Source: Flavobacteriaceae bacterium
GTDB lineage: Bacteria > Bacteroidota > Bacteroidia > Flavobacteriales > Flavobacteriaceae
DNA length: 38,766 bases
Direction of reading: 5' to 3'
Assembly (NCBI GenBank): GCA_017856235.1
Contig: JAFMFH010000009.1
Coordinates: 1-38,766, forward strand
The notes beneath the pieces are model-generated. The model searched no databases. It was not told the DNA's origin and saw only the letters and a program-made list of their open reading frames with translations. The position numbers and the translations under genes were made by a program. Position 1 is the stretch's first letter, and every line of letters starts with the position of its first letter. Shown in pieces: positions 1 through 38,766 of this stretch.

Positions 1-1430
1 AATGCATCACCTCTTCCAATTGCATTTTCAATTTGAAATCCTTCATCTGGATAACCATTAGTGTCTTTTCTAGCTACAGCAGAGTAGAAAGTCATGATTG
101 GATTAATATCTTCAACTGGAAAATCTGTACCAAAAGCAATAATGTTAGATTTATTTAAAAGCTCTCTGTAAGCATATGCATATTTGGCTCTATCTTCCCC
201 TATCCTATCGTTTAACCAATACATATCACTTGTTGCATGAGTAGGTTGAACAGAAGGAATGATTTTAGAGTTAAATAGATCGAAGTCTTCTTTAGAAATA
301 ACTTGAGCATGTTCAATTCTCCATCTTGGGTCTCTATAGTCAAATAAAGCATCCCTGTATGCTTTTAGAACAATTCTGTTCGCTTGATCTCCAATTGCAT
401 GTGTATTCATTTGAAATTTTGTGCCTGCCAACCTAAAAGCTAAATTTTTTAGTGAGTCAATTGGTGTACGAATAATACCTTTAAAACCTTTTCTGTCAGA
501 ATAATCATTAATTAAAAGAGCGCCTCTTGATCCAAGAGCACCATCAACGTATACTTTAACTGATCTAACATTTAATCTATCTGTCTTATATGGACCTGTT
601 TCTAAAAAATGTTCTAATGAGCTTGGATCATTTTCAATCATTGCATAGATTTTTATTTTTAATGATCCATCTTTATGTAGTTCATCAATTAATTCAATTT
701 GTTTTTTTGATACACCCGCATCAGAAATAGTAGTTAATCCATATTTAAAAGCTAAATCCTGAGCACTTAAAAGAGCTTTGATTGATTCTTCTTTAGTGGG
801 CTCGGGAATAATATTATCAACTAGTCTCATTGAATTGTCTATCAATACACCTGTTAATTTATTACCTATCTTAACAATTTCTCCTCCATCGACTATTATT
901 GAATTATCAATGCCGGCAAGTCTTAAAGCAAAATCATTGACTAAATAGGCGTGGCCATCAATTCTTCTAAGAACAACTGGCTTATCTGGAAACTTATCAT
1001 TTAAGAGAGAGTTAGTTGGGAAAGATTTATTGTTCCAATCATTTTGATCCCATCCTCTACCTAAAATAAAATCTGGATTATTTTGAGCATCAAACTCTGT
1101 AACTCTATCAACTACCTCTTCTAGACTTTTGGTGTTTTTAAGGTCAACTTGATTTAAATAAAATCCCAAGTCATAAAAATGTGCATGTGAATCAATAAAT
1201 CCTGGATAAACAGGAAGTTCTTGTGCATTAATAATATTGGTAGAGGAAAAGTTTGATAATATCTCATCACCGCCAACGTAAACAAATTTCCCTTCTTTGA
1301 CAGCAAATGAAGTATATTTATTATTTAGTTCATCTGCAGAGTAAATTTTAGCATTATGAACAATTAAATCAACACTTTCTGAACATGATGTAAAAAAAAT
1401 AAGGGATAGAAGAAGTATTTTTTTATTCAT
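1..1430 (-). CDS. Amidohydrolase lipoprotein, YtcJ-like (C-terminus cut by window edge)
   Basis: The frame is open from an ATG at 1430 to the window edge, about 476 codons, so the C-terminus is missing. The N-terminus is a lipoprotein signal: MNKKI, a hydrophobic stretch, then FTSC with the lipid-bearing Cys at residue 16. The body matches YtcJ-type metal-dependent amidohydrolases: GFIDSHAHFYDLG (metal-binding HxH, near 1165-1204), a mid-protein segment VKVYVDGALGSRGA, IGDQANR, RIEHAQ, and FGTDFPVEDINP close to the edge. The family hydrolyses C-N bonds, and its substrates are mostly unknown. The lipid anchor places it on the outside of a membrane, probably the outer membrane. It is divergent from ftsE across about 100 bases. 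The family call is firm; the substrate is not known. Confidence 0.85.
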   Translation of the reverse strand, partial: MNKKILLLSLIFFTSCSESVDLIVHNAKIYSADELNNKYTSFAVKEGKFVYVGGDEILSNFSSTNIINAQELPVYPGFIDSHAHFYDLGFYLNQVDLKNTKSLEEVVDRVTEFDAQNNPDFILGRGWDQNDWNNKSFPTNSLLNDKFPDKPVVLRRIDGHAYLVNDFALRLAGIDNSIIVDGGEIVKIGNKLTGVLIDNSMRLVDNIIPEPTKEESIKALLSAQDLAFKYGLTTISDAGVSKKQIELIDELHKDGSLKIKIYAMIENDPSSLEHFLETGPYKTDRLNVRSVKVYVDGALGSRGALLINDYSDRKGFKGIIRTPIDSLKNLAFRLAGTKFQMNTHAIGDQANRIVLKAYRDALFDYRDPRWRIEHAQVISKEDFDLFNSKIIPSVQPTHATSDMYWLNDRIGEDRAKYAYAYRELLNKSNIIAFGTDFPVEDINPIMTFYSAVARKDTNGYPDEGFQIENAIGRGDA

Positions 1431-1531
1431 AAAAAAAATTATATGCAAATTAAGTCAAATGATGTCTATCTAACAAAAAAACTATATATAATTAACAAAA
1501 AAAATAATTAATTGTTACATTAATACCCGTT

Positions 1532-2206
1532 ATGAAGATTATTAATATTATTAATACTGATCTACAAATTAATCAAAAAACAATTTTAGAAAATGTGAAT
1601 TTTGAATTGATAGAGGGTGATTTAAAATTTTTAATTGGAAAGACTGGAAGCGGTAAGACAACATTCATAAATTCAATATTTGGAAATCTTGAAATAGAAA
1701 AATCAAATAAATTTGATGTATTAGGATTCAATATTAAAAGATTAACTGAGAAACAAATTCCAAAATTAAGAAGAAAGATTGGATTTGTTTTTCAAGATTT
1801 TAAACTCCTTAATGATAGATCCATTTATGATAATCTTGAATTTGTTTTAGAGGCTATAGGTCATAATAATAAAAAAGAAAATAATGAAAAGATTAAGAGA
1901 GTTTTAAAATTAGTTGGAATTGAAATTTCTTTAGATAAATTTCCTGAAGAATTATCTGGTGGAGAACAACAAAGGATAGCTATAGCTAGGTCAATACTAA
2001 ATAATCCTGAATTAATAATTGCTGATGAGCCCACCGGGAACCTCGACCCCGAGACTAGTTTAGAGATAATTGAATTATTTCAAAGGTTAAATAAATTTGG
2101 AACATCAATGATTATAGCCACTCATGATTATAATCTAATACAAAGACTAAAAGGAAAAATTTACAAGTGTGAAGATGGAAAGTTTTTTGAAGTGAAAAGA
2201 AAATAA
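1532..2206 (+). CDS. ftsE: Cell-division ABC ATPase FtsE
   Basis: This 224-residue ABC ATPase has the length and motifs of FtsE, which works with the membrane protein FtsX at the septum to control peptidoglycan hydrolases. Visible motifs are Walker A GKTGSGKT (36-43), Q-loop VFQDF (86-90), signature LSGGEQQ (141-147), Walker B LIIADEPTGNLD (161-172) and H-loop ATHD (196-199). No ftsX is adjacent; kdsA follows after 16 bases. LolD and other small MacB-type ATPases share these motifs, but the short length and the Bacteroidota-style stand-alone context favour FtsE. Codons 164-175 are strikingly GC-rich (CCC, ACC, GGG, CTC, CCC) inside an otherwise AT-rich gene; this is reported as a finding. Confidence 0.85.
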   Translation: MKIINIINTDLQINQKTILENVNFELIEGDLKFLIGKTGSGKTTFINSIFGNLEIEKSNKFDVLGFNIKRLTEKQIPKLRRKIGFVFQDFKLLNDRSIYDNLEFVLEAIGHNNKKENNEKIKRVLKLVGIEISLDKFPEELSGGEQQRIAIARSILNNPELIIADEPTGNLDPETSLEIIELFQRLNKFGTSMIIATHDYNLIQRLKGKIYKCEDGKFFEVKRK

Positions 2207-2222
2207 TGATTAATATTGAAAA

Positions 2223-3023
2223 ATGATTACTGATAAAATTGAAAAAAATAAATTTTTACTCATTGCAGGACCATGTGCAATTGAAGGAAGAGAAATTTCT
2301 TTTAAAATAGCCGAAAAACTTGTAAATATTACCTCAAAATTATCAATTCCCCTAGTTTTCAAGGGAAGTTACAGAAAAGCAAATAGAACAAGAATAGATA
2401 GTTTTACAGGTATTGGTGATGAAAAAGCACTAAAAATTTTAAGAGATATAGGTAATCATTTTGATATTCCTATAATTACAGATATACATAGTGCTGATGA
2501 GGCAAAAATGGTTGCAGAATTTGTAGATTTAATTCAAATACCTGCTTTTCTTGCAAGACAAACTGACATTCTTGTTAGTGCTGCAAAAACTGATAAAATC
2601 ATTAATATAAAAAAAGGACAATTTATGAGTGCAGATAGTATGAAATATGCCGTTGATAAAGTGGTTGAATCAGGAAATAATAAAGTAATGATAACTGAAA
2701 GAGGTACTCAATTTGGATATAATGATCTAATTGTTGATTTCAGAGGTATAAGTGAGTTGAAAAAGTTAGCTCCAACAATATTAGATGTTACTCATTCTGT
2801 TCAAAAACCAAACCAAACCTCAGGGGTCACTGGTGGCAATCCTGAATACATTGAATCACTAGCAAGAGCTGGAATTGTAAATGGAGTTGATGGGATATTC
2901 ATTGAAACACACACTAATCCATCTAAAGCAAAAAGCGATGGTGCAAATATGTTAGATATAAATAAATTAGAAAATCTTATTAATAATCTATTGTCTATTA
3001 GAGAAGCTACATCTAAATTATAG
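2223..3023 (+). CDS. kdsA: 3-deoxy-8-phosphooctulonate (Kdo-8-P) synthase KdsA
   Basis: KdsA condenses arabinose-5-phosphate with phosphoenolpyruvate to make Kdo-8-phosphate, the first committed step of Kdo synthesis for the lipopolysaccharide inner core; it is cytoplasmic. The 266 residues match the usual 265-285. Family motifs are LIAGPCAIEG near the start, KANR followed by GIGDEKAL, IPAFLARQTD, GQFMSADSMK, DVTHSVQKPN and the C-terminal GIFIETHTNPSKAKSDGANM. Starting at the ATG at 2223 leaves the family N-terminus intact. It sits 16 bases behind ftsE and may share its transcript. The phosphatase for its product, kdsC, is about 11 kb away at 14134. Confidence 0.95.
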   Translation: MITDKIEKNKFLLIAGPCAIEGREISFKIAEKLVNITSKLSIPLVFKGSYRKANRTRIDSFTGIGDEKALKILRDIGNHFDIPIITDIHSADEAKMVAEFVDLIQIPAFLARQTDILVSAAKTDKIINIKKGQFMSADSMKYAVDKVVESGNNKVMITERGTQFGYNDLIVDFRGISELKKLAPTILDVTHSVQKPNQTSGVTGGNPEYIESLARAGIVNGVDGIFIETHTNPSKAKSDGANMLDINKLENLINNLLSIREATSKL

Positions 3024-3068
3024 TATTATTTATTTTATCTTTGACAAACTTTTGTACTTTGAAATTTT

Positions 3069-3464
3069 GGGGTCGACTGGTTTTGACAGCAAGACTAATT
3101 TAGTTATTTGCAAGTCGAGTGATGAGAATAATCTCGTAAATCTATTTTTCAACTTTTAAATGGCGAAAATAACTACGCTTTAGCTGCATAATTGACTGAA
3201 TTATAGTAAGTCTTTGCTTATCTCAACAAGGTTGAGAAGCTAAATATCTCATAAACACTTTGATTGACAGTATTTATAATTGAGATACCATTAAGTTAAT
3301 CTAGAGTTTTACATTCACTGGGTAAAATTTAAAACTTAAAGTGATAAGGATTATATTATGGTTGTTATCTACCAAGTATTTTCTCGAAAAATTAAAGATA
3401 AATAAGCTTGTAGAAGATAATTTAATTACTTGTATGGACGCGGGTTCGAATCCCGCCGACTCCA
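3069..3464 (+). ncRNA. ssrA: tmRNA (SsrA)
   Basis: The 5' end GGGGTCG pairs with the 3' segment CGACTCC (3457-3463) to form the tRNA-like acceptor stem. The T arm CGGGTTCGAATCCCG lies just before it, and the 5' side carries the conserved tmRNA start GGTTTTGACAG. An internal frame encodes the tag. The discriminator base is A3464, and the terminal CCA is not encoded (the DNA reads CTA), so it must be added enzymatically. The RNA rescues stalled ribosomes with SmpB. TTGACA at 3041-3046 and TACTTTG at 3055-3061 lie upstream, but their spacing is too short for a normal promoter pair. The 3' end is sure to within about one base. Confidence 0.96.
3162..3191 (+). other. tmRNA proteolysis-tag reading frame
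   Basis: The codons GGC GAA AAT AAC TAC GCT TTA GCT GCA TAA encode GENNYALAA and a stop. The resume codon is GGC. The tag is added to stalled nascent proteins and ends in the hydrophobic ALAA recognised by ClpXP-type proteases. This tag form is typical of Flavobacteriia, which supports the taxonomic reading of the window. Confidence 0.93.
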
Positions 3465-3635
3465 CTATTTAATTAATCCTCAAGATTTTCTTTATATGAA
3501 AATTTTTTAATATTTGAGTCTAAATGTTATTAAATTAATAAAAATTCACTCTCTTTTATGTTAAAAAATACAGTTTAAATTCATTTTAAATAATTATTTA
3601 TTATTTTGAATTTTAAACAAAAATTAATTAACTAT

Positions 3636-4397
3636 ATGAAAAATTTACTATTAACTTTTTTATTAATTTTTTCTATTTCAGCTAATGCTCAATATGCTGT
3701 TATGTCTGCAGTTGATTTAACTGAAAATGGAGAAAATGACTATTTAGCTTTAGAAGAATTTTTTTCTGAAATTAACAAAGAAGCTGTAAAATTAGGTCTT
3801 CAAACAGGTCAGTCTGTATGGAAAAGAACTCCAAAAGAGGGCGACCAAGACAATGCACCTGAATATTTTATTTTTAACACTTATTCTTCAATGGAACAAA
3901 TGCAACAAGGAATTAATTGGGCGGAATTAGCTCAAAAAGTCTATAAAGGCAAAATGTCAAGAAGAGCAATATCAAAAATGTTTGATAACTCTAGTTATGT
4001 TGCTGAAAAAGAAAGAAGATCATATGTATTTAGGGTTGTAGATGCAACTATTAGATCAGGTGGAAAGATTAAAAAAGGTGATAAGGCTACTATAAATTTA
4101 ATGAACAAGAAAACTGATGATTTTGAATCATATGAGTCTGAAGTTTGGAAACCAATTGCTGAAAAAAATATTTTAAAAGGCAACTTAAGACAATGGATTT
4201 TAGTTGAAGCCATAGACAGATCAGAGAATGCTTATGATGGTTGGACTCATATGGTATGGAATCTTCGATCTGACAATCCTGGAGAATGGTATAGCCCTTC
4301 GGGTTTTAAATGGGACAAACTTTGGGAAGGAATTGAATCAGCAAGAGATATGGCAGATTCAGTAGAACTTACTTGTGTTTTTTCTTCAGAAGATTAG
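3636..4397 (+). CDS. Secreted protein of unknown function
   Basis: I do not recognise the family. The ATG at 3636 starts a clean signal peptide, MKNLLLTFLLIFSISANAQ, with probable cleavage after ANA; the mature protein is about 235 residues. An upstream in-frame TTG at 3606 would add ten residues before the signal and is less likely. The mature protein is soluble-looking, rich in Trp and acidic residues, without membrane spans or obvious catalytic motifs. Two similar-sized halves with Trp/Glu-rich segments (SVWKRTPKEG and later SEVWKPIAEKN) hint at a repeated alpha/beta fold, but this is only an impression. A short downstream remnant in the same frame resembles its last 25 residues. It follows the tmRNA gene and ends well before the terminator at 4530. 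Confidence 0.75.
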   Translation: MKNLLLTFLLIFSISANAQYAVMSAVDLTENGENDYLALEEFFSEINKEAVKLGLQTGQSVWKRTPKEGDQDNAPEYFIFNTYSSMEQMQQGINWAELAQKVYKGKMSRRAISKMFDNSSYVAEKERRSYVFRVVDATIRSGGKIKKGDKATINLMNKKTDDFESYESEVWKPIAEKNILKGNLRQWILVEAIDRSENAYDGWTHMVWNLRSDNPGEWYSPSGFKWDKLWEGIESARDMADSVELTCVFSSED

Positions 4398-4412
4398 AGC
4401 TATATAATTTAA

Positions 4413-4505
4413 ATTAAAAAAGGTCAAAAATTAATAGAAGGCATACAAGCTGCAAGCGATGATCAAAATGGGGGTCAGCTTCAGTTGATATCAATTCTTA
4501 ACTAA
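4413..4505 (+). pseudogene. Relic of a tandem copy of the preceding gene's C-terminus
   Basis: After the stop of the preceding gene there is one more stop (4410-4412), and the same frame then stays open for 30 codons to TAA at 4503. It reads KLIEGIQAASDDQNGG, then LQLISILN. The C-terminus of the preceding protein reads KLWEGIESARDMADSV, then ELTCVFSSED. The shared pattern is KL-x-EGI-x-x-A-x-x-D. No start codon or upstream remainder is visible. This looks like the tail left from a deleted tandem paralogue. The resemblance was judged by eye over a short stretch. Confidence 0.5.
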
Positions 4506-4529
4506 TAAACCAATTTTTTATTAGAAAAA

Positions 4530-4560
4530 AACCCACCTTAACGGTGGGTTTTTTATTTTT
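4530..4560 (+). terminator. Rho-independent terminator
   Basis: The inverted repeat AACCCACC / GGTGGGTT has a five-base loop (TTAAC), is preceded by an A run and followed by T-rich sequence. It ends the transcript of the secreted-protein gene and relic just before the MscS gene. The A run on the other side would let it also work on the minus strand. Confidence 0.85.
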
Positions 4561-4565
4561 GTAAA

Positions 4566-5777
4566 ATGTTTACAAAAGAAATAAACCAATTTTTATTAAG
4601 ATATGGTCTACCAGAAGGTTTATCAAATATTTTAACTAGCCTTATTATAACTGTTTTTGTGGTTATAACAGTTATTGTAATTAATTTTTTAACAAGAAAG
4701 ATAATTCTCTATTTTTTTAAAAGAATTGCAAAATCTACTTCATCTCATTTTGATGATTTATTGATAAAGAATAAAGTACCTAGCCTTTTGTCATTTATTC
4801 CCTCTATATTCTTTTTATTTTGGATTTCACCTTCTTACTCAGATTTATTTACAATTGCGCTTGAATCTGCTTTTGCAATTCTAATTATTTTGACTGTTAG
4901 ATCTGTTTTAGGTGCAGTAAAAGATTTCTTTAAGTCATCAAATAAATTAAAACATATTCCTATTGATAGCTATATACAAGTTATCATGATCATCTTATGG
5001 TTTATTGGTATAATTATAGTTTTATCTATTTTAACTGGAAGAGAAATTGGAACTTTTCTTGCAGCAATTGGTGCTTTCTCTGCAATAATTATTTTAGTAT
5101 TTAGAGACACAATTCTAGGATTTGTTTCAAGTATTCAGGTCAGTGTTAATGATACTGTAAGAATTGGAGATTGGATTACCATGGAAAGTGCTGGAGCAGA
5201 TGGTAATGTTATTGAAATTAATCTTTCGACTGTAATTGTGAAAAATTTTGATAATAGTATTTCAACAATTCCAACTTATAAATTAGTTTCTGATTCTTTT
5301 AAAAACTGGAGAGCTATGGAAGAATCCGGAGGTAGAAGAATTAAAAGATCATTATTAATAAGGTCAACTTCCGTAAGATTTTTAAATTCTGATGAAGTAA
5401 ATGAATTAAAAAAAATAAATTTAATTTCTGATTACTTGAGAGACAAGTCATCTGAAATTAATGATTACAATAGTAGGTTAAATGTAGAAAGTAATGATTT
5501 AATTAATGGAAGAAACTTAACTAATCTGGGTATTTTTAGGATCTATGTTGAAAAATATCTTCTATCTCATCCACTTACTAATGATGATTTAACTTTAATG
5601 TGTAGACAACTTGAACCAACATCTCAGGGAATACCTATTCAAATTTATACTTTTACTAAGGATAAAGAGTGGACAACATATGAGAGTATTGCATCAGATA
5701 TTTTTGACCATCTTTTATCCTCAATAAAATATTTCCATTTAGAAACCTTTGAACTTAATCAAACAATTTCTAGTTAA
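4566..5777 (+). CDS. MscS-family mechanosensitive channel, YbdG-like
   Basis: This 403-residue protein has about five hydrophobic spans in its first half and then a cytoplasmic MscS-type beta domain. The pore-helix region is GTFLAAIGAFSAIIILVFRD, followed by ILGFVSSIQVSVNDTVRIGDWI, the hallmark of MscS proteins. The segment NFDNSISTIPTYKLVSDSFK followed by GGRRIKRS is characteristic of the YbdG subgroup rather than MscS itself. It is an inner-membrane channel that releases solutes under osmotic downshock. Its stop codon overlaps by eight bases the end of the convergent BNR-repeat gene, leaving no room for a terminator between them. Confidence 0.9.
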   Translation: MFTKEINQFLLRYGLPEGLSNILTSLIITVFVVITVIVINFLTRKIILYFFKRIAKSTSSHFDDLLIKNKVPSLLSFIPSIFFLFWISPSYSDLFTIALESAFAILIILTVRSVLGAVKDFFKSSNKLKHIPIDSYIQVIMIILWFIGIIIVLSILTGREIGTFLAAIGAFSAIIILVFRDTILGFVSSIQVSVNDTVRIGDWITMESAGADGNVIEINLSTVIVKNFDNSISTIPTYKLVSDSFKNWRAMEESGGRRIKRSLLIRSTSVRFLNSDEVNELKKINLISDYLRDKSSEINDYNSRLNVESNDLINGRNLTNLGIFRIYVEKYLLSHPLTNDDLTLMCRQLEPTSQGIPIQIYTFTKDKEWTTYESIASDIFDHLLSSIKYFHLETFELNQTISS

Positions 5778-8700
5778 TACCGCTTCCATTTAAATGCGGT
5801 GGGTTTAACTCTTTAATTTCTTTTTCTAAAGAATCCAGCTCTATTTTTAATGATTCTATAATTCCTTTAGACTCATTAAACATATTTACAGCTATTTCAA
5901 GGTTAGATGAATTAAGTTCAGTTGGACCATAAGAGGTTGATAACCCCTGCATAGCTATTCTCACCCTATTAGCAAGAGTTACTTTGTCCCACTCACCAAT
6001 TTCAGCTCTAGCTGGGTTTCCATTTAAATCATATTCAACCATACTATATTTAGATTTGAAATCAGCAATCTTTTTTATAATTTCAGGAGAGAATTCCTGT
6101 AATTGCATTGAGGCTTTTTCTAATAATTGAACTTTATTTTTTATCATATTAAACTCATCTTCATATTTTGAAATTTCAATATAAAGTGCCGAAACTTTAT
6201 TTCTAAAATTATTATAATCATCATATGATGAACCTTCTAGGGTTCCTTTTCTTAATGGGTTTACATTAAATGAAACAGGCCCATCAAGTTTTTCTACACT
6301 TCCATTATTTTCAAGATAAAGTTCTGCTTGATACTCACCAGGTGTTACGTATGGACCTGATGGATTGAACCACCAGTTGGATTGTGCTTCTCCAGCTCTA
6401 ACTGGGTAATAACTTTTGTGTCTAAGATTCCAAGATATTTTTCCAGATCCGTTAGAAGCTTTCTGCTTTACATTTCTAATATGGTTACCATTAGAGTCTT
6501 TAATTGTAAGAATTATACTTGGAGATTTTTCATTCATTTCTTTAGCTAAATTATCATAGCCAGGAAATGGTATATTATTGTTATCTGCATTAAGTTTTCT
6601 TTCATTTTGAATTCTAGTTTCTTGAGAAGTTTTAGGTATATCATTTAAATGATAAGTAAACACTGCTCCATAGGTAGGATTTTTAGCTACATAAAATTGA
6701 CCTCCAGTATTTCCTAGAGAATTTCTAGGTCTAAATAACTTTGCATCTCTAGGTTTAAATAGTTTACCTTTAGATGATAGGTTTTCTTCTGTCATTTCCC
6801 TTAATGCGCTATAGTCGTCAAGTACAAAGAAACCTCTACCAAATGATGCACCTACAAGATCATTCTCTCTTTCTTGAATTACAATATCTCTAAATGAAAT
6901 AGTTGGAGTTCCACCAAGTTTTTGCCACGAATCACCTCCATTTAACGATGTATAGATTCCAAATTCAGTTGCAAGGAAGAATAGATCCTTCTTAACATGA
7001 TCTTGAACAAATCTCCATACAAGTGTATTATCTGGAATATTATTAGATATTGATTCCCATGATTCACCAAGATCTGAGCTCTTAAATAGATATGGAGATA
7101 GATCTCCTTCTTTATGATTATCTAAAGATACATATACAGTATTAGAGTCATAAAGATCAGCTTTAATATCATTTACAAAACTTCTTTCTGGAAGACCTAA
7201 TTTCGTTACTGGAATAGATTTCCATGTTTCACCACCATTTGATGTAACTTGGATAAATCCATCATCAGTACCAGCCCAAATTATACCTTCTTTAACAGGA
7301 GACTCAGATAATGAAGTAATTGTGTTATACTGAGACATGGCTTTTACATCCCATGCATTATCCCAGCTTTGTGTCCTTCCCATTATAGGAAGTTCAATTC
7401 GATTTTCATTTCTAGTTAAGTCAGCAGAAATAGGATTCCAACTATCTCCTCTATTATTAGATTGCCATACCCTGTAAGATCCAATATATATCCTTGCAGG
7501 ATCATGAGGGCTTACTAATATTGGTGTATCCCAGTTATATCTTTCGTGAGGTTCACCTTCTAAAGGTTGTGGCTGAATGAATACCTGTTCTCCAGTCTCT
7601 AAATCGATTCTATGAAATCTCCCCTCTTGAGTAGTAGCATAAATAATATTGTTATAAACTGGGTCAGTTGCTGATTGATGTCCATCTGCAAATAAAGTTT
7701 TATACCAGTCTCTATTTGTAATTCCAGCTGCTTCATCTGTTGCAGAAGGTCCACCAGCAGATCCATTATCTTGTGTTCCACCAAAAATATGATAGAATGG
7801 TTCAGCGTTATTTACAGCTACTTTATAGAACTGAGTAAGAGGTAAATTTAAAAAATAATGCCAGTTTTTTGCTAAATCAAAACTCTCATATATTCCAGCA
7901 TCAGTTCCAACCATTATGTAATCTGGATCACTTTCTTTAAAAGCAATAGCATGATGATCACTATGCTTTTGCCTTCTTCCCTCAAGCTCTCTAAAATTTT
8001 TTCCTCCATCATCAGACGTTAGTATTTGAACGTTCATTAAATAAAGTCTGTCAAATTTGTGCGGACTAGTATATAGCTCTTGATAATAGTGAGGACCAGT
8101 TCCTCCAGAAACAGTGTTTGACATTTTTGTCCAAGATTCACCTCTATTAACTGATTTATAGACACCACCCTTAGTTCTATCAGTCTCAATAGCTGCATAA
8201 ACTACATCATTGTCTTGGTAGGACATGGCAATACCAATTTTACCAAGATTTGATTTAGGAATTCCATTTGAAAGTTTTTTCCATGTATTTCCGTTATCAT
8301 CTGACCTATGAATACCTGAATCAGGTCCTCCACCCATATAGGCTGCTACAGTTCTATGTCTATCCCAGGTAGCAGCATAAATTATATTTGGATATCTTGA
8401 ATCCATCATAATATCTGTAACACCTGTCCACTCTGAACCACCTAAAATTTTATTCCAGCTTTCACCTCCATCAGTAGTTTTAAATAATCCTCTATCTCCA
8501 CCGCTAGACCAAAGAGGTCCTTGAGATGCAACATATACAACATTTGAATCTTCTGGATGGACAATTATCTCAGAAATATGCTCTGATTTTTTAAGTCCCA
8601 TATTTTTCCATGATTTACCTCCGTCCATACTTTTATATACTCCGTCTCCATATCCAACATGTCTTCCACCAACATTTTCACCTGAACCTACCCAAATTAT

Positions 8701-9030
8701 ATTTGGATTAGAAGGATCAATAGTTACTGAACCAATTGAATATACTGGCTGTGAGTCAAATATTGGATTCCATGTAGTACCAGCGTTATCAGTCATCCAT
8801 ACACCACCAGAACCGACAGCAACATACCAAATATTTTCATTATTTGGATGAATAGCTATATCTGCAATCCTTCCTGATAAAAATGCTGGACCAACATTTC
8901 TAAATTTAAATGCATTAAGAGAAACTTTTTCAGTTTTAGTATTCTCTTTTTGATTTTTTTTTCTTTGTGAATTAGCATCTATTGGAGTAAACAATAGCAA
9001 TGCTATTAAAGCAATTAATAGTTTTTTCAT
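5770..9030 (-). CDS. Secreted BNR/sortilin-like beta-propeller protein
   Basis: The ATG at 9030 begins a signal peptide (MKKLLIALIALLLFTPIDANSQ), so I prefer it to a start 30 codons upstream. The 1086-residue protein has many Asp-box motifs, for example TDNAGTTW, SMDGGKSW, TTDGGESW, SDDNGNTW, SVNRGESW, TSNGGETW, SSDLGESW and TSLNGGDSW, which mark BNR/VPS10-type propeller blades, probably two stacked propellers over residues 30-740. The C-terminal third holds Ig-like and helical segments. Such proteins are often named glycosyl hydrolase or sialidase-like, but no sialidase active site is evident and a binding or scaffolding role is possible. It lies 73 bases after the citrulline-hydrolase-like gene. 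Confidence 0.85.
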   Translation of the reverse strand: MKKLLIALIALLLFTPIDANSQRKKNQKENTKTEKVSLNAFKFRNVGPAFLSGRIADIAIHPNNENIWYVAVGSGGVWMTDNAGTTWNPIFDSQPVYSIGSVTIDPSNPNIIWVGSGENVGGRHVGYGDGVYKSMDGGKSWKNMGLKKSEHISEIIVHPEDSNVVYVASQGPLWSSGGDRGLFKTTDGGESWNKILGGSEWTGVTDIMMDSRYPNIIYAATWDRHRTVAAYMGGGPDSGIHRSDDNGNTWKKLSNGIPKSNLGKIGIAMSYQDNDVVYAAIETDRTKGGVYKSVNRGESWTKMSNTVSGGTGPHYYQELYTSPHKFDRLYLMNVQILTSDDGGKNFRELEGRRQKHSDHHAIAFKESDPDYIMVGTDAGIYESFDLAKNWHYFLNLPLTQFYKVAVNNAEPFYHIFGGTQDNGSAGGPSATDEAAGITNRDWYKTLFADGHQSATDPVYNNIIYATTQEGRFHRIDLETGEQVFIQPQPLEGEPHERYNWDTPILVSPHDPARIYIGSYRVWQSNNRGDSWNPISADLTRNENRIELPIMGRTQSWDNAWDVKAMSQYNTITSLSESPVKEGIIWAGTDDGFIQVTSNGGETWKSIPVTKLGLPERSFVNDIKADLYDSNTVYVSLDNHKEGDLSPYLFKSSDLGESWESISNNIPDNTLVWRFVQDHVKKDLFFLATEFGIYTSLNGGDSWQKLGGTPTISFRDIVIQERENDLVGASFGRGFFVLDDYSALREMTEENLSSKGKLFKPRDAKLFRPRNSLGNTGGQFYVAKNPTYGAVFTYHLNDIPKTSQETRIQNERKLNADNNNIPFPGYDNLAKEMNEKSPSIILTIKDSNGNHIRNVKQKASNGSGKISWNLRHKSYYPVRAGEAQSNWWFNPSGPYVTPGEYQAELYLENNGSVEKLDGPVSFNVNPLRKGTLEGSSYDDYNNFRNKVSALYIEISKYEDEFNMIKNKVQLLEKASMQLQEFSPEIIKKIADFKSKYSMVEYDLNGNPARAEIGEWDKVTLANRVRIAMQGLSTSYGPTELNSSNLEIAVNMFNESKGIIESLKIELDSLEKEIKELNPPHLNGSGIN

Positions 9031-9103
9031 ATAAATGTTTTTAGATTTGACCTGAATCTGCCAAAAAAGTTTATTTAAATATAATGATATTAAAATAATG
9101 ACA

Positions 9104-10009
9104 TTAAAAAATTTCCGCAATCATACATCTAGCACTTCCGCCACCAAATTTTTCAATAGTTTTAATATCAGAGTGTATAATCTCTGTATGATTCAATATT
9201 CTAGATAACTGGTCTGTTTTAATTGACTCATATGCTGAGGAACTCATAATAAGCTTTGGGTTTAATTCTTTATCAACTAGTTGAATGCAATTACCAAGAT
9301 AAGAAGTCATTTGATTATTTGATATATCAATTATTTCTAGATCAGAATCTTCAAGAGATTTAATTATCTTTTGCTTCTGATCATTATCTTTTATAGATTC
9401 AAGACAAATCAAAGAAAAGTTATTACAGACTGACATTAATACATTGGTATGATAAATAGGTTTAGATTCATATGTAGAATTAAATACTACAGGACTATAA
9501 TTTAGATCATTACAGAATTTTATAAATAGCTCCTCGTCAGACCTCATTGATAGGGAACAGTATGCAATATTTTTTCTACGATCAAGAACCATACTTCCTG
9601 TACCCTCTAAAAATTTATTTTGATTTTCAAAACTAGAATAATCATGTGTTATTTCTATATTGAAACCTTTTTTTTGGAGTTTTCTTAAAATACCAGATTC
9701 TCTTTCAAGTCTCCTATTTTCTGCAAACATTGGGTATATTACTGCATTGTTTTTATGATGAAACGATATCCAATTATTAGGAAATACAGCGTCAGGAGTA
9801 TCATGTAAGCTTTCATCCTTTATTGAATATACTGAAACACCATTATCCGATATAGTATTTTTTAATTTTTCAAACTCTTCTAAAGCTTGAATAGAAACTT
9901 TAGAATCAGCTACTTTTTTAGATTGAAAAACATTATCATCCATTGTAAATTCATTAGCTCTGAATTTTTCCGGACTAATCATAAGAATATTTGAAGTAAA
10001 ATGCATCAT
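9104..10009 (-). CDS. ctlX: Guanidine-group hydrolase, CtlX (citrulline utilization) type
   Basis: The protein belongs to the arginine deiminase/amidinotransferase superfamily. Visible features are DTPDAVFPNNWISFH near residue 70, EGTGSMVLDR with the catalytic Glu, YHTNVLMSV with the active-site His, and the C-terminal GGGSARCMIAEIF with the nucleophile Cys. I place the start at ATG 10009, where ATGA overlaps the TGA stop of the upstream gene (10006-10008), implying translational coupling; ATG 10006 is an alternative. About 301 residues fits the family. CtlX-type enzymes have been linked to citrulline breakdown, while other members act on arginine or methylarginines. The substrate here is inferred only from family and from the ornithine aminotransferase elsewhere in the window. 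Confidence 0.82.
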   Translation of the reverse strand: MMHFTSNILMISPEKFRANEFTMDDNVFQSKKVADSKVSIQALEEFEKLKNTISDNGVSVYSIKDESLHDTPDAVFPNNWISFHHKNNAVIYPMFAENRRLERESGILRKLQKKGFNIEITHDYSSFENQNKFLEGTGSMVLDRRKNIAYCSLSMRSDEELFIKFCNDLNYSPVVFNSTYESKPIYHTNVLMSVCNNFSLICLESIKDNDQKQKIIKSLEDSDLEIIDISNNQMTSYLGNCIQLVDKELNPKLIMSSSAYESIKTDQLSRILNHTEIIHSDIKTIEKFGGGSARCMIAEIF

Positions 10010-10920
10010 AATTCTCTTGCTAATGGTAAAGTTGAACATCTAAAAAGACCTGACATTTTCGAAACATTTGAATAATCTACTTTTTCTACTAATACACCTT
10101 TTTCTTCAAGCCATTTATTAAGCCTTTTAAATTTTGAATGAGAAACAATTATTTCAGGGGAAATAACTAAAACATTTGATGTCAGCATAAAAGTCTCTTC
10201 TGGACTTGCAAGAAAGATGTTTTTTTTACCAAAAAGATTTATTAAATATTCAACATCTTCTTTTTTCTTAAAACCATCTGGACAAATAATTGCTTTATCC
10301 TTTGATATAGTCTGAAAACAGCAGTCTAAGTGAAGAGTATTTTCAAAAATATTTGTATTAGATTTTTTAATATCAATTGGGATTATTTCTTTGTTATTAA
10401 TTATTCTTTTTAGATAATCTATTGATTCGTTATTAGTTCTAGCTGTAATTAGAGAAGGATAATCTTCTTCAGAATAAGTGCCGATAAAAACTTTATCATT
10501 ATGGACTATTACATCACCTCCTTCTATATGCATAAATTCAGGAAGTTTAATTACTCCAACATTAAAATTTTTTATTATATCACTAATTCCATCAATTTCA
10601 TCTTGCCTATTTGGAACAATATTAGATTGAAAAAAAACATTTGAAATGACAAATCCAAGATCTCTGGTAAAAATTTGGTTACAATTATTTATATTTTTTG
10701 GCCTTATTACTTCGACATTATGCTTTAATAGTTTTTTTTTAAAGCTCTCTACTTCTTTTTTTAAATCCTTCTCAAATGGATATGAATTATTCTTGATATG
10801 ATAAAGGGACCTAGGATCAAAAGCGTCTGATTCAGAAGGTGGATTCCCAAGATTATCAGCTATTCCAAGGATGACAGTTTTTAAGCTAGAATATTCGTTT
10901 TCAATATTAATATTTAACAT
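10006..10920 (-). CDS. Dimethylarginine/arginine deiminase-like hydrolase
   Basis: This is a second member of the guanidine-modifying superfamily, 304 residues. The catalytic layout is visible: IFTRDLGF (83-90), HIEGGD (131-136), TLHLDCCF with the active-site His, and RCSTLPLAREL at the C-terminus with nucleophile Cys295. Proteins of this kind are annotated as dimethylarginine dimethylaminohydrolase or arginine deiminase-like; both release an amine or ammonia and leave citrulline. It overlaps the upstream ccsBA gene by one base (TAATG) and the downstream ctlX-like gene by four, so the three genes appear to form one transcript. The two hydrolases are distinct subfamilies, not a simple duplication. 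Confidence 0.83.
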   Translation of the reverse strand: MLNINIENEYSSLKTVILGIADNLGNPPSESDAFDPRSLYHIKNNSYPFEKDLKKEVESFKKKLLKHNVEVIRPKNINNCNQIFTRDLGFVISNVFFQSNIVPNRQDEIDGISDIIKNFNVGVIKLPEFMHIEGGDVIVHNDKVFIGTYSEEDYPSLITARTNNESIDYLKRIINNKEIIPIDIKKSNTNIFENTLHLDCCFQTISKDKAIICPDGFKKKEDVEYLINLFGKKNIFLASPEETFMLTSNVLVISPEIIVSHSKFKRLNKWLEEKGVLVEKVDYSNVSKMSGLFRCSTLPLAREL

Positions 10921-13900
10921 TAAAGTACTTTGGTTTTCTTATTTGCAAAATAAGAAATTAAGCCTAAAATGAATACAAAAACAGTTGAATAATAAACAAA
11001 GTCTGGAGTAATAACTTTTTCACCTGAAGCATATGAATGAAGTCCAACTAAATAAAAGTTTACTCCGAAATAAGTCATTATTATTGCTGCAAAAGAAATA
11101 ATACTCATTAGATTAAATAACCATTTATTATTTAACTTAGGTATAATTCTTAAATGAAGAACAGCAGTATAAATCATTATACTAATTAAGGCCCATGTTT
11201 CTTTTGGGTCCCATCCCCAATATCTACCCCAACTTTCATTTGCCCACATTCCTCCTAAAAAATTTCCTATAGTAAGCATTACTAAACCTATAGTAAGAGA
11301 TAACTCATTAACAATAGTAAGCTCCTCAAGTTTCCTAGATAGCACTTTTCTATTCTTCTTTGTGGCAATTATAGTTAAAATTAAGGTCACAATACCAAGT
11401 ATCATACCTATTGCAAATGGACCATAACTACCAACAATTACTGCAACATGGATCATTAACCAATAACTATCTAGAACTGGCTGAAGATTAGCTATAGAAG
11501 GATCAAGCCAATTCATGTGCGCAATTGAAAGAATAATTGATGCGACAAATGTAGATGAGGCAAGAGTAAAATATGATTTTCTTCCAAAAATAATTCCAAA
11601 TATTACAGTAGCCCAGGCAACAAAAATTATCGATTCATATGCATCACTCCAAGGAGCATGCCCCGCAATATACCACCTAGCTGCAAGGCCAATGGTATTA
11701 AAAACAAATAAAGTAATTATTAATGACTCAAAAAGCTTTATAAGATGACCTGTAAACTTATTGTCATAAAATATTTGAAAAATTAGAATTAAGAGCAAAC
11801 CAAGACCTGCAAAGAGATACCACTTATAAAGTCTGTTAAATATATCTGCTTTGTTGTATACAATCTCTGAATTGATTTTGAAGTCAGATGGCATTACTTT
11901 ACTTCCATATTTTTTCTGAAACCCTTTAATGCTCTCTAGAAGCTCTTCAGACTGTGTGTAGTCTTGGTCCTGTCTTGCTATTCTTAGTGTTTGAAAATAG
12001 AGGTTTAGAACATTATTAACATAGAGTGAATCAGCTCCTTCATAACTATGTTCGGAAATTTCAGGATAAGAAATCCATTTGTTATTAATATCATTTGGGA
12101 CAGGAAATATTCTCATAATTTTTCCCTCTAGAGCAGAATAAAGTAAATTTACTCTTCTGTCAAGCTCAATAATATCTTTTTCGATTTGAGACGGAACGTT
12201 AGACAAATATGCTTTTTCAAGGTTAGTTGCAAGTTTATAATTACCAAGTGAGTCAAAGAATGAAACTAGTGGTACTTTTTTTATTTTTTCATCTATCCCA
12301 ATTATTCTCTTTATGGTATCTCCTTTTTGTCCAGATTTTATATATATAATGGGAGCATTAAACCATACACCTGGATTGTCCATTATTGATACTAAAACTT
12401 GGTCTGAATTTAAACCATTATATGAGTTTGACTTACTGACTTTTCTCAATAATTCAGATGAGAAAGTATTAGCTGGTTTCATTCTTCCACCACTATCTTG
12501 AATGACAATCTTACCAAAACTATTCGCATGTTCCTTTGAAATCGAACTTTCTGAAATGATTGAATCAATGAATTCAGTTTTTAAGTTTACTTCTAAACTC
12601 TGGGCTGACAATACTGTTGACGATAAAAGAAAAACAACTAAAGAGGTCTTTTTATTTAGTTGCTTTGCAAGAAATTTAAATCTTGTATTCCCAACGAAGA
12701 ATATTGCAGTCATACTTATAAATAAAAGAAGGTATCCTGCGTAAGTAATAAATGTTCCCCAAAAATCGTCATTCACCGACAGAACTGTACCTTTTTCATC
12801 AGGGTCAAATGATGCTTGAAAAAAACGGTATCCCTTATGATTCAAAATATTATTCATAAAAATGTCGTAGTCAAATATTTTATCATCCTCAACAGTTACT
12901 TTACTTTTAAATGATGAATAGCTATTCTCAGTACCCGGATATTTTTCAGCAATAAAGTCGTTTAGCTTAATACTAAATGGAAGCTGCACCTCATCTGAAC
13001 CATATGATAGATAAAAATCAAGATCATCAATAGTTACCTTCTCAGGATTATTAACATACCCTCTACCACCCAATAGAGAGACATTTTTTGACTTTCCATT
13101 ATAATTTACCTTAAGGTATAGAGCATCCTCAACTTCCCTATCAGTTACCTCAGCATCTACAATCTCAAAAACTCCTCTTAATGCTGGTTCAGGAAACACA
13201 AACTGAAATCCAGGAATTTGATAAAGAGATCTTAATTCAAGTAGTTGTTTTTTATCTTTATTTAATTCTGCACTTTGTTGGTTAGACATAATAGTATAGA
13301 TTCCATCAAACGGAGATTCTATATAATATTCACCTGCTTCAGAAGTAATATTTATAGCACCTTTTTGGTAGTAATTAAATGAAAAAAGTATATTTTGTAT
13401 ACTAGTAATTTGCCCTTCCTTGATATAATGCTCTTGTCTATTTCCATCTAACGCCTCTACAAGTTTTATATATCTTTCTCCTGAGGGGTCAAGGACTAGA
13501 TCTTCAGTTACATTTTCTTTATAATCATGGTATGAAATGGAAAAATCTTTGGAGTAAAAATCATCATTTATAGTGAAGTCATTATTTACATGTTCAGATA
13601 AAAGAAGGTATGACTTTAATGTCTTTCTTTGAGGTACTCCATCTTCAACTCCATCTACAAAAACAGTTAAATATGTTTTTTCTGAAAGGTAAGTATTAGA
13701 TACATTATTTTCTCTTATGGGCATTACCCCCTCATCACCAATGTATCTAGTTACGAAAGCACCAAGTAAAATAAAGATAAAGGAAAGATGAAGTATTAAT
13801 ACAGATAATTTCTCTTTGCTCAGCAGATTATACTTCTTGATATTACCGATGAAATTGACCATAAGCAAAAGCATGAGAAGCTCAAACCACCAGGCATTGT

Positions 13901-14036
13901 AAATCCAAATTCTGGCAGCATCTGTAGAATACCAGCTCTCTAAAAAGGTACCAATACCCATTGCTACAGGAAACAAAATCAGCAAAATAAGCATAAATTT
14001 TGTGGAGAAAAGGAGTTGAAAAATTTTAGATATCAT
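10920..14036 (-). CDS. ccsBA: Fused cytochrome c biogenesis protein (ResB-CcsA)
   Basis: This 1038-residue membrane protein fuses both halves of the System II cytochrome c maturation machine, which exports heme and attaches it to apocytochromes outside the inner membrane. The N-terminal part is ResB-like: hydrophobic spans near residues 10-30, 45-62 and 78-96, then a long periplasmic domain. The C-terminal third is CcsA: ARWYIAGHAPWSDAYES, SYWLMIHV, the WWD heme-handling motif WGRYWGWDPKETWAL (about 936-950) and LVGLHSYASG with a further heme-binding His. A middle periplasmic region separates the halves. Fusion is common in Bacteroidota. It is the first gene of a minus-strand run leading into the two guanidine hydrolases. 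Confidence 0.92.
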   Translation of the reverse strand: MISKIFQLLFSTKFMLILLILFPVAMGIGTFLESWYSTDAARIWIYNAWWFELLMLLLMVNFIGNIKKYNLLSKEKLSVLILHLSFIFILLGAFVTRYIGDEGVMPIRENNVSNTYLSEKTYLTVFVDGVEDGVPQRKTLKSYLLLSEHVNNDFTINDDFYSKDFSISYHDYKENVTEDLVLDPSGERYIKLVEALDGNRQEHYIKEGQITSIQNILFSFNYYQKGAINITSEAGEYYIESPFDGIYTIMSNQQSAELNKDKKQLLELRSLYQIPGFQFVFPEPALRGVFEIVDAEVTDREVEDALYLKVNYNGKSKNVSLLGGRGYVNNPEKVTIDDLDFYLSYGSDEVQLPFSIKLNDFIAEKYPGTENSYSSFKSKVTVEDDKIFDYDIFMNNILNHKGYRFFQASFDPDEKGTVLSVNDDFWGTFITYAGYLLLFISMTAIFFVGNTRFKFLAKQLNKKTSLVVFLLSSTVLSAQSLEVNLKTEFIDSIISESSISKEHANSFGKIVIQDSGGRMKPANTFSSELLRKVSKSNSYNGLNSDQVLVSIMDNPGVWFNAPIIYIKSGQKGDTIKRIIGIDEKIKKVPLVSFFDSLGNYKLATNLEKAYLSNVPSQIEKDIIELDRRVNLLYSALEGKIMRIFPVPNDINNKWISYPEISEHSYEGADSLYVNNVLNLYFQTLRIARQDQDYTQSEELLESIKGFQKKYGSKVMPSDFKINSEIVYNKADIFNRLYKWYLFAGLGLLLILIFQIFYDNKFTGHLIKLFESLIITLFVFNTIGLAARWYIAGHAPWSDAYESIIFVAWATVIFGIIFGRKSYFTLASSTFVASIILSIAHMNWLDPSIANLQPVLDSYWLMIHVAVIVGSYGPFAIGMILGIVTLILTIIATKKNRKVLSRKLEELTIVNELSLTIGLVMLTIGNFLGGMWANESWGRYWGWDPKETWALISIMIYTAVLHLRIIPKLNNKWLFNLMSIISFAAIIMTYFGVNFYLVGLHSYASGEKVITPDFVYYSTVFVFILGLISYFANKKTKVL

Positions 14037-14110
14037 TTACAGGGCCTAAAGATAAATATGAATTTTTAATATTTAGAATTATTCTAAACAATTAGGTGTT
14101 AAAGTTTAAT

Positions 14111-14118
14111 TAAATTTG
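14111..14118 (+). promoter_or_regulatory. Candidate -7 box for the kdsC operon
   Basis: TAAATTTG matches the Bacteroidota -7 consensus TAnnTTTG exactly and lies 16 bases before the kdsC ATG, which would give a short leader. No good TTTG -33 element is visible at the expected distance, so this is moderate evidence only. Confidence 0.4.
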
Positions 14119-14133
14119 CACCTTTAAAGTATT

Positions 14134-14634
14134 ATGGATTCATACAAGATAAGACTAAAGGATATTACCACATTTATTTTTGATGTGGATGGTGTTTTGA
14201 CTAATGGTAAAATTATTTACACTCATGACGGTAAAATTGATAGACAATTTTATGCAAAAGATGGATATGCAATCAAATACGCCATATCTAAAGGTTATAA
14301 AATAGCTATTATATCGGGGGGAATACAAGAAAATGTCAGAAAAAGATTGAACTCTCTTGGTGTTGAAGATGTATTTCTAAAAGCATTTAATAAAATTGAA
14401 GTTTTGGAAAAATTCATAAAAGAAAAAAAAATTGATTCAAAAAACATTTTATACATGGGAGATGATAATCCAGATATTGATGTTCTTAAAGTAGTTGGAA
14501 TTTCATCTTGCCCAAATGATGCCTCTGTTGACGTAAAATCAATTTGCGATTATATATCTCACAAAGATGGTGGTTTAGGCTGTGTAAGAGATGTAATTGA
14601 ACAGGTAATGAGAATTCATAACAAATGGATTTAA
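14134..14634 (+). CDS. kdsC: Kdo-8-phosphate phosphatase KdsC
   Basis: KdsC removes phosphate from Kdo-8-phosphate, the step after KdsA. At 166 residues it has the usual length of this cap-less HAD phosphatase. Visible motifs are FIFDVDGVLTNG with catalytic Asp17 and Asp19, the AIISGG segment (motif II), a Lys in VFLKAFNK (motif III) and YMGDDNPD (motif IV). It overlaps the following maf gene by ten bases and starts the plus-strand run that continues through the photolyase cluster. The family is clear. Confidence 0.93.
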   Translation: MDSYKIRLKDITTFIFDVDGVLTNGKIIYTHDGKIDRQFYAKDGYAIKYAISKGYKIAIISGGIQENVRKRLNSLGVEDVFLKAFNKIEVLEKFIKEKKIDSKNILYMGDDNPDIDVLKVVGISSCPNDASVDVKSICDYISHKDGGLGCVRDVIEQVMRIHNKWI

Positions 14635-15221
14635 TAAATAATTCCAATTACACCATAATTCTCGGATCAGGCTCAGCAAGAAGAAAAGAATTATTAGAAA
14701 TGACTGGAATTACTTTTCAGGTTAACTCAATCCCTGTTAATGAAAGTTTTCCAGAGCATCTTAAAGCTAAAGAAATAGCCGAATATATTGTGGAAAACAA
14801 AGCTGCTCCTTTTCAAAATATAGTTAAAAACAATCAAATAATAATTCTTGCTGATACTTTAGTATGGTTTGAAGATAAATGCTGGGGTAAACCAAAAGAC
14901 AAAAATGAGGCTAAGTCAATGTTAAAAATGATTGCAGGTAATTCTCACGATGTTATTACATCTGTAGGCTTTCTTACCAAAAAGAATTTTGAAATATTAA
15001 CTGAATCTACCAAAATAACTTATAAACTTCTAACTGAAAAAGAAATTGATTTTTATGTTGAAACTATAAATCCAATTGATAAAGCTGGAAGTTATGGGAT
15101 ACAAGATTGGATTGGAATGATAGGAGTAGAAAATATTAATGGAAGCTACACAAGTGTTTTAGGTCTTCCAGTACCTCAAGTAACAAACAAATTAACAGAA
15201 ATTATCAATGGAAATCTTTAA
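14625..15221 (+). CDS. maf: Maf-like nucleoside triphosphate pyrophosphatase
   Basis: Maf proteins hydrolyse non-canonical or certain normal nucleoside triphosphates to monophosphates, and some affect septum formation. The 198 residues include the N-terminal signature ILGSGSARRKELL (12-24), ILADTLVW with the catalytic Asp, GKPKDKNEAKSML, and DKAGSYGIQDWIG near residues 148-160. It overlaps kdsC by ten bases and the SRPBCC gene by fourteen. Which nucleotide this subgroup prefers (YhdE- or YceF-like) cannot be told from the sequence alone. Confidence 0.9.
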   Translation: MDLINNSNYTIILGSGSARRKELLEMTGITFQVNSIPVNESFPEHLKAKEIAEYIVENKAAPFQNIVKNNQIIILADTLVWFEDKCWGKPKDKNEAKSMLKMIAGNSHDVITSVGFLTKKNFEILTESTKITYKLLTEKEIDFYVETINPIDKAGSYGIQDWIGMIGVENINGSYTSVLGLPVPQVTNKLTEIINGNL

Positions 15222-15672
15222 GTTAAAATATTCACAAAAGCTACCCATAAGTTTGAATGAAGCATGGGATTTTTTATTATCGCCGAATAATTTGGAATTA
15301 ATAACTCCCAGGTCCATGGATTTCAAAATTACTGATTGGGATAATAAGAAAGCTTATCCAGGTCAAATTATTCAGTATACTGTAAAACCTATACTTGGAA
15401 TTAAAATTAATTGGGTAACTGAAATAACACAAGTGAAGACTAATGAATTCTTTATTGATGAGCAAAGGTTTGGTCCATATAGTTTTTGGCACCACAAACA
15501 CTTCATTAAAGAGATTAAAGACGGTGTTCTTATGGAAGATTTAATTCATTATAAATTACCACTAGGTCCTCTTGGAAAGCTTCTAAATTCTCTATTTATT
15601 AATTCTAAATTGAACAGTATTTTTAAATACAGACAACTAGAATTAATAAAAATATTTGGGGATTATAAATAA
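15208..15672 (+). CDS. SRPBCC (START/Bet v1-like) ligand-binding fold protein
   Basis: The 154-residue protein begins with the helix-grip pattern KYSQKLPISLNEAWDFLLSP followed by NLELITP, typical of SRPBCC proteins in which an incoming substrate would sit between a long helix and a curved sheet. Mid-protein GPYSFWHHKHFI and the tail FKYRQLELIKIFG resemble the group often labelled cell-division-inhibitor or cyclase-like. No catalytic role is established. Its overlap with maf (14 bases) and its TAATG junction with the SDR gene place it at the head of the photolyase cluster, where it may bind a small hydrophobic molecule. Confidence 0.72.
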   Translation: MEIFKLKYSQKLPISLNEAWDFLLSPNNLELITPRSMDFKITDWDNKKAYPGQIIQYTVKPILGIKINWVTEITQVKTNEFFIDEQRFGPYSFWHHKHFIKEIKDGVLMEDLIHYKLPLGPLGKLLNSLFINSKLNSIFKYRQLELIKIFGDYK

Positions 15673-16364
15673 TGAAAAACATATTACTAATAGGTGGCTC
15701 ATCAGGAATTGGTTATGAGCTATCAATGAAATTAGAGAATGATCACAAAGTATTTGTATCAACTCGAAATCCAGATAAGTTTTCTGGATCAAATATTACT
15801 GCAAATAGATTAGACTTAGATGAAGATTATAATGCTGATTGGCTTCCTGACAGCCTAGATGGATTCATCTATTTGCCAGGTACAATTAATTTAAGACCAT
15901 TTAAAGGTCTAACACCGTCAACTTTTATTGATGATTTTAATATTAACATATTAGGTTGTGTTAAAATTCTTCAGGCTGTTCTACCAAGGCTTCAATCCTC
16001 AGAAAGTGCTAGTGTAGTTTTCTTTAGCACAGTTGCAGTTAAAATGGGAATGCCATTTCATAGTTCTGTTTCTGCGTCAAAAGGTGCAATTGAAGGATTA
16101 ACTAGATCGCTTGCTGCTGAATTTGCACCAAAGATCAGGGTAAACGCTGTTGCTCCATCTATTATTAATACTCCAATGTCTGAAAAATTCCTTAATTCAG
16201 AAACTAAGATTGAAAATGCTCGAAATAGACATCCACTTAAAGAGATTGGATCAGCAAAAGATATTGCTGAAATAGTAAAGTTTTTACTTATTGATGAGAG
16301 CAAGTGGATGACTGGACAGATAATACCCTTTGATGGTGGTATGAGTTCTGTTAAAACTAATTAA
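15672..16364 (+). CDS. Short-chain dehydrogenase/reductase family protein lacking the catalytic Tyr
   Basis: This 230-residue SDR keeps the Rossmann nucleotide-binding motif GGSSGIG (8-14), Ser119 in VVFFSTVAV, Lys137 in SASKGAIEG and the C-terminal [10 protein letters not shown]. The position four residues before the Lys, normally the catalytic Tyr of YxxxK, is Val133. It may therefore bind NAD(P) without ordinary SDR chemistry or use another acid. The gene starts on the last base of the SRPBCC stop codon and its own stop (TAATG) is joined to the DUF2256 start, so it is coupled to the photolyase genes on both sides. The substrate is unknown. Confidence 0.85.
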
Positions 16365-16510
16365 TGAGAGGTGTAAAAAAATCTAACCTACCAAAAAAAA
16401 TATGCCCAACCTGTGGCCTAGAGTTTATTTGGAGAAAAAAATGGGAAAAAGATTGGGCTAAAGTTAAATATTGTAGCAAGACATGTCGAGTAAAAAAAAT
16501 ACAAGTATAG
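16364..16510 (+). CDS. DUF2256 small zinc-ribbon-like protein
   Basis: A 48-residue frame starts at the ATG that shares its A with the SDR stop codon. It reads [20 protein letters not shown] and then VKYCSKTCR, matching DUF2256: two Cys pairs (C14/C17 and C37/C41) with a basic Trp-rich stretch between them, likely a bound zinc. DUF2256 genes are commonly found beside cryptochrome/photolyase genes, as here. Its last 28 bases overlap the start of the CRY-DASH gene in another frame, so the two are probably translationally coupled. Function is unknown; nucleic-acid or protein binding is plausible. Confidence 0.88.
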
Positions 16511-17775
16511 TTTGGTTTAGAAATAATTTAAGAATTGAAGATAATTCTGCTCTTTATAATGCTGTAAATCAATCAGATAGAGTTATAGGATATGTAAATA
16601 TAGATCCAAGTAATTTTAAATATACACCGTATGGGTTCAAAAAAATAGAGAAGTACAGAGCTAAGTTTTTACTTGAGTCTATTTCAGACCTAAAGCAAAA
16701 CCTAAATAATTTAAATATCTCTCTTATTATTGATTATAATGAGATTAAAGAGTCATTTAAACCATTCATTTTGAAGTATGATGTTGATTCAATATATATG
16801 CAGAGAGAGTGGACAAGGGATGAACTAATTGAGGAAGATTCTATACCTAAAAATATAAATACACTAAAATATTTTGATCAGTTTTTATATTCTCCAGAAG
16901 ATGTAAAAAATATTTATGAAAATATTCCTAGAGGTTTTTCAAATTTTAGAAAAAAATGTGAAAAATACTTAAAGGTTAATAATCCAATATCAATTCCTAA
17001 GCCAATGATTGAGGATAATTTATTGGAAGATTTTTATGACATTCCAAATCTTAATGATTTAGGCTTTGAAGAATTTGAGGTTAATGAAAATTCAGCTTTC
17101 AAGTTTAAAGGAGGTGAAACTGCTGGCAAGTCTAGAGTTGATGATTATTTTTTTAAAACAAAAAATGTATCTAAGTACAAGCATACTCGTAACGGCTTAC
17201 TTGGAAAAAACTACAGTTCAAAATTTTCATCATGGCTTGCAAATGGATCATTATCTGCTAGATACATTTATAATAAGCTTATGGAATATGAAAATGATAT
17301 AGAAAAAAATGAATCTACCTATTGGTTGTTTTTTGAACTTCTTTGGAGAGATTTCTTTAAATATGTTTCAATGCAACATCGAAATAAGTTTTTTAGCAAA
17401 GATGGAATATATGGGATTGAAAAGGAATGGTCACAAGAAAAATCAAAGATTAAAAGCTGGATAAATGGAGAAACTAAAGAAAAATTTGTAAATGCAAATA
17501 TGATAGAACTTGCATCTACTGGATTCATGTCAAACAGAGGCAGACAAAATGTAGCAAACTATTTAACAAAAGAGTTGAAAATTGACTGGAGAATAGGTGC
17601 AGAATATTTTGAAGCATTTCTAATTGATTATGATGTTCATAGCAATTATGGTAATTGGCTTTATAATGCAGGGATTGGGAATGACTCAATGCCATTTAGA
17701 AAGTTTAATCCTACTCTTCAATCTGAAAGATATGATCCTAATAAAGATTATGAAAACACTTGGTTAAATGGATAG
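16483..17775 (+). CDS. DASH-family cryptochrome/photolyase
   Basis: The 430-residue flavoprotein has an N-terminal antenna-type alpha/beta domain ([20 protein letters not shown]) and a C-terminal FAD-binding helical domain with [62 protein letters not shown] and [20 protein letters not shown]. The TRNGLLG-YSSKFS-WL-NG segment is typical of CRY-DASH. Such proteins repair cyclobutane dimers, mainly in single-stranded DNA, and may sense blue light. It overlaps DUF2256 by 28 bases and the next gene by eight. The DASH assignment is from conserved motifs, not a tree. Confidence 0.92.
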
Positions 17776-19255
17776 CAAATGTTGTATAATTTTTCCTAAT
17801 CAATTATTCAGAGAAAGTATATTTATTGATTCTGATTATAAAATTTTTCTTGTTGAAGAGGAGCTTTTCTTTAATCAATACAATTTTCACAAACAAAAAA
17901 TATCATTTCACAGATCATCCATGAAGTTTTATGAAGACTATCTCATAAAAAAAGGATTAGATGTTAGTTATATAAACTCTTATGAAAAGGAGTCTAATAT
18001 TATTGAATTAATTAAAAATATCAATAGTCAAGGATACAAAAAAATCGAGATTTATGATCCAGTTGATTATCTTTTAGACAGAAGAATAAAGAGAGTTTCT
18101 AAAGAATTAAAGATTGATATGGTAGTCCATGAATCAAAGTTATTCATTAATTCTTCCGAAGAATTAAGATATTTTTTCAAAGATTCAAAGCAAAAATTTT
18201 TTCAAACTTCATTCTACAAATCAGAAAGAAAAAAAAGAAACATACTTGTAAATTCAAGTGGAGAACCAGAAGGCGGAGAATGGACATACGATATACAAAA
18301 CAGAAAAAAATTCCCCAAAGATAAAATCCCCCCAGTAATTAAGAATCCAAGAAAAAATAGTTATGTCATTGAATCTGAAAAATATGTTGAAAAGAATTTT
18401 AATAATAATTTTGGATCACTTGGCTTATTTAATTACCCGACTACATATGATGAGGCTGATCAATGGATAAATCAATTTTTAAATGATAGATTTTTAGAGT
18501 TTGGGGATTATGAAGATGCAATTATCAAAGATGAACTCACTTTAAACCATAGTATTTTAAGCCCTTTACTAAATGTAGGTCTAATAAACATCAAAGACTT
18601 GTTAGATAGCATTATTGAATTCTCCAAAATAAATGATATTCCAATTAATTCAACAGAAGGATTTATTAGACAACTTATTGGGTGGAGGGAGTTTATTAGA
18701 GGTATATATATAGTTAAGGGTAATTTTGAAAGAACAAATAATTTTTGGGGTTTCAAAAGTAAAATTCCTAAATCATTTTATAACGGAACAACAGGAATTG
18801 AACCTTTAGACTCTTCGATAAAGAAAGTCAGTAACACTGGTTATATTCATCATATAGAAAGACTAATGATTGTAGGGAATTTTATGTTATTATGTGAGTT
18901 TGATCCAGATGAAGTATATAAATGGTTTATGGAGGTTTCTATAGATTCGTTTGACTGGGTAATGGTTCCAAATGTATATGGAATGAGTCAATTTGCAGAT
19001 GGAGGATTAATGTCCACGAAACCATATATAAGTAGCAGTAATTACATATCTAAAATGAGTGATTATAAAAAAGGTAACTGGAGTGAAATATGGGATGGTT
19101 TATTTTGGAGGTTTATGGACAAACAAAGAAATTTTTTTACTAAAAATCCAAGATTAAGAATGCTGATAAATACATTTGATAAGATGGATATAAATAAAAA
19201 AGAAAAACATTTGTTAAATGCTGAGAATTTTTTAAACAAAATACACAATGAATAA
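17768..19255 (+). CDS. Cryptochrome/photolyase-related protein (DPRP family), without usual Fe-S ligands
   Basis: This 495-residue protein belongs to the deoxyribodipyrimidine photolyase-related group that includes prokaryotic (6-4) photolyases such as PhrB. Conserved parts are IGWREFIRGIY, HHIERLMIVGNFMLL, NVYGMSQFADGGLM and TKPYISSSNYISKMSDY. In Fe-S members four Cys bind a [4Fe-4S] cluster: one before HHI-RLM, then CxxC just after MSDY, and one further on. Here the first region reads TTGIEPLD and the second SDYKKGNWSEIWDGLFW, a shortened loop with no Cys. C376 (MLLCEF) is not at a usual ligand position. It likely binds FAD and repairs or senses light damage without the cluster. It overlaps both neighbours by eight bases. 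Confidence 0.88.
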   Translation: MDSKCCIIFPNQLFRESIFIDSDYKIFLVEEELFFNQYNFHKQKISFHRSSMKFYEDYLIKKGLDVSYINSYEKESNIIELIKNINSQGYKKIEIYDPVDYLLDRRIKRVSKELKIDMVVHESKLFINSSEELRYFFKDSKQKFFQTSFYKSERKKRNILVNSSGEPEGGEWTYDIQNRKKFPKDKIPPVIKNPRKNSYVIESEKYVEKNFNNNFGSLGLFNYPTTYDEADQWINQFLNDRFLEFGDYEDAIIKDELTLNHSILSPLLNVGLINIKDLLDSIIEFSKINDIPINSTEGFIRQLIGWREFIRGIYIVKGNFERTNNFWGFKSKIPKSFYNGTTGIEPLDSSIKKVSNTGYIHHIERLMIVGNFMLLCEFDPDEVYKWFMEVSIDSFDWVMVPNVYGMSQFADGGLMSTKPYISSSNYISKMSDYKKGNWSEIWDGLFWRFMDKQRNFFTKNPRLRMLINTFDKMDINKKEKHLLNAENFLNKIHNE

Positions 19256-19523
19256 TTTTAATTTGAGAGAGATCGATAGAATTATAGAAATGGCATGGGA
19301 AGATAGAACTCCATTTGAGGCTATTTTTAATCAATTCGATATAAACGAGAAGGAACTGATAAGTCTTATGCGAAATAATTTAAAAAGAAATAGTTTTAAA
19401 CTTTGGAGAGAGAGAGTCTCTGGAAGAAAAACTAAACATTCTGTTTTAAGAGAAAATAGTATTGATAGATTTAAATGTAATTTACAGAGAAGTATATCAA
19501 ATAATAAAATATCTAAAAGATAG
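19248..19523 (+). CDS. TIGR03643 family protein
   Basis: The 91-residue protein begins NFNLREIDRIIEMAWEDRTP, continues with FDINEKELISLMRNNLKRNS and FKLWRERVSGRKTKH, and ends with a basic tail. This matches the small TIGR03643 family, which often accompanies photolyase-type genes. The N-terminal part looks helix-turn-helix-like and the second half is strongly basic, so nucleic-acid binding is possible, but no function is established. It overlaps the photolyase-related gene by eight bases and is the last gene of the cluster; its stop is one base from the end of convergent murA. Confidence 0.82.
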   Translation: MNNFNLREIDRIIEMAWEDRTPFEAIFNQFDINEKELISLMRNNLKRNSFKLWRERVSGRKTKHSVLRENSIDRFKCNLQRSISNNKISKR

Positions 19524-19524
19524 T

Positions 19525-20835
19525 TTAGATTCTTTCAATTTCTGCTCCTAATTTTTTTAATCTTTCTACTATATTTTCATATCCTCTATCTATCTGATCA
19601 ACATTTTGAATTATACTTTCTCCTTTTGCAGATAAAGCGGCAATTAAAAGGGCTATCCCTGCTCTTATGTCAGGAGATGTCATAATAGTAGATTTTAAAG
19701 AAGACTTAAAATCATGGCCAATAACAGAAGCTCTATGAGGATCGCATAAAATTATCTTAGCGCCCATATCAATTAATTTGTCTACAAAAAATAATCTACT
19801 TTCAAACATCTTTTGATGAATAAGAACACTTCCTCTAGCTTGAGTTGCTACAACAAGTATTACAGATATTAAATCAGGGCTAAAACCAGGCCATGGGGCA
19901 TCAGATATTGTTAGTATTGAACCATCTATATAATTTGTGATTGAATATCCATTTTTATGCTCGGGTATAATCATGTCATTACTATCTCTCTTAATTATAA
20001 TACCAAGTTTTCTAAAAACATCAGGAATTTGACCTAAGTTATTCCATGATACATTCTTAATTCTAAGTTTACTTCTTGTCATTGCTGCTAAGCCAATCCA
20101 ACTTCCTATTTCAATCATATCAGGAAGGATATCATGACTTGTTCCATTTAATTTCTTAACTCCTTTAATCCTTAATAAGTTAGAGCCGATACCATTTATA
20201 TCTGCACCCATACTATTTAACATTGAGCAAAGTTGTTGAATATATGGCTCGCATGCAGCATTGTAAATAGACGTATCTCCCTCAGCAAGAACAGAAGCCA
20301 TAATAATATTTGCTGTTCCTGTAACAGATGCTTCATCTAAAAGTATGTCTGTTCCAATAAGTCTGCCTTTTGATTCAATTGAATATAATTTTTCTTCTGG
20401 CACATAATTAAGCTCTGCACCAAGTTTTTCTAAATTATCAAAATGAGTATCTAATCTTCTCCTACCTATTTTATCACCACCAGGCCTGGGTATTGAAGCA
20501 TAACCAAATCTAGATAACAAAGGACCTACTAGCATTATCGAGCCTCTCAAAGACCTTGCATCATTAATAAAGTCTGAGGTATTTAAAAAATTTAAATTTA
20601 TATTCTTAGCGTTAAAAGAAAATTTTCCTTTATCAATTTCTTTAATAATTACACCCAAATTTTTAAGAATTTCTAAAAGTTTATTAACATCAATAATATT
20701 TGGTATGTTAGAAATTATAATATCGCTCTCAGTTAAAAGTACAGCACAAATTACTTGAAGTGCTTCATTTTTAGCACCTTGAGGTGTTATTTCTCCAGAT
20801 AATTTTTTACCGCCTTTAACTCTAATACTAGACAT
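19525..20835 (-). CDS. murA: UDP-N-acetylglucosamine 1-carboxyvinyltransferase MurA (Asp-type active site)
   Basis: MurA transfers enolpyruvate from PEP to UDP-GlcNAc, the first committed step of peptidoglycan synthesis. The 436 residues include GAKNEAL with the conserved Lys22-Asn23, RGSIMLVGPLLSRFG, and PGGDKIGRRRLDTH. The catalytic loop residue, Cys115 in E. coli (GGCxIG), is Asp121 here (codon 20473-20475). Asp at this place is known to keep activity and prevent fosfomycin alkylation. The C-terminal domain has DIRAGIALLIAAL and RGYENIVERLKKLGA. It follows the DUF4290 gene with a one-base overlap. Confidence 0.95.
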   Translation of the reverse strand: MSSIRVKGGKKLSGEITPQGAKNEALQVICAVLLTESDIIISNIPNIIDVNKLLEILKNLGVIIKEIDKGKFSFNAKNINLNFLNTSDFINDARSLRGSIMLVGPLLSRFGYASIPRPGGDKIGRRRLDTHFDNLEKLGAELNYVPEEKLYSIESKGRLIGTDILLDEASVTGTANIIMASVLAEGDTSIYNAACEPYIQQLCSMLNSMGADINGIGSNLLRIKGVKKLNGTSHDILPDMIEIGSWIGLAAMTRSKLRIKNVSWNNLGQIPDVFRKLGIIIKRDSNDMIIPEHKNGYSITNYIDGSILTISDAPWPGFSPDLISVILVVATQARGSVLIHQKMFESRLFFVDKLIDMGAKIILCDPHRASVIGHDFKSSLKSTIMTSPDIRAGIALLIAALSAKGESIIQNVDQIDRGYENIVERLKKLGAEIERI

Positions 20836-21467
20836 TAAAATCTTCTTTTGGTCTTATTTCTGTTTTTATTTTGCTTCTGATTAGAAGTGTTCAATCTGTT
20901 TTTTAGAAATTCACTTGAATCTGTTAAAGGTAAATCTGAATCTTTAAGTTTTAAATTTCCGTTAGACATATCTAAAAGATGATTAACAATTACTTTATCT
21001 TCTACTGAATCTTTGTTCCAATTAAGAAAACATTTTTTCATATGGTTAGCTATATTCAAGATAAGTTTGCTCTTTAAATCTCCGTCTTCCCATCCAATAG
21101 CTATATCAATCATTTTTTTAATATTATTTCCATAGAAACGATATTTGGGATGATTTTGGGGATAATTGAGTTTATTAGGCTTACTGTTTTTATAGATATC
21201 CTCTGAAGGTTTTTCAAATGGACTATCAACATCAAGTTTAAAATCTGACATTATAAATAGTTGAGCCCAAAGTTTATGTTGAAAATCTGGAACATCTCTT
21301 AGATGGGGATTTAGATTACCCATAACTCCAATTATAGCCTTAGCAATATTATTTCTCTCTACTTTATCTTTAACTGAGACTGCTTGGTCAACCATTTGAT
21401 GGACATGTCTTCCATATTCTGGTATTATAAGTTTTTTTCTTTCAGTATTATATTCTAATGTATTCAT
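20835..21467 (-). CDS. DUF4290 family protein
   Basis: A 210-residue cytoplasmic protein with the Bacteroidota-specific DUF4290 pattern: LEYNTERKKLIIPEYGRHVH, MVDQAVSVKD, MGNLNPHLRDVPDFQHKLWA and NHPKYRFYG. The C-terminus is low-complexity and basic (Asn, Lys, Arg). I start it at the ATG at 21467; an upstream TTG at 21476 would add only three residues. Function is unknown. It lies between DUF493 and murA in a minus-strand run, an arrangement that suggests a housekeeping role near wall synthesis. Confidence 0.85.
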   Translation of the reverse strand: MNTLEYNTERKKLIIPEYGRHVHQMVDQAVSVKDKVERNNIAKAIIGVMGNLNPHLRDVPDFQHKLWAQLFIMSDFKLDVDSPFEKPSEDIYKNSKPNKLNYPQNHPKYRFYGNNIKKMIDIAIGWEDGDLKSKLILNIANHMKKCFLNWNKDSVEDKVIVNHLLDMSNGNLKLKDSDLPLTDSSEFLKNRLNTSNQKQNKNRNKTKRRF

Positions 21468-21497
21468 AAGCCGCAATTTAAGAAATTAATTATCAAA

Positions 21498-21791
21498 TTA
21501 AAGGCTTATAATATTATCTATATTTTCTATACCCTTATATATATTTATTATATCAAGAGGTGAATCAGCATAATATTCAAAAGTCAAGCTCAAAAATTTA
21601 TTATTTGATGAAGATTTAAAAGATTTTATTCCTTCGTAATTATTGAGGTATTTTTTTAACTGATTATACTCTTCACTGTTTTCTTTAACAATAAATTTAA
21701 ATATGTAAAGACCAGGCCAATCCTGAGACTCAAGTAGCTGGTCTTTAAATCTTGAATAAAAATCATCAGATTTAGTTCTTTTATTTGACAA
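21498..21791 (-). CDS. DUF493 family protein
   Basis: A small protein matching the DUF493/YbeD-like fold: FYSRFKDQLLESQDWPGLYI, FKFIVKENSEE, then a C-terminal strand pair (KFLSLTFEYYADSPLDIINI). There is no ATG. I choose the TTG at 21791 (97 residues) over the TTG at 21818, because the latter lies inside a consensus -7 promoter box. The family is thought to be a small ligand-binding or regulatory domain; no role is known in Bacteroidota. It is the first gene of the run leading to DUF4290 and murA and is divergent from the ATPase gene at 21842. Confidence 0.75.
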   Translation of the reverse strand: MSNKRTKSDDFYSRFKDQLLESQDWPGLYIFKFIVKENSEEYNQLKKYLNNYEGIKSFKSSSNNKFLSLTFEYYADSPLDIINIYKGIENIDNIISL

Positions 21792-21815
21792 GGCAATTAA
21801 TTTTGTATAGTGATT

Positions 21816-21823
21816 CAAATATA
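21816..21823 (-). promoter_or_regulatory. Candidate -7 box for the DUF493-DUF4290-murA run
   Basis: On the minus strand this reads TATATTTG, an exact TAnnTTTG match. Transcription would begin about seven bases downstream, close to the TTG start at 21791. No clear -33 TTTG is seen at the expected spacing. Confidence 0.4.
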
Positions 21824-21841
21824 ATCAATCATTTGTCGAGT

Positions 21842-22387
21842 ATGATAAAAGAAAAAAATAATAAAAGGTTTGTTCTAGCTGGAGGACCAAGTACAGGAAA
21901 AACCTCAGTCATAAATGAACTTAAAAAGTTAGGTTTTGCATGCTTTGATGAGGCTGCTAGAGGTATTCTATCAAATTATAGTTATAGGGGCTCAAATTTT
22001 AAATTAGATCCAATTAAAATCAGCAATGAAATTCTTACTAAGAGAGATAAAGACTATAATGCTGCTTTAAATATTTCATGTAAAAATGATATTATTTTTT
22101 ATGATAGAGGTGTACATGAAATTACTGCATACTTAAGACATATAAATCAATCAACTAATTATTGGGAAGAATTACTAGAAAATTATAAATACGATATGGT
22201 ATTTATTTTTCCATCTTGGAAAGAGATATACACCAAAGATGATAATAGAATTGAGGAGTACGAAGAGGCAATAAAAATTGCTCCATTTATACATCAAATT
22301 TATAATGAATCATCAACCTTAATCGTTGAAGTTCCAAATATTGGTATAAAAGAAAGAGTAAATTTTATCTTAAATAGTATTAAATGA
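21842..22387 (+). CDS. NadR-like AAA (P-loop) ATPase
   Basis: A 181-residue P-loop protein with Walker A GGPSTGKTS (14-22), followed by FACFDEAARGIL, and DIIFYDRGVHEITAYLRH as the Walker B-like region. This is the AAA_28 type of domain related to the kinase half of NadR. The ATG at 21842 is chosen because a frame open from TTG 21785 would add 19 unrelated residues across the divergent promoter. Its stop overlaps the fmt start (ATGA). Substrate unknown; a nucleotide or nicotinamide-riboside kinase role is possible but unproven. Confidence 0.82.
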   Translation: MIKEKNNKRFVLAGGPSTGKTSVINELKKLGFACFDEAARGILSNYSYRGSNFKLDPIKISNEILTKRDKDYNAALNISCKNDIIFYDRGVHEITAYLRHINQSTNYWEELLENYKYDMVFIFPSWKEIYTKDDNRIEEYEEAIKIAPFIHQIYNESSTLIVEVPNIGIKERVNFILNSIK

Positions 22388-23334
22388 AAAGAATAAAAAT
22401 AATTTTTTTTGGAACTCCAGACTTTGCAGTAAAATCATTAAAAGTAATTAATGATAATTTTGATATTCTATGTGTTGTTACATCACCAGACAAAAAATCA
22501 GGAAGAGGTTTGAAAATTAATGAAAGTAAAGTTAAAAGATTTTCATCTGATAATAATATACCAGTTCAACAACCAGAAGAGCTTACAAATAAAGATTTTA
22601 TAAGTGAGATTTCATCTTTATGTGCTGACTTATTTATTGTGGTTGCATTCAGAAAATTACCAAAAGAAGTATTCTCTATACCATTACTTGGTACAATTAA
22701 TCTTCATGCATCTCTTCTTCCTAACTATAGGGGTGCTGCGCCAATCAATTGGGTTTTAATAAATAATGAGAAGGTCACAGGAGTTACAACTTTTTTTATC
22801 AATGAAAGAATTGATTATGGAGATATTATTTTACAAGAAGAGGTTATCATTACTAATGATGACAATTTCGAAACTTTATATAATAAATTATCAATTATTG
22901 GTTCAAAAGTATTATTAAAGACAATAGAAATTGTTGCTAGTGGTAAAGCTCAGATCCTAAAGCAAGATGAAAGTAAAGATTTAAAAAAGGCTCCCAAGTT
23001 AAATTCAAATAATACAAGAATTAATTGGAATGATAATATTGATAAAATAATTGGAATGATTAGAGGCTTATCGCCAAAACCTGGTTCGTGGACAAATCTA
23101 AAAAATGGAGATAAAGAAATTAGAGTTAAGATTCTTAAGGCAAATTTATTAAGTAGAAGCAATTTGAGTAATACATCTATTGGAAAAGTATTAATTATCA
23201 AAGATGAAATACATATTAATTTAAAAGATGGTGTTATAAATTGTTCTAAAATTCAGCTAGAAAACAAAAAAGAAATGTTGGCAAAAGATCTTCTAAATGG
23301 GTATAAATTTTACAAAAATTCCCATGTCTACTAG
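22384..23334 (+). CDS. fmt: Methionyl-tRNA formyltransferase
   Basis: Fmt formylates Met on initiator tRNA using 10-formyl-tetrahydrofolate. The 316 residues have the standard layout: IIFFGTPDFAVKSL at the N-terminus, VTSPDKKSGRG, and the formyl-transfer core NLHASLLPNYRGAAPINW with the conserved Asn-His, then DYGDIILQEE. The C-terminal domain holds IGMIRGLSPKPGSWT for tRNA binding. The start overlaps the preceding ATPase stop by four bases. The gene is complete and ordinary. Confidence 0.96.
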   Translation: MKRIKIIFFGTPDFAVKSLKVINDNFDILCVVTSPDKKSGRGLKINESKVKRFSSDNNIPVQQPEELTNKDFISEISSLCADLFIVVAFRKLPKEVFSIPLLGTINLHASLLPNYRGAAPINWVLINNEKVTGVTTFFINERIDYGDIILQEEVIITNDDNFETLYNKLSIIGSKVLLKTIEIVASGKAQILKQDESKDLKKAPKLNSNNTRINWNDNIDKIIGMIRGLSPKPGSWTNLKNGDKEIRVKILKANLLSRSNLSNTSIGKVLIIKDEIHINLKDGVINCSKIQLENKKEMLAKDLLNGYKFYKNSHVY

Positions 23335-23390
23335 TATAAACAGGAGTATTATCAACAAAAACAACATATTTATTAACAAAAATTGAGTTT

Positions 23391-23400
23391 TAAGCGCTTA
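23391..23400. repeat. Perfect 10-bp palindrome upstream of HU
   Basis: TAAGCGCTTA is a perfect palindrome 58 bases before the HU start codon, in an otherwise very AT-rich gap. It could be an operator for a dimeric regulator or chance. TATCTTTA at 23427-23434 is a one-mismatch -7 box downstream of it. Confidence 0.3.
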
Positions 23401-23457
23401 TTTACTGAGACTTAAGTATAAACATATATCTTTATTTAAACATTAAAATTAAGTGAT

Positions 23458-23730
23458 ATGAACAAATCAGAATTAATTGATGCTATGGCAGCTGACGCTG
23501 GTATTTCTAAAGCATCAGCGAAAAAAGCTCTAGAATCTTTTCTAGGGAGTATAGGTTCAACTTTAAAAAAAGGTGGAAGAGTTTCACTAGTTGGTTTTGG
23601 ATCTTGGTCAGTTTCTCAAAGAGCTGCAAGAGATGGTAGAAACCCTCAAACTGGTGCAACAATTAAAATTCCGGCTAAAAAAGTTGTTAAATTTAAAGCT
23701 GGAGCTGAACTATCAAGCTCAGTGAACTAA
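23458..23730 (+). CDS. hup: HU-type DNA-binding protein
   Basis: A 90-residue HU/IHF-family histone-like protein that bends and compacts DNA as a dimer. MNKSELIDAMAADAGISKAS forms the N-terminal helices; GGRVSLVGFGSWSVSQRAAR leads into the DNA-binding arm, with RNPQTGATIKIPAKKVVKFK containing the conserved Arg-Asn-Pro intercalating tip. It matches HU rather than IHF in length and arm sequence. It is monocistronic in appearance: a promoter-like region upstream and a strong terminator 28 bases downstream. GC-richer codons such as GCT and GGT suggest high expression. Confidence 0.95.
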   Translation: MNKSELIDAMAADAGISKASAKKALESFLGSIGSTLKKGGRVSLVGFGSWSVSQRAARDGRNPQTGATIKIPAKKVVKFKAGAELSSSVN

Positions 23731-23757
23731 GTTTTAAATTCATTTAAAAAATGTGTT

Positions 23758-23790
23758 AAAGAGCTTCAATTTTGAAGCTCTTTTTTTTTC
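23758..23790 (+). terminator. Strong rho-independent terminator after HU
   Basis: AAAGAGCTTCAA and TTGAAGCTCTTT are perfect inverted repeats around a two-base centre, followed by a run of T. It isolates the HU transcript from the AlgH gene only a few bases beyond it. Fully symmetric, it may also work in reverse. Confidence 0.92.
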
Positions 23791-23792
23791 TC

Positions 23793-24332
23793 ATGAAAGG
23801 TAAGATTTTAATTTCATCGCCAAGTTTACTCAGTGATATGATTTTTTATAAATCTATTATATTGATAGTAGATGAAACTGAACAGGGTCATACAGGCTTT
23901 ATTTTAAATAGACCAGGAGGTTTTTTTTTAATAAAAGATAATAATAGTTCTTTTGGAAAAAAGTATGAATTCAACTTTGGTGGTCCAGTATCACAACAAA
24001 CATTCTATATAACTAGAAATCATAATTTATACAACGAAAGCCTTATTATTGATGATAAGCTTTATTGGGGTAATAATGTACAACTAATTATAGATCAAGT
24101 AGAAAGTGGTAAAATTGATTTAGAAGATGTTCTTTTTTTTCAGGGATATTCTGGATGGGAATCCGAACAGTTAAATGATGAAATTGAAAACAATAGCTGG
24201 ATATTAGTCGATAGATTTGATAAGAATATTTTTAATTTAACAAAGAAAAATAGTTGGAGTAAAGTTATTAATGAGCTTGATAATAAGTATAGAATTTGGT
24301 CAAACTCACCTGATGATATTTCTCTAAATTAA
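23793..24332 (+). CDS. AlgH/YqgE (UPF0301) family protein
   Basis: The 179-residue protein matches YqgE/AlgH: KGKILISSPSLLSDMIFYKS, HTGFILNRPGG, FGGPVSQQTFYITRN, and FFQGYSGWESEQLNDEI. The ATG at 23793 gives the standard family N-terminus; a start at 23772 would lie in the HU terminator stem. Family members are small cytoplasmic proteins once linked to alginate regulation in Pseudomonas, but their activity is unknown. Its stop overlaps by four bases the end of the convergent START-like gene. Confidence 0.9.
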   Translation: MKGKILISSPSLLSDMIFYKSIILIVDETEQGHTGFILNRPGGFFLIKDNNSSFGKKYEFNFGGPVSQQTFYITRNHNLYNESLIIDDKLYWGNNVQLIIDQVESGKIDLEDVLFFQGYSGWESEQLNDEIENNSWILVDRFDKNIFNLTKKNSWSKVINELDNKYRIWSNSPDDISLN

Positions 24333-24721
24333 GAAGATCCTAGAACTTGCTTTAAATCAGAGATAAGACTATCCCATAGTAATTTTGCTTCTTCAACTTC
24401 ATCTTCATGCGAGAAATCAGTAACTATTAAAGATACATCTTTAGTAATTTCATCCATGTGTATACAAAATTCAAAAAAATAATCTTCTTCATTGGATTCT
24501 CCAGTTATCCATTGAAACCTAATCTTTTCATTTAGCTTTTTTGATAAAACTCTTGCATATTCTTCTGATTCACCCCAAAAAAAAGTATATTTTTCTCCTC
24601 TGTAATTTACGTCATCAGAAAACCATTCTGAGAGACCTGATGGAGTTGAAAGATATTGATAAAGCAGTTGAGGAGATGATTGAAAATCATATTCTAAAAC
24701 AAATTCTTTTTTTTGTCTCAT
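24329..24721 (-). CDS. START-like/AHSA1-type domain protein
   Basis: A 130-residue SRPBCC-fold protein: EFVLEYDFQSSPQLLYQYLS, then TPSGLSEWFSDDV with the usual Trp-Phe of AHSA1-like domains, then FFWGESEEYARVL and FQWITGES. It ends with a long helix (DEVEEAKLLWDSLISDLKQV). Such proteins are common in Bacteroidota and lack a known ligand. It differs clearly from the SRPBCC protein at 15208. The gene is alone on this strand between the AlgH gene and the tRNA. Confidence 0.8.
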   Translation of the reverse strand: MRQKKEFVLEYDFQSSPQLLYQYLSTPSGLSEWFSDDVNYRGEKYTFFWGESEEYARVLSKKLNEKIRFQWITGESNEEDYFFEFCIHMDEITKDVSLIVTDFSHEDEVEEAKLLWDSLISDLKQVLGSS

Positions 24722-24793
24722 TTAATTTAAATTATAATCAATATATTAAAAAAAGTTAGTATTTACCTCAATTAACAAATATTTAGCTTCATA

Positions 24794-24819
24794 TTGTTGA
24801 TATTTGTTTTATATATTTG
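24794..24819 (+). promoter_or_regulatory. Candidate tRNA-Met promoter
   Basis: TATATTTG at 24812-24819 is an exact TAnnTTTG match 13 bases before the tRNA. TTG at 24794-24796 gives a spacer of 15 bases, a little short for a -33 element. Confidence 0.5.
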
Positions 24820-24832
24820 CATTTCTTAATTT

Positions 24833-24906
24833 GGCGAGGTAGCTCAGTTGGTGAGAGCGTCGGATTCATAACCCGGAGGTCGGGAGTTCAAATCTCCCTC
24901 TCGCTA
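24833..24906 (+). tRNA. tRNA-Met (anticodon CAT)
   Basis: The sequence folds as a complete cloverleaf: acceptor GGCGAGG with TCTCGCT (G-U pairs at both ends), D arm GCTC/GAGC, anticodon loop TTCATAA, T stem GGGAG/CTCCC with loop TTCAAAT, discriminator A. CCA is not encoded. The anticodon CAT could serve elongator Met, initiator Met or lysidine-modified Ile. The weak first pair (G-U) and two G-C pairs next to an A-C mismatch in the anticodon stem leave the subtype unsettled. Confidence 0.93.
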
Positions 24907-24920
24907 CAATAAAAATTAAT

Positions 24921-25517
24921 ATGATTAACAAATATTCATTTATTTTTATTTTACTATTATTTTCAATTTCTTGTACAAAGAACCAGCTATCAAATCAGAC
25001 CATTCTTGAGGAAGAGGTTGAACAGATTTTTAGTTGTGTTAGCTACGATGATCTTTTAGATTCTCAAAATACTGACCAAGATAACTTAATGCAATATTGG
25101 GATAAATTTGTTGCAGATGTAAAATGTACTACCGGTGGAACTGATTTTGGAGAAAGAAATCCTATTTTAAATATTTTTTTTGAATATAGATCTGCTGCTC
25201 AGATTGCTTCTGGTGTTACTCCAGACCATATTGCTTATTCAACATATTCTGGATATTGTAATGATAGCAGAGTGAATGTTGGCGTACTTTATAATGAATG
25301 GACTGAAAAGAATCTATTACAAAGACTATGGATTATGTATCATGAATTTGGTCATGATGTATATAAATATGAACATAGTTCAAATCCTGCTGACATAATG
25401 TTTCCCTCAAGCACAAGAAGTGATATTGATATAAATACTTTTATTGAGGCTAAAGATAGGATGATTAATAGATCCTTTCCTGGTATTAGATATATATCAT
25501 GTCCTTCAGACAGTTAA
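24921..25517 (+). CDS. Lipoprotein with zincin-like HExxH motif
   Basis: The N-terminus is a lipoprotein signal (FIFILLLFSISC, Cys at residue 18). Near residue 140 the motif HEFGHDVYKYEH contains HExxH with a third His seven positions after the second, followed by NPADIMFPS, where a Met follows as in metzincin Met-turns. In true metzincins the third His is one position nearer, so this is a variant or a separate zincin group. The 198 residues are short for a secreted protease. It may be a surface metallopeptidase of unknown substrate. It sits 14 bases after the tRNA and ends inside a terminator hairpin. Confidence 0.75.
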   Translation: MINKYSFIFILLLFSISCTKNQLSNQTILEEEVEQIFSCVSYDDLLDSQNTDQDNLMQYWDKFVADVKCTTGGTDFGERNPILNIFFEYRSAAQIASGVTPDHIAYSTYSGYCNDSRVNVGVLYNEWTEKNLLQRLWIMYHEFGHDVYKYEHSSNPADIMFPSSTRSDIDINTFIEAKDRMINRSFPGIRYISCPSDS

Positions 25518-25530
25518 AACTGTTTTTTTT
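25510..25530 (+). terminator. Terminator overlapping the lipoprotein stop codon
   Basis: ACAGTT / AACTGT form a short stem with a two-base centre, followed by eight T. The stop codon TAA (25515-25517) lies in the hairpin. Six pairs is modest, so efficiency is uncertain. Confidence 0.55.
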
Positions 25531-25570
25531 ATAATCTCCTGTTTAAAATTTTTTTTTATATTCTGAATTG

Positions 25571-26614
25571 CTAATCAGAATATCCCATGTGATCTCGTAC
25601 CAAGGGATTCATTATACTAAACCATATTGGCGGGATAAGTGATAGTAGTATAGAAGTTGGATATCCATATGGTAGATGAGGACAGTTATCTAAGGATTCT
25701 AATACTTGATATTTTTTTGAAGATTTAAAATGATGATCACTGTGTCTAGTAAGTTCATATAATACAATTCTTCCAATTGTATGATTTGAATTCCATGAAT
25801 GGTGAGGCTTAACCCTCTCGTATCTTCCATTAGAATCTTTTTTTCTTAAAAGACCATAATGTTCTACATAATTGATTGTCTCCAAAAACAAAAATGATAT
25901 AACAGATATTAAAATAGATAGTAAAGTGATGTATAATTCAAAATAATTATAAATCATAGCTATAAATGACAATTGCAATAATGTATAAAAGATCATATCA
26001 TTTTTAATAGAAAAAAAACTCCTTTTAGAAACTTTCAAAAGTCTTAACTGAATTTTCCATGCACTTATATATGTCCTAACAACAGATGTAATCCAAAAAC
26101 TATAAATATTTTGCTTATACATTGCTGTAGCTGGATCTTCAGGGGTTGCAACATGAATATGATGTCCAAAATTGTGTTCAATATAAAAGTGCATATATTG
26201 ACATGGGAGATATAATAGTTTTGAACAAGTTCTAGCAAATAATGACCTTCTGTGACCCAGCTCATGACCAACATTAATTCCATTAGTAGCCATAACTATA
26301 CTTGCAGAAAGAATAATACCTATAATATCAGAAATTGAAGTAATCTCAACTAATTTATTTAGTGAGAAAAAGAAAATTCCAAAGACAATTGGAATGTTTA
26401 GGTACAATAGAATATCAAAAAAAGGATCTAATAATCTATTTTCTTTTTCTTGCTCTGTATACTTTTCATCACTTCTTTTAACAAGTACTTCCAATACAGG
26501 TATAAAAACAAATGTAAAAATAACAGCTAGGTAATTATATAAACCACCAATTGAAATACCTAAAAATGCCATAATGGCAATTGAATAAGACATTAAGTAT
26601 TTCAAATCTTTCAT
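25571..26614 (-). CDS. alkB: AlkB-type membrane-bound alkane/fatty-chain monooxygenase
   Basis: A 347-residue integral membrane non-heme di-iron hydroxylase. The eight-His pattern is visible: HELGHRR (about 117-123), EHNFGHHIHVATPEDPA (about 146-162), a middle NYVEHYGL, and LTRHSDHHFKSSKKYQ near residue 290. Six hydrophobic spans surround these loops. The enzyme inserts oxygen at the terminal carbon of medium-chain alkanes or related chains using electrons from rubredoxin; no rubredoxin gene is in view. I place the start at the ATG at 26614, which overlaps the aconitase stop (TGATG); GTG 26617 is an alternative. It is the last gene of the run cutC-acn-alkB. Confidence 0.9.
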   Translation of the reverse strand: MKDLKYLMSYSIAIMAFLGISIGGLYNYLAVIFTFVFIPVLEVLVKRSDEKYTEQEKENRLLDPFFDILLYLNIPIVFGIFFFSLNKLVEITSISDIIGIILSASIVMATNGINVGHELGHRRSLFARTCSKLLYLPCQYMHFYIEHNFGHHIHVATPEDPATAMYKQNIYSFWITSVVRTYISAWKIQLRLLKVSKRSFFSIKNDMIFYTLLQLSFIAMIYNYFELYITLLSILISVISFLFLETINYVEHYGLLRKKDSNGRYERVKPHHSWNSNHTIGRIVLYELTRHSDHHFKSSKKYQVLESLDNCPHLPYGYPTSILLSLIPPIWFSIMNPLVRDHMGYSD

Positions 26615-28878
26615 CACAAATTATTAGCTTTTATTAGATTTAATGCAGAACCATTTTTATACCACTCAATTTGTTGAGAGTTGAAAGAATGATTAAGTTT
26701 TATAATCTCTTTTGATTGATCTTTATGGACTATCTCTAGATTTAACTGATTACCAGGAGAAAATGACTCTAAGTCTATAAAGTTAAAAGTATCATCTTCT
26801 TGTATTTTATCATAGTCAGATTCATCTTCAAAAGTCAATGCAAGCATTCCCTGCTTTTTTAAATTAGTCTCATGGATTCTTGCAAAAGACTTAACAATAA
26901 CTGCCCTAATACCTAAATGTCTTGGTTCCATTGCAGCATGCTCTCTTGATGACCCTTCTCCATAATTATGATCACCTACAACAACTGTATCAATATCATT
27001 TTTCTTATAAAATCTTTGAGTCTCAGGAACAGGAGCATAATCACCAGTAATTAGATTCTTAACACTGTTAGTTTTCATATTGAAGTGATTAACTGCTCCA
27101 ATTAAACAGTTATCTGAAATATTGTCAAGGTGACCTCTAAATCTTAACCATGGGCCTGCCATAGATATATGATCTGTTGTACACTTTCCGTGAGCTTTAA
27201 TAAGCAGCCTTGCATTCATTATATTTTTTCCATCCCAAGGAAGAAAAGGTTCAAGTTTTTGTAGCCTTTGAGATTCAGGATTAATTACAATCTCAATGTC
27301 TTTACCATCAATAGGTGGCTCTATATACCCATTATCTTCAAATGCAAAACCTTTAGAAGGCAACTCATCACCTACTGGTGGATTAAGAATAATTTCTTCG
27401 CCATCCTCATTCATTAGCTTATCTGTCAAAGGGTTAAAATCAAGTTTACCCGAAAGTGCAACTGCCATCACCATTTCAGGAGATGCAACAAATGCATGAG
27501 TGTTTGGGTTACCATCTGCTCTTTTTGCAAAGTTTCTATTAAAAGAATGTATTATAGAATTCTTTTCGGAATTATTTTCACCTTCCCTATTCCATTGTCC
27601 AATACATGGTCCACATGCATTAGTAAAGATTTTACTTTCAAGTTTTTCAAAAATATCAATAATCCCATCTCTTTCAGCTGTATATCTTACTTGTTCAGAT
27701 CCAGGGTTGATTCCAAGTTTAGATTTGATTTTTATTTTATTATCTAGAGCTTGTTTTGCAATTGATGCAGCTCTTGACAAATCTTCATAAGATGAATTTG
27801 TACAGGACCCTATCAAACCCCATTTAATTTCATTAGGCCAACCTTCAGATTCAACTTTTACCTTCATATCACTAACTGGTGTGGCTAGATCTGGAGTAAA
27901 AGGTCCATTTATGTGAGGAGATAATTTATCCAGATCAATTTCAATGATTTGATCATAATATTCTTCTGGATTTTTGTAGACTTCATCATCAGATCTTAAT
28001 TCATGTTTTATAATACTTGCAGCTTCAACTACATCTTGCCTATCTGTTGAAACAAGGTATCTTTCCATTGAATCATCATAAGCAAAAATAGATGTTGTAG
28101 CTCCAACCTCAGCACCCATATTACAGATTGTTCCTTTACCAGTACAAGAGAGAGATTCAGCACCATCTCCAAAATATTCAATTATATAGCCTGTCCCACC
28201 TTTAACTGTTAGGATTCCAGCAACTTTTAGTATAACATCCTTGGCTGAGGTCCAACCATTAAGATTACCAATTAACTTTACTCCTATTAATTTTGGAAAT
28301 TTTAATTCCCAAGGCATTCCAGCCATTACATCTACAGCATCGGCACCACCCACTCCAATAGCTAACATACCAAGTCCTCCTGCATTTACTGTATGTGAAT
28401 CAGTACCTATCATCATTCCTCCTGGAAAGGCATAATTTTCGAGTATCACTTGATGTATAATACCAGCCCCTGGTTTCCAAAATCCTATTCCATATTTTCT
28501 TGAAACAGACTCCAAAAAGTTGAACACTTCAGAACTAACTTTATTGGCATTTTGTAAATCTTTTTGAGCACCAGATTGCGCAAGAATTAAATGATCACAG
28601 TGGACAGTAGTTGGAACTGCAACTTTGTCCTTTCCTGCCTGCATAAATTGCAGAAGAGCCATCTGCGCAGTTGCATCTTGACACGTAACTCTATCTGGAC
28701 CAAAATCAACATAATCTGATCCTCTTTTAAAAATTTTTTCATTATCTCCATCCCATAAATGTGAATAAAGAATTTTTTCTGATAATGTCATTGGTCTTCC
28801 TAAAAGCCTTCTAGCTTTATCTATTTTAACTGACATCTTAGAATATAGTTGCTTAATTACATCAATATCAAAAGCCAT
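26614..28878 (-). CDS. acn: Aconitate hydratase
   Basis: Aconitase isomerises citrate to isocitrate in the TCA cycle. The 754 residues from ATG 28878 match the mitochondrial-type enzyme rather than the longer AcnA; a GTG eight codons upstream would add an unrelated leader. Fe-S cluster ligands are seen in [12 protein letters not shown] and [10 protein letters not shown]. Other family motifs are [37 protein letters not shown] and, in the swivel domain, [20 protein letters not shown]. It lies 28 bases after cutC and overlaps the alkB start. Confidence 0.96.
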
Positions 28879-28906
28879 AATATTTTTTTTCAAAAATAAC
28901 ACTTTA

Positions 28907-29572
28907 TTATTTACTCAACTCAACAATTTCTTTAATTATATTAAAGTTAGAATGTGGTGAATCACTAAGGTTTATTGCAGATAGATGAATCTCAGTAAAG
29001 TTTAATTTCTTAAATTTTTGAAAATTATCTAAGTTAACTCCACCACCAGGCATTATTGTAATTCTACCATTTGAAATTTTATTATAATTTCTAAGATTTT
29101 CTAACCCCTTTTCTGCACTTAATTCATGACCTGAACATAATATTCTATCAAATTTTTGTTCTATTAATAATTCAATAGATTCTTGTTTATTCTCTAAAAA
29201 ATCAAATGCCCTATGAAATGTTAATTCATATCCATCTGTAACTCTTCTAAACCTTTCTATAACATTTGAGTTAAGATGTTTATTTCTATCCATAAATCCA
29301 ACGACAAATCCACTAATATTGAACTTTTTAAAAGTTTCAATATCTTGAATCATTAATTCATAATCATTATCTGAAAAAACAAAATCCCCTCCTCTTGGTC
29401 TAATTAGGATATTTATAGGTAATGATGAAATTTTTAATGATTTTTCAAGAAATTCTTTGGATGGAGTTACTCCACCAATAGCATATTCCTGGCATAGTTC
29501 TATCCTATGTGCTCCAGCATTTTGAGCATTAGTTATTGATTCTACTGATGTTGCGCATATTTCAATTATCAT
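28907..29572 (-). CDS. cutC: CutC family protein
   Basis: The 221-residue TIM-barrel protein matches Cut[21 protein letters not shown] followed by [32 protein letters not shown], and [11 protein letters not shown]. CutC was named for copper tolerance in E. coli, but its biochemical role is uncertain. The gene is the first of a minus-strand run with aconitase and alkB and is divergent from the GMC oxidoreductase across about 140 bases, which hold no further gene that I can see. Confidence 0.92.
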
Positions 29573-29711
29573 AATTTATTTTGAAGTAAAATTGCAGTAA
29601 CTCATTTTTTTCTATGATTTTTTTTTTAATGATATTTAAGTTAATATTAATATAGAAAAAGTTTATTGCTTAAGTTAATAGATATAAATAGTTTTTTTTA
29701 ATTTAACATTG

Positions 29712-31427
29712 ATGGAAATAATTAAAAGTAAAAAAGAATATGATGTAATAGTTGTAGGTTCAGGAGCCGGAGGCGGAATGGCTACAAAGATTTTGAGTGA
29801 TGCGGGAATTAATGTTGCATTAGTTGAATCAGGTCCTTATTTTGACCCAGCTAATCCAGATCAGCAAACTCAACTTAAATGGCCTTGGGAGTCTCCTAGA
29901 AGAGGAGCTGGAACAAATAGAGCCTTTGGTGACTTTCATATGTCTTACGGAGACTGGTCATTGGATGGGGAACCATATTCATCAGTAGAAGGAACAGATT
30001 TTAAATGGTGGAGATCAAGAATGCTAGGTGGAAGAACTAATCATTGGGGAAGAATTTCATTACGATTTGGACCTAGAGATTTTAAGAGTAAAGACTTCGA
30101 TGGGCTTGGAGAAAATTGGCCTATTTCCTATGATGATATTAAGCCGTATTATGACAAGTTAGACAAGTTAGTTGGAGTATATGGAACAAAAGAAAATATG
30201 TTTAATGAGCCTGATGGTTTCTTTCTTCCACCACCTAAACCAAGGCTTCATGAATTATTCTACATTAAAGGTGCAAGAAAGTCTAATGTAAAAGTTATGC
30301 CCTCAAGATTATCTGTATTAACAAAAAGAATTAATAACGAAAGAGGTATTTGTTTTTATTGTGGTCAGTGCGATAGGTCTTGTTCTGTATATGGTGACTT
30401 TTCATCTAGTTCATGTCTTGTAATTCCATCTCTTAAGGGAGGAATGGTTGATTTATATGTGAACTCAATGGTTAATGAGGTAATTACAGATAAAAATGGG
30501 AGAGCTACTGGAGTCTCATTTATTAATAAAGAAAATGGAAAAGACTATAAAATTAAAGGCAAAATAGTAGTTCTAGCTGCCTCTGCTTGTGCTACTGCAA
30601 GAATTTTATTGAACTCAAAGAGTAATGCTCATCCAAATGGTCTAGGTAATAGTAGTAATCTAATAGGTAAGTACTTGCATGATAGTACTGGAGCAGGAAG
30701 AGGAGTTTTTATTCCTGAACTTATTAATAGAAAGATTTACAACGAAGATGGTGTTGGAGGAATGCATGTATATTCTCCATGGTGGTTAGATAACAGAAAA
30801 CTTGATTTTCCTAGGGGATATCATATTGAAGTTGGCGGAGGAATGACACTACCTCAGTATGGAATTGGATGGAATCCTAACGATTTTAATAAGTTTTTTG
30901 GTTTAAGAACTGGTGGTTATGGAGATTCTCTTAGAGAAGATGTGAAAAAATATTATGGCTCAACAGTTTATTTGTCAGGAAGAGGTGAAGCAATTCCTTT
31001 GAAAGAGAATTATTGTGAGATTGATCCAGAAAGTAAAGATAAATATGGTGTGCCAGTCCTACGATTTAGATATAAATGGTCAGACTATGAATATAAACAG
31101 GCAAAGCATATGCATGATACATTTGAAGAAATAGCATATAACATGGGTGGAATTCCACTTGGGTCAAAACCAACAAAAGAAGACAATTATGGAATTTCTG
31201 TGCCAGGTGAAATTATTCATGAAGTTGGAACTACAAGAATGGGGAATGATCCAAAGACATCAGTAGTAAATAAATATGAAAGACTTCATGATGTCGATAA
31301 TGTATACATTGTTGATGCTGCTCCTTTTGTCTCTCAAGCTGATAAAAACCCTACTTGGACTATCATGGCTTTATCATGGAGGACTTCTGAACACATTATT
31401 AATGAACTTAAAAGACAAAACGTATGA
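29712..31427 (+). CDS. GMC-family FAD-dependent dehydrogenase (large subunit)
   Basis: The 571-residue flavoprotein has the FAD motif GSGAGGG (16-22), the GMC segment MLGGRTNHWGRISLRF (about 104-119), and the C-terminal HEVGTTRMGNDPKTSVVN with VDAAPFVSQADKNPTWTIMA. It resembles the catalytic subunits of membrane gluconate/sugar/sorbitol dehydrogenases. A cluster CFYCGQCDRSC (Cys 214, 217, 220, 224) lies mid-protein where FAD-glucose dehydrogenase types carry an Fe-S centre. It has no signal peptide and probably travels out with its Tat-exported partner encoded next, whose start overlaps its stop by four bases. TTG at 29709 adds one residue; ATG 29712 is preferred. Substrate unknown. Confidence 0.92.
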   Translation: MEIIKSKKEYDVIVVGSGAGGGMATKILSDAGINVALVESGPYFDPANPDQQTQLKWPWESPRRGAGTNRAFGDFHMSYGDWSLDGEPYSSVEGTDFKWWRSRMLGGRTNHWGRISLRFGPRDFKSKDFDGLGENWPISYDDIKPYYDKLDKLVGVYGTKENMFNEPDGFFLPPPKPRLHELFYIKGARKSNVKVMPSRLSVLTKRINNERGICFYCGQCDRSCSVYGDFSSSSCLVIPSLKGGMVDLYVNSMVNEVITDKNGRATGVSFINKENGKDYKIKGKIVVLAASACATARILLNSKSNAHPNGLGNSSNLIGKYLHDSTGAGRGVFIPELINRKIYNEDGVGGMHVYSPWWLDNRKLDFPRGYHIEVGGGMTLPQYGIGWNPNDFNKFFGLRTGGYGDSLREDVKKYYGSTVYLSGRGEAIPLKENYCEIDPESKDKYGVPVLRFRYKWSDYEYKQAKHMHDTFEEIAYNMGGIPLGSKPTKEDNYGISVPGEIIHEVGTTRMGNDPKTSVVNKYERLHDVDNVYIVDAAPFVSQADKNPTWTIMALSWRTSEHIINELKRQNV

Positions 31428-32143
31428 TGAAGAGAAGAGATAGTATAAAAACAATGATTCTTGGCTCTATTGGTGCTTCTATGACTCTTAAGAGCTGTAT
31501 CACTTCTGAGGACAAAATTGTTCTTGATCAAGTATGGAAGTATAGTTATGGAAGAACCCAAGATGAGCTTAAATGGGATTATAAAGTTCTCACAGGTAAG
31601 TTTTTTTCAGAAACTGAGTTATTAACAATTGAAAAAATAGCAAATATAATACTTCCACCTAATAATTATGGTAGTATTAAAGACGCCGGAGTAGTTGAAT
31701 TATTTGAAATTATTGCAAAAGATTTTAGCACACCCGCACATAACGAATATGGGGAAAAAGTTCTAAGAAGAGGTCTAATTGTTTTTAATGAATTGAGTAA
31801 TGCTTTGTATAATAAAGATATAATAGAATGCTCTGAGAAAGAGATTAAATCAATATTTGATGATATAGCATTTAATGATAATGAAGATGATCATCTTCAA
31901 GAAGCAATTAGACTATTCGCTGTATATAGAGGTATGGTTTTAACAGGATATTTCACATCTGAAATTGGTATTAAAGACCTAGGGTATAAAGGAAACACTC
32001 CAAATGTTTGGGACGGAGTTCCAGAAGAAATTCTAAAAGATTATTCGGTATCCTATGATCAAGAATGGATTTCTAGGTGTGTTGATCAATCAAAAAGAAA
32101 TGATATTGCTGAATGGGATGAGGATGGAAACCTCTTAACATAA
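31424..32143 (+). CDS. Gluconate 2-dehydrogenase subunit 3-type small subunit (Tat lipoprotein)
   Basis: The 239-residue protein starts MMKRRDSIKTMILGSIGASM, a twin-arginine signal, followed by LKSC, a plausible lipobox. The mature part includes LLTIEKIANIILP followed by GSIKDAGVVELFEIIAKDF and a C-terminal YKGNTPNVWDGVP, matching the subunit 3 family of flavin dehydrogenases. Its usual job is to carry the folded FAD subunit across the inner membrane and stabilise it. The start overlaps the GMC stop by four bases (ATGA). No cytochrome c subunit, the usual third partner, follows. Confidence 0.88.
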   Translation: MMKRRDSIKTMILGSIGASMTLKSCITSEDKIVLDQVWKYSYGRTQDELKWDYKVLTGKFFSETELLTIEKIANIILPPNNYGSIKDAGVVELFEIIAKDFSTPAHNEYGEKVLRRGLIVFNELSNALYNKDIIECSEKEIKSIFDDIAFNDNEDDHLQEAIRLFAVYRGMVLTGYFTSEIGIKDLGYKGNTPNVWDGVPEEILKDYSVSYDQEWISRCVDQSKRNDIAEWDEDGNLLT

Positions 32144-32146
32144 ATA

Positions 32147-32303
32147 AACCTGTATGAGAGTGCGATTGCGTAAACTCCAAAAAAACAGGATTAAGGCTAA
32201 TCAAATATTCAAGGATCTATTCAAGATAGCTTGCTTTAGTATTTAAACTCACCTTTCTTAATTTAATACTCGTTGAGTTTACCAATTATCACTCATACAG
32301 GTT
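32147..32303 (-). ncRNA. ssrS: 6S RNA (6S-Flavo type)
   Basis: A 157-base segment closes with a perfect 12-bp stem: AACCTGTATGAG (32147-32158 on the plus strand) against CTCATACAGGTT (32292-32303). Further in, GTAAACTC (32170-32177) pairs with GAGTTTAC (32275-32282), followed by a large bubble and an apical hairpin (CAAG/CTTG with ATCT/AGAT). This long-stem, open-bubble, apical-loop layout is that of 6S RNA, which mimics an open promoter and binds RNA polymerase. Strand is chosen from a good promoter on the minus strand whose start falls at 32303, and from co-orientation behind zapA. The plus strand cannot be excluded by structure alone. Confidence 0.75.
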
Positions 32304-32307
32304 AAGT

Positions 32308-32338
32308 TAAATGTATGAAGTTTAAATTGAATTATCAA
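32308..32338 (-). promoter_or_regulatory. Candidate 6S RNA promoter
   Basis: On the minus strand, TTG (32336-32338) is followed after 20 bases by TACATTTA (32308-32315), one mismatch from TAnnTTTG. The start point would fall near 32303, exactly the first base of the 6S closing stem. The -33 element overlaps the last codons of zapA. Confidence 0.55.
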
Positions 32339-32612
32339 TATTATTTATCATTTTTAATACTATTTCTTCTAATTCAATATCTGAATCACTTAACTTGGAT
32401 TTATTTTGAAGACTTTTTGCAGCAAATTGTATACAACTCATAGCCAAGAGATCTTGTTTATCTCTTACAGAATAGTTTTCTTCAAGATTTTTAATAGTTT
32501 TTTCAATAAGCTTTGCCGCTTCCCTAAAATAATATTCTTGAGATCTTTCAACCGTTAGGGGATATAATCTATCTCCAATATTTAGCTTTATTTTTATACT
32601 ATCATTTTCCAT
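32322..32612 (-). CDS. zapA: Cell division protein ZapA
   Basis: The 96-residue protein matches ZapA: IKIKLNIGDRLYPLTVERSQ followed by EYYFREAAKLIEKTI, then a coiled-coil region with DKQDLLAMSCIQFAAKSL. ZapA binds FtsZ and bundles its filaments at midcell. It lies five bases after the small coiled-coil gene, so the two are likely co-expressed, and is followed by the 6S RNA. Confidence 0.9.
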   Translation of the reverse strand: MENDSIKIKLNIGDRLYPLTVERSQEYYFREAAKLIEKTIKNLEENYSVRDKQDLLAMSCIQFAAKSLQNKSKLSDSDIELEEIVLKMINNIDNSI

Positions 32613-32617
32613 AAATA

Positions 32618-32902
32618 TTAAACTGAAATTCTATCAATGCAATAATCAATCTCTTTAATTAAATAATCAATTTTATTTTTAAAATACTGTTTATTTTCAC
32701 TATCATCAGATATAGAATTAATTAACTTAAGTTGTTTCTCTTTTGCTTGTATAACTTTTATTCTATTTTCAAGATCTTTATTTGACTTTAATAAATATTC
32801 ATTTTTAATCTTAAGTTCTTGATTTAACGTCTTTAGTTCGTTTAATTTATCTAATAATTTATTGAGTTTTTCATTTAAAGAGGTTAAGTTATTTACAAGC
32901 AT
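32618..32902 (-). CDS. Small coiled-coil protein upstream of zapA
   Basis: A 94-residue protein that is almost entirely predicted coiled coil by heptad pattern: LTSLNEKLNKLLDKLNELKT, LNQELKIKNEYLLKSNKDLE, then a second helix ending YLIKEIDYCIDRISV. It has no signal peptide or catalytic motif. Its size and place directly before zapA resemble ZapB, the coiled-coil partner of ZapA in gammaproteobacteria, but I infer this from context; sequence homology cannot be claimed. Confidence 0.7.
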   Translation of the reverse strand: MLVNNLTSLNEKLNKLLDKLNELKTLNQELKIKNEYLLKSNKDLENRIKVIQAKEKQLKLINSISDDSENKQYFKNKIDYLIKEIDYCIDRISV

Positions 32903-32965
32903 GATAGATAAATATTATTTTAGTGATTTCAATTTATAAAAATCTTAATTTAAATTTGAAATGGA

Positions 32966-34630
32966 ATGAGGTTTTTTCAAAAATTATTAACCAAATTACT
33001 GGTTCTTTTTTCATCGTTTGTTATTCACTCGCAAGAAGTTGACTTTCACACACCTTTAAATGCTCCATTTAATCTTTCAGGAACATTTGGGGAATTTAGA
33101 TCTAGATTTCATACTGGGATTGATTTCAAGGGCGGTGAAGGAATAGAGGTTTTCAGCATAGAAGATGGATATATATCTAGAATTGAAGTTAGTCCCATTG
33201 GATATGGAAAGGTAGTTTACATAACTCATCCAAACGGTTATAGTTCAGTATATGCACATTTAAGCAGATTTAACCCAGAGATAGAGAAATATATTAAAAC
33301 TGAACAATATAAATCTAGATCTTTCATAGTAAAAAAGTTTCCAAAAAAAGATCAAATACAAATTAGAAAAGGAGAATTAGTTGGTTATTCAGGTAATACT
33401 GGAAGATCATTTGGCGCTCATTTACATTTTGAAATACGAGATACTAATTCTCAAGATGCTTTAAATCCACTTATGTTTAATTATACATATGAAGATCTTG
33501 AAAGACCAATAATTAAAGGCCTATATACTATTGATGAAAACAATACTCTTGTTAGAGATTTACCAAATAAAATCAAGATTTCTAAAGTTAATGATTCAAC
33601 TTATGTTGCTGATAATATATTATTTAGTGGAGATATAGGATTTGGTCTTGATATTTATGATATACAGTATAAAAATTTATTTAACAAAAATGGTGTATAT
33701 AAAATTGAACTTTTAATTGATTCAATTCAAAAGTTTTCGTACAGTATGGACAGAATCAAGTTTAGTGAAAACCATTATAAAAAACTTTTGTATGATTACT
33801 TATCTTTAGTTAAAAACAATAAGAGGGTATTAAAGGTTTATTCACCCCCTAATTCTAATTTGTCATTTATAAGAACTAATGACTTTAATGGTATTATTAA
33901 ATCTCATGAAATTAGTAATAGTAGAGTAAATATTAAAGTAACAGATTGGAACAACAATTCATCTTATCTTAAATTTAAAATTATAAGCACTGATTCAATA
34001 AAATTGAATAAACCATTAAATGGAATTGAGATATTAACCAATCAAAAATATGTTATCAATAAAGGAAACTCAGTTGTTGAAATTAATAAAAATACATTTT
34101 ATGAAGATGTACTTCTTAATATAACTTCTAGGGATGATACTATTGATTTAGGTGAAGAAATAACTCCTTTTAGATCTTCAATTAAATTAAAACTACCTAT
34201 TGATAAAAATTTAGATTCGCTTAGGTTAAGTCAAACATTTATTGGTAAAATTGTAAATGACAAGATTAATTATATGAGCTCAAAGATTAATGATTCATAT
34301 ATTACAACTAATACTTCATCATTTGGAAAATATATTATCTCAATAGATTCTATATTGCCAGAAATTAGACCAATAAATTTTAGAAATAAATCAAACATTA
34401 AGTTCAATAAAACACTAAGTCTTAGAATAAAAGATGATATGTCAGGAATTAATAAATATGAAGCCTATATAAATGGAAAATGGGCATTGTTTGAATATGA
34501 ACCTAAGCAAAATTTAATTTTTCACGATTTATCTGACTCAGTTATTGAAGATGGAGAAAATGATCTATTAATTGAATTTGAGGATGGTGTCGGTAATAAA
34601 CAGATTTTCAATACTAAAATTTACTACTAG
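32966..34630 (+). CDS. Secreted M23 family metallopeptidase
   Basis: A 554-residue protein with a signal peptide (LLVLFSSFVIHS, cleavage near residue 22). The M23/LytM domain covers about residues 28-170: FHTGIDF gives zinc ligands His49 and Asp53, and HLHFEIR (His152, His154) completes the site; YGKVVYITHPNGYSSVYAHL lies between. M23 enzymes cut peptide cross-links in peptidoglycan. The long C-terminal part (about 175-554) is beta-rich and Ig-like in look, typical of Bacteroidota members. All visible active-site residues are present, so it is probably active. Its stop overlaps by four bases the end of the convergent cysteine desulfurase gene. Confidence 0.9.
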   Translation: MRFFQKLLTKLLVLFSSFVIHSQEVDFHTPLNAPFNLSGTFGEFRSRFHTGIDFKGGEGIEVFSIEDGYISRIEVSPIGYGKVVYITHPNGYSSVYAHLSRFNPEIEKYIKTEQYKSRSFIVKKFPKKDQIQIRKGELVGYSGNTGRSFGAHLHFEIRDTNSQDALNPLMFNYTYEDLERPIIKGLYTIDENNTLVRDLPNKIKISKVNDSTYVADNILFSGDIGFGLDIYDIQYKNLFNKNGVYKIELLIDSIQKFSYSMDRIKFSENHYKKLLYDYLSLVKNNKRVLKVYSPPNSNLSFIRTNDFNGIIKSHEISNSRVNIKVTDWNNNSSYLKFKIISTDSIKLNKPLNGIEILTNQKYVINKGNSVVEINKNTFYEDVLLNITSRDDTIDLGEEITPFRSSIKLKLPIDKNLDSLRLSQTFIGKIVNDKINYMSSKINDSYITTNTSSFGKYIISIDSILPEIRPINFRNKSNIKFNKTLSLRIKDDMSGINKYEAYINGKWALFEYEPKQNLIFHDLSDSVIEDGENDLLIEFEDGVGNKQIFNTKIYY

Positions 34631-35769
34631 CTATTTATAAACTCTTGAAGCGTTTCAATTAAATAGTCAACTTCTTCTACTGAATTATTGTGTGAGAATG
34701 AAAATCTTATAGATGGCAACTTCTTATTCTTTGCACTCTGAATCTCATTAAGCACATGTGATCCAATTGAACTACCTGATTGACATGCACTTCCTTTAGA
34801 ACAGGCTATACCTCTCAAATCTAGATGAAAATCAAGCATTGAGGCTTTATCATTAGATATGGGTAAGCAAACATTTAATATGGTATATGTGCTTTTTTCT
34901 AGATCTCCAGAAGTTCCATTATAGTGAATATCAGGAAAAAGATTATTAAGTTTTTCAATCATATATCTTTTGATGGATTTAACATGCTGCTTTTCTTTAT
35001 CTAAATTTTGAATAGAAATTTCTAGAGCTTTAGTCATACCTACTATATTATGAACAGACTCAGTACCTGCTCTAAGACCTCTCTCTTGAGGTCCACCACA
35101 GATAAAGGATTTTATTTTTGTTGATTTATTTATATACGTAAAACCAATACCTTTAGGACCATGGAATTTATGACCTGCTGAAGATATAAAATCAATATCT
35201 AATGAACTTAAATCAATTGGATAGTGCCCAATGGCCTGAACTGCGTCAGAATGAAAATAAGCGTTATATTTTCTACATAAATTTGAAACAGATTTTATAT
35301 CTAATATATTACCAATCTCGTTGTTTATATACATCAATGATACAAGCTTAGGCTCATTGTTTAACTTTAATATACTCTCAAGATTGTCAATATCAATCTC
35401 ACCTTCATCCTTTAGGTTTACATAATGTACTTTAAGGTCTTTATTTTCAATATCTTCAAGAGTATGAGTTATTGCATGGTGTTCAATTTTTGATGAAATA
35501 ATATGTTTAACACCAAGATCTTTAACAGCACATTTTAGTATAGAGTTATCAGATTCTGTACCTCCTGAATTAAAGATGATTTCACCTGGTTCACAGTTTA
35601 AAATTTTAGCAATAGATTTTCTAGATGTTTCAATATATGATTTAGCTGATCTACCATAAGAATGAGAAGAAGATGGATTTCCATAACAGTTTTTTAAAAC
35701 ATTAGAGATTTCAGCAACCACCTCATCTCTAACTTTAGTAGTTGCTGCATTATCAAAATATACTTTCAT
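34627..35769 (-). CDS. Cysteine desulfurase (NifS/IscS-type)
   Basis: The 380-residue PLP enzyme transfers sulfur from cysteine as a persulfide for Fe-S clusters or thiolation. Visible are [35 protein letters not shown] with the PLP-binding Asp, [15 protein letters not shown] with the Schiff-base Lys, and GSACQSGSS with catalytic Cys329. The active-site loop is of the long, group I (NifS/IscS) kind rather than SufS. It starts four bases within the end of the rocD gene (35766-35769), so the two are co-transcribed. No iscU or other cluster-assembly genes are adjacent. Confidence 0.93.
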
Positions 35770-37055
35770 ATACTTTTTTCAAATTCTTTAATTGTTGAAG
35801 TTATGATATTAATACAATCAAACAATTGATCTTTAGTAATAACAAGAGGAGGTGCAAACCTTATTACGTTTCCATGAGTAGGTTTAGCAAGTAAACCATT
35901 GTCTCTTAATTTAAGACATATATTCCAAGCAGTTTGACTGTCATGATTTTCGTCTATTACAATTGCATTTAAAAGCCCCTTCCCTCTTACTAGTTTAACT
36001 ATTTTACTTGATTTGATATATTTATTCATTTCAGATCTAAATATTTCACCAAGAACTCTTGCATTTTGTGCTAATCTTTCATCAATTATTATTTCAATAG
36101 CTTTCTTAGCAATACTTGCTGCAAAAGGGTTTCCTCCAAAAGTACTTCCATGTTGTCCAGGCTGAATAACTTCCATTATTTCAGTGTCACAAAGAACTGC
36201 TGATATAGGGTATGTTCCTCCACTTAATGCTTTTGCAAGAATTAGTATATCTGGTCTAACATATGTTGACTGTTGTTCACAAAAAGATTCACAAGTACAG
36301 TTACCACAAGATGCAAGTAAAGATCCTGTTCTTCCTAGACCAGTCTGAATTTCGTCAGCAATCATTAGAACATTATACTGTGAACATAAGCTTCTGACTT
36401 TTTTTAAGTATTCTGGTTCTGGTACATTAACACCAGCTTCACCTTGTATAGGTTCAACAAGGAATGATACAATATTTTTATCTTTTTTAAATACATTTTC
36501 CAAAGCACTAATTTCTCCATGGGGTATGTGAATAAATCCGGGTGTATGAGGACCAAAAAAATCTTTAGATCCAGGGTCAGTAGAAAATGAAATTACAGTT
36601 GTTGTTCTACCATGAAAATTATTATTACAAACAACAATTTTTGCTTGATTCTGATCAACTTTCTTTTTTAAGTACCCCCATTTTCTTGATAATTTAATCG
36701 AAGTCTCGACACCTTCAGCACCAGTGTTCATAGGAAGTAACTTATCAAATCCAAATAACTTTGTAGCAAACTCCATATACTCTCCTAACTTATTGTTATA
36801 GAAAGCTCTTGATGTTAATGTAAGGGTCTCTGCTTGATTTTTTATTAAACTAACTAATTCTGGGTGGCAATGACCTTGATTAACAGCTGAATATGCTGAT
36901 AAGAAATCATAATACTTTTTTCCGTTTACATCCCAGACAAATACACCTTCACCTTTTTCTAAAACAACTGGAAGTGGGTGATAATCATTTGCACCAAATT
37001 TCCTTTCAAGGTCTAAGTGAAATTGTGATAAATCTTTTGAAGTTTTTTCTATCAA
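35766..37055 (-). CDS. rocD: Ornithine aminotransferase with Cys-rich insertion
   Basis: The 429-residue class III PLP aminotransferase converts ornithine and 2-oxoglutarate to glutamate semialdehyde and glutamate. Family marks are [66 protein letters not shown] with Asp234, and ILAKALSGG with PLP Lys275. Between RTG and RPDI, where animal OAT has about ten residues, this protein has 22, including C250, C253, C255 and C259 ([10 protein letters not shown]). This may bind a metal or Fe-S cluster. It pairs in function with the two guanidine hydrolases at 9.1-10.9 kb, which would supply citrulline or ornithine precursors. Confidence 0.93.
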
Positions 37056-37065
37056 TTAAATGAAT

Positions 37066-37094
37066 TTTGATTAATTATAAATATAGTAATTTTG
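37066..37094 (+). promoter_or_regulatory. Promoter of the DUF6452-DUF6048 pair
   Basis: TTTG (37066-37069), a 17-base spacer and TAATTTTG (37087-37094) match the Bacteroidota -33/-7 pattern. The expected start is near 37100, ten bases before the ATG at 37110. A TTG at 37092 that could be read as an upstream start lies in the -7 box. Confidence 0.6.
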
Positions 37095-37109
37095 AATATA
37101 TTTCATCTC

Positions 37110-37574
37110 ATGATTAATAAGCATCATAATTTTCTTTTTTTATTATTAATAGTTTTTCTTGGATGTGAAAAAGATGACATTTGCATAGAAGGATCAGAGA
37201 ATACTAGTAGAATTACTATTGGTTTTATTGATTATGAGACTAAGGGGGTGAAAGATATTTCGTTAAATAGTATTAGAGGTATTGGACTAGATTCGATAAT
37301 TGAAATTAAAAGTGAAGGTAATTTAAAACTTCCCTTAAAGGCTAACTCAAATAAAACAAAATATTTACTTGAGTATAATGAGACTTTTGACACTTTAGTT
37401 ATTTCCCATCATACATTCCATAAATACCTAAATAGATCTTGTGGTTATATAGCAAATTTTATTGTAAAATCAGATACCGAAATATCAAAAAATAGTGGCT
37501 GGATAAAAGAAGTAAGTATAGAAAATGATTCAATTTTTAATGAAGAAAAAACAAATATTCTTATTCATTATTAG
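37110..37574 (+). CDS. DUF6452 family lipoprotein
   Basis: A 154-residue lipoprotein starting at ATG 37110: a hydrophobic stretch FLFLLLIVFLGC then EKDDIC, the typical N-terminus of DUF6452 proteins. The rest forms beta-strands with a conserved-looking CGYIANF near the C-terminus. Function is unknown. It overlaps the next gene by 35 bases, and the pairing with a DUF6048 protein is common in Flavobacteriia, suggesting that the lipoprotein and an outer-membrane-like partner act together. Confidence 0.82.
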   Translation: MINKHHNFLFLLLIVFLGCEKDDICIEGSENTSRITIGFIDYETKGVKDISLNSIRGIGLDSIIEIKSEGNLKLPLKANSNKTKYLLEYNETFDTLVISHHTFHKYLNRSCGYIANFIVKSDTEISKNSGWIKEVSIENDSIFNEEKTNILIHY

Positions 37575-38262
37575 CTTTATCTTTTCATTTAACTCTATAT
37601 TTTCTCAAACAGAAAATACAGAAAGTGACAGTTTAATAAAAAAAGATAAATCATTTAATATAAATAAATTAAGGTTTGGTATTGATTTGTCAAACCCAAT
37701 GATATCTTCATCTAATGATGATAATTTAAGCTATGAGATTGTGGGTGATTTACAAATAACTAATGATCTTTATCTAGCTGCTGAATATGGATCGATTGAT
37801 AGATATATAGAAGATGAGAATATTAATTTTAATTCAGTTGGTAATTATCTTAAAATAGGATTTGATTTTAACATGTTCAATAATTGGGTTGGAATGGATA
37901 ACTCAATATATGTAGGTCTTAGATATGCTTCATCTAACTTCTCAAACAAAGTTGATAGTTATTCAGTTAGAAGTGGTGAAGCTTATTTTTCAAATTTAGT
38001 TGATAACGGATACGAGAATGTAACTCACAATAATTTAAACGGAAACTGGGTTGAGATTGTAACAGGAGTTAAGGTTGAAACATTTAAAAATATATATCTT
38101 GGAATTAGCTTAAGGTTAAACAAATTATTATCAGACACAAAGCCTTCAAACTTTGATAATCTTTTTATCCCAGGATTTAACAAGGTGACTGATGATAATA
38201 CCTGGGGAAGTGGATTTAATTACACATTAACTTATTCAATACCTTTTAAGAAAAGAAAATAA
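37540..38262 (+). CDS. DUF6048 family protein, probable outer-membrane beta-barrel
   Basis: A 240-residue protein with signal peptide MKKKQIFLFIISFIFSFNSI and cleavage near FSQ. The mature part alternates in a beta-strand pattern (LRFGIDLSNP, LYLAAEYGS, NYLKIGFDFNMF, SIYVGLRYASS, WVEIVTGVKVE, IYLGISLRLN) and ends in an aromatic strand FNYTLTYSIPF, as in small outer-membrane barrels. I prefer the ATG at 37540, which starts the signal peptide, over an upstream start at 37525. It overlaps the DUF6452 gene by 35 bases and ends at the shared terminator. Confidence 0.82.
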   Translation: MKKKQIFLFIISFIFSFNSIFSQTENTESDSLIKKDKSFNINKLRFGIDLSNPMISSSNDDNLSYEIVGDLQITNDLYLAAEYGSIDRYIEDENINFNSVGNYLKIGFDFNMFNNWVGMDNSIYVGLRYASSNFSNKVDSYSVRSGEAYFSNLVDNGYENVTHNNLNGNWVEIVTGVKVETFKNIYLGISLRLNKLLSDTKPSNFDNLFIPGFNKVTDDNTWGSGFNYTLTYSIPFKKRK

Positions 38263-38290
38263 AAAACCCCTAATTAAAGGGGTTTTTTTT
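38261..38290. terminator. Bidirectional terminator between DUF6048 and the rRNA operon
   Basis: AAAAAACCCCT pairs with AGGGGTTTTTT around a six-base loop. The T run on the plus side ends the DUF6048 transcript; read on the minus strand the A run becomes T, so it also lies right behind the 5S rRNA as the rRNA operon terminator. Confidence 0.88.
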
Positions 38291-38297
38291 TAAGATA

Positions 38298-38403
38298 AAG
38301 GCGGCGACATACTCTCCCACTAATAGCAGTACCATCTGCGCTGATAGGCTTAACTTCTCTGTTCGGTATGGGAAGAGGTGAGCCCTATCGCTATAACCAC
38401 CTT
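38298..38403 (-). rRNA. rrf: 5S ribosomal RNA
   Basis: On the minus strand the segment starts AAGGTGG and ends CCGCCTT, which pair as helix I. Inside are CCCATACCGAACAGAGAAG (loop B/C region) and GGTACTGCTATTAGTGGGAG. The length of about 106 bases fits flavobacterial 5S; ends may be off by a base or two. It is the last gene of an rRNA operon entering from the right edge. Confidence 0.92.
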
Positions 38404-38463
38404 AAAATTTTATTAAGGTCATAAACATTTTGAAAATATCAAGTTAACAACTAAGAAAGTTTG

Positions 38464-38766
<303 letters not shown>

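Follow-up and report, generated by a model that had tools for sequence, protein, structure and literature searches.

A six-gene set around two photolyase-family genes in a flavobacterium as a candidate streamlined light-damage operon

Do the genes packed around the two photolyase-family genes of this flavobacterium belong with them, and what could the four companions contribute? The window, i.e., the whole stretch of 38,766 nucleotides that was analysed, comes from a Flavobacteriaceae bacterium (assembly GCA_017856235.1, contig JAFMFH010000009.1), described as a sea-surface bacterium with a compact genome, and contains the following genes.

14134..14634, + strand: HAD-family phosphatase (ORF; PF08282, 49.7 bits)
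14625..15221, + strand: Maf nucleotide pyrophosphatase (PF02545, 163 bits)
15208..15672, + strand: SRPBCC-fold ligand-binding-like protein, 154 aa (ORF; AlphaFold; Foldseek)
15672..16364, + strand: SDR-fold oxidoreductase, 230 aa, Tyr replaced by Val (PF13561/PF00106; alignment)
16364..16510, + strand: DUF2256 protein, 48 aa, CxxC...CxxxC, putative zinc-binding (PF10013)
16483..17775, + strand: CRY-DASH cryptochrome/photolyase, 430 aa (TIGR02765)
17768..19255, + strand: DPRP (prokaryotic 6-4 photolyase family), 495 aa (PF04244)
19248..19523, + strand: DUF2805/TIGR03643 protein, 91 aa, basic (PF10985, TIGR03643)

An earlier note, made from the sequence alone, had described six same-strand genes with every junction overlapping. 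The ORFs confirmed this, with overlaps of 1, 1, 28, 8, and 8 bases from the SRPBCC gene through DUF2805, and placed the beginning of the run two genes earlier: the overlapping run comprises eight genes, the HAD-family phosphatase and Maf genes overlapping by 10 bases and the Maf and SRPBCC genes by 14 bases. The HAD-family phosphatase gene is the probable start of the transcription unit. A rough ORF call (ORFs of at least 85 aa, with DUF2256 added by hand) gave 24 co-directional pairs in the window, of which 16 overlap, seven inside the run and nine among the 17 outside it. As pairs outside the run overlap too, overlap by itself means little, and the beyond-chance evidence is conserved gene order. 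Maf adjoins the SRPBCC gene in all 19 genus loci, and among the 80 named loci from close relatives just two, both from the window's genus, have it within 2.5 kb of SRPBCC; Maf was thus regarded as an upstream neighbour rather than a member of the light module. As a point against a light-damage operon, the string is fused to the Maf and HAD phosphatase genes, which hints that in this genus it is expressed constitutively and not in response to light.

The CRY-DASH product scored 445.8 bits against TIGR02765 (cut-off 317.05), which assigns it to that family, and its best solved relative was 6kii (E 5.7e-113). CRY-DASH proteins carry out light-driven repair of CPDs on single-stranded DNA. The DPRP product generated a hit on PF04244 (171 bits) and aligned to PhrB (5kcm, E 2.7e-75), making it kin to the FeS-BCP proteins by domain; its columns for the four Fe-S cysteines read P, gap, gap, and E. 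Among 44 aligned DPRP rows, 14 carried all four cysteines and 30 carried none of them (window included; 29 distinct, 11 from outside the window's genus). The window DPRP resembles in its missing cysteines, and is likened by that absence alone to, the Fe-S-less subgroup M of prokaryotic (6-4) photolyases, which is described as including PromaPL (PMC9178010, PMC9426592).

The SRPBCC product matched no Pfam or NCBIfam family at E 0.01. Its AlphaFold model (mean pLDDT 94.6) showed an SRPBCC-type helix-grip fold, and Foldseek matched the model with probability 1.00 to 2d4r, 3uid, and TcmN aromatase/cyclase, so that the ligand-binding fold proposed earlier for this gene held despite the silence of the profiles. 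The fold search pointed to the general superfamily alone and gave no hint of the ligand. A relative at locus L065 scored 23.1 bits on Polyketide_cyc, against a cut-off of 23.4, and a search of plasmids for SRPBCC relatives returned zero matches. Searching solved structures with the SRPBCC profile gave weak matches, the best to 7svj (E 0.01) and another to 3oh8, annotated as a SulA-family epimerase (E 0.025 over the first 122 residues).

The SDR product scored 127.9 bits on PF13561 and 94.4 bits on PF00106 and has the Gly-rich NAD(P) motif GGSSGIG of classical SDRs at its N-terminus. It does not possess their Ser-Tyr-Lys catalytic set: as the earlier note had claimed, the canonical Tyr is missing, and the alignment placed Val at Lys-4, with Ser, His130, and Lys137 retained. 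The Tyr position was Val, Ile, or Thr in 98 of 98 SDR rows (95 distinct), with His at Lys-7 and the Ser and Lys kept; this count omitted 3 of the 101 rows above 50 bits, namely two fragments that do not reach these columns and an ordinary SDR that has the Tyr. Control SDRs from the window's genus had the Tyr in 11 of 11 cases, and the absent Tyr marks an SDR subfamily. FabI-type enoyl reductases have a Tyr at Lys-7, matching the place of the His in this SDR. The atypical active site occurs in two phyla: a Tyr-less SDR gene lies two genes away from a DPRP gene in Mesorhizobium, at a locus that also carries DUF1365, CFA-type, fasciclin, MsrPQ, photolyase, and TspO genes, and another overlaps a DPRP gene in Methylobacterium. 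A Spirosoma plasmid, among the three best plasmid SDR matches, had no photolyase within 6 kb.

Regarding the two small proteins, DUF2256 scored 68.1 bits on PF10013 and its four Cys were invariant in an alignment of 10 sequences; its gene lies near DPRP in Methylobacterium and Acinetobacter plasmids too. DUF2805 scored 117.3 bits on PF10985 and 116 bits on TIGR03643 (cut-off 66.55). Its AlphaFold model (pLDDT 74.5) contained four predicted helices and a low-confidence tail, and a fold search gave nothing at E 0.001 or better; with a best match of E 3.7, a helix-turn-helix reading remains a guess. In the order survey described below, 92 of 93 genomes with DUF2805 had a photolyase match, and 42 of 134 photolyase genomes had no DUF2805. 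Of 43 plasmid records carrying DUF2805, four were examined, and three had no photolyase-family gene within 7 kb of it. The literature found on DUF2805 consists of metagenome correlations with translation domains, in the available part of one study (PMC3597751).

Gene neighbourhoods were surveyed at three depths. Within the genus, all six genes occurred in the same order in 18 of the 19 loci holding the SDR. The SDR orthologue was missing from 6 of 25 genus genomes. Whole-module loss was rejected for five of these (G222, G223, G225, G229, and G237): the convergent MurA-like gene, expected to be essential, was missing as well (the best match in G225 was just 24% identical), so the locus is probably absent from these drafts, which were not counted as losses. 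G244 was likewise rejected as a module loss, as it has DPRP and CRY-DASH and its contig ends there.

Among 216 genomes of the order, 123 had both SRPBCC and photolyase matches, 20 SRPBCC only, 11 photolyase only, and 62 neither (Fisher p 4.5e-25, relatedness not corrected); some of the 20 genomes, out of 143 with SRPBCC, that had no TIGR02765-type photolyase match are incomplete drafts. Sixty order-wide loci were chosen for genus spread from these 143 genomes and compared with the 80 named loci; the first clustering left two order-wide loci (L078 and L083) without an SRPBCC ORF, all 60 still being counted, and L062 (among the 60) and L162 (among the 80) share an identical SRPBCC protein. In 25 of 60 order-wide and 64 of 80 named loci, the SRPBCC gene had a photolyase-family gene no more than 2.5 kb away; for the SDR gene the corresponding numbers were 16 and 60. 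The outcome named in advance as counting against the module, SRPBCC and SDR genes rarely beside photolyases, was thus not found, and the proposal that the six genes belong together as a light-damage set was supported. The tie between SRPBCC and photolyases is not a strict one, as 35 of 60 order-wide loci had no photolyase within 2.5 kb and 20 of the 143 SRPBCC genomes had no TIGR02765-type match. Counting any photolyase, SDR, carotenoid, MerR-B12, or redox-defence family gene within that distance, the figures were 48 of 60 and 70 of 80.

Six named loci of other flavobacteria (L131, L145, L159, L167, L168, and L185) carry an eight-gene form, SRPBCC-SDR-class I photolyase-DUF2256-CRY-DASH-DPRP-second photolyase-DUF2805, from which the window module differs by the absence of two photolyases. 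Other flavobacterial islands combine SRPBCC/SDR with glutathione peroxidase, TspO, GTP cyclohydrolase, or carotenoid genes; the partners identified by Pfam, from one representative each, were glutathione peroxidase, TspO, GTP cyclohydrolase I, MerR with a B12-binding domain, SOUL-MsrA, phytoene synthase, lycopene cyclase, and flavin reductase. In several loci, e.g., L101 and L117, SRPBCC lies beside carotenoid genes with photolyase absent from the stretch read.

One genus genome, G226 (locus L124), provides a natural deletion. Both photolyase genes are gone by one deletion, which may be recent, while SRPBCC, SDR, DUF2256, and DUF2805 are still open, and this 82% complete draft had zero FAD_binding_7 matches. 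Against a sister, dN/dS was 0.051 for SRPBCC and 0.066 for SDR (13 pairs were selected for this comparison, and dS was high or undefined in many of them). This one genome speaks against the idea that the four companions serve these photolyases solely as subunits or as suppliers of cofactor.

A light-signalling role, also raised in the earlier note, was not supported. No photosensor or regulator lies inside the module, and the 92% complete window genome has a single MerR_1 match, whose ORF of just 112 residues leaves no room for a B12 domain; no LitR/CarH-type MerR with a B12-binding domain was found in it. Genes for a rhodopsin and a CrtI-type desaturase in this genome make a sunlit life likely.

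Photolyase and SDR genes occur together in known light-responsive systems. The Pseudomonas LitR/LOV region is reported to hold light-induced phrB, SDR PME6630, FAD oxidoreductase, and ufaM genes, with start codons overlapping or near the preceding stop, alongside a folM-folE-folX unit, cryptochrome-like and pterin units also being light-responsive; SRPBCC, DUF2256, and DUF2805 are not named in the available part of that report (PMC9758184). Unlike that system, the window genome showed no B12-type MerR, and the SDRs are likened by family name only. The RpoE/ChrR singlet-oxygen regulon of Rhodobacter, as partly available, places phrA (photolyase), the SDR RSP_1087, RSP_1090/1091, and folE2 (GTP cyclohydrolase) in one photo-oxidative response, to which the Mesorhizobium locus is comparable (PMC7074977); the six window genes include no sigma factor or anti-sigma gene, and the SDR is likened to RSP_1087 by family name only. 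The UV-B operon of Synechococcus PCC 7335 likewise has two overlapping photolyase-family genes, described as just a photolyase and a bifunctional CPD/(6-4)-like gene with no companions in the available text (PMC9649867).

We consider it reasonably probable that the window module is an ancestral light-damage operon of flavobacteria in streamlined form, one translation-coupled unit joining DNA repair to the handling of light-oxidised or redox-active small molecules. CRY-DASH and the Fe-S-less DPRP would reverse UV lesions using light (CPDs and, judging by family, 6-4 products), and DUF2256 and DUF2805, small and basic or Cys-rich, may aid nucleic-acid binding or repair. The SRPBCC protein would bind a small light-oxidised or redox-active molecule, which the Tyr-less SDR would reduce or bind with NAD(P)H; candidates are a flavin, pterin, tetrapyrrole, quinone, or an oxidised lipid or carotenoid. 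Both proteins would protect the cell or its flavoenzymes in sunlight, a defence against damage rather than signalling.

That SDR and SRPBCC instead make or deliver a folate, pterin, or other antenna, or FAD, for the neighbouring photolyases appears rather unlikely. For relatives, a pterin link is favoured by the 13 of 80 named loci in which GTP cyclohydrolase I lies within 2.5 kb of SRPBCC, and the formate-tetrahydrofolate ligase gene after the photolyase at L065, flavin reductase family genes near SRPBCC in 8 of 60 loci, and the light-linked Pseudomonas fol unit point the same way; GTP cyclohydrolase I was near SRPBCC in only 1 of 60 order-wide loci, FolE is absent from the window module, several loci have carotenoid-linked SRPBCC genes with no photolyase in the stretch read, and in photolyase-free G226 the companions stay open, with low dN/dS for SRPBCC and SDR. 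Somewhat less probable still is a repair complex in which SRPBCC, SDR, and the two small proteins attach to the photolyases and guide them to lesions or to DNA/RNA that is single-stranded or folded: translation coupling, fixed gene order, the basic DUF2805 with its near-constant photolyase partner, and DUF2256 near DPRP on plasmids are consistent with it, but the companions persist in G226, and gene order and partners differ among genera.

Streamlining might simply have fused unrelated neighbours, leaving the overlaps functionally meaningless, as the many overlaps outside the run and the inclusion of Maf and the HAD phosphatase would allow; we regard this as very improbable, because the same genes are adjacent in many genera with different flanks, as the neighbourhood survey found, and two alphaproteobacteria have members of the SDR subfamily close to photolyase-family genes. 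A bolder reading, which we hold to be doubtful, is that the Tyr-less SDR founds a cross-phylum Ser-His-Lys subfamily and is the long-missing NAD(P)H-dependent electron donor of photolyases, with SRPBCC carrying the ligand; it would keep the photolyase flavin, or the free flavin pool, reduced. A precedent is BLVRB, an SDR-like reductase of flavin and biliverdin that functions without that Tyr.

Photolyases are textbook repair enzymes, and their bacterial gene surroundings have hardly been studied in the literature searched. Here four unstudied companions form a compact conserved set with them, and a natural loss of both photolyases keeps the companions, raising the question of what a sunlit cell needs besides the mending of its DNA, and what keeps the photolyase flavin reduced.

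The six overlapping genes around two photolyase/cryptochrome proteins, described in the earlier note as a possible light-damage or light-signalling module, were confirmed at their exact positions, all on the + strand and overlapping by 1, 1, 28, 8 and 8 bases. The HAD phosphatase and Maf genes upstream overlap likewise, so that the run comprises eight genes:

14134-14634, + strand, HAD phosphatase
14625-15221, + strand, Maf
15208-15672, + strand, SRPBCC
15672-16364, + strand, SDR lacking the catalytic Tyr
16364-16510, + strand, DUF2256
16483-17775, + strand, CRY-DASH
17768-19255, + strand, DPRP (prokaryotic 6-4 photolyase family)
19248-19523, + strand, DUF2805 (TIGR03643)

Five of the six proteins were named by Pfam and NCBIfam profiles; the SRPBCC protein matched no profile in either and was assigned an SRPBCC-type fold from a confident AlphaFold model. 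On its downstream side the unit is ended by a convergent gene, presumably MurA-like. Close packing alone is ordinary in the window, because 9 of the 17 co-directional pairs outside the run also overlap (16/24 in the whole window, by a rough ORF call). A single ORF of 1038 residues at 10920-14036 on the - strand resembles a cytochrome c biogenesis protein in which two parts are fused.

The six genes constitute a conserved DNA-photorepair gene set with four fixed companions. The SDR orthologue was present in 19 of 25 genomes of the genus (72-100% identity), and 18 of these 19 loci, window included, shared one gene order: Maf, SRPBCC, SDR, DUF2256, CRY-DASH, DPRP, DUF2805, then the convergent gene. 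L123 and L124, whose contigs match those of L247 and L239 in length (51330 and 27256 bases), were treated as identical to them, and each locus was counted once. At the nineteenth, in G226 (MAG SI034_bin14, locus L124, also L239), a single deletion removed about 2.6 kb equivalent to window 16530-19171, leaving the 5′ end of CRY-DASH fused to the 3′ end of DPRP (L124:9280-9400); FAD_binding_7 had no match in this draft genome (82% complete). SRPBCC, SDR, DUF2256 and DUF2805 are all still open there, with NG86 dN/dS against the sister locus L250 of 0.051, 0.066, 0.155 and 0.036, respectively, and of 0.112 for Maf and 0.048 for MurA in the flanks. These values are no more than suggestive that the companion genes were kept open after photolyase loss, as the deletion may be recent. 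Between the window and L240, L242, L243 and L250, dN was lower for SRPBCC (0.08-0.10) than for SDR (0.15-0.19) and for either photolyase (0.18-0.23); with L238, which is closer to the window, the difference was small (0.083 for SRPBCC versus 0.112). An extra photolyase lies elsewhere in 11 of the 25 genus genomes, and the two checked were of the second-photolyase type found in the eight-gene operon (below), 42% identical to it. In the window's own genome (92% complete), only the window's two photolyases matched FAD_binding_7.

A survey of 216 genomes from the order found relatives of SRPBCC in 143, photolyase matches (TIGR02765 profile, E 1e-3, which also picks up other class I types) in 134, and DUF2805 in 93. 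SRPBCC and photolyase occurred together in 123 genomes, SRPBCC alone in 20, photolyase alone in 11 and neither in 62; 92 of the 93 DUF2805 genomes had a photolyase, and 42 photolyase genomes had no DUF2805. Co-occurrence was assessed by Fisher tests that ignore the relatedness of genomes. SRPBCC had a photolyase no more than 2.5 kb away in 25 of 60 order loci, hand-chosen for genus spread, and in 64 of the best 80 of at least 586 confirmed named-genome loci, a set biased to close relatives; the corresponding counts for SDR were 16/60 and 60/80. The operon is eight genes long in six named loci (L131, L145, L159, L167, L168, L185): SRPBCC-SDR-class I photolyase-DUF2256-CRY-DASH-DPRP-second photolyase-DUF2805. 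In three more (L125, L129, L138) it reads SRPBCC-SDR-class I photolyase-DPRP-DUF2805, and DUF2256 and CRY-DASH are absent. Judged by gene content, the window operon looks like the eight-gene form minus the class I and second photolyases. A longer island, as in Winogradskyella and Polaribacter, adds GTP cyclohydrolase I, glutathione peroxidase, TspO and small proteins, presumably Lacal2735-like. In further families, named from one representative each, SRPBCC stands alongside MerR-B12, carotenoid genes, SOUL-MsrA or flavin reductase; one neighbour is a putative crtZ, whose representative gave no match in a Pfam scan.

Two neighbours of SRPBCC were also counted. A SOUL heme-binding domain is fused to methionine sulfoxide reductase MsrA at L098:7452-8579 and in relatives (one representative scanned), within 2.5 kb in 8 of the 60 order loci. 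A DUF429-like protein (L084:7410-8060 and relatives) lies within that distance in 13 of the 60, mostly immediately 3′ of SRPBCC and often followed by DPRP, photolyase or glutathione peroxidase.

Ser, Lys and His at Lys-7 were kept in all 98 rows of the Tyr-less SDR (95 distinct, 19 from the genus), with Val (76), Ile (20) or Thr (2) at the Tyr site. Rows were taken at a score of at least 180 against a profile from the same group, and motif and membership are not independent. Tyr was present in all 11 other SDRs of the genus. Some match to the SDR was present in 3936 plasmid records, of which the best three came from Mesorhizobium, Methylobacterium and Spirosoma. On the first, the Tyr-less SDR lies amid DUF1365, CFA-type, fasciclin, MsrPQ, DPRP, photolyase and TspO genes, a single gene separating it from DPRP; on the second, it overlaps a DPRP gene, and a DUF2256 ORF lies roughly 1 kb off on the opposite strand; no gene of the photolyase family lay less than 6 kb from the copy on the third.

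All four Fe-S cysteines of PhrB are absent from the window DPRP. Among 44 DPRP rows, 14 had CCCC and 30 none, the window among the latter (29 distinct, 11 outside the genus). Both kinds were found between CRY-DASH and the second photolyase (e.g. L145, L131), and members without Fe-S are already described in PMC9178010 and PMC9426592. In DUF2256, four Cys are invariant in the alignment, and the family is placed in the TRASH zinc-finger clan in PMC4047054. DUF2805 was predicted to form four helices, and its predicted structure gave no structural match. On an Acinetobacter nosocomialis plasmid (L255:7001-8932), DUF2805 adjoins DUF2256 and DPRP reading frames, both fragmented.

Similar gene mixtures to the window set and its relatives' islands appear in the Pseudomonas light operons (PMC9758184) and the Rhodobacter singlet-oxygen regulon (PMC7074977). 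A literature screen of mainly open-access journal articles, by title and opening of the abstract, returned no paper describing the six-gene module or the Tyr-less SDR. The light-signalling part of the earlier proposal was not borne out: no signalling part was found in the module or by a genome search for MerR regulators, whose sole match is short. The same genome carries a CrtI-type desaturase and a microbial rhodopsin gene (G000:C17:35306-35962). The genes from HAD phosphatase onward would form one transcript, CRY-DASH and DPRP would repair CPD and 6-4 lesions, and the SDR with SRPBCC may reduce or bind a light-oxidised or redox small molecule. Glutathione peroxidase, TspO, MsrA and carotenoid genes, as island partners, point to photo-oxidative defence.
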